Below, one piece after another: positions 1 through 64,000 of a stretch of DNA of 64,000 nt. The stretch comes from Bacteroidetes bacterium 43-93 (GTDB lineage Bacteria; Bacteroidota; Bacteroidia; Chitinophagales; Chitinophagaceae), in the NCBI GenBank assembly GCA_001897855.1, contig MKUO01000008.1:62001-126000 (forward strand). The letters are read 5' to 3'. The notes beneath the pieces are model-generated. The model saw only the letters and a program-made list of their open reading frames with translations, searched no databases and was not told the origin of the DNA. Each line of letters starts with the position of its first letter. Within the stretch, counting starts at the first letter, position 1. Both the position numbers and the translations under genes were made by a program.

Positions 1-52
1 CACATTAAACTCTATTTACGGTAATATGCTTGCTGCAATGCAAGGCCGTTAA
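1..52 (+). CDS. gldL: GldL C-terminus (partial, gliding/T9SS inner-membrane protein)
   Basis: Only the last 16 codons are inside the window, in the frame starting at base 2 and ending with TAA at 50-52. The peptide end (LNSIYGNMLAAMQGR) resembles the C-terminus of GldL, the inner-membrane partner of GldM in the type IX secretion/gliding motor. Its position 68 nt before gldM is the normal gldKLMN order. The call rests on this short tail plus synteny, so it is good but not certain. Confidence 0.7.
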   Translation, partial: TLNSIYGNMLAAMQGR

Positions 53-120
53 TCGGGACTTTGAAAAGACAGAATCGTTGAAACGATTATTTTATATTTA
101 ACATCAGTAAAAGTTAAAGA

Positions 121-1665
121 ATGTCTATACCTAAGGAGCCTCGGCAGATAATGATCAACCTGATGTATCTGGTGTTGACTGCGATGCTGGCGCTTAACGT
201 GTCGTCTGAGATCCTGCACGCGTTCGAGACGATCAATCAGAGTATAACGGCGTCCAACAGATCTATCGAGGACAAAAACAATAAATTGTACCAATCCCTG
301 GATGCCCAACAAGCCCAGACTGGTCAGGAGGCCCGTGTAAAGCCTTTTAACGATAAGGCACACCAGGCTAAAGCAGCCTCAGAAGCGGTTATTAAGTTTC
401 TCGATGATTGGAAAAATAAGATTATTGAAGAATCTGGTGGTCGTGAAGAGAATGGTGAAATTAAACGCAAAGACAACATTGATGCAAGTACGCTATTGTT
501 AGTAGAACAAAAACATGGCGATGAGATCAGGCAGAAATTGACAGAATTGCGTGAAATGCTGGTTGGCCTTGTTAATCCTGGTTCAAGAGATCAAATAAGG
601 AAAGATCTGCCTATCAGAGTAGAGAATCCTGAAAAATCAGATAATAACCCACAGGCTGACTGGTCTACAGGTTATTTCCACAACATGCCTACGATGGCCG
701 TGGTTACATTGCTTGCTAAGTTTCAAAATGACGTAAGGAACAGTGAAGCGATCGTTGTGAATCAACTGGTGAAAGAAGCCGGTGATGTTCAGGTTAAGTT
801 TGACGAAATACAGGCAATAGCCGTACCTAAGAATAGTTATGTACTGGCAGGCCAGAAAGTAGAAGCGAGCATCATGCTTGCAGCTTATAACAAGGCTGTT
901 AATCCATCAGTTACATCAAGCTCTGGCCATATTACTAAAGTAGAAAATGGCCTTGCTGAATGGGAAACTTCTGCTGCCGGAGTTGGTATGCAAACTGTAA
1001 AAGGTAATGTAACACTGGATATGGGTGGCCGTGTAGAAACCCGTCCTTACGAATTTACCTACATGGTAGGTTCGGAAGGTGCTTCTATGCAGCTGGATAA
1101 AATGAACGTGTTCTACATTGGTGTACCGAATCCAATTACAATTTCTGCTGCCGGTTACTCAATTGAAGATGTAAGTGTTGCAATACCAGGTGCAACCATC
1201 ACACCTAAAGAAAAAGGCCACTATGAAGTAATGGTGAGCAAACCAGGTAATATTATCGCTGAGATTGTTGCTAAGACAAAGGATGCAGGTACAAAAACCG
1301 TAGGCAAGCAAGAGATCCGTGTTAAACGTATTCCTGATCCGGTTGCCCGCGTGGGTAGTGTTTCCGGCGGAGGTATATTGAGTAGCATATTTAAAGCTCA
1401 GCTGGGTGTATTGGCTGCTTTGGATAATTTCGATTTCGATGCACGTTTCGTAGTTACAAGTTTTGACTTTTCAGTAGTACCAAAACGTGGCGAAATGATC
1501 GGGCCATTCCCTGTAAAAGGTGCGAGGTTTGATGGTAGTAAATCAGTTACGGATGCCATAGCAAGGTTGAGACCCGGTGACAAAGTGTATATTGAAGAAA
1601 TTAAGGCCAGGGGCCCGGATGGTACAACACGTAGCTTGAACACTATAGGTTTGACACTTCGATAA
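121..1665 (+). CDS. gldM: Gliding motility / type IX secretion protein GldM
   Basis: GldM forms, with GldL, the proton-driven motor of the type IX secretion system and gliding apparatus. It has one N-terminal membrane helix (about residues 11-27, MINLMYLVLTAMLALNVS) and a long periplasmic part that reaches the outer-membrane GldK/GldN ring. The 514-aa length and the N-terminal pattern (MSIPKEPRQ, then the helix, then an Asn/Ser/Ile-rich coiled segment) are typical. The C-terminal third, with VAIPGATITP and the FDARFVVTSFDFSVV stretch, matches the last periplasmic domains. It is followed 41 nt later by gldN with no terminator between, so they are co-transcribed. Confidence 0.95.
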   Translation: MSIPKEPRQIMINLMYLVLTAMLALNVSSEILHAFETINQSITASNRSIEDKNNKLYQSLDAQQAQTGQEARVKPFNDKAHQAKAASEAVIKFLDDWKNKIIEESGGREENGEIKRKDNIDASTLLLVEQKHGDEIRQKLTELREMLVGLVNPGSRDQIRKDLPIRVENPEKSDNNPQADWSTGYFHNMPTMAVVTLLAKFQNDVRNSEAIVVNQLVKEAGDVQVKFDEIQAIAVPKNSYVLAGQKVEASIMLAAYNKAVNPSVTSSSGHITKVENGLAEWETSAAGVGMQTVKGNVTLDMGGRVETRPYEFTYMVGSEGASMQLDKMNVFYIGVPNPITISAAGYSIEDVSVAIPGATITPKEKGHYEVMVSKPGNIIAEIVAKTKDAGTKTVGKQEIRVKRIPDPVARVGSVSGGGILSSIFKAQLGVLAALDNFDFDARFVVTSFDFSVVPKRGEMIGPFPVKGARFDGSKSVTDAIARLRPGDKVYIEEIKARGPDGTTRSLNTIGLTLR

Positions 1666-1706
1666 AAAACATTAAATTTACTAATTCAGCAAATCGTACC
1701 AGGATT

Positions 1707-2618
1707 ATGAGTATCCTTAAGAAATACAGAATTGCCGCTATATCAGCTTTTGTTCTTGCAAGTAGCGCATCATTTGCCCAAAGCGCATCAGATCCGGCTG
1801 TAAGCAACTACAACAGCTACGAAGCAGTTAACGATCTTTGGAAGCCATCTTTAGTAAGGGATGGTGTTTACGACCGCGTTCCGCATGTAAATACCCCGCT
1901 TTTACCGCAGGAAGTGCGTGAAGCAGATATCATGTGGAAGAAAAGGGTTTGGCGCGAGATTGATATTCGCGAGAAGCAAAACATGGCTTTCCGTTATCCG
2001 GGAGATTCTTACACAGGCGGTGGTTCTTTTATCGAAATCATCGTAGATGCTGTAAAGAAAGGCAAGATCAAAGCGTATTCTAACATGGATGATCGCTTTA
2101 CTGCTGCGCTCACAAAAGAACAAATCCTTGATTTCCTGATCGGCAAACCAGATACTACTGTGGTTGTTGATCCTGAAACCGGTAAAGAATCGATCCGTAT
2201 TACTCAAAGGGATTTTGATCCGGATGTAGTAACAAAATATCGTCTGAAAGAAGATTGGTATATTGACAGGAATACCGGCCGTATGCAGCGCCAGATCATT
2301 GGTATGGCGCCAATCAAAGACATCTACAACGATGATGGTACTTTCCGTGCATCACAACCTATCTTCTGGTTATATTTTCCTGAGATCACACCGATGTTAG
2401 CTCAGTACGAAGTATATAATCCTGATAATGATGTTGCCCGTATGACATGGTATGATTTCTTTGAAGGAAGGTATTTTGCCAGCCGCATCATTAAGGTTAG
2501 CAATCCGTTCGACCTGACGTTTAAAGAAAAAGGTATGAGCAACCTGGAAGCTTTGTACGAAGGCCAGAAAATGCAGGATATGCTCTTCAACAGAGAGCAC
2601 GATATGTGGGTATATTAA
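1707..2618 (+). CDS. gldN: Gliding motility / type IX secretion protein GldN
   Basis: GldN (PorN) is the periplasmic/outer-membrane ring partner of GldK and binds the GldM periplasmic domain. The 303-aa product begins with a clear signal peptide (about residues 1-24, ending SSASFAQ). It continues with the family's DLWKPSLVRDGVYDRVPH region, an IMWKKRVWREIDIREKQN segment, and the RITQRDFDPDVVTKYRLKED and PIFWLYFPE stretches characteristic of the family. Last gene of the gldKLMN operon; a strong intrinsic terminator follows 21 nt after the stop. Confidence 0.95.
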   Translation: MSILKKYRIAAISAFVLASSASFAQSASDPAVSNYNSYEAVNDLWKPSLVRDGVYDRVPHVNTPLLPQEVREADIMWKKRVWREIDIREKQNMAFRYPGDSYTGGGSFIEIIVDAVKKGKIKAYSNMDDRFTAALTKEQILDFLIGKPDTTVVVDPETGKESIRITQRDFDPDVVTKYRLKEDWYIDRNTGRMQRQIIGMAPIKDIYNDDGTFRASQPIFWLYFPEITPMLAQYEVYNPDNDVARMTWYDFFEGRYFASRIIKVSNPFDLTFKEKGMSNLEALYEGQKMQDMLFNREHDMWVY

Positions 2619-2638
2619 TAGTACAACATAACATAGTT

Positions 2639-2668
2639 AAAAAATGCTACCATCAGGTAGCATTTTTT
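2639..2668 (+). terminator. Intrinsic terminator of the gld operon
   Basis: Perfect hairpin with arms AATGCTACC and GGTAGCATT, loop ATCA, followed by a run of T. It sits 21 nt after the gldN stop and separates the gld operon from comB. Confidence 0.9.
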
Positions 2669-2704
2669 GTTAGGAATGGTTAGGGCTGCATACTATTTAT
2701 GTAC

Positions 2705-2711
2705 TAATTTG
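2705..2711 (+). promoter_or_regulatory. Possible -7 element for comB (7-mer variant)
   Basis: TAATTTG followed by C, 21 nt before the comB ATG. It is one base shorter than the Bacteroidetes consensus TAnnTTTG, and no clear -33 TTG was found. Similar 7-mers precede several other genes here, which is why it is noted. Confidence 0.3.
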
Positions 2712-2731
2712 CGCCCGGTTTAATATTTACA

Positions 2732-3460
2732 ATGGAAGCTTTACCTAAACTGGAAGTTTGTTTATCCCCAGCACTATTGCATTTGTATGATACAACAGAT
2801 GCTGTAGCTGTAATTATAGATGTTTTTCGCGCGACTTCTACCATCGCAGCAGCGCTTCACAATGGAGCTAACTGCGTCATTCCTGTTGCAAGCGTAGCGG
2901 AATGTATAGCCCTTGGCAATGATATAGAAGGCAGCATCACGGCGGGTGAAAGAGACGGTAAAATAGCCGAAGGCTTGAAACACGGTAACTCGCCATCTGA
3001 GTATCCCGTGGAATTCATTAAAGGGAAAACATTGGTACTGACAACAACAAACGGTACCAGGCTACTGCACATGGTAAAAGATGCATCTGCCATTATTACC
3101 GGGTCGTTTGTAAACCTTACAGCCGTTTGCGACTATCTTATCAGTCAAAAGAAAAATGTTTTACTAGGCTGCGCAGCATGGAAGGATAAGTTTAACCTGG
3201 AGGATACCTTGTTTGCCGGTGCGGTTGTCAATAGGGTAAAAGATCATTTTGAGATCAACTGCGACAGCGCAAGGGCAGCTAACTATTTATATGAATATTC
3301 AGCCAAAGGAGACGCCATATCTTTTTTGAGGGATAGCTCGCACTACAAAAGACTATCTGCTTACGGGTTGCAAAAGGATATGGAATATTGTGCTACAGAA
3401 GATGTCCATCCGGTAGTGCCGATACTTAACGGGCGCGACCTTGAAGTTCACAAACCATAA
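2732..3460 (+). CDS. comB: 2-phosphosulfolactate phosphatase family protein (ComB-like)
   Basis: A 242-aa soluble protein of the ComB family, Mg-dependent phosphatases that hydrolyse 2-phosphosulfolactate to sulfolactate in coenzyme M synthesis. Family signatures seen are VIIDVFRATSTIAAAL near residue 28, TAGERDGKIAEG near 69, GNSPSEY, and LTTTNGTRLL. Most bacteria carrying ComB do not make coenzyme M, so the true substrate here is unknown; a role in sulfonate or sulfonolipid metabolism is inference only. It lies alone between two terminators, convergent with the PDZ gene. Confidence 0.85.
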   Translation: MEALPKLEVCLSPALLHLYDTTDAVAVIIDVFRATSTIAAALHNGANCVIPVASVAECIALGNDIEGSITAGERDGKIAEGLKHGNSPSEYPVEFIKGKTLVLTTTNGTRLLHMVKDASAIITGSFVNLTAVCDYLISQKKNVLLGCAAWKDKFNLEDTLFAGAVVNRVKDHFEINCDSARAANYLYEYSAKGDAISFLRDSSHYKRLSAYGLQKDMEYCATEDVHPVVPILNGRDLEVHKP

Positions 3461-3478
3461 TGCCACTAAAATAGAGAA

Positions 3479-3530
3479 GCAGCCTACGAGGTATTGCCAA
3501 TGCAAATACTTGTAGACTGCTAATATTTTT
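3479..3530 (+). terminator. Candidate terminator after comB
   Basis: Long imperfect hairpin: outer arms GCAG-c-CTAC and GTAG-a-CTGC, inner arms GTATT and AATAC, followed by TAATATTTTT. It lies in the 89-nt convergent gap between comB and the PDZ gene. The T tract favours the + strand. Confidence 0.5.
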
Positions 3531-3549
3531 GAAGACCTGCTGATATGGC

Positions 3550-4533
3550 TTACAGATCCTTCTTTTTTACCGGTTTAGAGAAATAGATATCTGTAGTAGC
3601 GCGTTCACCATCGCGTTCGTACTGCAGCTTTATTGGTTCATTGCGAGGTACATTACGTACTATAGCCTGCAGATTATCTACGGACTCAATTTTTTCATCG
3701 TCCAGTTTCTTAATCACATCGCCTTTTTCCAGGCCTGCTTTTGCGGCTGCGGAGTTTTCCTGCACATCCAATACCCTCACACCATTGCCGTCTGCAAGAT
3801 CTTCTACCCGAACGCCCATTTTGGGAGATGGTTCCCAGAACCCGTCGCCAATATCCATGTTGAAAGGCTTCATCATCGGATTAGGAAGATCATAGCCATT
3901 GCCGCCATAAGGATTGAACCTGAACGAGCGGGCCATAGGCATAGCATTATTTTGAGAAAGCTTAGCATCCGTTTGCTTTTCCTTTCCATCGCGCTGGTAG
4001 GTAACAGTTACATTGTCGCCGGGCTGCAGCTTCGCAATGATCTCTGTTAGTTGTTTGCCGTCGCTTACCTTTTTGCCATTGAGGCCGGTAATAACATCTC
4101 CGCTTTGTAAACCGGCTTCGTCGGCAGCGGTTCCCGGCATAACGTCTTTAATCTCGGCGCCAGCGATATCGCTGTTGTTTTCTGTATATACCCCGAGCAT
4201 TGCACGGCGCGGGTTTTCACCCCTGTCAATGAGCGGGAATACCTTATCGAAACCATCAGCTGAGATATCGCCATCTTCGATAATTATTTTCTGATTTGTT
4301 TTATTGTCTGCATGGACATCCGCGACCTTTTCGCCATTAACGAAGACCTGGCCATTTTTGATCTCTACGGTAGTTTTGTCGTGCTGACCATCACGCTTTA
4401 TTACTATTGTTTCTTCAGACCTGGAATTAGAAGTTGTTTTATTCTTCTTTGTGACGCTCTTGTTTTGAGCATCTGCATTATCTATGGAAAGGCAAAGAAC
4501 TGCCGCAGTTAATGGAATGATAATCGCCTTCAT
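3550..4533 (-). CDS. Exported double-PDZ domain protein
   Basis: A 327-aa product with a signal peptide (about residues 1-22, ending NADAQ), a charged low-complexity linker, and two PDZ domains at about 110-195 (MLGVYTENN, GTAADEAGLQSGDVI) and 236-315 (MGVRVEDL, SAAAKAGLEKGDVI). There is no trypsin-like protease domain, so it is not a complete DegP/HtrA. It may act as a periplasmic substrate-binding or scaffolding protein. Monocistronic; both ends face neighbours on other transcripts or are separated by gaps. Function unknown beyond the domains. Confidence 0.8.
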   Translation of the reverse strand: MKAIIIPLTAAVLCLSIDNADAQNKSVTKKNKTTSNSRSEETIVIKRDGQHDKTTVEIKNGQVFVNGEKVADVHADNKTNQKIIIEDGDISADGFDKVFPLIDRGENPRRAMLGVYTENNSDIAGAEIKDVMPGTAADEAGLQSGDVITGLNGKKVSDGKQLTEIIAKLQPGDNVTVTYQRDGKEKQTDAKLSQNNAMPMARSFRFNPYGGNGYDLPNPMMKPFNMDIGDGFWEPSPKMGVRVEDLADGNGVRVLDVQENSAAAKAGLEKGDVIKKLDDEKIESVDNLQAIVRNVPRNEPIKLQYERDGERATTDIYFSKPVKKKDL

Positions 4534-4624
4534 AAAACGAAAATATTTTACGGCGAATTTATAGCTGTAATGAGCTGGCTGTTGCCAAAAAACAGTTAAA
4601 AAAAGTTGTAATGCTTGTTAAAAA

Positions 4625-5266
4625 CTAAGGTTGCAGGAAAGGGTTAAACTGTTTTTCTCTGCCAACCGTTGTAGACGGGCCATGGCCGCTGTAAACGAAT
4701 GTATCATCAGGCAAGGTTAGCAGGTGGGTATTGATGCTGTTGATAAGGACCTCAAAGCTGCCACCAGGCAAATCTGTTCTGCCGATGCTTCCGTTAAAAA
4801 GAGCATCTCCGCTCAAAACCCAATTGTCATCAGCAGAATAAAAAGAAATACTGCCGGGAGAATGTCCCGGTGTAAAAAATACCTGCAGTGGCTTGTCATT
4901 TAATTTATACCCCTGTTCGGGATCTATATAGAAATCTGCCTTTGGCGCTGTTGAAAGCTGCAACCCGAAAAGCATAGCAGTGCCAACCGCGTTATCTAAG
5001 ATAGCCTGCTCAGAGATGTGTATGCCAAAGGGGATATTGTACTTCTGTTTTAGTGCGGTTACCCCCAGGATGTGATCAATATGGGTATGGGTATTGATAA
5101 TTGCTATCGGCTTAAGTCCATTATTTTCAATGTATCCTATTAAATCATCCACTTCCTGTTGCTGATACATGCCCGGATCTACTATCCAGCAATTTTTCTC
5201 TTCGTCAATTATCAGATAAGTATTTTCCTGGAATGGATTAAAAGTAAAACATTCAACCTGTAACAT
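4625..5266 (-). CDS. MBL-fold metallo-hydrolase (glyoxalase II-like)
   Basis: A 213-aa cytoplasmic protein with the metallo-beta-lactamase signature THTHIDH (His60, His62, Asp64, His65). Further metal ligands appear in the TPGHSPGSISF and LSGDALF motifs, with a terminal SGHGPSTTVGREK. This arrangement is that of the hydroxyacylglutathione hydrolase-like subgroup; Bacteroidota usually lack glutathione, so the thiol substrate is uncertain. The start is the ATG immediately before the VECFTFNPFQENTYL strand. Divergent from the TolB-like gene. Confidence 0.85.
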   Translation of the reverse strand: MLQVECFTFNPFQENTYLIIDEEKNCWIVDPGMYQQQEVDDLIGYIENNGLKPIAIINTHTHIDHILGVTALKQKYNIPFGIHISEQAILDNAVGTAMLFGLQLSTAPKADFYIDPEQGYKLNDKPLQVFFTPGHSPGSISFYSADDNWVLSGDALFNGSIGRTDLPGGSFEVLINSINTHLLTLPDDTFVYSGHGPSTTVGREKQFNPFLQP

Positions 5267-5368
5267 CGTCTCCCTATTTTTTCGTTAATTTAGAATGCAA
5301 ACTAAGAATTAAAGCAGTATATTGTACTGTATATATTAACACGCACAAATACACAATATAATTTATAT

Positions 5369-8300
5369 ATGAGTATTCACCTGCCTAGGCGTGCAGCGAT
5401 GTTGGCTATCGCTGCAACGTTTGTATTAAGTAGTGGTTCACAATCTGCAATGGCACAGTCTAACATTGAGGTGTTTGGCCAAAACCGTCTGCAGCATCGC
5501 AAGTTTGACTGGCGTTATTTTGACACCAAACACTTCAGGATTTATCACTACGACGCAGCCGGCAGAACGCTGGCGCGCTATGTTGCAGAGCAGGTTGAAA
5601 ATGATATTAAAGTAATAGAAAAGAGAATGGGCGGGCAGTTTCCCCGCAAATTCAAGATCATCCTCTATAACAGCTATGACGAATACCGCCAGACTAATAT
5701 CGGCCGCAGGTTTGAATCTCAACTGCAAGATGTACCAACAGGTACATTAGACCTGGTAGGGGATAAGCTGGTAGTATATTTTACCGGGGAACATGCAGAC
5801 CTGCACCGGCAAACACGCGAAGGGATGTCTCGTGTGATCATTGAGCGTGCGCTGTTTGGAGATAACATAAGAGAAATAGTGCGTAACTATATAGCACTGA
5901 ATCTGCCGAACTGGACGTTGAATGGCTTTATATCTTACCTGGTAGATGGATGGGATGCCAAAAGCAACAGTGAGTGGAAGAACCTGCTGGAAGCAAAACC
6001 CAAAGCCGGGTTTTTTGAGTTTGGAGAGAAATATCCTGACCTGGCCGGCAAAGCATTCTGGAAATATATAGCAGACAGGTATGGCGATAACCAAATGAAG
6101 AGCCTGCTGTACACTATGGAAGTGAAGAGCAATCTGAACGTGGGCATAAAAACCGCGTTGGGCAAAAATGTGAAGAAGGTGTATGACTCGGCCATAGCAT
6201 ACTACAAAGAGATGTATGCGAAGGACGAAATGACGCAGGAACATCCGGATTCGACTAAGGAAATGATCGCTATAAAAGTGCCAACTGATGGTACTACACT
6301 TCGCGATATGAAGATAGCCCCCAAGGGTACTGATGTTGCCTACGTAACCTGGAAGAATGGTGAATTTAAAGTATGGCTGCAGAAGACACATGGCGAGCAG
6401 GTAGCATCTACCATACTGGATGGTGGTAAGCTGGATTACAATGAACAACCTGATCCGAATTACCCGATCTTAACATGGTCGAACAACGGATATAAGTTAG
6501 CAGTACTTTATCGCAAAGGCCGCAATACGATGCTGCGGGTTTTCAACTCATACACTGCAAAAGTGGAGAACTATACAATACCACCTAATCGTTTTGACCG
6601 GGTATTGAGCATGACGTATAATACAGATGATGATAAGCTGATATTATCTGCGATTAAAAAGAGCCAGACCGACCTGTTTGAATTTACCTTAAGAGGATCG
6701 AGGTTAAAGAACATAACGAATGATCAGTGGGATGATATAGAACCTTGTTTTGTAAGTGGCGGATCGAGGAGAGGTATCCTGTTTCTATCTAACAGAAGCA
6801 AAGCAAACATCGATGCACCTGCGGCAGTAAATGAGCTGCCATCGGGCCCGATGAATGTGTTCTTTTATAACACAAGGACCAGGCGTAAAGAACTGCTGCA
6901 GATGTCGCACGTAACAACGGGGCACGTAACGCAACCCATACAATACGGTGGCGATAACTATGCTTATTTGTATGATGACAACGGTGTAGTAAACCAATAC
7001 CTGGTTTTAATAAAACGTAATTCGCGCAACGGCGATACCGCGTATGGAGTACCTATTACCAATTATAACAGTAACGTTATCAACCATCAGTACAATCCTG
7101 CCGGCTCTTTGATAACCGAAGTAGTGCAGGATGGTGGCCAATATAAAGTGTACTATAAAACACAACAAATACCGGGCAAAAATCTTGTAGAAAAGCAACC
7201 ACAGCCAACAGCCCTCTTGCAAACAGAACGCAGGAATGAAGAAGTGAACACAAGACAAGAAGCATCGCGGGAAAATGAATCTTCTTTAAAGTCCGGCAAT
7301 ACCTTTAAAACAGAATTTAAGGACGACGAAAATGCGGTGTTAACGCGCCGCCAGCGGAGAAATGCGGATGCAGCTGCAATGGATGAGGAGATCAATACCA
7401 AACAAGCTGCCGATAGCGAATACCTGAAAATGAAAGCGCAACCTTACCGGCTGTTGATGAAACCTGATTTCTTTACCGTTAAGATAGATAATACCGTATT
7501 ATTTAACCGATACCAACCTGTGGCATTGACAGGTGGCAAGTACATTAACCCACCACTGGGGGGTATGCTTACCGCAAGCCTTAATGACCTGATGGAAGAT
7601 TACCGCCTGACGGGCGGGGTAAGATTACCGATAGACTTTACAGGATCAACCTATTTTCTGCAATTTGAAAATGCAAAGCACCTGGTAGACTGGGACATCT
7701 TGTATCTGCGCAACCAGACGTTAAACACCTACACAGTGAATTACATTGACACCGGGGCGGGTGTTGTATTATCTAATGACCAGTTAGGTAAGAATGTTAC
7801 CAATATGATCATAGGTTCTGCCAGTTATCCGCTGGATCGTATGCGTAGTATTCGTTTTCATTTAGGTTTCAGAACAGATGCGCTGACCTTTAAAGCACAA
7901 GACACCCTAAGCCTTAGCTATGCACCGGATGAAACAAAACAAAGCTATATCATGAGCCGGGCAGAATATGTGTTTGATAACACCATAAAGCCTGCTATCA
8001 ATATATACAATGGTGCGCGTTATAAAGTGTTTGCAGAATACATGTATAAATTGAACGGGGAAACAACCGGCGGATTCTATAACCTGGGAGCAGATATACG
8101 CTATTACAAGAAAATATATAAAAACTTCATCTGGGCAATACGTGCTGCCGGTGCTACCTCTAATGGCAATATGAAAGTGTTGTATCACATGGGTGGTGTT
8201 GATAACTGGATCAATCATAAATACGACGACAATACGCCGATGAGGCCGGGTGAAAACTATGCTTTTGAAACATTGGCAACCAGCATGAGAGGTTATAATC

Positions 8301-8683
8301 AAAATGCGCGCAATGGTAATACTTATGGCTTGATAAGTAACGAATTCAGGCTGCCGATATTGACAACTTTTATAAAACGCCCGATACAATCTTCGATGCT
8401 AAAGAACCTGCAGGCTGTAGGGTTTGTGGATGCCGGTTCGGCATGGGAAGGTTTCCTGCCGAGCAAAGAGAAGATAAATAACGATCATTATCTTCCCAAT
8501 GGGTATGATCCTACCTCTACGCAAGTAACGTTACGTATAGAAGATCAAAGTAAAGGTATATGTGTAGGTTATGGTGGTGGCCTTCGTACCATGCTTTTTG
8601 GTTATTTCCTCAGGTTTGATGTTGCATGGAATATTGAAACCACGAAACCGGTCTATTATTTCGCTTTAGGCACGGATTTTTAA
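5369..8683 (+). CDS. TolB-like propeller / outer-membrane beta-barrel protein
   Basis: A 1104-aa exported protein with a signal peptide ending about residue 29 (SQSAMAQ). The N-terminal part (about 45-260) resembles the peptidase-MA-like region that starts FDTKHFRIYHYDAAGR. The middle (about 290-600) carries repeated TolB/WD40-type blades (GTDVAYVTWKNGEFKVWL, LSNRSKANIDAPAA). A basic, charged linker near 630-690 leads to a C-terminal region (about 720-1104) with alternating beta strands ending in an aromatic residue (LGTDF), as in Omp85-like surface antigens. The family is common in Bacteroidota and usually annotated TolB-like; the substrate is unknown. Single gene with its own 5' gap. Confidence 0.8.
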   Translation: MSIHLPRRAAMLAIAATFVLSSGSQSAMAQSNIEVFGQNRLQHRKFDWRYFDTKHFRIYHYDAAGRTLARYVAEQVENDIKVIEKRMGGQFPRKFKIILYNSYDEYRQTNIGRRFESQLQDVPTGTLDLVGDKLVVYFTGEHADLHRQTREGMSRVIIERALFGDNIREIVRNYIALNLPNWTLNGFISYLVDGWDAKSNSEWKNLLEAKPKAGFFEFGEKYPDLAGKAFWKYIADRYGDNQMKSLLYTMEVKSNLNVGIKTALGKNVKKVYDSAIAYYKEMYAKDEMTQEHPDSTKEMIAIKVPTDGTTLRDMKIAPKGTDVAYVTWKNGEFKVWLQKTHGEQVASTILDGGKLDYNEQPDPNYPILTWSNNGYKLAVLYRKGRNTMLRVFNSYTAKVENYTIPPNRFDRVLSMTYNTDDDKLILSAIKKSQTDLFEFTLRGSRLKNITNDQWDDIEPCFVSGGSRRGILFLSNRSKANIDAPAAVNELPSGPMNVFFYNTRTRRKELLQMSHVTTGHVTQPIQYGGDNYAYLYDDNGVVNQYLVLIKRNSRNGDTAYGVPITNYNSNVINHQYNPAGSLITEVVQDGGQYKVYYKTQQIPGKNLVEKQPQPTALLQTERRNEEVNTRQEASRENESSLKSGNTFKTEFKDDENAVLTRRQRRNADAAAMDEEINTKQAADSEYLKMKAQPYRLLMKPDFFTVKIDNTVLFNRYQPVALTGGKYINPPLGGMLTASLNDLMEDYRLTGGVRLPIDFTGSTYFLQFENAKHLVDWDILYLRNQTLNTYTVNYIDTGAGVVLSNDQLGKNVTNMIIGSASYPLDRMRSIRFHLGFRTDALTFKAQDTLSLSYAPDETKQSYIMSRAEYVFDNTIKPAINIYNGARYKVFAEYMYKLNGETTGGFYNLGADIRYYKKIYKNFIWAIRAAGATSNGNMKVLYHMGGVDNWINHKYDDNTPMRPGENYAFETLATSMRGYNQNARNGNTYGLISNEFRLPILTTFIKRPIQSSMLKNLQAVGFVDAGSAWEGFLPSKEKINNDHYLPNGYDPTSTQVTLRIEDQSKGICVGYGGGLRTMLFGYFLRFDVAWNIETTKPVYYFALGTDF

Positions 8684-8753
8684 TATATGAAGTTAGGTAG
8701 CCCCCGAAAATGGGGCTAACTGCTTAATAAAAAGTGCATTGTACCTTTTTTGG

Positions 8754-8761
8754 TACTTTTG
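8754..8761 (+). promoter_or_regulatory. -7 promoter element (TACTTTTG) for the mlaD-like gene
   Basis: Exact match to TAnnTTTG, 28 nt before the ATG at 8789. A start at 8750 would lie upstream of the expected transcription start, so the element supports the downstream start. A clear -33 TTG at 17-20 nt is not visible. Confidence 0.5.
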
Positions 8762-8788
8762 CCTTTTAAAACCACAGACCGTACCTGT

Positions 8789-9745
8789 ATGAAGTTTTTC
8801 ACGAAGGAAGCAAGGATTGGATTATTAGTCGCATCGTCACTGTTGATATTTGTTGCAGGATTCTACTTCCTCAAAGGCTCTAATATATTTTCGGGGGAAC
8901 ATAAGTACAACGCATATTTCAATGATGTGCAGGGGCTGCAGGCCTCCTCTGCTGTGCAGGTAAAGGGTCTTAATATAGGTAAAGTAAGTAAAATATCCCT
9001 TGAAAAAGACGGCCGGGTAAAGGTGGTAATATCGGTAAGCAAGAAGATACTGGTGACGCCGGGATCCACTATCAGCCTTGCTTCCGCGGACCTTTTAGGC
9101 ACGAAAGTATTACAGCTGGCTATTGCGCCGGGCGCTACGCAGCTGGAAGATGGTTCTGTATTGCCCACATCTATAGAAGGAGGTATCCTTGATAACCTGT
9201 CCGGAGAGATATCGCCGCTCATTAATGATGTAAGGCATGTAGTAGCTACTCTTGACACCGTATTACTTGGCGTTAACAGTATGCTGAACCAGGATACCCG
9301 TCAAAGACTTACCAACAGTGTAGCATCACTGGAAGTGACCATGAATAACTTTTCAAGCATTTCTGCCAAGCTAAACAATGAAAGTGACCACCTGGCCTCT
9401 GTAATACGAAATGCAAACAGCATTACAGGCAACCTGGCTGCCAATAATCAACAGATCACCAACATCATTCATAATGCGGAGGGTATCAGCAATCAATTAT
9501 CTAATGCACCTATACAGGAAACTGTGAAGGAACTGAATGCTACCATTACCCAGCTACAGGGTGTAATGGACAAGATCAACAGTAACCAGGGATCGCTGGG
9601 GATGATGGTAAACGACAAGCAGCTGTACAACAACCTAAGCGAGACGCTGAAAACACTGAACTTATTGATCGGGGACATAAATGCCCATCCTTCCCGTTAT
9701 ATCAATGTGACTATCTTTGGCAGGAAAAACAAGGATACACACTAA
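8789..9745 (+). CDS. MCE/MlaD family lipid-transport protein
   Basis: A 318-aa protein with one N-terminal membrane helix (about residues 8-26, IGLLVASSLLIFVAGFYFL) and an MCE domain (about 38-118: YNAYFNDVQGLQASSAVQVKG, then GSTISLASADLLGTKVLQL). A long helical tail rich in Asn/Ser/Ile follows. MlaD proteins are the periplasmic substrate-binding subunits of ABC lipid transporters. The MlaE permease and MlaF ATPase are not adjacent. I chose the ATG at 8789 over 8750 because it starts the membrane helix correctly and lies after the -7 element. It is followed 11 nt later by an OstA-like gene, suggesting an envelope operon. Confidence 0.9.
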   Translation: MKFFTKEARIGLLVASSLLIFVAGFYFLKGSNIFSGEHKYNAYFNDVQGLQASSAVQVKGLNIGKVSKISLEKDGRVKVVISVSKKILVTPGSTISLASADLLGTKVLQLAIAPGATQLEDGSVLPTSIEGGILDNLSGEISPLINDVRHVVATLDTVLLGVNSMLNQDTRQRLTNSVASLEVTMNNFSSISAKLNNESDHLASVIRNANSITGNLAANNQQITNIIHNAEGISNQLSNAPIQETVKELNATITQLQGVMDKINSNQGSLGMMVNDKQLYNNLSETLKTLNLLIGDINAHPSRYINVTIFGRKNKDTH

Positions 9746-9756
9746 TTGAACGTCCA

Positions 9757-11433
9757 TTGAGCGTGCCCGTATTTAACAGAGCCTGGCAGGGGTTATTCAT
9801 CTTTATAGTTGCATTTTGCAGCGTGCAGGATGCATTTGCGCAAAAAAAGGCAGCGGATACATCCGGCAGAGTACCGGTAGAATTGTTGCCGGGCATACAA
9901 AACCTGTATGTAATTCAAACAGATTCAGGAGATATAGATAAGTTGATAGGCAACGTGGCACTGAAGCAGGGTGAAACCACTATGTATTGCGACAGCGCTT
10001 ATTTCAACCTGACGAAGAATGTGGTAGAAGCATTTGGCAATGTGCATGTGATACAGCCCGGCAGCGAAGCCCAGAGCGACTATATGCGTTACCTGGGAAA
10101 TAAAAAGCTGGCGTACATGCGTACCAATGTGATGCTTACAGATGGGAAAAGCCATCTATGGTCGGAAGAAGTAGAATATAATACCCTAACAAAGATTGGT
10201 ACGTATACGCAAGGTGGCACATTGCAGGATAGCAGTACTACGTTATCCAGTAACTCCGGGGTATATGATATGAGATCAAAGGACTCGAGGTTTACCGGAG
10301 AGGTGATCATTACAGACCCGAAGTATAATATTGTATCGGACGACCTGGGATATAATACGGATACCAAGATAGTTACCTTTTATGCACCGTCGGTTGTAAC
10401 AAGCGATAGTTCGATATTACACACAAGCTGCGGAACCTATAATACCATAGACCAGATCGCTCATTTTCCATGCAGGTCATCAGTTGTTAATGAAGACCAG
10501 TATGTGGAAGCTGACTCGCTGGACCATAACCGTAAGACCGGTTTTGGACATGCTACGGGCCATGTTTATGCACTGGATACATCGCACCACACAACACTAT
10601 ACTGCGGCCGTGTTGATTTCAACGAAAAAAAGAAAACTACCGTGGCAACCATTAAACCTGTATTGAAACAGGTGAACGATAAAGACAGCCTATTTATAAG
10701 GGCAGATACATTATTTTCTTTCCCCGCACCACATAAAGGGCAGCATGTATCCATACAAGATGCTTTTTATAAACCAATCGCCGCCCCAGTGGTAAAAGCC
10801 GGTAAGGGCAAAGTAAAAAAAGCGCTGGCAGTCACGGATTCTGCCGAGGCCGACACAAGTAAGTTTAGAAATTTTATAGGCTATCACCATGTGCTGATAT
10901 TTTCGGATTCTATGCAGGGCAAATGCGATAGTATCAGCTATACCCAACAGGATTCTACGATCCGGATGATGTATGACCCGATTGTATGGTCGAGAAAGAG
11001 CCAGATAACGGGTGACACAATATTGATGTACCTGGATAGCAGCAGTATTAAAAAGATATACGTGCCTAATAATGCCTTTATGGTATCGCAATCGGGGCCG
11101 GCTAAAGCCCGGATGTATGACCAGGTGCAGGGGCGTACCCTTACAGGCTATTTTAAGAACGGGAATATCGACTTCCTTATTGTTAAACCAGATGCGCAAA
11201 CCATTTATTATCCCAAAGATGAGTCCGGCGCCTATATAGGCGTGGAAGAAGCCACCAGCAATATTATGAAGGTTTATTTTAAGGACGAAGACCTGGATCA
11301 TATATTGCTGGAGCAGGATGTGAAAACCAAGCTGACACCCATGGGTAAAGCAGATATACCCGGTATGAAACTGCCCAGGTTCAAATGGCTTATCAGCAAG
11401 CGTCCGCGTAAAAAAGAAGATTTATTTAAATAG
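9757..11433 (+). CDS. OstA/LptA-like organic solvent tolerance domain protein
   Basis: A 558-aa exported protein starting with TTG, 11 nt after the MCE gene. The signal peptide runs to about residue 29 (VQDAFAQ). Repeated OstA beta-jellyroll units follow (GDIDKLIGNVALKQGETTMYCDSAYFNL, given here in parts: VALKQGETTMYCDSA, VEAFGNVHVIQPG, FTGEVIITDP). LptA/OstA folds form the periplasmic bridge for lipopolysaccharide. Coupling to an MCE protein suggests an outer-membrane lipid or LPS path. A basic C-terminus (KRPRKKEDLFK) ends the protein. No ATG alternative keeps the signal peptide intact. Confidence 0.85.
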   Translation: MSVPVFNRAWQGLFIFIVAFCSVQDAFAQKKAADTSGRVPVELLPGIQNLYVIQTDSGDIDKLIGNVALKQGETTMYCDSAYFNLTKNVVEAFGNVHVIQPGSEAQSDYMRYLGNKKLAYMRTNVMLTDGKSHLWSEEVEYNTLTKIGTYTQGGTLQDSSTTLSSNSGVYDMRSKDSRFTGEVIITDPKYNIVSDDLGYNTDTKIVTFYAPSVVTSDSSILHTSCGTYNTIDQIAHFPCRSSVVNEDQYVEADSLDHNRKTGFGHATGHVYALDTSHHTTLYCGRVDFNEKKKTTVATIKPVLKQVNDKDSLFIRADTLFSFPAPHKGQHVSIQDAFYKPIAAPVVKAGKGKVKKALAVTDSAEADTSKFRNFIGYHHVLIFSDSMQGKCDSISYTQQDSTIRMMYDPIVWSRKSQITGDTILMYLDSSSIKKIYVPNNAFMVSQSGPAKARMYDQVQGRTLTGYFKNGNIDFLIVKPDAQTIYYPKDESGAYIGVEEATSNIMKVYFKDEDLDHILLEQDVKTKLTPMGKADIPGMKLPRFKWLISKRPRKKEDLFK

Positions 11434-11438
11434 CAATT

Positions 11439-11469
11439 TTGAAGATTTAAAATTTATGTTTTAGTTTTG
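11439..11469 (+). promoter_or_regulatory. Bacteroidetes-type promoter (TTG-N20-TAGTTTTG)
   Basis: TTG at 11439-11441 and TAGTTTTG at 11462-11469, spacer 20 nt, an exact fit to the Bacteroidetes housekeeping promoter. Expected transcription start near 11474, giving a leader of about 155 nt before the aminotransferase ATG. Confidence 0.65.
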
Positions 11470-11477
11470 CGCCCGAA

Positions 11478-11531
11478 ATGATGATAAATAAGCTGCATAA
11501 GAAGGTTGCCAAATGCTATACCACTCGGTAG
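11478..11531 (+). CDS. Candidate 17-aa Lys-rich leader peptide
   Basis: ATG at 11478 (or 11481) to TAG at 11529. Of 17 residues four are Lys (codons at 11490, 11499, 11502, 11511) and two are Thr. It begins only about 4-7 nt after the predicted transcription start, so translation would be essentially leaderless. Its stop codon overlaps the segment able to pair with the downstream terminator arm. Interpretation as a control peptide for the aspartokinase operon is inference. Confidence 0.35.
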   Translation: MMINKLHKKVAKCYTTR

Positions 11532-11603
11532 GCCGGGAATATCTTGTGTAGTTACTCAAAACATAATATTCGAAGCTTACCAGGAAACGGTAAGCTTTTT
11601 TTG
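11527..11603 (+). promoter_or_regulatory. Candidate transcription attenuator ahead of aminotransferase-aspartokinase
   Basis: Terminator hairpin: AAGCTTACC (11573-11581), 7-nt loop, GGTAAGCTT (11589-11597), then seven T to 11602. It ends only 26 nt before the aminotransferase ATG, downstream of the promoter. Alternative pairing: GGTAGGC (11527-11533) with GCTTACC (11575-11581), seven pairs including one G-U, would break the terminator. A ribosome finishing the leader ORF at 11531 would cover GGTAGGC; one stalled at Lys codons would leave it free. A plain terminator of a short RNA is the alternative. Confidence 0.5.
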
Positions 11604-11628
11604 TGTACATAGAAAATTTATAAAAGCA

Positions 11629-12894
11629 ATGAGCCAACTGAGCCAGCTTGCAGAAACATTGATCGGTTCCGAGATCGTCCGCCTGGGTAATGAGATCGCA
11701 GTGCGTGTGAACCGTGGTGAGAAAATCTATAATTATACCATTGGCGATTTTGATCCGCAGATATTCCCGATACCGCAAGAGCTGGAAGATGGCATTGTTG
11801 ATGCATATCGTCATAAATACACCAACTATCCTCCGGGAGATGGCGTATTGGCGCTAAGGCAGGCAGTAAGCGCATTCATAAAAGAAAGAGAAGGTATAGA
11901 ATATGCCGCAAATGAAGTGTTGATAGCAAGCGGAGGCCGTCCTCTGATCTATTCACTATTCAGGACAATTGTAAACCCGGGAGATAAAGTGATCTACGCA
12001 GTGCCATCCTGGAATAATAATCACTACACACATATGAATGGCGGTGAGCATTGCATGATAGAGGCCAAGTTGGAAAATGATTTTATGCCTACTGCTGCAG
12101 ACATAGCGCCGCATATAAAAGGTGCGTCATTGCTGTGCCTGTGTACCCCTCAGAACCCTACCGGTACTACGCTCAATAAAACCGAACTGGAAAAGATATG
12201 TGACCTTGTTTTGGAAGAGAATAAAAGAAGAGGGGAGAATGAGAAAAAGCTTTATGTGATGTTCGACCAGATGTATTTTATTCTTACCTACGGTAATACA
12301 AAGCATCATAATCCTGTTTCGCTTCGGCCGGAAATGAAAGAATATACCATTTTTGTTGATGGTATATCCAAGGCATTTGCTGCTACAGGTGTTCGCGTTG
12401 GCTGGTCTTTAGGCCCGGCAAAGGTAATAGCTAAGATGAAGGCTTTACTAAGCCACATAGGTGCATGGGCACCCATGGCAGAACAGAAAGCTGTAGCAAA
12501 ATACATAGTACAGACCGACCTTGTAGATACCTATCTTACCGGGTTTAAAAAGAGGCTGGAAGAGAGATTATGGGCTATCTATAATGGTATCATTGCGCTA
12601 AAAGAAAAAGGGTATCCTGTAGATGCCGTTACCCCGCAGGCTGCTATCTACCTTACTATTAAGATAGATCTTAAAGGCCTGCAAAGCGGTGATAATATTC
12701 TTGATACACAGTCGGATGTTACAGATTATCTATTAGGGGAAGCCAGGCTGGCAATAGTACCATTCTATGCTTTTGGTGCAGAAAAAACATCTCCCTGGTA
12801 TAGATTAAGTGTCGGTACATGCAAGATGGAAGAAGTACCTGAAATGCTGGGTGCGCTGGAAGAAGCATTGCAAAAAGTTATGGTATTGAGTTAA
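11629..12894 (+). CDS. Class I/II pyridoxal-phosphate aminotransferase (AspB-like)
   Basis: A 421-aa fold-type I aminotransferase. The PLP lysine is Lys248 in DGISKAFAATGVRVGW. Other signatures are YTNYPPGDGVLALRQAV, the cofactor-binding ASGGRPLIYS, CTPQNPTGT and FDQMYF. The start is the ATG at 11629: an upstream in-frame extension would translate straight through a terminator hairpin and lacks similarity to the family. Substrate cannot be fixed by eye, but operon partnership with aspartokinase 30 nt downstream suggests aspartate formation or an aspartate-family step. Confidence 0.85.
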   Translation: MSQLSQLAETLIGSEIVRLGNEIAVRVNRGEKIYNYTIGDFDPQIFPIPQELEDGIVDAYRHKYTNYPPGDGVLALRQAVSAFIKEREGIEYAANEVLIASGGRPLIYSLFRTIVNPGDKVIYAVPSWNNNHYTHMNGGEHCMIEAKLENDFMPTAADIAPHIKGASLLCLCTPQNPTGTTLNKTELEKICDLVLEENKRRGENEKKLYVMFDQMYFILTYGNTKHHNPVSLRPEMKEYTIFVDGISKAFAATGVRVGWSLGPAKVIAKMKALLSHIGAWAPMAEQKAVAKYIVQTDLVDTYLTGFKKRLEERLWAIYNGIIALKEKGYPVDAVTPQAAIYLTIKIDLKGLQSGDNILDTQSDVTDYLLGEARLAIVPFYAFGAEKTSPWYRLSVGTCKMEEVPEMLGALEEALQKVMVLS

Positions 12895-12924
12895 CGGTTT
12901 AAGATACAAATCACATACACACAA

Positions 12925-14190
12925 ATGCAGGTTTACAAATTTGGTGGGGCATCTATAGCCAGCCCCGAACGCATGCAGGCATTAATGCCTATTATTAAAG
13001 ACGCTACACAACCACTGATATTGGTAGTATCGGCAATTGGTAAAACTACGAATGCGCTGGAAGCAATAGTAGCAAACGCATGTAAGGGTAAGAAGCAGGA
13101 AGCGCATGATTTGGTACAAAAGCTGGAAGCAGAGCATACTGCCTATGCTAAAGAGTTGCTGGATGCAAAACATTTTGAGTCTGTTGTAAAAGAACTGAAT
13201 GTCTTTTATACAGAGCTGCAATGGGCTATAGATGATGCATCTGATACGAAGTATGACTACTCGTATGACCAGATAGTATGTATGGGTGAGTTGCTGTCTA
13301 CACGGATATTTGCAGCTTATTTACAGCAGCAAGGCTATCATTACCATTGGGTAGATGCACGCGATGTGATACGCACAGATGATACTTATCGTGATGCACG
13401 CGTTGACTGGGAATATTCTAAAAATAAAGCACAGGAAATCATAGCTCCGCTGCTTACACCCACAAGCAGCGTAATAACGCAGGGGTTCATAGGCGCTACG
13501 CAAGACAATGCTTCTGTCACATTGGGAAGAGAAGGATCGGACTATACGGCGGCTATGCTTGCTGCTATGCTTGGTGCGGAAGGTGTAACGATATGGAAAG
13601 ACGTGGAAGGCTTGCAGAACGCAGACCCTAAACAGTTTCCTAATACTGTTAAAATAGAAGCTATTACTTACCATGAAGTAATAGAAATGGCTTATTATGG
13701 TGCGCAGGTAATACATCCCAAAACCATTAAGCCTTTGCAGAATAACAATATTCCGCTTTATGTAAAATGCTTCCTTGACAAGGAGCAAAAAGGTACTGTT
13801 ATACAAAACGAGGTAAACAGTATTTTCTACCCGCCTTTGATCGTACTGAAGAAAAACCAGGTCCTGTTGCAGGTTACCTCTAAAGACTTCTCGTTCATTA
13901 CCCAGGATAAGCTTAGCGATCTTTACAGCATCCTCCACGACTTAAACATAAAAGTGAACCTGATACAGAATGCAGCTATCAGTTTTGTAGCCTGTATAGA
14001 CAATAAAGAAGACAATGTAAAAAAGCTGATCGAGGCATTGAGCAAAGACTATACTGTATTAAGCAACTATGATGTTAGCCTGCTAACAATTCGCCACTAT
14101 ACGCCCGAAATATTATTTGACCTTACCAAGAGCCGGTACGTATTGCTGGAACAGAAAACAAGGCATACGGTACAGGTAATTATGAAATAG
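12925..14190 (+). CDS. lysC: Aspartate kinase
   Basis: A 421-aa monofunctional aspartokinase, first committed step to Lys, Thr and Met. The N-terminal KFGGASIASPERM is the family signature with Ala in place of the usual Thr. The kinase core continues with VVSAIGKTTNAL, SVITQGFIGAT and TLGREGSDYTAAMLAAMLGAEGV (parts of one stretch), and WKDVEGLQNADP. The last ~130 residues form paired ACT domains (LLQVTSKDFSFITQD and VNLIQNAAISFVACID), expected to bind a feedback amino acid. Co-transcribed with the aminotransferase; a strong terminator follows. Confidence 0.92.
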   Translation: MQVYKFGGASIASPERMQALMPIIKDATQPLILVVSAIGKTTNALEAIVANACKGKKQEAHDLVQKLEAEHTAYAKELLDAKHFESVVKELNVFYTELQWAIDDASDTKYDYSYDQIVCMGELLSTRIFAAYLQQQGYHYHWVDARDVIRTDDTYRDARVDWEYSKNKAQEIIAPLLTPTSSVITQGFIGATQDNASVTLGREGSDYTAAMLAAMLGAEGVTIWKDVEGLQNADPKQFPNTVKIEAITYHEVIEMAYYGAQVIHPKTIKPLQNNNIPLYVKCFLDKEQKGTVIQNEVNSIFYPPLIVLKKNQVLLQVTSKDFSFITQDKLSDLYSILHDLNIKVNLIQNAAISFVACIDNKEDNVKKLIEALSKDYTVLSNYDVSLLTIRHYTPEILFDLTKSRYVLLEQKTRHTVQVIMK

Positions 14191-14212
14191 TTAGAGAAAG
14201 AGCACAGGTCGC

Positions 14213-14243
14213 AAGAGCAGCTTCCGGCTGCTCTTTGTTTTTC
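14213..14243 (+). terminator. Intrinsic terminator after aspartate kinase
   Basis: Perfect 9-bp stem AAGAGCAGC / GGCTGCTCTT-type arms with a 5-nt loop, followed by TGTTTTT. It closes the aminotransferase-aspartokinase operon 22 nt after the stop. Confidence 0.9.
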
Positions 14244-14337
14244 CCGCTTTTTTGACCTTGCATGTAACTTTCACGTTTCTTAAACGATTCAGTAACAAGA
14301 ATTGAATTATTTTGTATCAAAATTCATCATCAAATCA

Positions 14338-14868
14338 ATGCGTGCCGGTTTAGCAATAGCAGCATCCATAGTGTTATTTGCATCCTGTAATTTAGATAAC
14401 AGTGATGAGGCCATGCACTTAAGCATGCAAATAGGCGCTGTTAATGACTCGCTTACCTGGTACGGAAAACAATGGAGTGATGAATTGAAAGTAGCCGTAA
14501 ACAGCAAGGATTTTTCTGAGCTGCCAATGATAAGGGGTAAAATGGAAGCTTTTATTGATAGAAATGTCAATGAAATAAAGCAGATGAAGGATGTGGGTGG
14601 CTCTAAAGATCTGAGGGAAGCGGAATTGAATCTACTTTATTTTGACAGGGATTCTGTTTTGCCAAAATTCCGCTCGTTTGAATCGTTTAACAGCAACCCC
14701 AATATTAAGAATGCTGCGTATGACGAAGTTTATGAAAATACGCTGACCCAAACTTATACTTCCCTTATTAAGACGTTGCAGGGAGAGGAAGCCAAACTAA
14801 AAAGAGTGTACGACCTGCGTGATAAATACGCGGACGATAATGATTTCCCTAAGCCTATAGATAAATAG
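14338..14868 (+). CDS. Hypothetical lipoprotein
   Basis: A 176-aa protein with a lipoprotein signal (LFASC, lipidated Cys17). The mature part is helical and charged (KLKRVYDLRDKYADD near the end), without a motif I recognise. I use the ATG at 14338 because the longer frame begins with TTG at 14302 and adds a segment before a complete lipoprotein signal. Stand-alone gene between the aspartokinase terminator and smc. Likely faces the periplasm or outer membrane; function unknown. Confidence 0.7.
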   Translation: MRAGLAIAASIVLFASCNLDNSDEAMHLSMQIGAVNDSLTWYGKQWSDELKVAVNSKDFSELPMIRGKMEAFIDRNVNEIKQMKDVGGSKDLREAELNLLYFDRDSVLPKFRSFESFNSNPNIKNAAYDEVYENTLTQTYTSLIKTLQGEEAKLKRVYDLRDKYADDNDFPKPIDK

Positions 14869-15037
14869 CTAATATGATCGCTCGCACTCCGGCGCGATTT
14901 GTAAAAAATATTAGCGATTAACCTTGGTATAACAAATAGGTTGCATGTATTTCACCTGGATTTAGGCCCCGGTCCTCATATTTCAAAAATTTTATTCCCA
15001 GTTTACTCACATTCGCCGGCAAAGTATAAATATACCC

Positions 15038-15066
15038 TTGCTAAACCTGCGAATTAGTTAAATTTG
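15038..15066 (+). promoter_or_regulatory. Promoter of smc (TTG-N18-TAAATTTG)
   Basis: TTG at 15038-15040 and TAAATTTG at 15059-15066 with an 18-nt spacer, matching the Bacteroidetes consensus. It lies 24 nt before the TTG start codon of smc, which supports that start. Confidence 0.65.
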
Positions 15067-15089
15067 CTATCCCCTCAAAACTTTAAGCT

Positions 15090-18000
15090 TTGCGTTTAAA
15101 ATCGTTGGAAATAAAAGGATTTAAGTCCTTTGCAGATAAGACTCATGTGTTGTTAGACCATCCCATTACAGGTGTTGTGGGGCCTAACGGTTGTGGTAAG
15201 TCAAACATAGTGGATGCCATCCGCTGGGTTATCGGTGAGCACAAGATCAAAGCGCTCCGTTCTGATAACCTGGAAGACCTGATCTTTAACGGCTCGCGTA
15301 CAAGGTCGGGATCCGGTATGGCAGAAGTATCACTTACGTTTGAGAATACCCGTAACCTGTTGCCTACGGAGTTTACTACGGTAACCATTACCCGTAAATT
15401 CTACAAGAATGGTGAGAGTGAATACAGGCTGAATGATGTTACCTGCCGTTTGAAAGATATACATAACCTCTTCCTGGATACCGGTGTTAGTAATGATTCC
15501 TATGCCATCATAGAACTGGGTATGGTGGATGACATCATTAAGGATAAGGATGGCTCGCGTAGGCGTATGCTGGAGCAGGCTGCCGGCATATCTATCTACA
15601 AGACCCGTAAGAAAGAGGCAAAACAAAAGCTGGATGCTACGGAGCAAGACCTTGCACGTATCGAAGACCTGCTTTTTGAAATAGGAAATAACCTTCGTAC
15701 ACTGGAAAGCCAGGCAAAGAAAGCGGAACGTTACTTCCAGATAAAAGGAGAATATAAAACTGTAAGCATAGAGTTGGTGAAGGCTTCGTTAGAGCAATTT
15801 AACGATCAGTACAAGACCTTGAACGAGCAACACGATGCAGAAACAGACAGGCGTACGCAACTGGAAGCTATTGTAGCAACAGAAGAAGCGGTTGTAGAAC
15901 AGGACAAAGTAAAGCTCATAGAAAAAGAACAGGAGCTGAACGGCCTGCAAAAGCAATTCAATGAACTGATAAACCGCGTACGACAGCTGGAAAGTGATAA
16001 ACGCCTTGCTGCACAAAGGCTGGAGCACCTGAAAGATCGTGAAAAGAACCTGACAGAATTTCTGGCCGGCGCCGGTATGCAATTGCAAAGCCTGGAAGAC
16101 TCCATCACATTTGCAGAAAAGCAAATAGAGCAGGAGACAGAAGGCATTGAAAAGCTGCGCGATGAGCTGGAAAGCCTGCGTGGTATAGTGGACGAAAAAC
16201 GCGAAGCCTTCGATAGCAAGAAAAGAATACTGGAGCAACTGCGTGCCGAATACCAGGGCAAACAACGTAGCCAGTTTGATGCCGAGAAGAAAGTGGCCAT
16301 TGCAGACACCTCTGTAATGAACCTGCAGCGCAGCATACAGCAAATACAAGATGAGAAAGCGCAACGCAGCAGCCAGATAACGCAACTGAGTAATGAAAAG
16401 CGCGATGCGGAAGGCGACCTGGAGCAGAAGAACGATGATCTGCAAGCGCTGATAACCAAGCAGGAAGAAGTAAAAACTAAAATATTACAAAGCCAGGAGC
16501 AACTGGAATCTTTACGCGCACAATCTGTTGACGAGAACCGTAAACTGGATGCACGCCGTAACGAGCATGACCTGTTGAAGTCTCTGGTGGAAAGCCTGGA
16601 AGGTTATCCTGACAGTATCAAGTTCCTGAAGAAGAATAAGGAATGGAATAGCAATGCACCGTTGTTGTCTGATGTATTCGTTGTTCAGAATGAATATCGT
16701 ACGGCATTAGAGAACTTGCTGGATAACTACCTGAACTATTATATCGTTAATGATATTAACGAAGCTGCGCAGGCGGTACACTTACTGGACACAAATAAAA
16801 AAGGTAAGGCAAACTTCTTTATCCTCAACCAGTTTCAGCAATATAAAGCGGATCAGCATAATGTGCCCGAGGGCCTGATACCTGCGCTCAGTGTGATTAA
16901 TGTAGATGATCAATACATGCCATTGGCAGAGCATTTGCTGGGCCATGTGTACATTGCTACAAGTGAAAATGCAGTTACCGATGCTGCTATGCTGAATGGT
17001 AATGTGATAGTAGAGAAGAGTGGCAAGATGGTGCGCGGCAAGTACACTTTAGGCGGTGGTTCCATCGGCCTGTTCGAAGGTAATAAGATAGGGCGTGCTA
17101 AAAACCTGGAACGCCTTGCTAAAGAGATCGAAGAACTCACTGCTACGACTGCACAGCTGAAGCAATATATCAGCGACACACAAACGTTGATCACGGGCTT
17201 TAACCAGGAGTTGAATGACCGTGCTATTGAGCAAACAAAGCAGGAAATCAACAGGTTGCAAAACCATATAGTAAACCTCGCTAACAGGATCGAGAACTTT
17301 GAGCACCTGAACCAAACAGGGGAGCATCGTTTACAAGACCTGCAAGAGCAGTTGGAAGACACACATAGCAACACTGCAGATACTCGCAGCGAACTGGAAG
17401 CTATCAATGAACAATTGCAATCTTTGCAGCAAAACATACAGCAAGCTGAAGGTGAATTCCAAAGCGTAGAGCAGGAATTCAATATGGCTACCCAGCAGTA
17501 TAACAATCATAACATTCAATATACCCGCCAGCAAAGCAAGCTGGAGGGATTGAAGCAGGAGCTGAATTTCCGCAGTAACCAGTTGAACGACCTGAAACGC
17601 CAGATAACAAGCAATAGCGAGCAACTGGAACGGATCTCGGGTCAACTGGCAGAGACAGAAACTCAATTGCATGCTGGTGACAATGAATTATATGAATTGC
17701 TGTCGCGCAAAGAAGCTGAAGAGAAAACGCTAAATGAAAAAGACAGGCTTTACTATGAAATGCGTAATGCCATATCTGCACAGGAAGGTCAGCTGAACCA
17801 AAAGCGTCGCGAGAAAGAACATGCCGAAACATTGCTAAATAGCATTAAGGATCAGCTCAATGATATGAAGTTGAAACTTGCCGGTATGAAAGAGCGCCTG
17901 AGCGTAGAATTTAAGGTGAACCTGGATGAAATACTGGACGAAGCACGCACCGGCGAACTTACTGTAGATGAATTAACTGCCGAAGCGGAAAGGATGAAAA

Positions 18001-18623
18001 AACGCCTGGAGAATATGGGCGAGATCAATCCTACGGCGATCGAAGCGTTCACGGAAATGAAAGCAAGACATGACTTCATCGTAGAGCAAAAGACTGACCT
18101 GGTGAATGCGAAAGAATCATTGCTGGCAACAATTGAAGAAGTAGAACTAACTGCCAACACAAAATTCCGCGAAACGTTTGATAAGGTTCGTGAGAACTTT
18201 ATTGAAGTGTTTAAGGCACTCTTCACCGCAGAAGATAGTTGCGATCTGCGCCTTACAGATCCTGATAATATTGCCGATAGTAATATAGAAATATACGCAC
18301 AGCCGAAAGGTAAAAAACCAAGTACGCTTACGCAGTTATCGGGTGGTGAAAAGACATTGACATCAACTGCATTCCTGTTTGCAATATACCTGATCAAACC
18401 GGCGCCGTTCTGTATCCTTGATGAGGTGGACGCACCGCTGGATGATGCGAACGTAGGTAAGTTTACCCAGATGATCCGTAAGTTCAGCGATAACTCGCAG
18501 TTCATTATCGTAACGCACAACAAGCAGACAATGGCTGCTGTGGACGTAATATATGGTGTAACCATGCAGGAGCCGGGAGTAAGTAAACTGGTGCCTGTAG
18601 ACTTCAGAAGTCTGAGCAATTAA
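15090..18623 (+). CDS. smc: Chromosome segregation protein SMC
   Basis: A 1177-aa SMC ATPase that organises and helps segregate the chromosome. Walker A is GPNGCGKS at residues 31-38. Two long coiled coils (about 165-500 and 670-1010) flank a hinge near 515-640 (SLEGYPDSIKFLKKN, then KMVRGKYTLGGGSIG). The ABC signature LSGGEKTLT lies near 1083 and Walker B CILDEVDAPLDDA near 1108. The start codon is TTG, directly before RLKSLEIKGFKSF, with a good promoter 24 nt upstream. ScpA and ScpB are not in this window. Followed by a strong terminator. Confidence 0.96.
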   Translation: MRLKSLEIKGFKSFADKTHVLLDHPITGVVGPNGCGKSNIVDAIRWVIGEHKIKALRSDNLEDLIFNGSRTRSGSGMAEVSLTFENTRNLLPTEFTTVTITRKFYKNGESEYRLNDVTCRLKDIHNLFLDTGVSNDSYAIIELGMVDDIIKDKDGSRRRMLEQAAGISIYKTRKKEAKQKLDATEQDLARIEDLLFEIGNNLRTLESQAKKAERYFQIKGEYKTVSIELVKASLEQFNDQYKTLNEQHDAETDRRTQLEAIVATEEAVVEQDKVKLIEKEQELNGLQKQFNELINRVRQLESDKRLAAQRLEHLKDREKNLTEFLAGAGMQLQSLEDSITFAEKQIEQETEGIEKLRDELESLRGIVDEKREAFDSKKRILEQLRAEYQGKQRSQFDAEKKVAIADTSVMNLQRSIQQIQDEKAQRSSQITQLSNEKRDAEGDLEQKNDDLQALITKQEEVKTKILQSQEQLESLRAQSVDENRKLDARRNEHDLLKSLVESLEGYPDSIKFLKKNKEWNSNAPLLSDVFVVQNEYRTALENLLDNYLNYYIVNDINEAAQAVHLLDTNKKGKANFFILNQFQQYKADQHNVPEGLIPALSVINVDDQYMPLAEHLLGHVYIATSENAVTDAAMLNGNVIVEKSGKMVRGKYTLGGGSIGLFEGNKIGRAKNLERLAKEIEELTATTAQLKQYISDTQTLITGFNQELNDRAIEQTKQEINRLQNHIVNLANRIENFEHLNQTGEHRLQDLQEQLEDTHSNTADTRSELEAINEQLQSLQQNIQQAEGEFQSVEQEFNMATQQYNNHNIQYTRQQSKLEGLKQELNFRSNQLNDLKRQITSNSEQLERISGQLAETETQLHAGDNELYELLSRKEAEEKTLNEKDRLYYEMRNAISAQEGQLNQKRREKEHAETLLNSIKDQLNDMKLKLAGMKERLSVEFKVNLDEILDEARTGELTVDELTAEAERMKKRLENMGEINPTAIEAFTEMKARHDFIVEQKTDLVNAKESLLATIEEVELTANTKFRETFDKVRENFIEVFKALFTAEDSCDLRLTDPDNIADSNIEIYAQPKGKKPSTLTQLSGGEKTLTSTAFLFAIYLIKPAPFCILDEVDAPLDDANVGKFTQMIRKFSDNSQFIIVTHNKQTMAAVDVIYGVTMQEPGVSKLVPVDFRSLSN

Positions 18624-18646
18624 TATATTGAGCTAACTATAAAACG

Positions 18647-18678
18647 AAGCCGGAGCTAATAACTCCGGCTTTTCTTTT
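18647..18678 (+). terminator. Intrinsic terminator after smc
   Basis: Perfect 9-bp stem AAGCCGGAG / CTCCGGCTT with a 7-nt loop, followed by TTTCTTTT. Confidence 0.92.
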
Positions 18679-18795
18679 AAAAGTTAATATTGTGTAAATC
18701 TTATATATGGTTGATGTGTTGCATAACCACAGCATTTATTTTTATTGACGTGATGCAGGATAGTGTAATAGATTAAGCCCCATAAACAACCTTTT

Positions 18796-21195
18796 ATGCA
18801 GAGATCCATTTACCTGTTTGTAGCACTATGCTGCTTTTCTTTAATTGCTGAAGCGCAAAAATTTAATGTCTCAGGTGTTGCTAAAGATGATGCCGGTGTG
18901 GTTGTGCCAATCGCAGCAATAGCATTACTCCATGCAGCAGATTCTTCCTTTGTACAAGCTGAAACAACAGGCGATGACGGTAAGTTCAATTTTAAGGATG
19001 TAGAACAAGGGAAATACATAGTTGCCATTCAGGCTGCAGGTTATGTGAAGACGAAGCAGCAAATAGATGTAAATAGTAACATGTCCGCACTGGTTGTCGC
19101 AATTGCAAAAGATAACCGTTTGCAGGAAGTAACTGTAAGTGATAAAAAGCCATATATAGAAACAGGATTAGGAAAGACTACTGTCAATGTTGACCAGGCA
19201 GCTACATCAGCGGGGAGTAATGTACTGGAGCTGCTGAGAAAATCTCCGGGAGTTGTTGTAGATGGTAATGGGAACGTATCATTGAAGGGCAATGGCGTCT
19301 TGATACTTGTGGATGATAAGCAAACGCATCTGAGCGCGGACCAACTGGCTGATTATCTGAAAAGCCTGCCTGCGGAGCAAGTGGCCCAATTGGAATTAAT
19401 CTCTCAACCTTCATCTAAATATGATGCTGAGGGTGCCGGTGGTATCATTAACATCAAGCTTAAGAAGATGAAGAAAAGAGGCCTTAATGGTAGTCTTACA
19501 TCATCGTACGGGCAGGGAAAATATCCCAGTACACATAATAACTTCAATCTAAATTATCGAACAGACAAAGTTAACCTGTATACAGGTTTAGGATACCTGC
19601 ACGCTACGGGTTTCATGAACCAGGACACAAAGCGTGATTATACAAATCCATCAACAGGAATGTTAACGACGCATTATGACCAGGTGAGTTTTATGAAAGA
19701 AACTTTTGAAGATTACAGTATGAAGCTGGGCAGTGATTATACCGTCAATGATAAACTAACTGTGGGTGTTAGCGCTGATGGTGTTTATCATCCTAATCAT
19801 GAAAATGATGTTACCCGCTCTGTTATCACAGATAAGATAAATAATGTAGTAAGCTATAATAATACAACGAATAAACGTGGGTTTCTACGTAAGAATATTG
19901 CTGCTAATGGTTTTGCTAAATACATACCAGCTAAAGATCAGCAGATCGATATTAATGCGGATTATGTAAAGCATACTTCCAACAATTCGCAGGATGTTAC
20001 TGCTCAGAATTACGATCAGCAGTTTGTCCCTATCCCCGGCGATGTACTATTGCGGAGTGAACAGCCATCGCATATAGAATCTTTTGTAGCAAATGCAGAT
20101 TACACAGGAACATTAAGTAAGAAAGTACAAATGGAAGCAGGCCTGAAAACCAGCTTCACTACAACCGATGATGATAATCAATTCTATGATCTGCAAACAG
20201 GGATACCGGTATTTGACACCGTACACAGCAGCCATTTTGTGTACAAAGAAAATATAAATGCCGCGTATGCTAATCTTAATAAAAAATTCAGTGAGAAAGT
20301 GCAGGCACAGGTGGGTTTTAGGGTAGAAAATGCAAATATTAGCGGTCATCAATATGTACAGAATCAGTCCTTCGAAAGAAGTACAACAAATGTGTTTCCG
20401 ACGGGGTATATAAGTTATAAGGCTGATGATAAAAATGAATTCCAACTCAATTATGGCAGGCGTATTATTCGTCCGTCTTACCGGGAGTTAGATCCGTTTA
20501 TCACTTTTATATCTCAATACAGTTATTCCGGTGGCAACCCTAACTTGTTGCCTGCTTTTAGAAATTATATCGAATTCAGTCATAACTATAATAACATGCT
20601 GTATTCATCAGCGGGCTTCCGGAAGATCAGTAACACGGTGAACCCGGTGAATGTATATAATGCAGTTACTAAAGCAGTATATGGTACGGAGGAGAATTAT
20701 GCAGACCGCTATGTACTGCAGCTATCTACCAATTTTAACAAACAGCTATTTGCATGGTGGATGATGTCTTCATCGATAGACTTGTACGTAAACCAGTACA
20801 CTATACATAAAGGCAATGCCAGGCTTGCAAATTCTGTAGGTGCAGATGCAGGAATGCAGAATCAGTTTACATTCAATGGCTGGACAATCGATACTACTGT
20901 ATATGTTGCTACAGGCGGATTACAGAATCTAACGGAGCGCAACGGTAGCAGCATCTACATTGGTTGTGGTATAGCTAAAAAGATATTGAAGGATTCCGCT
21001 ACCATTAAGTTATCTGCCGAAGATCCGTTTGACATGTACAGATATACCTTAACTAAAGACTGGCAAGGGATACATAGCCATTCGGTGATGGGATATGCAA
21101 CACAGAATTTCAGCCTAGGTTTTACTTACAACTTTGGAAAGAAATTTGAAAGCCGCCAGCATGAGCATAATACGGAAGAAGCAGGAAGAATGTAG
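18796..21195 (+). CDS. Outer-membrane beta-barrel protein, TonB-receptor-like, copy 1
   Basis: A 799-aa exported protein with a signal peptide to about residue 20 (LIAEAQ), a CarboxypepD_reg-like domain (about 22-100: VSGVAKDDAGVVVPIAAIAL), a plug-like domain (about 130-215: VLELLRKSPGVVVDGNGNVS, SKYDAEGAGGIINIKLKK), and a long beta-barrel of the OMP_b-brl_3 type. The C-terminus is basic and His/Glu-rich rather than a classic terminal Phe. Clearly paralogous to the gene at 27131 (both carry HFVYKENINAAY). Cargo unknown. It ends 6 nt from a convergent gene. Confidence 0.88.
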   Translation: MQRSIYLFVALCCFSLIAEAQKFNVSGVAKDDAGVVVPIAAIALLHAADSSFVQAETTGDDGKFNFKDVEQGKYIVAIQAAGYVKTKQQIDVNSNMSALVVAIAKDNRLQEVTVSDKKPYIETGLGKTTVNVDQAATSAGSNVLELLRKSPGVVVDGNGNVSLKGNGVLILVDDKQTHLSADQLADYLKSLPAEQVAQLELISQPSSKYDAEGAGGIINIKLKKMKKRGLNGSLTSSYGQGKYPSTHNNFNLNYRTDKVNLYTGLGYLHATGFMNQDTKRDYTNPSTGMLTTHYDQVSFMKETFEDYSMKLGSDYTVNDKLTVGVSADGVYHPNHENDVTRSVITDKINNVVSYNNTTNKRGFLRKNIAANGFAKYIPAKDQQIDINADYVKHTSNNSQDVTAQNYDQQFVPIPGDVLLRSEQPSHIESFVANADYTGTLSKKVQMEAGLKTSFTTTDDDNQFYDLQTGIPVFDTVHSSHFVYKENINAAYANLNKKFSEKVQAQVGFRVENANISGHQYVQNQSFERSTTNVFPTGYISYKADDKNEFQLNYGRRIIRPSYRELDPFITFISQYSYSGGNPNLLPAFRNYIEFSHNYNNMLYSSAGFRKISNTVNPVNVYNAVTKAVYGTEENYADRYVLQLSTNFNKQLFAWWMMSSSIDLYVNQYTIHKGNARLANSVGADAGMQNQFTFNGWTIDTTVYVATGGLQNLTERNGSSIYIGCGIAKKILKDSATIKLSAEDPFDMYRYTLTKDWQGIHSHSVMGYATQNFSLGFTYNFGKKFESRQHEHNTEEAGRM

Positions 21196-21201
21196 TATAG
21201 C

Positions 21202-21552
21202 TTATGCGGCACGCATAGCCGGATTGCGATTGATGAAATATTGCTTTTCGCCATCCTGCAGTAAAACGCGTACACTCCTTAAACCGTTATCGTCAAAATC
21301 GAGTAATGCCTGAACCGGTTCATTGTCTGATGGTTTGAAGATATATTCCAATCCATCAATCAGCACTGTTTTGCTGGTGATGATAATGCTGCCATTTGTT
21401 TCTTCATGGATCATTTGTTCAGAGCCATCTGTAAGAAAAGTGAGCACTTGTGTGCGATTGTAAGAATAGGTCTTACCACCGCGGCTCAGCATCCTGTACA
21501 AGGCTATGGACAGCAAACCGGCTATGACCAACAATATATAGCGAAGCAACAT
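21202..21552 (-). CDS. Small membrane-anchored protein of unknown function
   Basis: A 116-aa protein with an N-terminal hydrophobic anchor (about residues 3-20, LRYILLVIAGLLSIALY) followed by a soluble domain. The soluble part is rich in short beta-strand-like segments (YSYNRTQVLTFLTDG, GSIIITSKTVLIDGLEYIF, LLQDGEKQYFI). I do not recognise the family. It has a good promoter and an unusually long, structured leader of about 170 nt. It is convergent with the outer-membrane barrel gene, only 6 nt apart. Confidence 0.65.
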   Translation of the reverse strand: MLLRYILLVIAGLLSIALYRMLSRGGKTYSYNRTQVLTFLTDGSEQMIHEETNGSIIITSKTVLIDGLEYIFKPSDNEPVQALLDFDDNGLRSVRVLLQDGEKQYFINRNPAMRAA

Positions 21553-21679
21553 ATTTTTTAATTAAAACCTAATATATAATCTTAGTGCGATAAATACTAA
21601 AATGTTAAACAAAAAAACTACATCGGAGTATAAAAAAGCAGAAACACTTTAAAAACAGAAAGTGCCCGGGAAAAATTAT

Positions 21680-21726
21680 CCTCTAATGTAACTATGAGGT
21701 ATTATCCTCACTTCGCTCTCAGTTAC
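21680..21726 (-). promoter_or_regulatory. Structured leader hairpin upstream of the 116-aa gene
   Basis: Nested stem read on the minus strand: GTAACT (21721-21726) with AGTTAC (21688-21693), enclosing TGAGG/CCTCA arms (21706-21710 and 21695-21699). GAGGATAAT occurs twice, once in this hairpin and once just after it. It begins at or next to the expected transcription start, so it would cap the mRNA 5' end. Confidence 0.4.
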
Positions 21727-21755
21727 AAAAGTAAAAACATTAAAAAATACTACAA
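21726..21755 (-). promoter_or_regulatory. Promoter of the 116-aa gene (TTG-N19-TACTTTTG)
   Basis: On the minus strand, TTG at 21755-21753 and TACTTTTG at 21733-21726 with a 19-nt spacer: a textbook Bacteroidetes promoter. It lies inside the 211-nt gap between the permease stop (21764) and the 116-aa gene, directing a leader of about 170 nt. Confidence 0.65.
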
Positions 21756-21763
21756 ACAAAAAA

Positions 21764-23140
21764 TTATACAGGTCTTTTAACTAATTGTTCTTTAACGAAA
21801 TATAAGACTATTCCTGTGGCTATAATACCCAAAGCAAAGCCAATAAACCTCAATTCGCTGCTCAGGAATATAAAAAGCCAGATAATGATGGAGATGATCG
21901 CCGGTATAGGAAATAGCGGCATTTTAAAAGGCCTGTCTTCTGCACGCCGACGGATACGCCAGCCAATAACGCCAATTGCCTGGGATATGAATTGTATCAG
22001 AATACGCATAACGACGATGGCGGTGATGACATCCTTCATTTTAAATAGAAGGCTGAATACAAATGCGAGCCCGCATAATGCGAGAAGAGACACATGTGGA
22101 AAATGATGTTTGGGATGCAACCTGGCAAAGGCGGGGAAAAAATCGCCATTCTTTGCTGCTGAATAGGGCACTCTTGAATAGCCTAATATCACAGAAAATA
22201 GTGAGGCTATGGCGATGCACAATACAAGCACAGTAGCTATTTGAGCTACAGTATGATTATAAATATGCTCGAAATAGAGGCTTACAATAAAATCAGACGC
22301 TGCTACTTTATCCCATGGCAACACATGCAATACGGTGAACTGCATACCAAGGTATAAGATCGCAATCCCTGTTATGGAAATGAAGATAGCTCGTGGAATA
22401 TTTTTAGAAGGATTCTTTATCTCCCCGCCCAAATGGCAAACATTATAATAGCCAAGATAAGAATATACAGCCTTTTGCGATGACTGGCCCAATGCTATGA
22501 AAAACGGAATGCTTGCCCAGTTGCCTGTTCCACCATCAGGCAGGATAGTAGCAGAGTAGTGCCCAAAACCAGATAGTATGAGCCATAGTATTGTGCCACC
22601 TGTTATGATGCCAAAGATAACGGAGAGTTTGCCAATGTTCCTGATGTTGCGATAAAGTAAAACCGTAAGCAGTAATACCAGCGCACCGCTCACCATTTTC
22701 TTTTGTACATCAGTAAGCGGAACGAGATAATGCAGGTATTGAGAAAAGCCAATAGCGCCACTGGCAACAACAAGCGGTGCCTGGATGGTAGTTTGCCAAA
22801 TGAACAGGAAGGCCATTAACCGCCCCAATTTGCCACCAAACAGCTTTTGCAGAAATACATAGCTACCTCCGGCTTCCGGCCATTTAGCGCCCATCTCTGC
22901 CCATACAAATCCATCCATATATGCAAGGAGTGCGCCCAATATCCATGCAAGCATACTTAAGGAACCCTGCATGGCAGCAACAATCAGTGGCAGGGTTACA
23001 AATGGCCCGATGCCTACCATGTCTATCATATTAATAGCTGTTGCCTGTACTAAAGACAGGCCACGTTCCAGTTCCGGCTTTTCAGTTGTAGCAGATTGCA
23101 ATTCTTGGATTTGTAGGACAAAAATAACATTGCCTGCCAT
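21764..23140 (-). CDS. APC-family amino acid permease
   Basis: A 458-aa polytopic membrane protein with about 12 hydrophobic segments. The N-terminal helix has the APC superfamily signature MIDMVGIGPFVTLPL, and GSYVFLQKLFGG and YLGYYNVCHLGGEIKNPSKN follow the amino-acid permease pattern (the conserved GE-I-K-P loop). Likely imports or exchanges an amino acid; the substrate is not readable. The ATG at 23140 gives an odd hydrophobic N-terminus, and a TAnnTTTG element lies inside its first codons. A TTG at 23101 is therefore a credible true start. A terminator separates it from the upstream regulator gene. Confidence 0.85.
   Translation of the reverse strand: MAGNVIFVLQIQELQSATTEKPELERGLSLVQATAINMIDMVGIGPFVTLPLIVAAMQGSLSMLAWILGALLAYMDGFVWAEMGAKWPEAGGSYVFLQKLFGGKLGRLMAFLFIWQTTIQAPLVVASGAIGFSQYLHYLVPLTDVQKKMVSGALVLLLTVLLYRNIRNIGKLSVIFGIITGGTILWLILSGFGHYSATILPDGGTGNWASIPFFIALGQSSQKAVYSYLGYYNVCHLGGEIKNPSKNIPRAIFISITGIAILYLGMQFTVLHVLPWDKVAASDFIVSLYFEHIYNHTVAQIATVLVLCIAIASLFSVILGYSRVPYSAAKNGDFFPAFARLHPKHHFPHVSLLALCGLAFVFSLLFKMKDVITAIVVMRILIQFISQAIGVIGWRIRRRAEDRPFKMPLFPIPAIISIIIWLFIFLSSELRFIGFALGIIATGIVLYFVKEQLVKRPV
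23119..23126 (-). promoter_or_regulatory. -7 element (TATTTTTG) inside the annotated permease N-terminus
   Basis: Exact TAnnTTTG on the minus strand, within codons 5-8 of the longest permease frame. Transcription would begin near 23114, 13 nt before an in-frame TTG at 23101. No -33 TTG at the right spacing was found. Confidence 0.35.
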
Positions 23141-23182
23141 GTTTCCTATGCTAATCGTTGATATGGCTATGTACGCTTACTA

Positions 23183-23208
23183 TAATAAAAGCGCCCCAAA
23201 GGGCGCTT
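23183..23208 (-). terminator. Terminator of the kinase-regulator operon
   Basis: Perfect 8-bp stem AAGCGCCC / GGGCGCTT with a 4-nt loop, followed on the minus strand by TTATTATA. It lies between the response regulator stop and the permease. Confidence 0.8.
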
Positions 23209-23282
23209 GCAATCGTTTGTCTATGATCATTCCGCAGACCATGAATGTGTATCTACGAAAGAAAAGGCTATTTGGTTCTTAG

Positions 23283-23915
23283 TTAAATAAATTTGTTATC
23301 CTTAGCTGTTTTGATAGCATCGGCCTTGGAATGTACATTCAGTTTGTGGTATATATTCTTGATGTGAGACTTTACGGTTTCTAAATCAATGAATAATTCC
23401 TGGGCAATACGTTTGCGGCTTTTGCCGGTAGCTATCTGTTCCAGTATCTCAGTTTCTCTGCGTGTAAGGGGTGAAGCTTCATTGCGTTGAAAGGATGATA
23501 TGACCATCCGCGCAATGTTGGCGCTCATCGGGCCACCGCCTTCCATCACTTCTTTAATAGCGCTGATAATCTTTTCGGGCGGCGTATTTTTGGTAAGATA
23601 GCCGGAAGCACCATTACCCAAAGCTCTGAATATAAGCAGGTCCTGTTCATATACCGTTAAGATCAGTATATAAGATTCAGGTACCAGTTTTTTTATTTTG
23701 GGGATGGCGTCGATCCCGGATATGCCGGGTAATTCTACATCCAGCAATATTACATCCGGATCGTCTGCCGCCAGTTTTTTTGCAGCATCCTCAAAAGATG
23801 GGTAGCTGCTTACAACATGAAAACCTTCTGTATTATCAATCAGGTAGACGTACCCATCACGAATGGTGGCATCATCTTCAATAATACAAACCCGGATGTC
23901 GAGGTTGCGTGTCAT
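23283..23915 (-). CDS. LuxR/NarL-type response regulator
   Basis: A 210-aa DNA-binding regulator. The receiver domain (about 7-125) has the acidic pair IIEDD, the phospho-acceptor Asp59 in VILLDVELPG, and the Lys of YLTKNTPPEKI. The C-terminal LuxR helix-turn-helix is at about 148-208 (LTRRETEILEQIATGKSRK, LETVKSHIKNIYHKL). It lies 61 nt downstream of the histidine kinase on the same strand and is almost certainly its partner. Targets are unknown; the adjacent outer-membrane barrel genes and permease are candidates by proximity only. Confidence 0.92.
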   Translation of the reverse strand: MTRNLDIRVCIIEDDATIRDGYVYLIDNTEGFHVVSSYPSFEDAAKKLAADDPDVILLDVELPGISGIDAIPKIKKLVPESYILILTVYEQDLLIFRALGNGASGYLTKNTPPEKIISAIKEVMEGGGPMSANIARMVISSFQRNEASPLTRRETEILEQIATGKSRKRIAQELFIDLETVKSHIKNIYHKLNVHSKADAIKTAKDNKFI

Positions 23916-23976
23916 AAGTTGGGGCGTTTATATAAAGTTCTAAATATGTAAGCAAATCTGTATCCCCCAATAGAAG

Positions 23977-26961
23977 TTAATTTGAATTATTAACAATTCT
24001 ATGGCTTTTATTACTTTCCGGCAGCCTGAAGGTGAGACTGATGTAAGTGCCCTTTCCCGGCATCGGATCTATATATAGCTTACCTGCCAGCCTGCGCGCA
24101 CGAACATTCATATTATCTATTCCATGCCCTCTTTTTACGGTATCTATATCAAAGCCTTTACCATTGTCTTTTAGTTCCATGTGTAATACATCCAATGGCC
24201 GTAGTTCCGCGATCAATTCAACACGGGTAGCGCCTGAATATTTCAGGCAATTATTCAATGCTTCTTTGAAGATCATGATAAGATTACGGCTGATATCCAT
24301 AGGCAGCCTGTAATTTTTCCATCTTTCATCTGTACCGGTGAATATGAAATCTATTTCTGTATCCTGGAAAAGCTCACCTCCAAAGTCGCGTATCCGGTGC
24401 AGTATCTCGTACAGGCTGTCATTCGTTGGCTTTAGCGACCAGAGGATATCTTTGGTACCACTATATAGCTGTCCCGTATTGTCTTGTATCTGGTCAATAA
24501 TGCGTTTGGCATCAGGCGACATAGGACCGATTTTATTTTTCAGCACATTGGTCAAGACATTGATACGTGTGAGCTTATTGCCAACCTCATCATGAAAATC
24601 TTCAGCTGTACGTTCTCTTACCTTGTTTTGTTCTTCGCGGCGTAATCTATCCAGTAGCGCTTGCCTGTTTTGTTTTCGTTTATTTACGATGTATTGTATG
24701 GTTACCCCTAATAAAATGCAAGCACCAAGAACCGCAAGGCGGAACCACCCGGTTTTCTGAAAAGGTGTAACTATCTCAAAAGGATATTTCAGTTCTTTAA
24801 TGCCGGTACTATCACCGCTGGTACACTCTACCAGCAATGTATACTTGCCGGGTGGCAGGGCAGAGTAAGTGACAGTATTTACATTGGACCAATCGGACCA
24901 TTGGTTTTCCAGTCCATCGATCCTGTAGCGATAGCGGAGCTGCTCCGCCCCCGAAAGGCAAATGCCCTGGAAAGTGAAAGTGAGATTATTTTTCTTATAA
25001 GGTAAATGAAGGCGTTCGGGCACCTTATTCCATGCATCTGTGCTATCAAAATAAGTAGTATCAGAGATGTTTTCACCAAATACTTTTACAGACTGCATTA
25101 CTACACTGATAGGTTCTGCAAATACCATCTGCGATTGCGGATTGTAATGCACCGCGCCATTTGTAGTGCCAAACCAAATGCTGCCATCGGGCATGTTATA
25201 AACAGCATTGTGGTTGCTTTCCATGCCTTTGATGCCCTGGCCTCTTCCGTAAAACTGAATAACAGGTTTGCCCCCAACTATAGATATACGATGGATACCA
25301 TAACCTGTGCCGGCCCATATATGGCCATCCTTGTCTGTGGTAATATTGTAGATAAAGTCGGACTGCAGGCCATTTCCCTTGTTGAGTACAAAGCTTGTTT
25401 TGGTGCTTAGATTATAGCAGATCAGGCCATTGTCACTGGTGCCTATCCACAGTTCATCGCCACGTTTTGTAAAGCATTGGGGAGATGCACTATCCGGGGC
25501 TGCATTTGTAATAAAAGGTGTTACAGTTCCGTCATTATACATCCTTAGCCCGTTACTCCCCGACATCCCAATCAATACACTATCGCGGCCAATGCTAATG
25601 ATACATTCTACAGTGGCAGGTGGTACAGAAACCCTATGGAAAGTGTCTCGCTGAAAATAGCCAGCACCGCGCCAGAAGCCTACCCACATTCTCCTTTCCG
25701 CATCCGTGTATAAACAACTTACAAGATTTGATGGCATTGCAGGTTCTGCATATTGCCTGAAGCTAGTACCTCTGTAACGCCATAATCCTGCCCCGCGCGT
25801 ACCTATCCACACATCCCCTCCATTAGTATTGATGGCCGTGATGGCAGGAGAGCCGGGTAAGGGTATTGCCACCTTGCTGACGGTCCCGTTTTCGAAAAGA
25901 TAAAGGCCCGCATCATAAGTACCTAAAAACAGGCGATTACCTTGCGCGGCAATGCTCATGACCTGCGCACTCGGCAAGCCTGTAGATTCATCCACTACAG
26001 AAAATTGTGCACCAGAAAAACGGTAGATGCCAAGCCCGTCCGTTGCCATCCATATATTGCCTTCTGCATCTGTTAGCAATTGATTTATGGCATTATCTGT
26101 AAGGCCATTTTTTTTGTTGCAATACGCCAGGGAGCTATCTTTTAGACGAAATGCGCCACTAACAGTACCTAACCAAATATTTTTGTTCTTATCTTCTGCA
26201 ATAGATAGAATAGGTGGCAGGCCGTATAATGGCATATCCCTCACATGTGCTACGTGTATGCGGTTGCTGTCAATATTATACAATCCACGGCTGGTTGCCA
26301 GCCATATCCTTTGCCTGCTATCTCTGAATATTGCAGATATATAAGGTGTGCCTTTTAGCTGAGGTTCATTAAATGTAAGGCTGTCCCATTTCTTGCCGGT
26401 GTAATGATAGATAGTACTACGGGTATTGGCTATCCACAAGCCATCTTTTTCGGGCAACAAAGTGGTAACAGAATCAGTGCTGCCCGGTATCTTAAATGCA
26501 TTGCTTTTACCGTTTGCAATAGTGTAGAGGCGGTTGCCGGCAATGCACCAAATTTTGCCCGCATCACTTTTAATACTGCTTACTGCATTTGCGTTAGGAT
26601 TCTCAGGGGATTGAAAAACGAAATGCCTGAAGGAGCGGCCGTCATATTGTGTGATGCCTTTGGGGGTTCCTATCCATATGTTTCCATTATCGTCAACCGC
26701 AAGCGCATCAACGGTGTTATCTGTCATGCCGTCTCTTACTGTATAATTGACGAAGGTCTTGCCATCATAACGTGAGAGGCCTCCTATTGTGCCGATCCAA
26801 AGATGGCCAAACCTGTCCTGCACGATGCTTTTAGCCTGCGATTGTATCAAACCATTCTCTACGTTCAGATTGTAGAAAGGGTAACGTTGCGCATTGCTTG
26901 CATGAAAAGTGCAAACAGCTAACAATAATAATAACAGGCGATAGAAACGAAATCCCGACAT
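23977..26961 (-). CDS. Two-component sensor: periplasmic propeller + histidine kinase
   Basis: A 994-aa sensor kinase. After a signal peptide (LLLLLLAVCTFHASNAQ) come about 14 two-component-regulator propeller repeats (patterns such as DRFGHLWIGTIGGLSRYDG), forming a large periplasmic sensor. A Y_Y_Y domain (about 650-725) and one membrane helix (about 735-757) follow. The kinase part is a HisKA_3 dimerisation region with His790 in AEDFHDEVGNK and an ATPase domain (KEALNNCLKYSGA, GHGIDNMNVRARRL). HisKA_3 kinases pair with LuxR-type regulators, which fits the gene 61 nt downstream. I use the ATG at 26961; the longer frame begins with TTG at 26985. Unlike Bacteroides hybrid sensors, regulator and kinase are separate. 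Confidence 0.9.
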   Translation of the reverse strand: MSGFRFYRLLLLLLAVCTFHASNAQRYPFYNLNVENGLIQSQAKSIVQDRFGHLWIGTIGGLSRYDGKTFVNYTVRDGMTDNTVDALAVDDNGNIWIGTPKGITQYDGRSFRHFVFQSPENPNANAVSSIKSDAGKIWCIAGNRLYTIANGKSNAFKIPGSTDSVTTLLPEKDGLWIANTRSTIYHYTGKKWDSLTFNEPQLKGTPYISAIFRDSRQRIWLATSRGLYNIDSNRIHVAHVRDMPLYGLPPILSIAEDKNKNIWLGTVSGAFRLKDSSLAYCNKKNGLTDNAINQLLTDAEGNIWMATDGLGIYRFSGAQFSVVDESTGLPSAQVMSIAAQGNRLFLGTYDAGLYLFENGTVSKVAIPLPGSPAITAINTNGGDVWIGTRGAGLWRYRGTSFRQYAEPAMPSNLVSCLYTDAERRMWVGFWRGAGYFQRDTFHRVSVPPATVECIISIGRDSVLIGMSGSNGLRMYNDGTVTPFITNAAPDSASPQCFTKRGDELWIGTSDNGLICYNLSTKTSFVLNKGNGLQSDFIYNITTDKDGHIWAGTGYGIHRISIVGGKPVIQFYGRGQGIKGMESNHNAVYNMPDGSIWFGTTNGAVHYNPQSQMVFAEPISVVMQSVKVFGENISDTTYFDSTDAWNKVPERLHLPYKKNNLTFTFQGICLSGAEQLRYRYRIDGLENQWSDWSNVNTVTYSALPPGKYTLLVECTSGDSTGIKELKYPFEIVTPFQKTGWFRLAVLGACILLGVTIQYIVNKRKQNRQALLDRLRREEQNKVRERTAEDFHDEVGNKLTRINVLTNVLKNKIGPMSPDAKRIIDQIQDNTGQLYSGTKDILWSLKPTNDSLYEILHRIRDFGGELFQDTEIDFIFTGTDERWKNYRLPMDISRNLIMIFKEALNNCLKYSGATRVELIAELRPLDVLHMELKDNGKGFDIDTVKRGHGIDNMNVRARRLAGKLYIDPMPGKGTYISLTFRLPESNKSHRIVNNSN

Positions 26962-27014
26962 CAATGTGAAGTTACATTTTTTCAATTCAATGGATCATTA
27001 TGGGCTGCCTGGCT

Positions 27015-27090
27015 TGCCGTTAAGAAATAAATCCCCCATTGCGGGTGAGGGGTAAAACACACATTTCCCCCGTTGTGGGGGTAGGTGCAT
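27015..27090. repeat. C/G-run palindromic intergenic element
   Basis: Two imperfect palindromes in tandem: CCCCC-ATTGCGGGTGAGGGG and CCCCC-GTTGTGGGGG. This resembles decayed copies of the short C-run/G-run intergenic palindromes common in Bacteroidota. It lies in the divergent gap between the sensor kinase and the second barrel gene. Confidence 0.4.
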
Positions 27091-27104
27091 GTTACGGCGG
27101 CAAA

Positions 27105-27112
27105 TACATTTG
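27105..27112 (+). promoter_or_regulatory. -7 element (TACATTTG) for the second barrel gene
   Basis: Exact TAnnTTTG directly before an ATG at 27113. A start at 27113 would be upstream of the expected transcription start (about 27117), so translation probably starts at the ATG at 27131. No well-spaced -33 TTG. Confidence 0.4.
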
Positions 27113-27130
27113 ATGTATAAATTCAACCTA

Positions 27131-29575
27131 ATGATCCGCCCCGTATTTTTATCAATGATTTTGCTCTTTGTAGCCTGTGCCCATTTATATGCACGTGATG
27201 GTAAAATATCAGGTAAAGTAACGGATGGGCAAAACGAACCATTGACCGGAGTAAACGTACTGATAATTAACGCGGGGGATGATAAGCTCATTAAAGCTGA
27301 CATCACTAATGATAGCGGCAAGTTTGCGATAGAAGAGTTACCTAATGGAAATTATGTAGTCAAAGTGACCTCAGCGATATATGAAGAGTACAGGTCTGAA
27401 GCGATAACCTTAAGTAATAACGAAGTACAAGTAAAGACCATTAGTCTGAAAGATAAATCCAATGCTTTGAAAGAAGTATCGGTAAGAGCGCAGAAGCCAC
27501 TTATAGAAATTAAAGCCGACAAACTTGTGGTGAATGTGGAGAATAGCATTGTTAATGCCGGGTCATCAGTGATGGATGTGTTGGCACGGTCTCCCGGTGT
27601 GCATGTAGATCAAAATGACAATATAAGCCTGAAAGGTAAGCAAGGTGTATTTGTAATGATAGATGGCAAAAAGACTGTTATGCAGGGAACGGATCTTGCC
27701 AGCTTGCTAAAAAGTATGTCGTCTTCTTCTGTTGAACAGATAGAGATCATTACCAATCCATCTGCCAAATATGATGCTGCGGGCACGGCTGGCATTATCA
27801 ATATAAAAACAAAGAAGGATAAGCGTTATGGCTTCAACGGGTCGCTCAATTGTTTTTACACACAAGGCATCTATCCCAAATTTGGTGGTGGAACAAGCAT
27901 TAATTATCGCAATAAAAAATGGACTGTAAATGGTGGCGTGAACTATGCTGACAGGTATGGATTTAATCACCTTACACTTTACAGGAGCTTTTATAGTGGA
28001 GATAAATTGCAAAATGCCTATGACCAGGATAATAATGGTGTGTTTGGATACAACCTCGCTTCCGGAAATGTGAGTGCGGATTATAGTCTGTCATCTAAGA
28101 CAACTATCGGAATAGCTGCTAATACTGATGTGAATTGGTATAAAGTAGATGGCGATAATTTTTCAAAAGTATTGGGGCCTGACAAAGAGATACAATCTTA
28201 TTTTACTACGCTAAATAATTCGGATAATCATAGCACCAATTATGGACTAAACCTGAACATGCGCCACAAATTTGATAGCAGTGGTAAAGAATTGTCTGTA
28301 GATGTGGACTACGGAGCCTTTAATGCAACGCGCCTGCAGGATTTCACAACCAGGTACCTGGATGTAGCCGGACAGGATTATTTACCACAGTATCTTTTGC
28401 ATGGAGACTTATCAGGACGAACTACCATACGTTCGTTCAAAGCAGACTACACACATCCACTTAAAAATAGCTTACAGTTGGATGGAGGCGTTAAGCTTAG
28501 TTATGTAACGCAGGATAATGATGTGCAGTTCTTTGACCGCAGTATAGGTGGAAATGTATTTGATACTAGTAAGAGTAATCATTTTGTGTACAAGGAGAAC
28601 ATCAATGCCGCTTACCTGAATATGCATAAAGACTGGCCAAAATGGAGTACCCAAATAGGAATTAGAGTGGAGCAAACGATTGCCATGGGGGAACAGAAAA
28701 TAAATAACCAATCCTTTGATCGCAATTATGCACAATTGTTTCCAAGCTTCGCGGTGCAGCGTCATATCAATGCCAGCAATGACCTGGGCTTAACATTGAG
28801 CAGACGCATCAACAGGCCCAATTATGAGCAACTTAATCCATTTAAGTATTATCTCGACCCAAGCACCTATAGAACAGGATATCCGTTCTTGTTACCGGAG
28901 TTGATATATAATGTTGAGCTATCGCATACCTATAAGCAACGTTTCGTTACTACGTTTTTATACAGTTATCTTACTGATCCAATAACAGAAGTAATACAGC
29001 CCAGTGATGACACGAACCAGAAAAGAGTTACAGTACAAACAGATAAAAATCTTACCAGCCAGGTATTCTTTGATCTGAGTGGAACTTACCAGTTTTCAAT
29101 TTGTAAATGGTGGACAAACGTTACACAGTTTAACTGCTACTATAGCGAATTTCACGGTGATATTGCTAATACTGTATTGAATGCAGGAACGGTAACTGTT
29201 GACGTAAATACCAGTAACAGCCTGGTGCTTGGTAAAGACTGGTCTGCAGAACTTGGATTTAATTATCAGTCGAGGCAGATATATGGTTATATGAACCTGT
29301 TACCTACATGGAACTTAAATGCAGGTGTACAAAAGAACCTTTTTGATAAGCGTGCAACTATAAAATTAAATGCAACAGATATTTTCTGGAAGAGCTATCC
29401 AAGAGCTACATCTGTATATAACAATTATACAGAGTCTTTTGTGGCGCAAAGAGATACCCGGCAAGTGACTTTATCATTTGCCTATCGTTTCGGCAGCAAA
29501 AGTGTTTCACCTGTTCGCAGGCATAGTGGCGGTGCAGAAGATCTTAAAAGAAGGGCATCATCAGGCAATGCGTAG
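27131..29575 (+). CDS. Outer-membrane beta-barrel protein, TonB-receptor-like, copy 2
   Basis: An 814-aa protein, paralogue of the gene at 18796. Signal peptide (about residues 1-20, ILLFVACAHLYA), CarboxypepD_reg domain (ISGKVTDGQNEPLTGVNVL), plug-like domain (VMDVLARSPGVHVDQNDNIS, SAKYDAAGTAGIINIKTKK), then a barrel sharing HFVYKENINAAY and NNQSFDRNY with copy 1. The C-terminus is basic. Starts at 27089 and 27113 are possible, but both lie before the expected transcription start. Divergent from the sensor kinase, which could control it. Followed by a bidirectional terminator. Confidence 0.88.
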   Translation: MIRPVFLSMILLFVACAHLYARDGKISGKVTDGQNEPLTGVNVLIINAGDDKLIKADITNDSGKFAIEELPNGNYVVKVTSAIYEEYRSEAITLSNNEVQVKTISLKDKSNALKEVSVRAQKPLIEIKADKLVVNVENSIVNAGSSVMDVLARSPGVHVDQNDNISLKGKQGVFVMIDGKKTVMQGTDLASLLKSMSSSSVEQIEIITNPSAKYDAAGTAGIINIKTKKDKRYGFNGSLNCFYTQGIYPKFGGGTSINYRNKKWTVNGGVNYADRYGFNHLTLYRSFYSGDKLQNAYDQDNNGVFGYNLASGNVSADYSLSSKTTIGIAANTDVNWYKVDGDNFSKVLGPDKEIQSYFTTLNNSDNHSTNYGLNLNMRHKFDSSGKELSVDVDYGAFNATRLQDFTTRYLDVAGQDYLPQYLLHGDLSGRTTIRSFKADYTHPLKNSLQLDGGVKLSYVTQDNDVQFFDRSIGGNVFDTSKSNHFVYKENINAAYLNMHKDWPKWSTQIGIRVEQTIAMGEQKINNQSFDRNYAQLFPSFAVQRHINASNDLGLTLSRRINRPNYEQLNPFKYYLDPSTYRTGYPFLLPELIYNVELSHTYKQRFVTTFLYSYLTDPITEVIQPSDDTNQKRVTVQTDKNLTSQVFFDLSGTYQFSICKWWTNVTQFNCYYSEFHGDIANTVLNAGTVTVDVNTSNSLVLGKDWSAELGFNYQSRQIYGYMNLLPTWNLNAGVQKNLFDKRATIKLNATDIFWKSYPRATSVYNNYTESFVAQRDTRQVTLSFAYRFGSKSVSPVRRHSGGAEDLKRRASSGNA

Positions 29576-29629
29576 TCCTTTTTCATACGTTTAAGTATAG
29601 CTGTTTCTACAGCATATAAGTTGAAGCGA

Positions 29630-29679
29630 AGCTCCCCGTATCATTATCCTGCAACCAAATGACGGGGAGCTATTTTTTA
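29630..29679. terminator. Bidirectional terminator between barrel gene and ACMSD
   Basis: Perfect 10-bp stem AGCTCCCCGT / ACGGGGAGCT with a 22-nt loop; ATTTTTT follows on the + strand. It serves the + strand barrel gene and may also stop the convergent ACMSD transcript. Confidence 0.8.
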
Positions 29680-29681
29680 TC

Positions 29682-30698
29682 TTAAAACTTATCGTACCGC
29701 AGGTTCATCCAGTCCATCGCATTCTTGTACAGCAATTGCTCTGTAACGGTTGCAGAAAACTCGTCCATGCTTTCTATCAGTTTTCCGGGATGATGCTCGC
29801 CCAGAGGGAAGGGGTAGTCACTGCCCATACATACTTTTGTATCGCCCATTACATCAACGATATATTTCAGCGCCTTCGGGTCGTGCACGAGGGCATCTAT
29901 CCAGAATTTACCTAAATAATTACGGGGATTGACATTATTATCAACAGCTACAAGGTCTGGACGGACATCGAAGCCATGCTCTATACGGCCTATAGTGAAG
30001 GGGAAGCTACCGCCGCCGTGCGCAAAGGATACACGGAGGTTAGGGAAGCGTTCGAACACACCGCCAAATATCATAGAGCTGATGGCGCGTGCTGTTTCTG
30101 CAGGCATGCCTACCAGCCATGGCAGCCAGTATTTGGTCATGTCTTTTTCGCCCATCATTTCCCATGGGTGGATGAACAGGCAACAGCCCAATTCTTCAGC
30201 AGCTTTCCAGAAAGGATCGAAGTAAGGATCACTCAGGTTTTTGCCATTGATATTGGAGCCTATTTCCAGTCCGGGCATCTTCAGTTCTGTTACACACCTT
30301 TCCATTTCGCGGATAGACAGGTAGATATCTTGCATAGGTACTGTACCAAGGCCTATAAAACGATTTGGGTTATCCGCAACGCACTGAGCAATGTGATCGT
30401 TGAAGAAACGGGATGTTTCGTATCCATGTTCCGGCTTTGCGAAATAGTTGAATAGAACGGGGATAGTTGATAGCACCTGCACAGACACCTCTGTCATATC
30501 CATTTCCTTCATCCTGGCATGAGGATCCCAGCAGTTCTCTTCTATCTCACGAAACACTTTATCGCCCTTGATCATCTTCGCACAGCAAGGCTTATGATGT
30601 TCCAGTCGAATAAATTCTCCATACCCAAACTTCTCGAACCAGTTGGGAATGTTCTCCGGCATTATATGCGTGTGTATGTCTATCTTTCTCAAAGTCAA
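29682..30698 (-). CDS. Amidohydrolase, aminocarboxymuconate-semialdehyde decarboxylase (ACMSD)-like
   Basis: A 338-aa TIM-barrel amidohydrolase. Metal ligands His9 and His11 are in IDIHTHIMPENIP. Further active-site stretches are FIHPWEMMG, VSFAHGGGSFPF and MGSDYPFPLGEHHPG. This set matches ACMSD, which decarboxylates 2-amino-3-carboxymuconate 6-semialdehyde in tryptophan (kynurenine) or 2-aminobenzoate breakdown. Other kynurenine genes are not in this window, so the assignment is to the family, with the precise reaction likely but unproved. It lies 30 nt downstream of the thiolase gene on the same strand. Confidence 0.82.
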   Translation of the reverse strand: MTLRKIDIHTHIMPENIPNWFEKFGYGEFIRLEHHKPCCAKMIKGDKVFREIEENCWDPHARMKEMDMTEVSVQVLSTIPVLFNYFAKPEHGYETSRFFNDHIAQCVADNPNRFIGLGTVPMQDIYLSIREMERCVTELKMPGLEIGSNINGKNLSDPYFDPFWKAAEELGCCLFIHPWEMMGEKDMTKYWLPWLVGMPAETARAISSMIFGGVFERFPNLRVSFAHGGGSFPFTIGRIEHGFDVRPDLVAVDNNVNPRNYLGKFWIDALVHDPKALKYIVDVMGDTKVCMGSDYPFPLGEHHPGKLIESMDEFSATVTEQLLYKNAMDWMNLRYDKF

Positions 30699-30722
30699 AA
30701 GTTAAAAGTCAAAGTTCAAAAA
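30690..30722. repeat. Heptamer-type simple repeat (AAAGTCA/AAAGTTA)
   Basis: Degenerate heptamer run AAAGTCA-AAAGTTA-AAAGTCA-AAGTTCA filling the 30-nt gap between the ACMSD and thiolase genes. The same words, in reverse complement, make up the tandem array at 63410-63549. Confidence 0.6.
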
Positions 30723-30728
30723 CAACTC

Positions 30729-31928
30729 TTATACCGCTTCATAAATTATAGCAGCTCCTTGTCCTACACCTATACACATAGTAGCAAGGCCATATTTACC
30801 ACCACGGCGCTTAAGCTCATGCAGCAAGGTAGTAGAAATACGCGCGCCGCTGCAACCCAATGGATGTCCTATAGCGATAGCGCCGCCATTTACGTTTACT
30901 TTTTCTTCGTCAAGCCCCAGTTCCTGCATACAGGGGATACTCTGCGCCGCAAAAGCTTCATTCAGCTCCACCAGGTCCAGGTCCTTAGCTTCCAGTCCGG
31001 CACGTTTCAATGCTTTCTGTGAGGCAGGTATGGGGCCTATGCCCATCACGGCAGGGTCTACACCTGCAACCGCCATGCTTTTTATCTTAGCTATCGGTTT
31101 CAGGTTGTATTTCTTTACGGCATCAGCACTAGCCAGCAGCAAGGCAGCTGCACCATCGTTAATTCCACTAGAATTGCCCGCAGTAACGGTACCGTCTTTT
31201 TTGAAGGCCGGCTTTAAAGCAGCCATTTTATCTAAAGAAGTTTCGCGGGGATGTTCGTCAGTATCGAAGATGGTCGTTTTGCCTTTACCGAGATCGATGG
31301 TTACCGGTACGATCTCATCATTGAACTTGCCTGCGGCTTGTGCAGCAAAATATTTTTGCTGGCTTTTTAGTCCAAATGCATCCTGGGCTTCGCGGCTTAT
31401 ATTGTAGCGTTCTGCTACATTCTCCGCAGTTTCGCCCATGGTGTATGGGTAATAATTGTCCTTATTGAACTTTTTGTTGATGAAACGCCATCCCATCGTT
31501 GTGTCAAACATCTGCACATTGCGTCCATAAGGTGTTTCTGATTTACCTGTAACAAACGGTGCACGCGTCATGCTTTCTACACCACCGGCAATGTACAGAT
31601 CGCCATCACCACACATAATAGCGCGGGAAGCATCCATAATGGCTTGCAGCCCTGAAGCGCAAAGACGGTTTACAGTATTGCCCGCAACAGTTGCCGGTAG
31701 GCCTGCTAACAATGCTGCCATACGGGCAACGTTGCGATTGTCTTCACCTGCCTGGTTTGCAGCACCTGCAATCACGTCTTCTATCTCATTAACGTCGATA
31801 GACGGGTTGCGTTCTACGATCGATTTGATGACATGAGCTAACAGATCATCCGGGCGAACTGTAGCCAGCGTACCACCATACTTACCAACAGGAGTACGAA
31901 CGGCGTCTATTATATATACGGTATTCAT
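30729..31928 (-). CDS. Acetyl-CoA C-acyltransferase (thiolase), 3-oxoadipyl-CoA thiolase-like
   Basis: A 399-aa thiolase. The nucleophile is Cys90 in [11 protein letters not shown]; the catalytic His is in [12 protein letters not shown] and the second Cys in [10 protein letters not shown]. The segment [14 protein letters not shown] is typical of the PcaF/PaaJ subgroup, which cleaves 3-oxoadipyl-CoA to succinyl-CoA and acetyl-CoA. General acetyl-CoA acetyltransferase activity cannot be excluded. The pairing with ACMSD fits an aromatic or tryptophan degradation theme, but this is inference. An octamer repeat occupies the upstream gap. Confidence 0.85.
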
Positions 31929-31930
31929 TT

Positions 31931-32049
31931 TTATTTGATGATTTGATGATGTGATAATTTGATAATTATTTTTCTATGTCGTTTTTGAGGTTGAGATAAT
32001 TTTGCTGAGGACCTTACAAACCAATTGTACCATCATCAAATCATCACAT
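31931..32049. repeat. Intergenic octamer repeat with a 15-bp inverted repeat
   Basis: Octamer-like words (ATTTGATG, ATTTGATA) run from 31933. The 15-mer GATGATTTGATGATG at 31937-31951 recurs as its reverse complement at 32031-32045, with 79 nt between. The right arm reaches the stop codon of the trans-sulfuration gene. No coding potential seen in between. Confidence 0.6.
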
Positions 32050-33270
32050 GCTTAGCGCCTGTTCCAGGTCAGCTATAATATCTTCTACATTCTCTATGCC
32101 CACACTCATACGTATCAGTCCATCGGTAATACCAAATTCAATACGCTTGTCTCGTGGTACGCCAACGTGTGTAGTAGATGCCGGGTGAGATAACAAGGTA
32201 TCGCAAGTACCAAGAGATACGGCGTTGATGCAGAGTTTGAGTTTATTCATGAAGGCAACACCCGCTTCAAAGCCTCCTTTCAATTCAAAACTCAGCATAG
32301 CACCGGCATGCTTCATTTGCTTTTTGCACATTTCATGGTCAGGGTGGGATGCAAGGCCAAGATAATTGACTGTTTTTATTGCCGGATGTTGTGCGAGGAA
32401 ATTGGCGACCTTTTCAGCATTGGTGCAATGGCGTTCCATGCGCAGGCTAAAGGTGCGTAAACCATTATTTAAAAGAAATGCTTCGAAGGCATTGCTGTTG
32501 CCACCGAGCAATCTGTGTGCTTTGGTAATAGTAGTGTTCATTTTCTCCAGGTCGCGACCTATAACAATCCCACCTACTGCGGTGCCGTGTCCGTTCAGGA
32601 ACTTGGTGGTAGAGTGCATTACAAAATCAACATCGTATTTAAACGGCTGCTGCAGGTAAGGAGTGGCAAAAGTGTTATCTGCGCATACTATCAGGCCATG
32701 TTGTTTGCCCAATGCTGCCAGTTGCTCTATATCCACACATTGCAGCGTAGGGTTTGCAGGTGTTTCTATATACATCATGCGTATAGAAGCATTTGCCTTT
32801 ATGGTTTCTGCTACGAGGCTGAGATCATGGAAATCAACAATTACAGTTTCAATATCCAGGTTGGGTAATATTTTATCTATCATCTCCTGGGTACCACCAT
32901 AGAGCGATTTATGTGTGATTATCTTATCTCCTGCTTTCAGATTACCAAGCAGCATTGTTGTAATGGCTGCCATGCCTGATGCGTGCAAGATCGCCTTTAA
33001 TTGTAGTGGGCTGCCATCCTGATTTTTCAAACCGTAGGCTTCCAGCATTGCTATTTTGTCCTCGACCTCATTTATCGTTGGATTGCCAAAGCGCCCGTAG
33101 ATATAACCTTTTTCCTCGTTCTTAAAGACTGCAATGCCCTGTTCTGCTGTGTCGAAAGTATAAGTGCTGGTAGCATAAATGGGCGTAAGATGTGCCCTGT
33201 TGCTTTCGGCTACATGCCCGCCGTGGATGCAAAGGGTTTCAAATCCCTTTGAATTGTTTGCTTCACTCAT
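32044..33270 (-). CDS. Trans-sulfuration family PLP enzyme (cystathionine gamma-synthase / methionine gamma-lyase type)
   Basis: A 408-aa Cys/Met-metabolism PLP enzyme. The cofactor lysine is Lys223 in HSTTKFLNGHGTAVGG. Other signatures are TPIYATSTYTFDTAEQG, YIYGRFGNPTINEVEDKIA, YIETPANPTLQCVDI, and the C-terminal SVGIENVEDIIADLEQAL. Members include cystathionine gamma-synthase, O-succinylhomoserine sulfhydrylase and methionine gamma-lyase, which cannot be told apart by eye. Divergent from the DinB gene across a 43-nt gap; a TAACTTTG element lies in that gap on its strand. Confidence 0.87.
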   Translation of the reverse strand: MSEANNSKGFETLCIHGGHVAESNRAHLTPIYATSTYTFDTAEQGIAVFKNEEKGYIYGRFGNPTINEVEDKIAMLEAYGLKNQDGSPLQLKAILHASGMAAITTMLLGNLKAGDKIITHKSLYGGTQEMIDKILPNLDIETVIVDFHDLSLVAETIKANASIRMMYIETPANPTLQCVDIEQLAALGKQHGLIVCADNTFATPYLQQPFKYDVDFVMHSTTKFLNGHGTAVGGIVIGRDLEKMNTTITKAHRLLGGNSNAFEAFLLNNGLRTFSLRMERHCTNAEKVANFLAQHPAIKTVNYLGLASHPDHEMCKKQMKHAGAMLSFELKGGFEAGVAFMNKLKLCINAVSLGTCDTLLSHPASTTHVGVPRDKRIEFGITDGLIRMSVGIENVEDIIADLEQALSM

Positions 33271-33295
33271 TAGAATGATCGTTAATTTAGCTTCG

Positions 33296-33303
33296 CAAAG
33301 TTA
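33296..33303 (-). promoter_or_regulatory. -7 element (TAACTTTG) for the trans-sulfuration gene
   Basis: Exact TAnnTTTG on the minus strand, 25 nt before the ATG at 33270. No -33 TTG at the standard distance. Confidence 0.45.
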
Positions 33304-33313
33304 AGCTTATAGA

Positions 33314-33805
33314 ATGAAAGAGATATTATTACAATATGCCAGATATAATTTATGGGCCAATAAAAAAATCATAGATCTGACACTGGGAATGGTGACAGAA
33401 CACCTGGATAGAGAGGTTGTAAGCAGCTTTTCTTCCATCAAAAGGACAGTATATCACTGCCTCGGTGCTGAAAATATCTGGTTACAGCGGCTATCACTCG
33501 CCGAAAGCCCCGTTTGGATAGGGGATGACTTGGAAATGCCTTATCCCCATGCCTGCAGGCTGTGGCAGGAATCCGGTGAGGAGCTAGTTAACTTCATTGA
33601 GAAACAATTTGATGATAGTGCATTCACGCATATTATGCAGTTTTACGATCGTCAGAAAAGGCCCCATAAACTAGCTGTATGGCAGGTGATACAGCATATG
33701 TGCAATCATAATACCTATCATCGCGGGCAATTGATAACGATGCTTCGCCAACTGGGCGAAACAAAGTTGCCTTCCATGGACTTCAGTGCGTATTGCGAAA
33801 AATAA
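33314..33805 (+). CDS. DinB family protein
   Basis: A 163-aa four-helix-bundle protein of the DinB/YfiT superfamily. The putative metal-binding histidines are in TVYHCLGAENIW and in QHMCNHNTYHRGQL, the C-terminal HxxxH pattern of the family. The N-terminal LQYARYNLWANKKIIDL is the usual first helix. Many relatives are metal-dependent thiol transferases or stress proteins; the specific role is unknown. Its stop codon overlaps a TAACCTTG sequence that may begin the phhA leader transcript. Confidence 0.85.
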   Translation: MKEILLQYARYNLWANKKIIDLTLGMVTEHLDREVVSSFSSIKRTVYHCLGAENIWLQRLSLAESPVWIGDDLEMPYPHACRLWQESGEELVNFIEKQFDDSAFTHIMQFYDRQKRPHKLAVWQVIQHMCNHNTYHRGQLITMLRQLGETKLPSMDFSAYCEK

Positions 33806-33810
33806 CCTTG
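33803..33810 (+). promoter_or_regulatory. Possible -7 element for the phhA leader
   Basis: TAACCTTG, one mismatch from TAnnTTTG, overlapping the dinB-family stop. A start near 33815 would place the leader ATG at 33821 almost at the 5' end. No convincing -33 element; the leader could also be read from the dinB promoter. Confidence 0.3.
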
Positions 33811-33820
33811 TTTACAAAAA

Positions 33821-33907
33821 ATGTCTATTATTGCATCAGTGAGTCCTCGCACCCAAATACTGTCTAACGTATACTATTACTATTCCAAACGATATTGTTC
33901 GGAATAG
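33821..33907 (+). CDS. Tyrosine-rich leader peptide upstream of phenylalanine hydroxylase
   Basis: A 28-codon ORF from ATG at 33821 to TAG at 33905. Residues 18-21 are four consecutive Tyr (codons TAC TAT TAC TAT, 33872-33883) and residue 25 is a fifth Tyr (33893). The stop overlaps the 3' arm of a hairpin whose 5' arm touches the Tyr codons. Downstream are an antiterminator sequence and an intrinsic terminator, then phhA, whose product makes tyrosine. This is the expected architecture of a trp-type leader peptide responding to charged tRNA-Tyr. Expression is inferred. Confidence 0.7.
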   Translation: MSIIASVSPRTQILSNVYYYYSKRYCSE

Positions 33908-33973
33908 CAGCTACGTGTATATAACCATATTATAACTGGCCCGGTTCCGAAAAGGAACCGGGCTTTTTTATTT
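33870..33973 (+). promoter_or_regulatory. Transcription attenuator (1:2, 2:3 and 3:4 hairpins) controlling phhA
   Basis: Hairpin 1:2 pairs CTATTCC (33880-33886) with GGAATAG (33901-33907), extended inward by AAC/GTT and outward by TATAC/GTATA. Antiterminator 2:3 pairs TTCGGAA (33898-33904) with TTCCGAA (33945-33951), a perfect 7 bp. Terminator 3:4 pairs GCCCGGTTCC (33939-33948) with GGAACCGGGC (33954-33963), then TTTTTTATTT. A ribosome stalled on the Tyr run masks segment 1 and frees segment 2; one ending at 33907 masks segment 2. Read directly from the sequence; function is inferred. Confidence 0.72.
33939..33973 (+). terminator. Intrinsic terminator in the phhA leader
   Basis: Perfect 10-bp GC-rich stem, 5-nt loop GAAAA, then TTTTTTATTT. 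It ends about 17 nt before the phhA ATG, too close to act as a simple boundary unless phhA has no promoter of its own beyond it. Confidence 0.92.
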
Positions 33974-33989
33974 CTCACAAATTCCATTT

Positions 33990-34736
33990 ATGAAAAGGAA
34001 CAAACCACTGCAACAGGTGTATGAATTATATACACCCGAAGATTTTAAGGTATGGGATACCTTGTTTAACAGGCAAATGCAATATCTGCATCAGTATGGG
34101 TCGGGGTTATATCTCGACTCGGTAAAGCGTATAGGATTCAATGCCCTTGAAATACCGGATATTAAAAAGACCTCCGAACGATTGTATTGTGCTACAGGAT
34201 GGCAAGTGACTGTGGCGCCTGAATTGGTGCCACAAAAATCTTTCTTTACGTTTCTTTCACAAAAGGTATTCCCGGTTACCTGCTGGCTGCGTACAATGGC
34301 TGAACTGGATTACCTCGAAGAGCCTGATATGTTTCATGATGTGTTTGGGCACCTTCCATTATTAATGGATGACGCATATGCCGGATTTATGGAAGGTATA
34401 GGCAAGCTTGCCATAAAATGGATAGATACGCCTGAGGCCATTAGCCTGCTGGGGCGCATTTATTGGTTTACTATTGAGTTTGGACTTCTTAAAGAAAAAG
34501 GGACACCTAAAATATTTGGCGCGGGGATAGTCTCTTCCCTTGGCGAAACCATAAATAGCATCAGCAATTCGATAGCAAAGAACGAATTTGACCTAAATAC
34601 AATGATCGCTACAGATTACCGTACTGATATCTTGCAGGATAGATATTTTGTTATGGAAAGTACGGAACAGCTTTATAAAAGCTTACCAGCTATAGAAGGC
34701 GCATTATATAACGTTATAGAATGGGTAAGTTTATAA
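33990..34736 (+). CDS. phhA: Phenylalanine 4-monooxygenase (phenylalanine hydroxylase)
   Basis: A 248-aa monomeric-type bacterial aromatic amino acid hydroxylase. It converts phenylalanine to tyrosine with tetrahydropterin and O2 at a non-haem iron. The iron ligands are visible: His116 and His121 in MFHDVFGHLPLL and Glu163 in YWFTIEFGL. It has no N-terminal ACT regulatory domain, as usual for bacteria. A pterin-4a-carbinolamine dehydratase (phhB) is not adjacent. It sits behind a Tyr-codon attenuator, so expression is probably set by tyrosine supply. A very long terminator hairpin follows immediately after the stop. Confidence 0.93.
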   Translation: MKRNKPLQQVYELYTPEDFKVWDTLFNRQMQYLHQYGSGLYLDSVKRIGFNALEIPDIKKTSERLYCATGWQVTVAPELVPQKSFFTFLSQKVFPVTCWLRTMAELDYLEEPDMFHDVFGHLPLLMDDAYAGFMEGIGKLAIKWIDTPEAISLLGRIYWFTIEFGLLKEKGTPKIFGAGIVSSLGETINSISNSIAKNEFDLNTMIATDYRTDILQDRYFVMESTEQLYKSLPAIEGALYNVIEWVSL

Positions 34737-34769
34737 AGAAACAGAGGCTTTTAGGGCCTCTGTTTCTTT
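34735..34769. terminator. Terminator after phhA (shared by convergent small gene)
   Basis: Perfect 14-bp stem from AAAGAAACAGAGGC to GCCTCTGTTTCTTT with a 7-nt loop; the 5' arm overlaps the phhA stop. It has U-rich sequence on both strands, so it also suits the convergent 59-aa gene. Confidence 0.9.
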
Positions 34770-34778
34770 ATGGCGTAT

Positions 34779-34958
34779 TTAATTGCCCTGGTCATTCTTA
34801 CTCTTAGTATTAGCTTTAATGCCCTGCTTGTTATTGTGATCGTGGTAACCTGATTCTTTCTCTTTGCGGCTGTCCAGGTTATCGCGTATCTCGGGTTTCG
34901 GCGTATTTACATGGCCCTGTTTACTTTGCGAATTGTTTTCATTTCTTGACCCTTTCAT
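34779..34958 (-). CDS. Small hydrophilic conserved-type protein (59 aa)
   Basis: A 59-aa ORF below usual length cut-offs. The product is highly charged, Asn/Lys/Gln-rich and has no hydrophobic segment. Its centre reads PKPEIRDNLDSRKEKES, which resembles a motif I recall from small uncharacterised Bacteroidota proteins (PEIRDNLDSR). It sits between a terminator at 34735-34769 and the porin-like gene, in a gap that otherwise holds nothing. Probably real and intrinsically disordered; function unknown. Confidence 0.6.
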   Translation of the reverse strand: MKGSRNENNSQSKQGHVNTPKPEIRDNLDSRKEKESGYHDHNNKQGIKANTKSKNDQGN

Positions 34959-35006
34959 AACTTATAGTTTTATAGGTAGAAGCTAAAATATTGTACCCCC
35001 AATAGA

Positions 35007-35708
35007 TTATCTATAATAATAGTCTTCCTCACCCTTGTATATATTAAATGGTATCTGTATCGTAAACAGAAACTGCAGCAATTTTCCTTGCAGCATGTAA
35101 TCTTTTGTAGCGGAGCCGCTTTCCACTGTATATTTAAAAGGATCAGGAAATATATTGGTTGGGGTGTATAAGCACCTGAAATTAACCGTAGCGGGAACAA
35201 TAAGCCGCAGCTTATATTCTACACCTGCGCCGCAAACAACCACCCAATGTTTGGAGTTATAGTCGTTTCGGATGCTGTAAGAGCCGAGGTTGTCTTTTGC
35301 TACAAGATCATTAAAATCATAAAATGCCGCCCCAAGCTGAATGAAAGGCATAACATAGTGCTCTTCGTCCAGCGGCAGGTACAACCCGCTACCAAGCGTA
35401 AGCATAGACCTTACTTGCTGGTATTGTATTCTGTAGCTGGTATTGGCAGTATGCAGGCCAATTTTGCTCATACCCAGGGATGCATCAGCCATCACGGCAA
35501 AGCTGGTGTGTGGCCTGAAGCGTATACCTGCAACGAACTGTGCGCTCGACGATAACAGAGAGGTGGTGATATCTTTTGTTATAGTTCTGTTTCTAATGAA
35601 ATTATCTGCACCTATGCCTGCACCAATATATCCTGCTAATACCTGGCTATAACTCTTTATGGATATACTGCAAAGTATAATGAATGACAATGCGGCCTTG
35701 AATTTCAT
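35007..35708 (-). CDS. Outer-membrane beta-barrel (porin-like) protein
   Basis: A 233-aa exported protein. The signal peptide ends about residue 21 (SIKSYSQ). The mature part has alternating amphipathic strands (VLAGYIGAGIGADNF, AQFVAGIRFRPHTSFAVMAD, FIQLGAAFYDFNDL, WVVVCGAGVEYKLRLI), as expected of a small 8-10-strand barrel of the OmpW/outer-membrane-protein-beta-brl type. No specific family identified. It is followed on the same strand, after a 48-nt gap, by the 59-aa gene and lies downstream of dnaK behind a terminator. Confidence 0.7.
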   Translation of the reverse strand: MKFKAALSFIILCSISIKSYSQVLAGYIGAGIGADNFIRNRTITKDITTSLLSSSAQFVAGIRFRPHTSFAVMADASLGMSKIGLHTANTSYRIQYQQVRSMLTLGSGLYLPLDEEHYVMPFIQLGAAFYDFNDLVAKDNLGSYSIRNDYNSKHWVVVCGAGVEYKLRLIVPATVNFRCLYTPTNIFPDPFKYTVESGSATKDYMLQGKLLQFLFTIQIPFNIYKGEEDYYYR

Positions 35709-35747
35709 CTGCTGTTAAACGGATTTTACAGAGATTTATTTTGCCTC

Positions 35748-35790
35748 AATAAAAAATGGCCAACCCAAAGGTCAGCCATTTTTATTTTGA
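35748..35790. terminator. Terminator after dnaK
   Basis: Stem AAAATGGC / GCCATTTT with inner ACC/GGT pairing; T-rich on both strands (TTTTTATTTT on +, TTTTTTATT on minus). It separates dnaK from the porin-like gene. Confidence 0.8.
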
Positions 35791-35803
35791 CTAAAGTGTA
35801 GTC

Positions 35804-37711
<1,908 letters not shown>

Positions 37712-37785
37712 TTAATTACGTTGTTAATTCAGTTGTTAAAGAATTATTGGCAATAGATATGCCACGACCAATAAATCGGTAATAA

Positions 37786-37810
37786 TGTCAGAAAGCCTGT
37801 CAAACTGAAA
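37786..37810 (-). promoter_or_regulatory. Candidate regulatory element upstream of dnaK
   Basis: Two TGTCA words 12 bp apart (37786-37790 and 37798-37802) with flanking AGAAAG / AACTGAAA. The minus-strand reading contains CAGTTTGACAGG and TCTGACATTATTACCG. This may be part of a heat-shock promoter; no known operator (CIRCE, sigma-32) fits. Confidence 0.25.
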
Positions 37811-37842
37811 TAAGAATGCCTTAATGAGCTAACATTAAGGCA
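37811..37842 (-). terminator. Terminator of the lipoprotein gene upstream of dnaK
   Basis: Perfect 10-bp stem TGCCTTAATG / CATTAAGGCA with a 6-nt loop, followed on the minus strand by TTCTTATTT. The hairpin is strong; the U tract is interrupted. Confidence 0.65.
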
Positions 37843-37878
37843 TAATAAATATATTGTTTATGATAATTTGGCAAGTGA

Positions 37879-38967
37879 CTATCTCGGCTGGAAGCCCATA
37901 TCTGCCGTAATAGGATTAACCCTCATAGAATCAATGGTTTGGTTATTAACCCAGGCATTTTCATAAATAGCAATAGCGCGAGAACCCACCATACCATATA
38001 CATTAGGCCCCTTCAGGTTGGTGTATATGGGTTTTATCTGGTCTCCCAGCAGTCCGCCATTCTGGGCTGCGTTCACCTGCTGATAGTTATATAGTTCTGT
38101 GCTGCCGCAGTATATCATTACCCTTGCACTATCCATATAGCGCAAAGTGTTTGCCGGTGCTGCACCTAGTTCGTTTTTCAGGAAGGTGTAAAAATTGCTG
38201 TTGTAGGTACTAAGGCTGAAAGATTTGAACTGCTCGGTAATCTGTGTGGCGAAATCATAATCTACATATATATCCTTAGTGGTATTGGCAGCTTCATTTT
38301 TTTCGATCACATGAAAACGGATAACACCTTCTAACCATTGTCCGTATTTAGGTGTACTGCCAATAATGTTATAGGACTGCTTATACTGTGTTTTTGAAAA
38401 ATCGATCGTGTAGCCCGCTCTCATAAAATCCGGGACATAGAAATTACCATTGGCAGTATTTTTTTCGGGGTTGGCATTTACCACACCTATAACGTCCGAA
38501 GAGTCTTTTTCACCTGTTACCGGGTTATTGATAACAAGGCGATATTGGTATGCTGGATCGAAAGTTTTGCCAACCGGGAACTTGAGTTTATAACCATTGT
38601 TAGGCGATGTAAAGAATCCCTGGTTGCCTGCCGGATCTTTCTGAAAGCCCTCCAGGTTCATGTCTACTTTGTTAAGCGGATATGTAGCCCTGATGTTACC
38701 TGAATTGTCCAGCTCCTGCATCGTAACGTCGAGTGTAGGATAAAAGCTGGAATCAGGATTTTGTGCCATTGTGATAGCGCTCTTATTCTCATCCAGGAAA
38801 GCTTTTTGAATGCGTACATAATGTGCCGTGTCATTCATATTGAATATGGCATACACGAAAGTTATGTTTTTATAGGGAGCGTCAACCTTAAAGTCGTCTT
38901 TACAGGATGTTATCGCTATGGCGCTCAGCAGGCCCATAGCAATCAGCATTTTTCTCATAGATATCAT
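37879..38967 (-). CDS. Hypothetical outer-membrane/periplasmic lipoprotein
   Basis: A 362-aa lipoprotein with signal LLSAIAITSCKDD; the lipidated Cys is residue 22 from the first ATG (19 from a second ATG three codons on). The mature part has several beta-strand-like blocks (YRLVINNPVTGEKDSSDVIG, VIRFHVIEKNEAAN) and an Asn/Thr/Pro-rich composition. It resembles the uncharacterised multi-strand lipoproteins frequent in Bacteroidota. No enzyme motif found. Lies upstream of dnaK on the same strand but a hairpin terminator separates them. Confidence 0.7.
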   Translation of the reverse strand: MISMRKMLIAMGLLSAIAITSCKDDFKVDAPYKNITFVYAIFNMNDTAHYVRIQKAFLDENKSAITMAQNPDSSFYPTLDVTMQELDNSGNIRATYPLNKVDMNLEGFQKDPAGNQGFFTSPNNGYKLKFPVGKTFDPAYQYRLVINNPVTGEKDSSDVIGVVNANPEKNTANGNFYVPDFMRAGYTIDFSKTQYKQSYNIIGSTPKYGQWLEGVIRFHVIEKNEAANTTKDIYVDYDFATQITEQFKSFSLSTYNSNFYTFLKNELGAAPANTLRYMDSARVMIYCGSTELYNYQQVNAAQNGGLLGDQIKPIYTNLKGPNVYGMVGSRAIAIYENAWVNNQTIDSMRVNPITADMGFQPR

Positions 38968-39094
38968 TATGGAACTAAGGTGACAAAGATAGGTGTTTAC
39001 AGATAAGTTTACTTACCAATAGATTTTATGATATATAGTTGACAATCCAGGTACCTGTTTTTATTCGTATTTTGCAGTCAGTATCAAAAAAGAC

Positions 39095-39376
39095 ATGGGC
39101 AGCTATAGTATAGGAGAAGCTTTAAACCTGTTAATGAAGCAGTCGGGATGGAAATCTAAGGTTACCGAAGTGCGTTTGCGCGATGAATGGGAACAGATTG
39201 CCGGGAAAGCCGTATCTAAGTACACTCGTAACCTGATATTGGACGGAGGTACCCTTATTATATATACAGATGTTGCGCCGCTAAAGCAGGAATTACTGCT
39301 TGCCAAAGAGCAATTGAAAGCTACTATTAATGAGTATTTCGGCGAACGTATTGTTTCCGATATTCATGTTCGTTGA
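39095..39376 (+). CDS. DUF721 (DciA-like) domain protein
   Basis: A 93-aa protein covering a full DUF721 domain (SIGEALNLLMKQSGWKSKV, LRDEWEQIAGKAVSKYTRNL, LIIYTDVAPLKQELLLAKEQL). Larger DUF721 proteins (DciA) recruit the replicative helicase in bacteria lacking DnaC/DnaI. Bacteroidota versions are short, as here, and their role is not settled. The stop codon directly abuts the stop of the convergent HAD gene. A TATTTTG 7-mer 20 nt upstream may be its -7 element. Confidence 0.85.
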   Translation: MGSYSIGEALNLLMKQSGWKSKVTEVRLRDEWEQIAGKAVSKYTRNLILDGGTLIIYTDVAPLKQELLLAKEQLKATINEYFGERIVSDIHVR

Positions 39377-40075
39377 TCAGAAAATCCCGATCAATTCTTT
39401 CAGATCTTTGATTTCATAGGTAGGTTTATGAGTATGTATCACGCCACCGGGGTTGTAAAACACCTGGTCCCATCCTGCGTAGAAAGCACCGAGGATATCA
39501 ATATCCAGAGCGTCGCCTATCATGATACTATCTTCTATTGCAGCACCCGTAGCATTCAATGCAAAGTTGAATATGCCGGACTGCGGCTTCATACTCATAC
39601 TTTTTTCTGATGTGATCACCTCTTTGAAATATCCTGCAATGCCGGAATAATGCAGTTTCTGCCATTGTGTGGCTTCAAAACCGTTTGTAATTAAGTGCAA
39701 TTCATACTTGCCCTTGCAGTATTCCAATACATCCTTGGCATTAGGCGTCAAGCGGTTTTGATTGGGTAGTATCTCCAGGTAAGCTTCGCTTAGCTCGTGT
39801 GCGAGAGCGGTATCTCCTATTTTAAAATCGAGCAGGGTGAGCCAAAAACGTTTCCAGCGCAGTTCTTCTCTTTTGATATACCCGTTTCTGAAGCGTGACC
39901 ATAACTTTTCGTTATGCACATTGTAAACTTCTGCGAAATCTGCAAAAGAAGGGATACCAACGGATGGCAGATCATATTCTTCAAACACTTGTTGCAGGGC
40001 ATAATTAGAGTTAGCTTCAAAATCCCAAAGTGTATGATCCAGGTCAAAGAATAGATGCTTATACGTTTTGCTCAT
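39377..40075 (-). CDS. HAD phosphatase, YjjG-type noncanonical pyrimidine nucleotidase
   Basis: A 232-aa HAD hydrolase with the nucleophile motif LFFDLDHTLWDFE near residue 9 (DxDxT), LITNGFEATQW (motif II), KSMSMKPQSGIF with Lys (motif III) and MIGDALDIDILGA (motif IV). Length and the LTPNAKDVLEYCKGKYELHLITNG region match the YjjG family, which dephosphorylates pyrimidine and modified nucleoside monophosphates. The only odd feature is the directly abutting stop of the + strand gene (the hexamer TGATCA holds both stops). Confidence 0.85.
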   Translation of the reverse strand: MSKTYKHLFFDLDHTLWDFEANSNYALQQVFEEYDLPSVGIPSFADFAEVYNVHNEKLWSRFRNGYIKREELRWKRFWLTLLDFKIGDTALAHELSEAYLEILPNQNRLTPNAKDVLEYCKGKYELHLITNGFEATQWQKLHYSGIAGYFKEVITSEKSMSMKPQSGIFNFALNATGAAIEDSIMIGDALDIDILGAFYAGWDQVFYNPGGVIHTHKPTYEIKDLKELIGIF

Positions 40076-40095
40076 TGCTACTTACTGATTATAAA

Positions 40096-40129
40096 TATAA
40101 AAAAGCCGACCCCTTGCAGGAACGGCTTT
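40096..40129 (-). terminator. Terminator of the bamD-rpoZ operon
   Basis: Stem AAAGCCG / CGGCTTT with a 14-nt loop, followed on the minus strand by TTTTTATATT. It lies 24 nt after the rpoZ stop. Confidence 0.8.
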
Positions 40130-40152
40130 CTATCTGCTTACGCAGTAAATAA

Positions 40153-40473
40153 TTATTTCTTCCTGTAATAGATCTTATCGTCGAAGAATTCGTTGGCAGC
40201 CTGTAATGCAGGGTTAGCCATACGCTCATATATACGGGAGATTTCTATTTGCTCTTTATTTTCGTGGATCTCTTCCAGGGTATCTGCATGGCTGGAGAAC
40301 TCATCCAGTTTGCGGTGCAGTTCCTCCTTCATAGTAACAGAAATCTGGTTTGCACGCCTGGCCATCACCACGATAGATTCGTACAGATTGCCTGTTTTGT
40401 TCTTGATCGCTATTACATCGCGTGTTTCCACAAGCGGGTTCACAGCGGCCATAGCTCTTTTATTTGTGCTCAT
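40153..40473 (-). CDS. rpoZ: RNA polymerase omega-like subunit (Bacteroidetes RpoZ)
   Basis: A 106-aa protein of the divergent Bacteroidota omega family. The helical core VNPLVETRDVIAIKNKTGNLYESIVVMARRA corresponds to the omega fold (given here as ETRDVIAIKNKTGNLYESI and VVMARRANQISVTMKEEL). In this phylum the gene sits directly after bamD, exactly as here, with a 14-nt overlap, which strengthens the call. It would stabilise RNA polymerase assembly. Co-transcribed with bamD and followed by a terminator. Confidence 0.75.
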   Translation of the reverse strand: MSTNKRAMAAVNPLVETRDVIAIKNKTGNLYESIVVMARRANQISVTMKEELHRKLDEFSSHADTLEEIHENKEQIEISRIYERMANPALQAANEFFDDKIYYRKK

Positions 40474-41275
40474 TTCTCAGTTTTTTAATGTTGTTGTCGG
40501 ATAAGGTATAATACTTTTCCGCGTCGCGAAGATACTTAGAATTTGGATAACCGTCAACTAGTTCCTGGTAAGCGTTCACCGCATTGGCATAACGCTCCTC
40601 CTGTTTGTCCTTAATACTTTCCTCTGCGTACTTATAAAAGGACTTCACGATCATATATTGATAAAAATCAGAATTTGTAGATTCCGGGTAGTTTCGCTGC
40701 ACCTGTTTGAATGCTACACTGGCGGCTTTATACTGTCCTATATTAAAATACAGCTTAGCTGCATTGGCATCTTTGGTCTCCAGTTTAGCCCTGCATTCAT
40801 CTATATATTTATTAGCATCCGCAGTTCTTTTAGAATCAGGATGGGTATTAATATAGTTCTGTAGCGCTTCCATGGCCCTTTCGGTATTTGTAGGATCCAG
40901 GGATGGTTTGGGAGACAGCTTGTACAGGCAGTAGCAATACAAAAATTCAACTTCATCGGCATCCTTGCTGTTAGGGAAGCTTTCAGCAAAATTTTTAAAG
41001 TGGTAAGATGCAGATAGATAATCCTTCATATTATAGAAGGTATAAGCATATCTGTAATACATTGGCTCATAGTTCCGGGTATTTTTCATCACCGGTGCCA
41101 GTGTTTCATATAGCGAGTTGGCATGTTGCCACTGTTTCTTTTCGTAAAACTCATTGGCTTTGGCCAGCCTGTAATTTACGTCCTTGCTTTTCATAGCTTT
41201 TTCGTAGCCCGAACAGGCACTAAGCAGGGTGAAAGCAATTAATATTATGAATGAATTTCTAAAATTGGCAAGCAT
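40460..41275 (-). CDS. bamD: Outer-membrane assembly lipoprotein BamD
   Basis: A 271-aa lipoprotein with lipidated Cys21 (LLSACSGYEK). Tetratricopeptide-like helical repeats follow (YRLAKANEFYEKKQWQHAN, YRYAYTFYNMKDYLSASYHF, DADEVEFLYCYCLYKLSPKPS, AAKLYFNIGQYKAASVAFKQ). BamD is the essential partner of BamA in outer-membrane protein insertion. Overlaps rpoZ by 14 nt. A TATTTTTG -7 element ends 9 nt before the start, so the transcript would be nearly leaderless. Divergent from mraZ over 284 nt. Confidence 0.9.
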   Translation of the reverse strand: MLANFRNSFIILIAFTLLSACSGYEKAMKSKDVNYRLAKANEFYEKKQWQHANSLYETLAPVMKNTRNYEPMYYRYAYTFYNMKDYLSASYHFKNFAESFPNSKDADEVEFLYCYCLYKLSPKPSLDPTNTERAMEALQNYINTHPDSKRTADANKYIDECRAKLETKDANAAKLYFNIGQYKAASVAFKQVQRNYPESTNSDFYQYMIVKSFYKYAEESIKDKQEERYANAVNAYQELVDGYPNSKYLRDAEKYYTLSDNNIKKLRNEHK

Positions 41276-41283
41276 AAGGTGCG

Positions 41284-41291
41284 CAAAAATA
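41284..41291 (-). promoter_or_regulatory. -7 element (TATTTTTG) for bamD
   Basis: Exact TAnnTTTG on the minus strand, 9 nt before the ATG. Predicted start near 41279 would leave only a few untranslated bases. No -33 TTG at the standard spacing. Confidence 0.4.
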
Positions 41292-41364
41292 GCGAATCTA
41301 TCAATCTTTCATATCGGGGCAATGTAAAACTCTGTTAAAACCCCTTTTTACAGCTATTTCACAA

Positions 41365-41476
41365 GATATCCACATAGTTTCACAGGTTTTCAACATGCCT
41401 TTTTCAACATCGTGCGGATAACGCGCTGAAACACTTACCTGGTAAGGTTTTCAGGTATATATATATCTGTGGAAAA
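41365..41476. other. AT-rich bamD-mraZ gap with DnaA-box-like sequences
   Basis: ATATCCACA at 41365-41373 (one mismatch from TTATCCACA) and TGTGGAAAA at 41468-41476 (reverse complement TTTTCCACA, matching TTWTNCACA). A TATATATATAT tract lies close by at 41456-41466. Two boxes are too few to call an origin; they may be chance or DnaA regulation. Confidence 0.25.
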
Positions 41477-41494
41477 ATATGATCTCTTTAATTC

Positions 41495-41544
41495 ATGGAT
41501 AATAGTGGTAGAAAGTGTTATTTTGTGGGAGAAAAGGTAAAAAT
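41495..41544 (+). promoter_or_regulatory. Candidate MraZ operator: five 10-bp repeats
   Basis: Five consecutive 10-mers in register: ATGGATAATA, GTGGTAGAAA, GTGTTATTTT, GTGGGAGAAA, AGGTAAAAAT, ending 15 nt before the mraZ ATG. TGG-containing repeats with 10-bp spacing are the known MraZ binding pattern upstream of the dcw operon. Each repeat presents the same helix face, fitting the ring-shaped MraZ oligomer. Autoregulation is inferred. Confidence 0.6.
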
Positions 41545-41559
41545 CTCCCGTTTTTTAGA

Positions 41560-42030
41560 ATGCTCAGTTTCATCGGTGAATATGAAGTTGCGATTGATGC
41601 CAAAGGCCGCTTTCTGCTGCCTGCGGGTCTCCGCAAGCAATTGCCCGAAGGGATGGCTGACCGTTTTGTAATAAACAGGGGGTTTGAGAACTGCCTGACC
41701 ATGAATACCGAGGAAAGTTGGAATGAGCTGGCTGAAAAGGTGAATAAGCTCAACGACTTCAATCCAAAGGTGAGGGAATTCAAGAGGCTGTTCATGAATG
41801 GCGCTACAAAAGTGGAGTTGGATACTGCGGGTCGCATACTGTTGCCGAAACCCTTGCAGGAATATGCAGGCATTAAAAAAGACATGATACTATCTGCTCA
41901 GGGTAACAAAATTGAGTTGTGGGATAAAGATACGTATTACGAGTATATACGCCAGCATGCGGCAGGCTTTAGCGATCTGGCTGCAGAAGTGGCGGGTGGT
42001 GGTTTTATTAATCCGTTTGAAAGCCTGTAA
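41560..42030 (+). CDS. mraZ: Transcriptional regulator MraZ
   Basis: A 156-aa protein with two SpoVT/AbrB-type swapped-hairpin domains. The first motif is GEYEVAIDAKGRFLLPAGLR and the second is VELDTAGRILLPKPLQEY. MraZ is a DNA-binding repressor of the dcw operon it starts. The ATG at 41560 begins MLSFIGEYE as in the family; an upstream in-frame GTG would start inside the operator repeats. First gene of the cell-division and wall cluster, 2 nt before rsmH. Confidence 0.93.
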   Translation: MLSFIGEYEVAIDAKGRFLLPAGLRKQLPEGMADRFVINRGFENCLTMNTEESWNELAEKVNKLNDFNPKVREFKRLFMNGATKVELDTAGRILLPKPLQEYAGIKKDMILSAQGNKIELWDKDTYYEYIRQHAAGFSDLAAEVAGGGFINPFESL

Positions 42031-42032
42031 GG

Positions 42033-42947
42033 ATGAGCGCAGCGGATTTTTATCATACTACGGTTCTTTTAAAAGAGGCAGTGGATGGGTTGGATGTGAA
42101 AGCGGATGGTGTGTATGTGGATGCAACCTTTGGTGGCGGCGGGCATAGCAGGGAGATACTGAGCAGGCTGGGTGCTGATGGCAAGCTGCTTTCGTTTGAT
42201 CACGATGCAGACGCATGGAGAAATAAACCTGATGATGCCCGTTTGATCCCGGTGCAGGAGAATTTCAGGTACATGCGCCGTTTTTTAAGGTTGCATGGCT
42301 ATCCGCAGGTAGATGGCATCCTGGCGGATCTAGGTGTAAGTTCTTTTCAGTTTGATACGGCAGAGCGTGGATTTTCTACCCGGTTTGATGGGCCGCTGGA
42401 TATGAGGATGGATAAGCGCCTGGAGATGACCGCGGCAGATGTATTGATGGACTATTCAGAAGCGCAACTGCACAAGATGTTTGAGCAATATGGCGAAGTG
42501 CGAAACTCGAAACAGCTGGCAAAACATATCGCGGCAAACAGGAGTAGGGGTGGGCTGAGTACTATTGATACATTCAAGGCAATGATAGCCCCGGTGATGA
42601 AAGGCTTGCCTAATAAATACCTGGCGCAGGTGTTCCAGGCGCTGAGGATAGAGGTGAATGATGAGATGGGTGCTTTGAAGGACTTCCTGGAGCAGGCCGC
42701 TCAGAGTCTGAAGCCCGGTGGCAGGTTGAGTGTGATCACCTTCCATTCATTGGAGGACAGGTTGGTGAAGCAGTTTATGAAAAAAGGAACCTGGCAGGAA
42801 GATGAGGTGGATGTATTTGGCAGATCGTCAGTGGAAGCGGTAATGAAACCAGTAAGTAACAAACCTGTCGAACCAACAGAAGCAGAAATAAAAAATAACC
42901 CCCGTGCACGCAGTGCGCGATTAAGAATAGCAGAGAAGATAGCATGA
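42033..42947 (+). CDS. rsmH: 16S rRNA (cytosine(1402)-N4)-methyltransferase RsmH
   Basis: A 304-aa SAM-dependent methyltransferase (MraW). SAM-binding motif VYVDATFGGGGHSREIL, then LADLGVSSFQFDTAERGFS and RFDGPLDMRMD. The C-terminal catalytic block is FHSLEDRLVKQFMKKGTW, with RARSARLRIAEK at the end. It adds N4-methylation to C1402 of 16S rRNA at the P site. Second gene of the dcw operon; its stop overlaps the ftsL start by 4 nt. Interestingly the first residues MSAAD are repeated at the start of ftsL. Confidence 0.95.
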   Translation: MSAADFYHTTVLLKEAVDGLDVKADGVYVDATFGGGGHSREILSRLGADGKLLSFDHDADAWRNKPDDARLIPVQENFRYMRRFLRLHGYPQVDGILADLGVSSFQFDTAERGFSTRFDGPLDMRMDKRLEMTAADVLMDYSEAQLHKMFEQYGEVRNSKQLAKHIAANRSRGGLSTIDTFKAMIAPVMKGLPNKYLAQVFQALRIEVNDEMGALKDFLEQAAQSLKPGGRLSVITFHSLEDRLVKQFMKKGTWQEDEVDVFGRSSVEAVMKPVSNKPVEPTEAEIKNNPRARSARLRIAEKIA

Positions 42948-43324
42948 GCGCAGCAGACACACATATAGTGCAGGAGCAGGATGTAACACCTGCACAGCGC
43001 GTAAGGAATGACTGGAGGACCCTGGTGGAGAAGGTGTCTTATAAAGCTATCGTCAACAATATCCCTTTTCTTGCTTTTATAGCAATGCTTTGTGTGTTGT
43101 ACATAAACAATACCCAGCAATCTGTTGCGATCCAGAGGGAGATCAACAAACAAAATAAGATACTGAAAGAATTACGATGGAAATACATGGATATAAAAAG
43201 CCAATTGATGAACGCGAGGATGGAAACGGAAGTGATCAAGCGGTCAATGGTAATTGGTTTAAAGCCTATGTCGTTACCTGCGTATACCATACAAGAAGAT
43301 AGTATCAGCTCAACCCAAAAATAG
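42944..43324 (+). CDS. ftsL: Cell division protein FtsL (Bacteroidetes type)
   Basis: A 126-aa bitopic membrane protein in the ftsL position of the dcw cluster. It has a cytoplasmic N-terminus, one membrane helix (about residues 40-56, IPFLAFIAMLCVLYINN) and a periplasmic coiled coil (about 62-105, REINKQNKILKELRWKYMDI). FtsL scaffolds FtsB/FtsQ and activates FtsI/FtsW. Sequence conservation in this family is low, so synteny and topology carry the call. Overlaps rsmH by 4 nt and ftsI by 1 nt. Confidence 0.85.
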   Translation: MSAADTHIVQEQDVTPAQRVRNDWRTLVEKVSYKAIVNNIPFLAFIAMLCVLYINNTQQSVAIQREINKQNKILKELRWKYMDIKSQLMNARMETEVIKRSMVIGLKPMSLPAYTIQEDSISSTQK

Positions 43325-45420
43325 TGGCTAAAGTAAAGAAGGACATACGGTTCAGGGTGTATATCGCCTTTACCTGCATATGTATGCTGGGTGCTGCTAT
43401 ATTAATAAAGGCCGCTGTAATACAAGTGAAGGAAGGTCCGGAGCTGCGCCAGATGGCAAAAGAAATGCATACCCGTTCTGTAACCCTGCCGGCAGAGCGT
43501 GGCAATATATATACAGAGCAAGGCCAGCTGCTGTGTTCTACTATTCCGCAATTTGATGTGCATATAGATTTTTCCGTGATCAAGCCGGATACATTCAAGA
43601 AGTATGTAGACACACTGGCACAGGGTATCAGCGAGATATTGGGTAATGGCACACAGGAAAAATATAAAAAAGAGCTGTTGGCTTGCTACAGGAAGAAGTC
43701 GCGCTACTGGTTATTGCAGCGCAATCTACCTTATTATCAATACCAGGCACTACGCAGCCTGCCGGTATTTAATAAAGGAAAGAGGATAGGTGGTTTTATA
43801 GAAGATCCTAAGATCAAGCGTATCAACCCTTATGGTATGCTGGCTTATCGTACGATAGGATTGTGGAGAGAAAACAGCCAGACTGTAGGTTTAGAGCATA
43901 CTTACGATTCTGTACTGGTAGGTACGGAAGGTACCCGTATAGAACAGAAAGAAACAGGTGGTGTTTGGATGCCTATAGATGGCTCTGAGGTAGATCCGCA
44001 AAATGGCAGGGATGTAGTAACAACGCTTGATGTAGGTATTCAGGATGTGGCAGAGCACGCGTTGCTAAGTGTGTTGGAGCAATACCAATGCCTGTATGGT
44101 ACCTGCGTTGTAATGGAAGTGCAAACAGGTAAGATACGTGCGTTGGTAAACCTTGGACGTCAGAAGAATGGTAGTTATTGGGAAGATTTCAATTATGCCC
44201 TGCAGCCAACAGAGCCGGGTTCTACTTTCAAGCTGGTGACACTGCTGGCATTGTTGAATGACAAGTATATCAATGTAAACCAGATGGTGAATGCACAGGG
44301 TGGTGTAGCCCAGTTCGGCAACCGTACGCTGCACGATTCGCACCTTGGTTTGGGTATGCTTACCATCAGGGATGCATTTGCTCATTCATCAAACGTAGCC
44401 ATGGCAAAGCTGGGATATCAATATTATAACAGCAATCCGCAGAAGTATGTAGATCACCTGGTGGCGTTGCATTTGAATGAGCGTACGCATATAGATATCG
44501 CTGGTGAAGGCCGTCCTGTAGTGAAAAATCCTAAAAGCAAATCATGGAGCGCAACAACACTGCCATGGATGGCTTATGGTTACGAGATACAGATAACTCC
44601 CCTGCATACCTGTATGGTGTATAATGCAGTAGCGAATGGTGGCAGGATGATGCGTCCATACCTGGTAAGCGAAATACGTGAGTATGGCAAAACAGTGATA
44701 AAACATGAGCCTAAAGCGGTGATTGAGTCAGTTGGTGATTCTTCAACAATAGCCCAGTTGCGCTCTTGCATGGAAGCGGTTGTGAATGTGGGTACTGCAA
44801 AGCACATCAAGAGTCCGTTCTACAATATTGCCGGTAAAACCGGTACTGCACAGGTGGCAGATAAAGGAATTAAATATTCCGATGGTGTGTACCAGGGTTC
44901 ATTTGTTGGATACTTCCCTGCGGAGAAACCTAAATATACCATTGCAGTAGTGGTACGCACGAGTCCGCATTCAAGTGCCTATTATGGTGGTACTATCGCT
45001 GCACCTGTGTTCCGGATGATCGCAGATAAAGTATTTGCAGATTCAAAAGGGTGGGATGGCCCGCTGGATAGCGTTGCTAAGGCAAGCGGAAATAACGTTA
45101 CCGCGCAGGCTGCACCTGTAAGTAGTTATAAAGTGTTGTTCAATGCACTGCAAAAACCATACGCTATCGGTGATGATCTTGACAACAGGATCAAAAAGCT
45201 GGTAGCAGATTCTAATCGCCGGGGAGAAGTAAAACCAACACAGGTATATGCAGGTGTGGTACCGGATGTAAGCGGACTGGGTTTGAAAGATGCTGTGTAC
45301 CTGCTGGAAAAAGGCGGAATGCATGTAACAATTAAAGGAAGGGGAAAAGTGGTATCACAATCGGTGACACCGGGAACTAAAATAGTGAAAGGACAATCTA
45401 TAATACTGCAACTGAGCTAA
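43324..45420 (+). CDS. ftsI: Division-specific penicillin-binding protein FtsI (PBP3) with PASTA domain
   Basis: A 698-aa class B transpeptidase for septal peptidoglycan. N-terminal membrane helix (about 12-31), a dimerisation domain (LPAERGNIYTEQGQLL), then the transpeptidase domain with Ser300 in GSTFK, the SSN triad near 357 (AHSSNVAMAKLG) and Lys505 in GKTGTAQV. A single C-terminal PASTA domain (VVPDVSGLGLKDAVYLLEKGG) occupies the last ~55 residues; class B PBPs of this phylum often carry it. The start is GTG at 43324, overlapping the ftsL stop by one base. Confidence 0.95.
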   Translation: MAKVKKDIRFRVYIAFTCICMLGAAILIKAAVIQVKEGPELRQMAKEMHTRSVTLPAERGNIYTEQGQLLCSTIPQFDVHIDFSVIKPDTFKKYVDTLAQGISEILGNGTQEKYKKELLACYRKKSRYWLLQRNLPYYQYQALRSLPVFNKGKRIGGFIEDPKIKRINPYGMLAYRTIGLWRENSQTVGLEHTYDSVLVGTEGTRIEQKETGGVWMPIDGSEVDPQNGRDVVTTLDVGIQDVAEHALLSVLEQYQCLYGTCVVMEVQTGKIRALVNLGRQKNGSYWEDFNYALQPTEPGSTFKLVTLLALLNDKYINVNQMVNAQGGVAQFGNRTLHDSHLGLGMLTIRDAFAHSSNVAMAKLGYQYYNSNPQKYVDHLVALHLNERTHIDIAGEGRPVVKNPKSKSWSATTLPWMAYGYEIQITPLHTCMVYNAVANGGRMMRPYLVSEIREYGKTVIKHEPKAVIESVGDSSTIAQLRSCMEAVVNVGTAKHIKSPFYNIAGKTGTAQVADKGIKYSDGVYQGSFVGYFPAEKPKYTIAVVVRTSPHSSAYYGGTIAAPVFRMIADKVFADSKGWDGPLDSVAKASGNNVTAQAAPVSSYKVLFNALQKPYAIGDDLDNRIKKLVADSNRRGEVKPTQVYAGVVPDVSGLGLKDAVYLLEKGGMHVTIKGRGKVVSQSVTPGTKIVKGQSIILQLS

Positions 45421-46886
45421 TGCTGCTGTTAAAAGACATATTGACCGTAATATCACCATTGCAAGTGGTGGGCGATACTTCTGTAGAAATAACAGGACTT
45501 TGTATTGACTCCCGTGAAGTGGTGAAAGGGTCTGTATTTATAGCAGTGAAGGGAACTGTAGTAGATGGTCATAACTATATAGAAAAGGCAATTGCAGATG
45601 GTGTTGTTGCTATTGTATGCGAGGTGCTACCTGCAAATGAAGAAGCAGGGATAGCTTATGTGCTGGTAAAAGATAGTGCATCAGTTGTTGGCTTGCTGGC
45701 AGATGCATTTTATGGTGCACCGTCTTCTTCCATGAAAGTAGTAGGTATCACAGGTACCAATGGTAAGACGACTACTGTAACACTTTTATATAAACTGTTT
45801 AAAGAGCTGGGTTATAAAGTTGGGCTGATATCTACTGTGCAGAATTACATCAACGATGCAGTAGAGCCATCTACGCACACTACACCGAATGCTATTGCCG
45901 TACAACGTTTGTTGCACAAAATGGCAGAGGCAGATTGTGAATATGTGTTTATGGAAGTAAGTTCTCATGCGGTGCATCAGCATCGTATTGCCGGTATCAG
46001 GTTTGCAGGTGCGGCTTTCTCTAACATTACACACGATCATCTCGACTACCACAAAACCTTTGATGAATACATCAGGGTAAAGAAAAAGTTCTTTGACGAT
46101 TTGCCTGCCGGTGCATTTGCGCTTACTAATATCGACGATAAGCGTGGTATGGTAATGCTGCAAAACACAAAGGCGGAAAAACATACTTATAGCCTGAAAG
46201 CTCCTGCTGACTTCAAGGGCAAGGTGCTGGAAAATAACCTGTCGGGACTTGTGATGACTATTGACCATCATGAAGCCCACTTCCGTATGATAGGCACTTT
46301 CAATGCATACAACCTGCTGGCTGTGTATGGTATCGCGGTTTTGCTGGGCGAGGACAAACTGAGAGTACTTTCTATACTGAGTGACCTGCAGGGTGCTCCC
46401 GGAAGATTCGAAGCTATTGTCTCGCATAACGATAAAGTACTGGGTATAATAGACTATGCACATACACCAGATGCATTGATCAATGTACTGGCAACCATCA
46501 ACCAGATGCGCGATAAGCAGCAGCAGGTGATCACGGTGATAGGTTGCGGTGGTGACAGGGATAAAGCCAAGAGGCCTATTATGGCAGAAGTAGCGTGCGA
46601 ACATAGTGACAGGGCCATACTAACAGCAGATAACCCACGCAGCGAAGATCCTGAAGTGATATTGAATGAAATGGAATCTGAACTGTCTGCTACGCAAAAA
46701 AGAAAAGTGCTGCGCATCGCAGATCGCAGGGAAGCCATCAAAACAGCCTGTGCACTGGCGCAGCCTGAAGATATAATATTGGTAGCAGGCAAGGGCCATG
46801 AAACTTACCAGGAAATAAAAGGCGTGAAATACCCTTTTGACGATAAAGAAATATTGATAGAAGCATTTAAAACATTAAATAAATAA
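45420..46886 (+). CDS. murE: UDP-N-acetylmuramoyl-tripeptide synthetase MurE
   Basis: A 488-aa Mur ligase that adds the third stem-peptide residue. The ATP loop is GITGTNGKTTTVTLL near residue 109, the carbamylated-lysine region follows, and the substrate motif TADNPRSEDPEVI contains DNPR. DNPR is diagnostic for meso-diaminopimelate ligases, so the wall should be mDAP type. HTPDALINVLATI and AGKGHETYQEIKG close the C-terminal domain. The start overlaps the ftsI stop by 1 nt. Confidence 0.95.
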   Translation: MLLLKDILTVISPLQVVGDTSVEITGLCIDSREVVKGSVFIAVKGTVVDGHNYIEKAIADGVVAIVCEVLPANEEAGIAYVLVKDSASVVGLLADAFYGAPSSSMKVVGITGTNGKTTTVTLLYKLFKELGYKVGLISTVQNYINDAVEPSTHTTPNAIAVQRLLHKMAEADCEYVFMEVSSHAVHQHRIAGIRFAGAAFSNITHDHLDYHKTFDEYIRVKKKFFDDLPAGAFALTNIDDKRGMVMLQNTKAEKHTYSLKAPADFKGKVLENNLSGLVMTIDHHEAHFRMIGTFNAYNLLAVYGIAVLLGEDKLRVLSILSDLQGAPGRFEAIVSHNDKVLGIIDYAHTPDALINVLATINQMRDKQQQVITVIGCGGDRDKAKRPIMAEVACEHSDRAILTADNPRSEDPEVILNEMESELSATQKRKVLRIADRREAIKTACALAQPEDIILVAGKGHETYQEIKGVKYPFDDKEILIEAFKTLNK

Positions 46887-46898
46887 GCTGTAGCACGC

Positions 46899-48170
46899 AT
46901 GTTGTACTATTTGTTTACATATCTACGGGAGCATTCCAAACTGTTTGGTGCTGGTGTGTTTTACTACATCACCTTCCGTGCGGCTATGGCTATCATCCTT
47001 TCACTGGTCATTACTACTGTAATGGGCAAAGGATTGATAAAATACCTGCAACGTAAGCAGATAGGCGAAACGGTACGCGACCTGGGCCTGCAGGGCGAGA
47101 ACCTGAAAAGGGGAACACCAACAATGGGTGGTGTTATCATCATCGCTGCGATATTGATACCAACCTTATTGTTTGCACGTATTGAGAATGTATATATCAT
47201 ACTGATGCTGGTATCTACAGTATGGTTGGGTTTGGTTGGCTTTATCGATGACTATATTAAGGTCTTTAAGAAAAATAAAGAAGGGCTTGCCGGCAGGTTC
47301 AAGATCATGGGGCAGGTAGGGCTTGGTATTATTGTAGGCCTTACCATGTACTACAATCAACATGTGGTTTTGTCGCGTGAGATATCTGATGCGCAGCATG
47401 TAAGCCTGCACCTGGGTGAAAAGCTGGTAGGCGCACCATATATGCGTAAAGACCTGAATGGTATCGAACACATTTATATCAATGTAAAATCTACCACCTC
47501 TACCATCCCATTTGTAAAAACGCATGAATTCAGTTTTGCGCATGTGGCTAAGGTGTTTGGTGCCGGGGCAATAGACTGGGCGACACCTTTATTATATATC
47601 GCCTTCGTTATTTTCATCATAACGGCAGTATCTAACGGTGCCAACATTACGGATGGTGTGGACGGATTGGCAACCGGTGTGTCAGCTATTATAGGCGTAT
47701 GCCTTGGTGTGTTTGCGTATGTGTCCGGCAACTATGTATTTGCAGACTATCTTAATATCATGCACATTCCCAATCTTGGGGAGCTATCGATATTCATCGG
47801 TGCGTTTGTTGGTGCATGTATTGGTTTCTTGTGGTACAATGCATACCCGGCGCAAGTATTCATGGGCGATACCGGAAGCCTTGCGTTGGGTGGCATTATT
47901 GCTTCCCTTGCTATCATCGTTCGTAAAGAACTGCTGATACCTATCATCTGCGGTATCTTCTTCGTAGAGCTATTGTCGGTGATGATACAGGTATCTTACT
48001 TCAAGCGTACAAAAAAGAAATATGGTGAAGGCCGCCGCATCTTCCTGATGTCGCCATTGCATCACCATTATCAAAAATTAGGTTATCACGAAAGTAAAAT
48101 AGTTACCAGGTTCTGGATCATTGGCATCGTACTGGCGGTATTGAGCATTGTAACATTAAAAATGAGATAG
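46899..48170 (+). CDS. mraY: Phospho-N-acetylmuramoyl-pentapeptide-transferase MraY
   Basis: A 423-aa membrane enzyme that makes lipid I by transferring phospho-MurNAc-pentapeptide to undecaprenyl phosphate. The family motifs are [11 protein letters not shown] near residue 75, [41 protein letters not shown], and the C-terminal [11 protein letters not shown]. About ten hydrophobic helices are evident. It is longer than the ~360 aa of proteobacterial MraY because of an extra region near 165-225 ([37 protein letters not shown]), which I believe is usual in Bacteroidota. Confidence 0.95.
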
Positions 48171-49529
48171 GTGAGTAAACAGGAACAAAAACGATTGGTG
48201 GTACTGGGCGCCGGCGAAAGCGGCGTAGGTGCCGCTCTGCTGGGCAAACAGCAGGGGTGGGATGTTTTTGTTACCGACGGAGGTACGCTGAAAGATACTT
48301 ACAAAACCACGCTTACAGAAGCCGGTATTGTGTACGAAGAAGGTGGCCACACTATGGAAAGTATCCTGAATGCAGACTGCGTGGTGAAAAGCCCGGGTAT
48401 CAGCGAAAAGGTACCGGTGATGAAGAGTATCCGTGGTGCAGGTATAGAAGTGTGCAGCGAAATTGAATTTGGCTACAGGTACAAAGGCGATAGCAAGATC
48501 ATAGCTATTACCGGCAGCAATGGCAAAAGCACCACCACCAAGCTTACCTATCACCTGCTGAAGGATGCAGGTTATGATGTGGCTATGGTTGGTAATATCG
48601 GTTACAGCTTTGCACGCCAGGTGGCAGAGAAACCTTGTGAGTGGTATGTAATGGAGATCAGCAGCTTCCAGCTCGATGATATTCATTACTTCCATCCTGA
48701 TGTAGCAGTGCTGCTAAATATCACTCCGGATCACCTGGATAGATATGACTATAAGTTTGAAAATTATGTACGTTCTAAATTCCGCATAGTAGAGAACCAA
48801 ACCCATGCGGACTTCTTTATAACAAATTATGACGACAAGGTCATAATGGATCATCTTACTAACCATTCCATTAATTCACAAACAATTTTTTTCACGATGA
48901 GCGATCAACAACAACCAGGAGAAGGCGGATTTGTCAACGACGAAAACATGCACATTCGCGTTGACAACGAAGATCTGAACATGTCGATTCATGATCTTAC
49001 TATTAAAGGCAGGCACAACCAATACAACAGCATGGCAGCAGGAATTTCAGCTCGTATCGCAGGTATTCGTAAGGAAAAGATCCGCGAAAGTTTCAGCACA
49101 TTCGAAGGCCTGGAACACAGGTTAGAGTTTGTCGCTACCGTTCGTGGTGTTGACTTTATCAATGACAGCAAGGCTACTAATGTAAACTCTGTATGGTTTG
49201 CACTGGAAAGCATGAAGCAGCCAACCATCCTGATACTGGGTGGACAGGATAAAGGCAACGACTATAATGAGATAATGGACCTGGTGAAAGAAAAAGTAAA
49301 AGCTATAGTGTGCATGGGTATCGACAACCAACCTATACACGGTGCTTTTGATAGTGTCATAGAAGACCTGATCGATACAGCAAGTGCCAAAGATGCAGTA
49401 CGTGCAGCCTATGCAATGGCAGAGAAAGGCGATGCAGTATTGCTGTCACCTGCTTGTGCAAGTTTCGATCTGTTTAAAAATTATGAAGATCGCGGCCGTC
49501 AATTCAAAGATGCAGTTCACGAATTATAA
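48171..49529 (+). CDS. murD: UDP-N-acetylmuramoyl-L-alanine:D-glutamate ligase MurD
   Basis: A 452-aa Mur ligase adding D-Glu. N-terminal Rossmann domain (LVVLGAGESGVGAALLG), ATP loop AITGSNGKSTTTKLTYHLL near residue 111, central ISSFQLDDIHYFHPDVAVLLNITPDHLDRYD (in parts), and C-terminal INDSKATNVNSVWFALE and LILGGQDKGNDY. The start is GTG immediately after the mraY stop. A low-complexity acidic insert (SDQQQPGEGGFVND) near 245 is minor. Normal length and intact catalytic motifs. Confidence 0.95.
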   Translation: MSKQEQKRLVVLGAGESGVGAALLGKQQGWDVFVTDGGTLKDTYKTTLTEAGIVYEEGGHTMESILNADCVVKSPGISEKVPVMKSIRGAGIEVCSEIEFGYRYKGDSKIIAITGSNGKSTTTKLTYHLLKDAGYDVAMVGNIGYSFARQVAEKPCEWYVMEISSFQLDDIHYFHPDVAVLLNITPDHLDRYDYKFENYVRSKFRIVENQTHADFFITNYDDKVIMDHLTNHSINSQTIFFTMSDQQQPGEGGFVNDENMHIRVDNEDLNMSIHDLTIKGRHNQYNSMAAGISARIAGIRKEKIRESFSTFEGLEHRLEFVATVRGVDFINDSKATNVNSVWFALESMKQPTILILGGQDKGNDYNEIMDLVKEKVKAIVCMGIDNQPIHGAFDSVIEDLIDTASAKDAVRAAYAMAEKGDAVLLSPACASFDLFKNYEDRGRQFKDAVHEL

Positions 49530-49551
49530 TAAGTAGGAGAAGGATATTCTT

Positions 49552-50763
49552 ATGAAACAATTGCTGACAAAAACCAAGGGCGACCAGGTAATATGGGGGG
49601 TAGTACTCGTACTGTCCTTCATCAGCTTACTTGCCGTGTATAGCTCTACGGGTTCGTTGGCATACCGTATGGATAAGAATTCCAGCTACTATCTTATCAA
49701 GCAGTTGATGGTACTTGGGCTGGGCCTGGTGATCATCTACCTCGTGCATAGGGTTAATTACACCAAGTTTGCCCGCGTAGCCACACTGCTATACCTTATA
49801 AGTTTGCCGTTATTAATATATACCCTGTTCTTCGGTACTACCCTTAATGAAGGTTCGCGCTGGATCAGGCTCCCGGTTATCAATATCACATTCCAGACAT
49901 CAGATCTTGCCAAGCTGGCATTGTTCATGTTCCTGGCGCGTGTGATGAGTGTAAAGCAATCTGTTATCAAGGATTGGAAAAAAGGTTTCATGCCGGTACT
50001 CGTGCCTGTATTAATTACCTGCGCTTTGATCGCCCCGGCTAACCTTTCTACAGCATTGATGCTGGGCTTTACATGTTGTATCCTGTTCTTTATAGGCAGG
50101 GTACAGGTGAAGCATATTATGTTGCTGGCTGTTGCAGGTATTATCGGGGTAATAGTATTGTTTACCGTATCTAAGCTCACAGGCTTTGGCCGTGCAGCTA
50201 CATGGGAGCAGCGTATACAGGATTTTACCGGTAAAGATGGTGAGAATGGTAAAAAGAAAGAAGATGTGTACCAGGTGCAGCAGGCTAAGATAGCTATTGC
50301 TAATGGTGGCATTACAGGTCGCGGCCCGGGTAAGAGCCAGCAGAGAAACTTTCTGCCACACCCTTATTCAGATTTTATCTATTCCATCATTATAGAAGAG
50401 TATGGATTAGTAGGTGGTGGTGTATTGATAATGCTATACCTGCTATTCCTGTGGCGCAGTATCCTCATATTCAGGCGATGCCCTTATGCTTTCGGTGCAT
50501 TCCTTGCTGTGGGTTTGAGTATTACGCTGGTATTCCAGGCAATGCTGAACATGGCTGTGAATGTACACCTGGTGCCGGTTACGGGATTGACCCTGCCATT
50601 AGTAAGTATGGGTGGTTCCTCAATATGGTTCACCAGTGTAGCGATAGGTGTGATACTGAGTGTGAGCCGTTATGTGGATGAAATGGAAGGAAAGGAAAAA
50701 GAAACAAAAGAAGTAAACACAACATCAGAAACTAAAAAGAAACTCGCAGCTACAGCTGCATAG
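49552..50763 (+). CDS. ftsW: Cell division protein FtsW (septal glycan polymerase)
   Basis: A 403-aa SEDS-family membrane protein with about ten hydrophobic helices. Motifs seen are GVVLVLSFISLLAVYSSTG, LNEGSRWIRLPVINITFQ, the DLAKLALFMFLAR helix, the conserved loop GGITGRGPGKSQQRNFLPHPYSDF and the Asp/Glu in IIEEYG. It polymerises lipid II with FtsI at the septum. The C-terminal tail after YVDEME is charged and cytoplasmic. It lies between murD and murG, the usual place. Confidence 0.94.
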   Translation: MKQLLTKTKGDQVIWGVVLVLSFISLLAVYSSTGSLAYRMDKNSSYYLIKQLMVLGLGLVIIYLVHRVNYTKFARVATLLYLISLPLLIYTLFFGTTLNEGSRWIRLPVINITFQTSDLAKLALFMFLARVMSVKQSVIKDWKKGFMPVLVPVLITCALIAPANLSTALMLGFTCCILFFIGRVQVKHIMLLAVAGIIGVIVLFTVSKLTGFGRAATWEQRIQDFTGKDGENGKKKEDVYQVQQAKIAIANGGITGRGPGKSQQRNFLPHPYSDFIYSIIIEEYGLVGGGVLIMLYLLFLWRSILIFRRCPYAFGAFLAVGLSITLVFQAMLNMAVNVHLVPVTGLTLPLVSMGGSSIWFTSVAIGVILSVSRYVDEMEGKEKETKEVNTTSETKKKLAATAA

Positions 50764-50767
50764 GAAT

Positions 50768-51871
50768 ATGGATAACAACATGCGTGTAATAATAGCAGGT
50801 GGCGGCACAGGGGGGCATATCTTCCCGGCTGTAGCTATTGCCCATGCTTTGCAACGGTTAAGGCCGGGCACACAATTGTTGTTCGTTGGCGCTACCGGCA
50901 GAATGGAGATGGAAAAGGTGCCACAGGAAGGTTTTAAAATAGTAGGCTTAGATATTGCAGGCTTCAACAGGAGCAATATGCTGAAGAATCTAACGCTGCC
51001 ATTCAAGATATGGAAAGCTAATATGCAGGCCAAAGCCGTGCTGAAGGATTTTAAACCGAATGCAGTAGTTGGGGTTGGCGGTTATGCAAGCTTCCCGGTA
51101 CTGAATGCTGCACAAAGCGCGGGCATACCAACGCTGATACAGGAACAGAATTCTTATGCAGGTAAGAGCAATAAGATACTGGGCAGAAGGGCTAAGGCTA
51201 TATGTGTGGCTTATGAGAACATGGATAGATTCTTCCCTAAAGATAAACTGATACTAACCGGTAATCCTGTAAGGGAGAAAATTGCACACTCCACTATCAG
51301 TCGTGCAGAGGGCCAGTCATGGTTGGGTATGGAGACTGATAAGAAAACAATATTGGTGGTGGGTGGTAGCCTGGGTGCCAAATCGGTAAATGAGGCTATT
51401 GATAAGAACCTGGAAGAGATACTGGCAGAAGGTGTGCAAGTGATCTGGCAAACAGGTAAGCCTTATTACCAAACCGCTGTAGAGCGTGCAAAGGCGTTTG
51501 CAGGAAAAGTGAAAGTGTTCGAATTCATTCGCGAAATGGATTATGCCTATGCTGCTGCGGATATGGTGATATCCCGTGCAGGTGCATTGGCCATAGCAGA
51601 ACTCTGCATCATAGGTAAGCCGGTAATATTTGTACCCTTCCCTTTTGCGGCAGAAGATCATCAAACCAGCAATGCAATGGCTTTGGTAGAGCATAATGCA
51701 GCTATGATGGTAAAGGATAGTGATGCTGCCGGAGAACTGGTAAAGAAATTAAAAACATTACTGCATGATACTGCCATGCAGGATATAATGATGGCCAGCC
51801 TGAAGAACCTGGCTATTAAAGATGCGGATGAAAGAATAGCAGAAAAAGTAATAGAGATAGCGAACAAATGA
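50768..51871 (+). CDS. murG: UDP-N-acetylglucosamine:lipid I GlcNAc transferase MurG
   Basis: A 367-aa GT28 glycosyltransferase that converts lipid I to lipid II. The glycine-rich loop GGGTGGHIFPAVAIA is near residue 12, followed by VVGVGGYASFPVLNA, IQEQNSYAGKSNKILG, the second loop VVGGSLGAKSVNEAI, VISRAGALAIAEL and PFPFAAEDHQTSNA. A second ATG four codons in (MRVIIAGGG) is equally possible as start. The 3' end overlaps murC by 4 nt. Confidence 0.95.
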   Translation: MDNNMRVIIAGGGTGGHIFPAVAIAHALQRLRPGTQLLFVGATGRMEMEKVPQEGFKIVGLDIAGFNRSNMLKNLTLPFKIWKANMQAKAVLKDFKPNAVVGVGGYASFPVLNAAQSAGIPTLIQEQNSYAGKSNKILGRRAKAICVAYENMDRFFPKDKLILTGNPVREKIAHSTISRAEGQSWLGMETDKKTILVVGGSLGAKSVNEAIDKNLEEILAEGVQVIWQTGKPYYQTAVERAKAFAGKVKVFEFIREMDYAYAAADMVISRAGALAIAELCIIGKPVIFVPFPFAAEDHQTSNAMALVEHNAAMMVKDSDAAGELVKKLKTLLHDTAMQDIMMASLKNLAIKDADERIAEKVIEIANK

Positions 51872-53226
51872 ATATAAAAGGTCTGACACGGGTTTATTTC
51901 GTAGGTATCGGTGGTATCGGTATGAGCGCGCTTGCACGCTTCTTCCGTAGCCAGGGTGTTACCGTTAGCGGTTATGACCGTACCGAAACAGATCTTACCA
52001 AACAACTGGTAGCTGAGGGCATCGCTATACATTATACAGATGATGTAGCACTGATAGATAAGGATGCCGAACTGGTAGTATATACACCTGCTATACCTAA
52101 AGATCACAAAGAGCTGAACTGGCTGCGCGATAATAGCTATCCTGTGTACAAACGCAGTGATGTGCTGCAATGGATCACAGAAGCCATGTTTGCAGTAACG
52201 GTGGCAGGTACCCACGGTAAGACCACGATCTCTACCATGATAGCTTACCTGCTGCGCGAAACAGGTTATGGATGTAACGCATTCCTGGGTGGTATAGCGG
52301 TGAATTATAATAATAACTACTGGAGCAGCAGCAACGATACTGCAGTAATAGAAGCAGACGAGTACGACAGGAGCTTTTTGAAACTGTCTCCTGATATAGC
52401 GGTACTTACTGCTATGGATGCTGACCACCTGGATATATATGGTACTGCCGAAGAAATGGAGCGTGCATTTATCCAGTACACTGCCAATATTAAAGATGAC
52501 GGCACACTGATAGCCAAACACGGATTGCACCGTGGTGCAGATCTGAAGGCATCGCATATCATCACGTACAGCCTGCAGAATGATGCTGCTGATGTGTATG
52601 GTACCAATATCGTATTACACAACGGCACCTACACTTTTGATATAATAGCCAAAGGCTGGAGCATGACTGGTGTACACTTACCGATTGGTGGTATGCACAA
52701 TGTAGAGAATGCTATCGTAGCTATTACGGTAACACAGTTATTAAAGATAGATCCTGCGAAAGTAAAAGCTGCCCTGGCTGGTTTTAAAGGTGTAAAGCGT
52801 CGTTTTGAATATGTAGTGAAGACAGATAAGATGGTGTATATAGATGACTATGCGCATCACCCTGAAGAACTGGCTGCATTGATAGGTAGTGCTAAAACAC
52901 TGTTCCCTGGTCGTAAATGTGTGGTAGCGTTTCAGCCGCACCTGTACAGCCGTACACGCGACCTGGCAGATGGCTTTGCGCACAGCCTGGATATGGCAGA
53001 TGAAGTGATACTGCTGGATATATACCCTGCGCGTGAATTGCCAATGGAAGGTGTTAGTTCGCAGATGATAGCAGACAGGATGGGCAACCCTGCACATACC
53101 ATCTTATCAAAAGAAGGTTTGCAGGAGTATGTAAAGGCGGCACCGTTAAGCCTGTTCATAACAGCAGGAGCAGGAGATATAGATAAGTTAGTGAACCCTA
53201 TAAAAGAGATACTGGAAAATAAATAA
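51868..53226 (+). CDS. murC: UDP-N-acetylmuramate:L-alanine ligase MurC
   Basis: A 452-aa Mur ligase that adds L-Ala. N-terminal domain YFVGIGGIGMSALARFF, ATP loop VAGTHGKTTISTMIAYLL near residue 112, then EADEYDRSFLKLSPDIAVLT, DADHLDIYG and the C-terminal FQPHLYSRTRDLADGFA. All motifs are intact and length is standard. Overlaps murG by 4 nt and ftsQ by one base (TAATG). It is the last Mur enzyme in this cluster; murF, murB and ddl are absent. Confidence 0.95.
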   Translation: MNIKGLTRVYFVGIGGIGMSALARFFRSQGVTVSGYDRTETDLTKQLVAEGIAIHYTDDVALIDKDAELVVYTPAIPKDHKELNWLRDNSYPVYKRSDVLQWITEAMFAVTVAGTHGKTTISTMIAYLLRETGYGCNAFLGGIAVNYNNNYWSSSNDTAVIEADEYDRSFLKLSPDIAVLTAMDADHLDIYGTAEEMERAFIQYTANIKDDGTLIAKHGLHRGADLKASHIITYSLQNDAADVYGTNIVLHNGTYTFDIIAKGWSMTGVHLPIGGMHNVENAIVAITVTQLLKIDPAKVKAALAGFKGVKRRFEYVVKTDKMVYIDDYAHHPEELAALIGSAKTLFPGRKCVVAFQPHLYSRTRDLADGFAHSLDMADEVILLDIYPARELPMEGVSSQMIADRMGNPAHTILSKEGLQEYVKAAPLSLFITAGAGDIDKLVNPIKEILENK

Positions 53227-54455
53227 TGGAAGGAAAGCGTAAAATATCAACCCGTAGAATACTGCAGACACTGGTTACACTGCTGGTGACAGGTGCATGT
53301 GTTACGGCATTGGTAAGCGCTGCCCGTATGCAGGATGTTAAAAAACTGCGTGGTTACAGTATCGTTATTAAGAATGATAAATACGGATTTGTAGATAAGG
53401 AAGAAGTAAAAGAATTATTGGCAGCAAGCAGCAATACATCTGTAGACCAGATAAGTATAGGCAAGCTGAATGCGCATAAGATGGAAGAGGTGGTGAATGC
53501 TAACCCATGGGTGGCAGGATCGCAGGTATATGTGGGTAATGACAACGTGGTACATATAAATGTGGTACAGCGTATCCCAATCGCTCGTCTGTTCGATCAG
53601 TCAGGTAATAGTTATTACCTCGATGGTACTTTGAAATCATTGCCGCTGTCAGACAAGTACACGCAGTACACTATGGTAGTAACCAATGTGCCTGTTCTGA
53701 ATGATGATAGCCTGGGCAATTCAATGAAAGCACAGATAGCTGCCGTGGTAAGGAAGATAGAAAGAGATACGTTCTGGGCTGCACAGGTATCGCAGGTAAT
53801 GGTAACGGATGATCGCACATTTGAGTTGGTGCCTGTGTTGGGTAATCAAAGGATCATTCTTGGTGATACAGCAAACCTCGATGATAAATTCAGCAACCTG
53901 TTTGCCTTCTATAAAAAAGTACTGAACCGTATAGGCTGGGATAAATATGATATACTGGATGCACGTTATGCAGGACAGATAGTGGCATCACCCGCTATAG
54001 CATGGAAAGTGCCCGTAGATAAAGCAGTGAGCAATATGAACTGGGTGAAAAGCATCATAGGTAATGATCAGCCCGATGTACTGGGAGATATGAACCCAAC
54101 AACGCCTGTGAAACCTCTGGGAACTCCGGTATCCGTTGCAACAACACCTAAACCTGTAACGCCGGCACCACAACCGGTAGCTATTAAACCGGTTGTGCAA
54201 AAACCTGTAGTGGTATCAAAGCCGGCAGTAACCAAACCTGCTATAAAACCCGCAGAGCATAAACAGATGCCTGTAGTAGTAAAAAAGGCAGAGAAACCTG
54301 CGGTAAAGCAAGACAAAATAAAACCTGCCGCAAAGCCGATAAAAAAAGAAGCACCAAAGAAGAAAGAAAATATAACAGATAAGAAGAGAACAACAGCAAA
54401 GCAAACGAACAAAGAGGAAGAACCTAAACCAAAATATCTATACCAGGGACATTAA
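53226..54455 (+). CDS. ftsQ: Cell division protein FtsQ with long Pro/Lys-rich C-terminal tail
   Basis: A 409-aa bitopic protein. One membrane helix (about residues 11-28, ILQTLVTLLVTGACVTAL) and a periplasmic POTRA/FtsQ region (IVIKNDKYGFVDKEEVKEL, ANPWVAGSQVYVGNDNVVHI, RIPIARLFDQSGNSYYLDG). The conserved part ends about residue 285. From about 290 to 409 there is a repetitive tail of Pro, Lys, Val, Ala and Thr (VVQKPVVVSKPAVTKP, then KKEAPKKKENITDKK) ending YLYQGH. Most FtsQ proteins stop near 250-290 aa, so the tail is unusual. It could span or bind peptidoglycan. Confidence 0.9.
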   Translation: MEGKRKISTRRILQTLVTLLVTGACVTALVSAARMQDVKKLRGYSIVIKNDKYGFVDKEEVKELLAASSNTSVDQISIGKLNAHKMEEVVNANPWVAGSQVYVGNDNVVHINVVQRIPIARLFDQSGNSYYLDGTLKSLPLSDKYTQYTMVVTNVPVLNDDSLGNSMKAQIAAVVRKIERDTFWAAQVSQVMVTDDRTFELVPVLGNQRIILGDTANLDDKFSNLFAFYKKVLNRIGWDKYDILDARYAGQIVASPAIAWKVPVDKAVSNMNWVKSIIGNDQPDVLGDMNPTTPVKPLGTPVSVATTPKPVTPAPQPVAIKPVVQKPVVVSKPAVTKPAIKPAEHKQMPVVVKKAEKPAVKQDKIKPAAKPIKKEAPKKKENITDKKRTTAKQTNKEEEPKPKYLYQGH

Positions 54456-54483
54456 AAGAATATAACAATTAAATATACGCAGT

Positions 54484-55896
54484 ATGAGTAAAAAAGAACA
54501 ACCTATCATTGTCGGACTGGACATAGGTACTACCAAGGTGGTAGCTATAGCCGGGCGCAAAAACGAGTACGGTAAGTTGGAGATACTCGGTTTTGGAAAG
54601 GCAGAATCACAAGGTGTGAGCCATGGCGTGGTAATGAACATTGAACAATGTATTCGTTCCATCGAAATGGCGATCGAAAAATGCCTGCAGTCAAACAAAG
54701 ACCTTGAGATCAAGGAGGTTTACGTAGGTATTGCCGGTCAGCACATCAAGAGCCTGCAGACCCGTGGCGACAGGGTACGTACCCATACAGACGAAGAGAT
54801 CAGCAAGGAAGATATAGACCTGCTGGTACGCGATCAGTACAGGACGTACATTCCTGCCGGAGACCAGATCATAGACATTGTACCGCAGGAATTTACCGTA
54901 GACAGCACACCGAACGTAATAGACCCGGTGGGCATGAGCGGTGTAAAGATCGGTGCCAACTTCCACATCATCACGGGCGACCGTAATGCCATTCGTAACA
55001 TCAAGCGCTGTGTAGACAGGGCAGAGCTGATGACGCGCGACCTGGTGTTACAGCCACTGGCATCTGCAGCGGCGGTAATGAACGAAGAAGACCTGGAAGC
55101 AGGTGTGGCTATTGTAGATATTGGTGGTGGTACTACAGATATGGCTGTGTTCTATGATGGCATACTGAAACATACAGCAGTAATACCTTATGCAGGTGTA
55201 AATATTACCAACGATATACGCAACGGACTGGGCGTATTACGTGCACAGGCAGAGCAAATGAAAGTGCAGTTTGGTATGGCGCTGGCCGATGAGGCTAATG
55301 CGAATGCCTACATTACTATACCTGGTCTGCGTGGCTTGCCTCCTAAGGAGATATCTGTAAAGAACCTGGCAAACATTATACAGGCACGCACACAGGAGAT
55401 ACTTGACTATGTAGTATATCACCTGAAGCAAATAGATCTTGATAAAAGATTGTATGGTGGCATCATCCTTACAGGTGGTGGTGCGCAACTGAAGCATATT
55501 ATACAACTGACAGAATATGTTACCGGTTTAGGTGCCCGCATTGGTTATCCTAATGAACACCTGGCGGGTACCAATCATGCAGAGATCATGAAGAACCCGA
55601 TGTACTCAACCTGTATTGGTTTGATACTACGTGGTTACCACGACTTTGAGAACGGACGCCTGCGTTTTGTAGGTGAAGGCGGAAACGTCATCCACATCTC
55701 TAAGAAGGAAATGGAAGACGCAATGGACGAGCAGGAAACAGAAACTAAAGTTATGGCTACGGAATCTACAGAAGAACAACAGGCCATTGCCAACCATAAG
55801 ACTGCTAAGCGTTCAGAGAATTTTAAAAAGCTTTTCGACGGACTGAAAGGAAAGTTCATGAAATTCTTTGAAGAAGTAGAAGACGAAGAAATATAA
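54484..55896 (+). CDS. ftsA: Cell division protein FtsA
   Basis: A 470-aa actin-fold ATPase that tethers FtsZ to the membrane. Phosphate-binding loop IVGLDIGTTKVVAIAGRKN (in parts), SHGVVMNIEQCIRSIEMAI, the 1C subdomain region YVGIAGQHIKSLQTRG, the second loop VAIVDIGGGTTDMAVFYDG and adenosine motif IILTGGGAQLKHI. The C-terminus ends with an amphipathic segment (ENFKKLFDGLKGKFMKFFEE), the membrane-targeting helix, longer than in E. coli. Lies 28 nt after ftsQ and 65 nt before ftsZ. Confidence 0.95.
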   Translation: MSKKEQPIIVGLDIGTTKVVAIAGRKNEYGKLEILGFGKAESQGVSHGVVMNIEQCIRSIEMAIEKCLQSNKDLEIKEVYVGIAGQHIKSLQTRGDRVRTHTDEEISKEDIDLLVRDQYRTYIPAGDQIIDIVPQEFTVDSTPNVIDPVGMSGVKIGANFHIITGDRNAIRNIKRCVDRAELMTRDLVLQPLASAAAVMNEEDLEAGVAIVDIGGGTTDMAVFYDGILKHTAVIPYAGVNITNDIRNGLGVLRAQAEQMKVQFGMALADEANANAYITIPGLRGLPPKEISVKNLANIIQARTQEILDYVVYHLKQIDLDKRLYGGIILTGGGAQLKHIIQLTEYVTGLGARIGYPNEHLAGTNHAEIMKNPMYSTCIGLILRGYHDFENGRLRFVGEGGNVIHISKKEMEDAMDEQETETKVMATESTEEQQAIANHKTAKRSENFKKLFDGLKGKFMKFFEEVEDEEI

Positions 55897-55961
55897 AACA
55901 ACACACAAAACTTACTTACTAACCAATAAATAATAATTGCTAACCCAGAAATATAAATCGT

Positions 55962-57683
55962 ATGATACATTTTGAAATCCCCAAAAATCAATCATCTATC
56001 ATTAAAGTGATCGGCGTAGGTGGTGGTGGCAGCAATGCTGTTAACTACATGCACAGCCTGGGCATCGAAGGTGTAGACTTTGTTGTTTGCAACACAGATT
56101 CGCAAGCGCTTACACTTAGTCCCATTGTAAACAAGATCCAGCTAGGGCCACACCTTACGCAAGGGCTGGGTGCCGGTGCTAACCCAGAGATCGGTAAGCA
56201 GGCCAGTGAAGAGAGCTTTGAAGATATCTCTAAAATACTGAAGCTGAATACCCGCATGGCTTTCATCACTGCAGGTATGGGTGGTGGTACCGGTACAGGT
56301 GGTGCTCCGGTATTGGCAAAGATTTGCCGCGACCTGGGCATCCTTACAGTAGGTATCGTTACTACACCATTTACCTACGAAGGCCGCAAACGTATGAAGC
56401 AGGCGCAGGAAGGTATAGACCGTATGCGCGAATATGTAGATACTATCCTTATTATATCTAACGACAAGCTGCGCCAGCAATTTGGTAACCTGCCATTTAC
56501 ACAGGCATTTGCCAAGGCAGATGATGTATTGGCTACTGCCGCTAAATGTATCACAGATGTGATCACTACAACCGGTCAGATCAACGTTGACTTTGCAGAC
56601 GTTTGCACCGTAATGAAGAATGGCGGTGTAGCTATACTTGGTAGTGCTGCTATAGCAGGTGAGAACCGTGCTAACCATGCGGTAGAGCAAGCGCTGAACT
56701 CTCCGTTGCTGAACGATAGCGATATCCGCGGTGCTAAATGGATACTGCTGAACATTACCTCTGCAGCAGGTGAGTTTGAACATACTATGGACGAAGCAGA
56801 AGCGATACAGGCTTATGTACAGGAGCAGGCAGGTGATAACTGCGACGTGATACTCGGTATGGGCCATGACCCTAACCTGGGCGATAAGATAGCTGTTACC
56901 ATCATTGCTACAGGCTTCAACCACAAAGAACTGAATATAGAAATGCCCGCCAGGAAGAACGAACCTGAAAAAGTATTCGTAACACTTGGAGCTAATAATA
57001 CTACAGCGTCTGTAGAGAATGCTGCTACAGGAACAACACCTGCTGCTGAGGCAACACCTGCTAAAGAAGAACCAACTGCACAGGCAGATCCTATGTCGCC
57101 TACGCTGGTAGAGATGCCGGAGGTAAAAGCAACCATAGGTGGTATAGTGATAGATGCAAAACCATCCTTCCCTGTACAGGAAGAAAAGAAGGAAACCTTT
57201 ACACTGAACATGTTTCCTGAAACAACAAGCAACGAGGCTTCCGTTACAAATAAAGAGGAACAAAAACCAGCTGCACCGCAGCAACCGGTTGTTGAAGAGA
57301 GCAACATCCAGCTGATCATTAAAAATGAAGTGCCTGCACCAACACCGGAAGTATCCAACACGGTGAAGATAGGTGACCGCGTACTCACTGCTATGGAAAT
57401 AGAAGAGCGCGAACGTTTCGAAGCACAGAAACGCGCATTGGAAGAGCGTGCACAACGCCTGCGCAACATGAGCTTTAACATCAAGGGCAATGAAAGCACG
57501 GATGATATGGAGAATGTGCCTGCTTATGTGCGCCGTAACATGAATGTGGATGATAAAGGTGTAGCGTCTGCAGATAACTACTACAGTGGTTATAGTGTAG
57601 GCATGAACGATCAGCAACAAAACAAGAACCAGGCGAGCATACAAACGCTCAATACTTTCCTGAACGGAAAGAAGCCTGACTAA
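55962..57683 (+). CDS. ftsZ: Cell division GTPase FtsZ
   Basis: A 573-aa tubulin homologue that forms the Z ring. The GTPase core is at about 10-325: VIGVGGGGSNAVNYM, the tubulin signature GMGGGTGTGGAPVLA near residue 106, NVDFADVCTVMKNGGVA, and GHDPNLGDKIAVTIIATGF. After the core there is a ~240-residue linker rich in Glu/Pro/Thr (EATPAKEEPTAQADP), much longer than the ~50 of E. coli but common in Bacteroidota. The C-terminal peptide is TLNTFLNGKKPD. Last gene of the dcw operon; a terminator follows. Confidence 0.97.
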   Translation: MIHFEIPKNQSSIIKVIGVGGGGSNAVNYMHSLGIEGVDFVVCNTDSQALTLSPIVNKIQLGPHLTQGLGAGANPEIGKQASEESFEDISKILKLNTRMAFITAGMGGGTGTGGAPVLAKICRDLGILTVGIVTTPFTYEGRKRMKQAQEGIDRMREYVDTILIISNDKLRQQFGNLPFTQAFAKADDVLATAAKCITDVITTTGQINVDFADVCTVMKNGGVAILGSAAIAGENRANHAVEQALNSPLLNDSDIRGAKWILLNITSAAGEFEHTMDEAEAIQAYVQEQAGDNCDVILGMGHDPNLGDKIAVTIIATGFNHKELNIEMPARKNEPEKVFVTLGANNTTASVENAATGTTPAAEATPAKEEPTAQADPMSPTLVEMPEVKATIGGIVIDAKPSFPVQEEKKETFTLNMFPETTSNEASVTNKEEQKPAAPQQPVVEESNIQLIIKNEVPAPTPEVSNTVKIGDRVLTAMEIEERERFEAQKRALEERAQRLRNMSFNIKGNESTDDMENVPAYVRRNMNVDDKGVASADNYYSGYSVGMNDQQQNKNQASIQTLNTFLNGKKPD

Positions 57684-57719
57684 TTACCGTCTCTTTTGTT
57701 ATATTTCATATTGCGTAAC

Positions 57720-57754
57720 AGCTCCTGTTTTCTAACGGGAGCTTTTCTTTTTTT
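57720..57754 (+). terminator. Terminator of the dcw operon
   Basis: 10-bp stem AGCTCCTGTT / AACGGGAGCT (one T-G pair), loop TTCT, then TTTCTTTTTTT. First terminator since mraZ, 37 nt after the ftsZ stop, so the whole 16-kb cluster can be one transcript. Confidence 0.9.
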
Positions 57755-57850
57755 AATACAATTCCCTTTGTGTATTCTTTAACACTGCAGGCTTAAACCA
57801 ATAGCATCACCCACCGTCTATATAGTAACACAAAAACAAAAAAGAGCGTT

Positions 57851-58165
57851 ATGAAAAAGATAGTTTTTATTGCAGCGATGATAGGCGCCTTAACTGTAAG
57901 CCAGGTATCACAGGCACAACCACGTATCAATCATCGTCAGTACAACCAGCATCAGCGTATAGCTAATGGCGTACATAACGGTACCGTTACCCGTGGCGAG
58001 GCACATCGCCTGGGGATGCAGCAGACCTTTATACGCCGCGATAAAAGGATGGCCTTGGCAGATGGCCACATGAGCCCTCGTGAACGTGCTATCATCAACC
58101 GCGAACAAATGCACGCTAACCGTTCTATATATAGAATGAAGCATAATGGAAGAAATCGGTTTTAA
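57851..58165 (+). CDS. Small exported basic protein
   Basis: A 104-aa protein with a signal peptide (about 1-22, VSQVSQAQ). The mature part is very basic and His/Arg/Asn-rich, with two related blocks: RIANGVHNGTVTRGEAHRLG and RMALADGHMSPRERAIINRE. The pattern G-x-(V/L)T-x-x-E followed by DGH-(M/L)-(S/T)-x-x-E resembles degenerate EF-hand-like repeats of small exported bacterial proteins of unknown function. It has its own terminators on both sides, so it is expressed alone. Function unknown. Confidence 0.7.
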   Translation: MKKIVFIAAMIGALTVSQVSQAQPRINHRQYNQHQRIANGVHNGTVTRGEAHRLGMQQTFIRRDKRMALADGHMSPRERAIINREQMHANRSIYRMKHNGRNRF

Positions 58166-58197
58166 GGGGTAATAGTTGGGTTTGGTTTAATATGTAT

Positions 58198-58224
58198 AAG
58201 CCGGGAGTTTTTCCCGGCTTTTTC
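58198..58224 (+). terminator. Terminator after the small exported protein
   Basis: Perfect 9-bp stem AAGCCGGGA / TCCCGGCTT with loop GTTTT, then TTTCG. Short T tract but very stable stem. Confidence 0.85.
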
Positions 58225-58521
58225 GTGTTGATACCCAATTAATTGCATTTTAATCCCCGAAAAAGTTTTCCCAACCTTTTTTTAAAAGATTCGGTCTATA
58301 TTTGAACCCCCGGTTATAAAGCGAAGCAACGATCAGGCCACCGGATTATTGTAATTAATATTTGGCTTGATATTTGTTTTAACTTTTTTGCAACATTGCA
58401 TACTAATAATAAGGGGCAAACGTTAATATATCTTTAAACTTAACAGTCTATAGCAGAAACATCTACCTAAAAATTATTACCGCTTCATGACGTGATCTAT
58501 ACGTTCAACAGGTAGAAGTAT
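58225..58521 (+). promoter_or_regulatory. 297-nt upstream region of the sigma factor with -7 element at 58297
   Basis: Non-coding gap. TATATTTG at 58297-58304 matches TAnnTTTG exactly; no -33 TTG at the right spacing, only a T-rich stretch. The predicted leader is then about 210 nt. No ORF of note or hairpin terminator was found within it. A long untranslated leader for an ECF sigma gene is unusual and may be regulatory. Confidence 0.4.
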
Positions 58522-59106
58522 ATGCAAACAACCCAACTACGTTCTGATTCAGAGCTGATACAAGCCTTTATAAAAGGCGATGAGAAGGCATTGGAAACCA
58601 TTGTATATCGTTATAAAGATAAGATATACACTTCTATTTATATGCTTGTGAAAGACAAGTATATGGCAGAAGACCTCTTCCAGGATGCCTTCCTGAAGAT
58701 GATACGCACCATACGCGATGGGCGGTACTCTGAGCAGGGCAAGTTCTTACCCTGGGCTATGCGGGTAGCTCATAACCTATGCATGGATCACTTCCGTAAA
58801 ATAAGGCAGCAAACACCGGTAACACTACCCGATGGGCAGGATATAGGTGCCTTGCTGGGTATGATGGAGCCTGGGGCATCCCAAAGGATGGAAACCCGCC
58901 AGGTGAATGAAAGCGTACGCCAGCTGATAGAAAAGCTGCCGGAAGAGCAGCGCGAAGTGATAGTGATGCGTATGTATGGCGACCTGAGCTTTAAAGAAAT
59001 ATCAGACATTACCTCTGTAAGTATTAATACAGCCCTTGGCCGTATGCGCTACGCCCTCATCAACCTGCGCCGTATGATAGAGGATAAACAATTGGTATTG
59101 CGTTAA
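58522..59106 (+). CDS. ECF-type RNA polymerase sigma factor
   Basis: A 194-aa sigma-70 family protein with only regions 2 and 4. Region 2 (about 20-95) contains YRYKDKIYTSIYMLVKDKY, AEDLFQDAFLKMIRTI and WAMRVAHNLCMDHFRK. Region 4 (about 130-185) contains LPEEQREVIVMRMYGDLSF and the helix-turn-helix ISDITSVSINTALGRMRYAL. No anti-sigma or FecR-like gene follows; the next gene is rsmE 23 nt downstream on the same strand. Such stand-alone ECF factors are found across the phylum. Regulon unknown. Confidence 0.9.
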   Translation: MQTTQLRSDSELIQAFIKGDEKALETIVYRYKDKIYTSIYMLVKDKYMAEDLFQDAFLKMIRTIRDGRYSEQGKFLPWAMRVAHNLCMDHFRKIRQQTPVTLPDGQDIGALLGMMEPGASQRMETRQVNESVRQLIEKLPEEQREVIVMRMYGDLSFKEISDITSVSINTALGRMRYALINLRRMIEDKQLVLR

Positions 59107-59129
59107 CACCATTTTGGTTATCTTGCTGC

Positions 59130-59858
59130 ATGGCCTCATTACCATTGTTTTTCTATGACGGTCCGCTGCGGCAGGGCAGCGAAGTGCTGCTGGATGAAGC
59201 TACCTCTAAACACGTAATACAGGTATTGCGGATGCAACCCGGTGAGGAGCTGGCACTGGCAGATGGCAAAGGCCATCAGGCCATTACACAAATAATAACA
59301 GATAACAGGAAGAAATGCAGCGTACAGGTGCGGCATACGGTGTTGCACCCACGCCCTGCTGCGTCCCTGCACCTGGCAGTAGGCTTTACCAAAAATGCAA
59401 GCCGCAACGAATGGCTGCTGGAAAAAGCTACCGAACTGGGTGTGAGCTCCATCATACCGCTAAGTACTGCCCGTACCGAGAAAGAAAGGGGCAAGTACGA
59501 ACGCTGGAATAATATACTGGTATCTGCCATGCTGCAATCGCAGCAGTATTACCTGCCTGTATTGGCACCGGTTACGGGCTTAAAGGAATTGCTGGATGCT
59601 CATGCTAATACTCATCAAAAACTTATAGGACACTGCGAAGGCGGCATACCGCGTAAGGCATTGCACCAAGCTATGCAACCCGGTAAGGATACCCTGGTAC
59701 TGATAGGGCCCGAAGGAGATTTTGCCCCGGAAGAGATAAAACTATGTATGGATAATGGCTGCACAGGGATAGCCATGGCATCACAAAGGCTGCGCACAGA
59801 AACTGCTGCGATGAATGTATGTGCGTATTTTAACACGATCAATTATGAAATGGCTTAG
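59130..59858 (+). CDS. rsmE: 16S rRNA (uracil(1498)-N3)-methyltransferase RsmE
   Basis: A 242-aa SPOUT methyltransferase. N-terminal PUA-like domain (HVIQVLRMQPGEELALADG), then FTKNASRNEWLLEKATELGV and STARTEKERGKYERWNNIL. The C-terminal SAM knot is VLIGPEGDFAPEEIKL with MASQRLRTETAAMNVCAYF, the diagnostic RxxRTETA motif. It methylates U1498 in 16S rRNA. Overlaps the start of the DUF4159 gene by 14 nt, so the sigma factor, rsmE and DUF4159 form one operon. Confidence 0.94.
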   Translation: MASLPLFFYDGPLRQGSEVLLDEATSKHVIQVLRMQPGEELALADGKGHQAITQIITDNRKKCSVQVRHTVLHPRPAASLHLAVGFTKNASRNEWLLEKATELGVSSIIPLSTARTEKERGKYERWNNILVSAMLQSQQYYLPVLAPVTGLKELLDAHANTHQKLIGHCEGGIPRKALHQAMQPGKDTLVLIGPEGDFAPEEIKLCMDNGCTGIAMASQRLRTETAAMNVCAYFNTINYEMA

Positions 59859-60510
59859 ATCTGCACTCACTATATTATTGGTAGCCTTTGCTACGCTGGC
59901 ACAGGCACAGATGAAGCTGGCATTGCTGGTATATGGCGGTGGTGGCGACTGGTATGCCAATCCTACATCGCTGAAGAACCTGGCTATATTCTGTAATCAA
60001 AACCTGCACACCAGTTTTGTACCACAGGAGGCACAGGTAGAGGTAGGTAGCCCAGACCTGTTTAACTATCCCTTTGTACACATGACAGGGCACGGACGAT
60101 GGGCATTGACAGATGCAGAGGCAAAGAACCTGAGGCAATATTTAGAAGCAGGCGGCTTCCTGCATATAGATGATAACTACGGGCTGGATCCCTATGTGCG
60201 CCCCGCATTGAAACAGGTGTTCCCCGAGCTGGAATTGGTAGAGCTGCCCTTCTCGCACCCTATATACCACCAGGCATATAACTTCCCTAATGGCTTGCCC
60301 AAGATACACGAGCACGATAATAAACCACCCAAAGGCTATGGCCTGATATACAAAGGCCGCTTAGTATGCTTCTATAGCTACGAAACAGATCTTGGAGATG
60401 GATGGGAAGACCCTGAAGTGCATAACGATAAGCCCGAGAAACGCCTGCAGGCATTGCAGATGGGTGCCAATATCATCCAGTACGTATTTAACGGTACAGC
60501 CAAACTATAG
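59845..60510 (+). CDS. DUF4159 domain exported protein
   Basis: A 221-aa protein with a signal peptide (about 1-21, VAFATLAQAQ). The mature part is a DUF4159 domain: LALLVYGGGGDWYANPTSL, NYPFVHMTGHGRWALTDAEA, LRQYLEAGGFLHIDDNYGLD, LPFSHPIYHQAYNFPNGLPK. The domain has a glutamine-amidotransferase-like fold and the family has no established function. I chose the ATG at 59845, which gives a clean signal peptide and a 14-nt overlap with rsmE; the upstream frame starts at 59815. Convergent with the epimerase gene, overlapping it by 6 nt. Confidence 0.85.
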   Translation: MKWLRSALTILLVAFATLAQAQMKLALLVYGGGGDWYANPTSLKNLAIFCNQNLHTSFVPQEAQVEVGSPDLFNYPFVHMTGHGRWALTDAEAKNLRQYLEAGGFLHIDDNYGLDPYVRPALKQVFPELELVELPFSHPIYHQAYNFPNGLPKIHEHDNKPPKGYGLIYKGRLVCFYSYETDLGDGWEDPEVHNDKPEKRLQALQMGANIIQYVFNGTAKL

Positions 60511-61464
60511 CTTGGTACGCCAGTAGCCGATCATATCTGTGATGGTCTGCTTCAATGGTATCTCCTGCTGCCAGCCGGTAGCCGCTATCAGCTTCTGAGA
60601 ATTGCCATAGATAATAGGTTCATCCAGCGGGCGCATTAGTACTGCATCTACTTCTGCATTGATGGTAATGCCCGTTACTTCTTCTATAATAGAGATGATA
60701 TCCTTTACCTGGTAAATGTGTTTACCGCTGATATTATAAGCCTCGCCATATACACCATCTGAAGATAATTTGTAGAGGGCATTGATCAGGTCTCTTACAT
60801 CGGTGATAGCTCTTTTGGTGCTGAGGTTGCCACAGATAAATTTATCGGTAAGCCCCTTCTCCAGCTGCACGGCACGTTTGGTAAAGTCCGATACCACATC
60901 GTTTACCTTTCTTACACCCGTGGTATTGAATATACGTGCGCGGATGCACTTAATGCCGAATGTAGTATGGTATTGATAAGCAAGCAGGTCTTGTGCTACC
61001 TTGCTTACACCGTAAGGATGCAGCGGCAGCATTTCTGCTTCTTCGGTAACCGGTTCAGGGTGTTTTATAAGGGTAGATCCATATTGCGCGCTCGAGCAGG
61101 CTACGATCACCACAGGGTCATACCCCGGTGCATGTTCCCTTATCTTCTTGATGCTCTCAAACACATTGATGGTGCCATTGGCATTGGTCTCAAATGTTTC
61201 TATAGGTATCTCCCACGATAGGGCAGGATAGCTTTGTGCTGCCAGGTGATAGATCACATCGGGCAGGTAATTATGTATCAGCGCATGTACACTATCCCTG
61301 TCACGTACATCGCAGGGATGGTATTCGCATTTGTCTGCTACTTCTGTAATATCAATGGTAGGGTTATGAAAAGTAGCTATAGGTTTGATGCCTTTGCTAT
61401 GATAGAATTCTATCAGGTGAGAGCCTACCATCCCACATCCACCGGTAATTAATACATTGCTCAT
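60505..61464 (-). CDS. NAD(P)-dependent sugar-nucleotide epimerase/dehydratase (GDP-mannose 4,6-dehydratase/RMD-like)
   Basis: A 319-aa extended short-chain dehydrogenase. NAD motif VLITGGCGMVGSHLIEFY at the start, catalytic Ser/Tyr/Lys in VACSSAQYGSTLI and LHPYGVSKVAQDLLAYQ. The remaining pattern (HLAAQSYPALSWEIPIETFE, ARIFNTTGVRKVNDVVSD) fits GDP-mannose dehydratase or GDP-6-deoxymannose reductase. It would supply a deoxysugar for surface polysaccharide. The 5' end overlaps the glycosyltransferase stop by 4 nt, forming a two-gene unit. Confidence 0.85.
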   Translation of the reverse strand: MSNVLITGGCGMVGSHLIEFYHSKGIKPIATFHNPTIDITEVADKCEYHPCDVRDRDSVHALIHNYLPDVIYHLAAQSYPALSWEIPIETFETNANGTINVFESIKKIREHAPGYDPVVIVACSSAQYGSTLIKHPEPVTEEAEMLPLHPYGVSKVAQDLLAYQYHTTFGIKCIRARIFNTTGVRKVNDVVSDFTKRAVQLEKGLTDKFICGNLSTKRAITDVRDLINALYKLSSDGVYGEAYNISGKHIYQVKDIISIIEEVTGITINAEVDAVLMRPLDEPIIYGNSQKLIAATGWQQEIPLKQTITDMIGYWRTKL

Positions 61465-62585
61465 GATATTACAGCATTTACTTGTTTGATGAAACGTTGC
61501 ACAATATTAGTCCAATAATAATATTCGTAAAATTCCTTTGTAGTATCTGCGGTCTTTTTTTTGCTCATGGCTATCACTGCCTCGGCAAAAGCAGGCCAGT
61601 TGTTGTCTTCCACTACCGCAACCTTATCCTCTACCGTAGCATTCATAAAACCAATAGCCCCGTTTTGGGTAGATACTGCATTGGTGTTGTAAGAGATAGA
61701 TTCTACCAGGCGGGTTTTAATGCCACCACCGCCTATCATAGGGTTTAGATATACATCGGCACCTTTAAAGTATAGAGTAATATCATCTACAAAGCCGCAG
61801 AAAATAATGTTCTGGTCTCTATATGCCTCCAGCCTGTTATAGCTATCGGGCAGGCCATTGCCGCATACCAGTATTTTGTATTTAAAGCGCTGCTGCTGCA
61901 GGTATGGGTTGATGTATTGCAGGATGGCATCCAGTGCCTCTATATTAGGTTTGTAATCCAGTGCACCATTATATATCAGTATCGTGGTGTCATCGCTCAG
62001 GCCATAGGTTTTGCGCAGGGTATCTTTGCAGGCAGCTTTATCATCGGGCAGCGCGCTGATGAGCATTCCCGTAGGCATCACGTAGCTATGTTTCATGCTG
62101 CAATGGGCTTCTGCATATCGTTTATCATCTTCTGTGATGAAGAACACCGCATCAGCCTTGCTATAGATATACAATTCGTACTTCTTTAGCAGTGGCCACC
62201 ACCTTTTATTAAAACTCCTGAAACGTTCGTACTCTATATTATGCGAGCGTATACCCCATTTTACATTTACCAGCAGAGGCAATAACAGGCCCAGCCATCC
62301 CATATAGGGATGCTCTATTAATACAAAATCTGCCCCGGACTGTTTTACCAGCTTCCTGAGCCTGAAGAGGATGAGGATATTGATATATCGTAGCTTAGAT
62401 TCGCTAAACAGCGGAGCCAGGTGGAACTTTACCGGTGGATGCTGTGCATAGCCAATATTGCCAACGTATGCCTTTACAAAACCCGATAAGTGATTATTGA
62501 AATGCAGGATAGATTTTCTACCCGCGCTTGTAGTGGGAAAAAGCGGATAGGGTACAATATCAATGATACTTTTTGGATCACTCAT
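61461..62585 (-). CDS. Glycosyltransferase, GT4-like
   Basis: A 374-aa GT-B fold glycosyltransferase. The N-terminal half has a Gly/Arg loop (PLFPTTSAGRKSILHFNNHLS) and IRSHNIEYERFRSFNKRWWP. The C-terminal half has LIYNGALDYKPNIEALDAIL, KILVCGNGLPDSYNRLE and the donor-binding LNPMIGGGGIKTRLVESISY. It lacks a strong EX7E motif, so the sugar donor is unclear. It precedes the epimerase in one transcript (4-nt overlap) and probably builds a surface glycan. No other polysaccharide genes are nearby. Confidence 0.82.
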   Translation of the reverse strand: MSDPKSIIDIVPYPLFPTTSAGRKSILHFNNHLSGFVKAYVGNIGYAQHPPVKFHLAPLFSESKLRYINILILFRLRKLVKQSGADFVLIEHPYMGWLGLLLPLLVNVKWGIRSHNIEYERFRSFNKRWWPLLKKYELYIYSKADAVFFITEDDKRYAEAHCSMKHSYVMPTGMLISALPDDKAACKDTLRKTYGLSDDTTILIYNGALDYKPNIEALDAILQYINPYLQQQRFKYKILVCGNGLPDSYNRLEAYRDQNIIFCGFVDDITLYFKGADVYLNPMIGGGGIKTRLVESISYNTNAVSTQNGAIGFMNATVEDKVAVVEDNNWPAFAEAVIAMSKKKTADTTKEFYEYYYWTNIVQRFIKQVNAVIS

Positions 62586-62710
62586 CTGGGCGTAAAAAAG
62601 CGGAAAAATAACTAAAATCCCGCAATTGACCTGTCGGGCTTGGTTGATTGGTTATCTTATTAATTGGTCGACTTGTTAGTTGGGAATTATCTACCGCGAA
62701 ACTGCAAACC

Positions 62711-62816
62711 ACCTATTAACCTATTCCCCTATCACCTTATTACCATATTAACCTATTCCCCTATCACCTTATTACCATATTAACCTATCACCCTATTAAC
62801 TTATTACCCAATCCCC
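62711..62816. repeat. C/T-A-rich simple repeat with two perfect 32-bp tandem copies
   Basis: Two identical 32-bp units at 62720-62751 and 62752-62783 (starting CCTATTCCCC, ending CATATTAA), followed by degenerate words such as CCCTATTAAC and CCCCATTACC. It runs up to, and probably into, the stop region of the downstream minus-strand gene. Looks like slippage expansion; no coding ORF. Confidence 0.8.
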
Positions 62817-63386
62817 CTATTGCCCCATTACCGTATTAACCAACGACTCCTTTGTAAATACCAGCTTATCGCCCTTGAAGAAAAAGAAGCGGTGAAAACG
62901 ATCGTCCTTAGCCAGCTTATGCCCTGCAAGTTCGTTGGCAAACAGTCGTTCGTATTTGTTGCAGTAATCTGTTTTGTAGTATTTATGATTGGTGGCAAAT
63001 AGTGGGGTAGGGTTGGTGTTCTGTGGATCGGCACGGGCAAAATCATAATACTCCTGCACCACGTATAGCTTGTAATGATGCACATCGCAATAATGCTGCG
63101 CCATAGGCAGCGATATACATACCTTGCTATGGCACTCGGGTGACCATCGATACACTACCGATGTATCATTATCCCTCAGGCATTGCAGCAGTTGCGATGC
63201 ATGGATGGCATAGATGCGTTTATCATTAGGGATGTTGCAAATGGGTTCTCCATCTTTTACAAACACCACACGGGCCTGCTGATCGGGTGGTAGTTTCTTA
63301 TACCCGCTATTAAAACCGGATATATTGATGCTGATGCAGCTATTAAGCAATAAGAGGCAACCGATGATTGCAAGGGCTTGTTTCAT
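62817..63386 (-). CDS. Hypothetical lipoprotein, thioredoxin-like traits
   Basis: A 189-aa lipoprotein with signal GCLLLLNSCIS (lipidated Cys17). The mature part includes YRWSPECHSKVCISLPMAQH, a W-x-P-x-C sequence reminiscent of a thioredoxin-fold redox site, then HHYKLYVVQEYYDF, and a final FRFFFFKGDKLVFTKE-like strand (in sequence HRFFFFKGDKLVFTKE). I do not recognise a family. I use the ATG at 63386; the longer frame starts TTG. The last residues (NTVMGQ) are encoded at the edge of a simple repeat array. Confidence 0.65.
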   Translation of the reverse strand: MKQALAIIGCLLLLNSCISINISGFNSGYKKLPPDQQARVVFVKDGEPICNIPNDKRIYAIHASQLLQCLRDNDTSVVYRWSPECHSKVCISLPMAQHYCDVHHYKLYVVQEYYDFARADPQNTNPTPLFATNHKYYKTDYCNKYERLFANELAGHKLAKDDRFHRFFFFKGDKLVFTKESLVNTVMGQ

Positions 63387-63409
63387 AACAGTGTGCAATT
63401 TACAGTTTA

Positions 63410-63549
63410 CACTTTTTACTTTTTACTTTTGAATTACCCCCCGTTTTAATTAATCTTCACTTTTTGCTTTTGACTTTTTACTTTTGAATTATCCCCCGTT
63501 TTAATTAATCTTCACTTTTTGACTTTTGACTTTTTACTTTTGAATTAAT
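63410..63549. repeat. 55/56-bp tandem repeat built of ACTTTTT/CTTTTGA words
   Basis: About 2.3 copies with a 55-56-bp period: GAATTA anchors at 63431, 63486 and 63542. Each copy contains a CCCCCGTTTTAATTAATC core and a run of heptamer-like words (ACTTTTT, GACTTTT). The reverse-complement heptamers occur between the ACMSD and thiolase genes. Confidence 0.8.
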
Positions 63550-63578
63550 ATATACCTTGCAGCAAAACAAAACAAACT

Positions 63579-63734
63579 ATGGAGATCAACTGGAAGATAC
63601 TTGCACTGGTAGCCATCGTGGTGGTAGCGTTATTCTACTTCATCCTCACCCGCAACAAAAAAGACCGCAAAGAACTCGAAGAAGAACTCAACGAAGATTA
63701 CCCGCACCCAAGAGACGAAGGAGAGAAGGTGTAG
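63579..63734 (+). CDS. Small single-pass membrane protein (51 aa)
   Basis: A 51-aa ORF with ATG at 63579. It has one hydrophobic helix (about residues 6-23, ILALVAIVVVALFYFIL) followed by a charged tail rich in Lys/Glu (KKDRKELEEELNEDYPHPRD). The topology and the ELEEELNEDYPHPRDE-type tail match small conserved Bacteroidota membrane proteins I recall, though I cannot name the family. The upstream gap is the tandem repeat; downstream are dispersed repeats. Probably real; function unknown. Confidence 0.6.
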   Translation: MEINWKILALVAIVVVALFYFILTRNKKDRKELEEELNEDYPHPRDEGEKV

Positions 63735-64000
63735 TGTTTGGGAATTGGGGTATTAGGGTATTAGGAATTTGGTATTAGGAATTGGTGGTGATCTGGTCAA
63801 TGGTTTTAGGATTTAGAAATTAGAGATTAGAATTTTAAAAGTCATTGCGAGGAACGAAGCAATCTCACGAAATAAGTTTTTTAGGATTTAGATATTAGTA
63901 TTTAAGATTTCCACCTCGTCCTCCCGAAAGAGCGATAGCGACAGAGGGATCTCCTGAAGCTGGCGGCAGTGCCCAATGATTGTACTACAGTAACACTACC
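63735..64000. repeat. Intergenic tail with simple and dispersed palindromic repeats
   Basis: No gene. 63743-63835 is a run of TATTAGG/ATTTAGG-type octamers. 63841-63868 holds CATTGCGAGGAACGAAGCAATCTC, given here as CATTGCGAGGAACGAAGC plus AATCTC, an imperfect palindrome (ATTGC/GCAAT). 63914-63990 begins CTCGTCCTCCCGAAAGAG and contains AGGGATCTCCTGAAGCTGG. Both resemble dispersed repeats I associate with Bacteroidota intergenic regions. Confidence 0.6.

Follow-up and report, generated by a model that had tools for sequence, protein, structure and literature searches.

What regulates phhA, the phenylalanine hydroxylase gene of Bacteroidetes bacterium 43-93? We analyzed a stretch of 64,000 nucleotides from this genome (contig MKUO01000008.1, positions 62,001 to 126,000; the window), in which an earlier note had proposed a Tyr-codon attenuator of the trp type. 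Its parts were a 28-codon ORF with four consecutive Tyr codons and one more, a hairpin 1:2 starting on these codons, a perfect TTCGGAA/TTCCGAA antiterminator, and a terminator with a T run 20 nt ahead of the gene. Re-reading of the sequence found every part where the note had placed it, as follows.

33803–33810, forward strand: weak and uncertain -7 promoter-like element, TAACCTTG, with 5 of the 6 fixed positions of TAnnTTTG
33821–33907, forward strand: leader peptide ORF of 28 codons, MSIIASVSPRTQILSNVYYYYSKRYCSE; also in G014 and G009
33872–33883, forward strand: control codons, four Tyr in succession (TAC TAT TAC TAT)
33880–33886, forward strand: segment 1 of hairpin 1:2, CTATTCC (from folding and a permutation test)
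33893–33895, forward strand: fifth Tyr codon of the leader ORF
33898–33905, forward strand: segment 2, the 5' arm of the antiterminator, TTCGGAAT; 33901–33907 pairs with segment 1 too
33901–33907, forward strand: GGAATAG, the partner of segment 1 in hairpin 1:2
33905: stop codon of the leader ORF
33938–33953, forward strand: segment 3, the 5' arm and loop of the terminator
33938–33964, forward strand: intrinsic terminator hairpin of 11 pairs, with a T run up to 33969
33944–33951, forward strand: the part of segment 3 that pairs with segment 2, GTTCCGAA
33990–34736, forward strand: phhA, phenylalanine 4-hydroxylase of 248 aa (from profile matches), the putatively regulated gene

The antiterminator core (TTCGGAA at 33898–33904, TTCCGAA at 33945–33951) is perfectly paired and reaches 8 pairs counting one extra G-U. 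Distances to the phhA start are 25 nt from the terminator and 20 nt from the T run. Only 2 of 200 dinucleotide shuffles folded at least as stably as the leader (z -2.98). The naming of the downstream gene was borne out by profile searches: its product matched Pfam Biopterin_H (E 2.3e-39), as a biopterin-dependent aromatic amino acid hydroxylase, and its best NCBIfam match was phenylalanine 4-monooxygenase (E 4.6e-72), at 242.2 bits narrowly missing the curated cut-off of 247. A search of the window matched no Rfam family at gathering score, and a T-box riboswitch was rejected on this result. At the other end of the gene, a strong hairpin (34731–34773, 20 pairs counted) lies between phhA and a convergent small ORF (34779–34958) and is possibly a terminator shared by the two.

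Recurrence in relatives was scored by a fixed leader test, which an upstream passed if it had a short ORF containing 3 or more Tyr within 5 codons, followed by a terminator ahead of phhA. The first sample comprised 97 short-PhhA upstreams from 94 genomes of the window's own order and relatives, with second copies in G036, G047 and G060. From 113 matching genomes, 23 were omitted: 17 with a long paralogue only (about 560–640 aa), four that were divergent, broken or cut (G096, G136, G167, G404), and G326 and G336, congeners of G314 and G258; G014, G015, G009 and G023 were added. A second set of 80 named loci brought the number of phhA upstreams to 177. For the class-wide sample 103 genomes had a match; 3 of them overlapped with the first sample (G000, G057, G089), 52 were omitted (long paralogues, fragments, weak matches and G690), and 48 were used, each new and with a short PhhA. 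Some organisms of this sample are also among the 80 named loci. Upstreams of G080, G086 and G470 were shortened by contig ends. The long paralogue, which resembles aromatic amino acid hydroxylases, replaces the short PhhA in the 17 first-sample candidates and in many class-sample candidates.

The fixed test was passed by 26 of the 97 first-sample upstreams and 30 of the 80 named loci, and these 56 of 177 correspond to 46 distinct leaders. In the class-wide sample 19 of 48 passed, and among dinucleotide-shuffled upstreams 0 of 485. The 45 leader genomes of the first and class samples span 25 genus groups and 14 family groups of one class. Recurrence of the Tyr run, terminator and antiterminator before phhA in 46 distinct leaders supports the attenuator reading; the terminator is present in every positive leader by definition of the detection rule, and the runs contain 3–6 Tyr. 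Within the window's own genus group, phhA is found in 3 of 15 genomes (G000, G014, G009), all three with the leader. The peptides of G014 and G009 are MPIIASVSPRTQILSNVYYYYSKRYCSE and MTNIVAVATQHNILANAYYYYSTRYCSE; the leader of G015 contains ...AAAYYYTYFAPYGSE, and that of G027, from a different family group, ...NYYYYYLNPARLGAGS. Nearest relatives share peptide tails (YYYYSKRYCSE, YYYYSTRYCSE), and between families the peptides have, by eye, little in common except the Tyr run. Covariance model R1 gave one strong site in the window's own genome and three further matches at E ≥0.26. Among 15 loci with weaker R1 matches (known phhA leaders excluded), 10 were inspected: nine appear to be ordinary terminators or chance, and the tenth is a leader with Phe and Tyr codons that precedes pheA.

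The leader ORF is probably translated, because the Tyr frame stays open from an ATG. An ATG ORF spans the run in this frame in 44 of 46 leaders, compared with 4 in the Leu frame and none in the third. The stop-to-terminator distance is likewise tightest in the Tyr frame (sd 5.7 nt vs 28.6 and 37.4 nt in the other two). When the same leader test was run for other amino acids (n = 97), Tyr scored 26, Leu 16 and the remaining 18 between 0 and 6. A Leu-codon leader was rejected as a shadow frame, since a TAY run read one base back is always YTA and a Leu ATG ORF occurs in just those four leaders.

For the comparative check of the stems, permutation tests replaced R-scape. The best pairing between the segment-2 region and the terminator arm was scored in 26 cluster representatives, and arms were swapped between leaders. 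Own arms gave a pairing sum of 486, which 0 of 20,000 permutations reached, versus 372 ± 15 for swapped arms. Base composition does not explain this excess, because a control region upstream of the Tyr run showed no own-arm preference (9.9 own, 9.8 foreign). Hairpin 1:2 was supported as well, but more weakly than the 2:3 pairing (398 vs 353 ± 13; reached in 9 of 20,000 permutations). Individual leaders differ, some own arms pairing no better than foreign ones; in G175, 19 of 25 foreign arms did as well. The antiterminator arms are TTCGGAAT/GTTCCGAA in the window, TTTGGAGT/GTTCCAAA in G219, AAGTGGAC/GTCCACTT in G382, CAGGAGCCG/CGGTTCCTG in G073 and ATGAAACGG/CCGTTTCAT in L069. An alignment of 11 sequences from the close clade (A1), in which the terminator columns of L019/L022 are out of register, contained few clean compensatory pairs, partly from gaps in the loop. 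The case for covariation is therefore made by the permutation test across unrelated leaders.

The spacing fits a switch set by ribosome position. The start of the Tyr run lies a median of 26 nt from segment 2 (IQR 24–29; search window 18–48 nt), and the stop codon a median of 30 nt from the terminator (IQR 26–34). Folds were predicted for the RNA exposed up to segment 3, assuming a footprint 14 nt ahead of the A site and counting an antiterminator at ≥4 pairs. With the ribosome on the first Tyr codon, 44 of 46 leaders were predicted to form it; with the ribosome at the stop codon none of the 46 was, in agreement with the stall/stop logic of the earlier note. In the window leader, the stalled state is predicted to form 8 antiterminator pairs (-14.0 kcal/mol) and the stop state none; the terminator is predicted at -22.9 kcal/mol. 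With no ribosome and the leader folded to segment 3, the predicted antiterminator persists in 21 of 46 leaders, so that not every leader is clearly off by default; it is absent from the window leader, which is predicted to be off by default. A Tyr-run leader, an intrinsic terminator, a mutually exclusive antiterminator, a 1:2 hairpin and a predicted stall/stop switch are together the parts of a putative trp-type attenuator.

We consider it very probable that a ribosome-mediated transcription attenuator senses charged tRNA-Tyr and controls phhA; from the sequence we infer both the stalling on uncharged tRNA and the direction of the switch. When tyrosine is scarce, low charging of tRNA-Tyr would stall the ribosome on the Tyr run, with segment 1 covered. 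Segment 2 would then pair with segment 3 and block the terminator, and phhA would be transcribed, its product making tyrosine from phenylalanine. With ample tyrosine, the ribosome would reach the stop codon and cover segment 2, the terminator would form, and transcription would end ahead of phhA. If the leader were not translated, hairpin 1:2 would form and phhA would remain off.

A different origin of the terminator was considered, namely that it merely ends the transcript of a DinB-family gene, the Tyr ORF being there by chance and the phhA promoter lying downstream. The DinB-family gene is indeed on the same strand and stops 15 nt before the leader ORF, and the promoter upstream of the leader is weak in the window. 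The -7 promoter motif of Bacteroidota is TAnnTTTG. Of the 46 regions preceding a leader ATG, 15 contain it exactly, against a mean of 3.2 (sd 1.7) after mononucleotide shuffling, and the best match lies ≤30 nt from the ATG in 35 of 46. The window's best match, which overlaps the stop of the DinB-family gene, is imperfect, and G014 is without it; a sigma-70 scan gave 4 promoter-like sites, with 5.5 expected. The candidate promoter upstream of the window leader is weak, and a start here is therefore only putative. Against this origin, G009 and G015 have the identical arrangement of leader and terminator before phhA with different upstream sequence, and just 20 nt separate the T run from the phhA start. 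The failure of all shuffled upstreams in the leader test and the leader-specific antiterminator also count against it, and we regard it as very unlikely.

Equally improbable, in our judgement, is a leader that senses a general slowing of translation, by an antibiotic or through tRNA-Tyr modification such as queuosine, and not tyrosine supply. In its favour, the Tyr codons TAT and TAC are read by queuosine-modified tRNA. An antibiotic-sensing short ORF is also on record (PMC12121999, in the part available). However, the codons specify tyrosine and the regulated enzyme makes tyrosine, the leaders are nearly confined to genomes lacking TyrA, and ordinary product-amino-acid logic is enough. Least probable is a role of the 28 residues as a small protein, with RNA pairing that is incidental: the tails of the nearest relatives are alike, but beyond the nearest clade almost only the Tyr run is common, the pairing segments fall partly within the shared tail, and their complementarity is kept as the letters change.

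TyrA, the prephenate dehydrogenase, was looked for with the PDH_C profile, which had no match across the window's own genus group (15 genomes). The 12 of these without phhA are also without recognisable TyrA and may be tyrosine auxotrophs. In the first sample, all 26 leader genomes were without TyrA, and the leader preceded phhA in 0 of 36 upstreams of TyrA-bearing genomes. PDH_N exceeded its cut-off in 0 of the 58 TyrA-lacking phhA genomes of this sample (G065 and G077, both leaderless, were weakly below). The class sample had 18 leader genomes without TyrA and 1 with it, and 14 leaderless genomes without TyrA and 15 with it. Across both samples, TyrA was absent from 44 of 45 leader genomes, and 1 of 52 upstreams of TyrA-bearing genomes had a leader. 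Only G566 (L224, VINTNIYYYYYPLLNFRIG) combines TyrA with a Tyr leader ahead of phhA.

Absence of TyrA does not always bring the leader with it. The strict test failed for 35 of 61 first-sample upstreams in TyrA-lacking genomes and 14 of 32 in the class sample, or 49 of 93 in both. Some of these have a Tyr-rich short ORF with a terminator not in the required place, and in others nothing is visible. The expectation that relatives would share the Tyr run and antiterminator thus held for many but not for these 35 first-sample upstreams, nor for the 36 in TyrA-bearing genomes; leaderless upstreams qualify the attenuator reading and do not contradict it. By counts, leader and TyrA absence are correlated (Fisher p 5.6e-7 and 1.3e-3). 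On a PhhA tree built by a quick method (142 rows), the leader changed state at least 22 times and TyrA at least 13 times. Supported branches yielded just 5 independent pairs with a difference in TyrA; in these the leader varied, on average, in the expected direction in 2.0, in the opposite direction in 0.2 and not at all in 2.8. Informative pairs are few, nearly all in the expected direction, and over phylogenetically independent pairs the association is not significant (median p 0.5), the link lying mostly between clades. The correlation stands as a count; it is clade-bound and may reflect shared descent.

Other aromatic genes were surveyed in the leader genomes. Of the TyrA-lacking leader genomes, 4 of 26 in the first sample and 8 of 18 in the class sample have prephenate dehydratase; the window's genome does not. 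If assemblies are complete and all enzymes of the Phe step were recognised, the 32 of 44 TyrA-lacking leader genomes without a known Phe step would need to take up phenylalanine. A search for chorismate synthase, limited to the first sample, found it in 23 of 26 leader genomes, that of the window included. Its gene aroC lies 1.2–1.4 kb from phhA in G302, G365, G382 and G284, which is an aromatic-biosynthesis setting. Homogentisate dioxygenase was found in 0 of 45 leader genomes and in 5 of the 35 TyrA-bearing leaderless genomes searched (35 of 51), a soft result, as this is a weak marker and its matches are themselves weak. PhhA in leader genomes looks biosynthetic, as in animals. It is possible, though slightly short of probable, that many lineages of this class lost the prephenate route to tyrosine, and often the phenylalanine route too, leaving O2-dependent hydroxylation of phenylalanine as the sole tyrosine source. 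Tyr attenuators would then have arisen on phhA several times independently, and the leader would mark genomes with PhhA as the only source.

The kind of regulation, trp/phe-type attenuation, is known; its phhA target, Tyr-only sensing and wide spread appear to be new. No described phhA attenuator was found in the largely non-subscription literature searched, and the earlier note knew of none in Bacteroidota. PMC2965389, a genome survey from 2010, has no mention of phenylalanine, tyrosine, phh or Bacteroid in its available main text. The absence of TyrA from nearly all leader genomes is a new observation. Leader-peptide attenuation would thereby gain a Tyr-sensing member that controls phenylalanine hydroxylase. 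This enzyme, whose known role in Pseudomonas is catabolic, becomes likely biosynthetic, with the leader as a sequence mark predicting which of the two roles applies. The result is an account, open to testing, of tyrosine supply and its regulation in bacteria without TyrA, and the phhA leaders can serve directly for comparative work on a new RNA family.

The same enzyme family is used differently elsewhere. Pseudomonas phhABC is activated by PhhR (PMC1173090, in the part available), thus combining catabolic use with a protein activator, whereas leader-bearing phhA would combine biosynthetic use with attenuation. The GapMind authors argued that PAH makes tyrosine in Dyella, Legionella and Echinicola, TyrA being reported missing in the first two and present in Echinicola (PMC7311316, as available). 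These cases would share with leader genomes PhhA as tyrosine maker; the available part of that paper mentions no regulation, whereas attenuation is predicted for the leader genomes.

T-boxes bind tRNA directly. As in the phhA leader, charging of tRNA-Tyr sets expression in those T-boxes that regulate tyrosine genes (described in the available part of PMC1262725). Unlike a T-box, the phhA leader would act through its own translation, and the window has no Rfam match.

Attenuators of aromatic amino acid genes are also found within the same phylum. In Bacteroides thetaiotaomicron a putative attenuator precedes pheA>hisHb>aroA-aroQ>tyrA (Merino list, Table 7, in the available part of PMC1173090). 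In G021, a TyrA-bearing genome of the window's family group, a Phe/Tyr-rich leader (L236, G021:C29:144709-144815, MQKTITYTFFYFFYFKGIAG) and a terminator precede a prephenate dehydratase-like gene, so named from its sequence; this leader mixes Phe and Tyr codons, matches the phhA covariance model at E 0.003, and is read as putative attenuation of the ordinary prephenate route. Both share aromatic amino acid genes and phylum with the phhA leaders but sit on the prephenate route, whereas the leaders of phhA, rich in Tyr, are found mainly in genomes from which TyrA is gone. G302 (L182) and G365 (L183), besides the Tyr leader on phhA, carry two tandem Phe-run leaders (MILNNLHTTTYFFFFSLSN and MKSTLLYRLSNLFNLYYFFFFRKGRTCSIHI) 330 nt upstream of pheA. 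A terminator was detected after the first, a hairpin and T run were seen by eye after the second, and the two are possibly tandem attenuators.

Ribosome-mediated attenuation of amino acid operons of the trp/his/phe type is classic, with E. coli trpL, pheL and pheM. The phhA leader shares with these attenuators an ORF rich in codons for the product, three alternative stems, a terminator before the gene and a stop codon adjoining segment 2 (for a general account, see the available part of PMC1183508). It differs from them in sensing Tyr only, in its target, phenylalanine hydroxylase, and in belonging to the phylum Bacteroidota.
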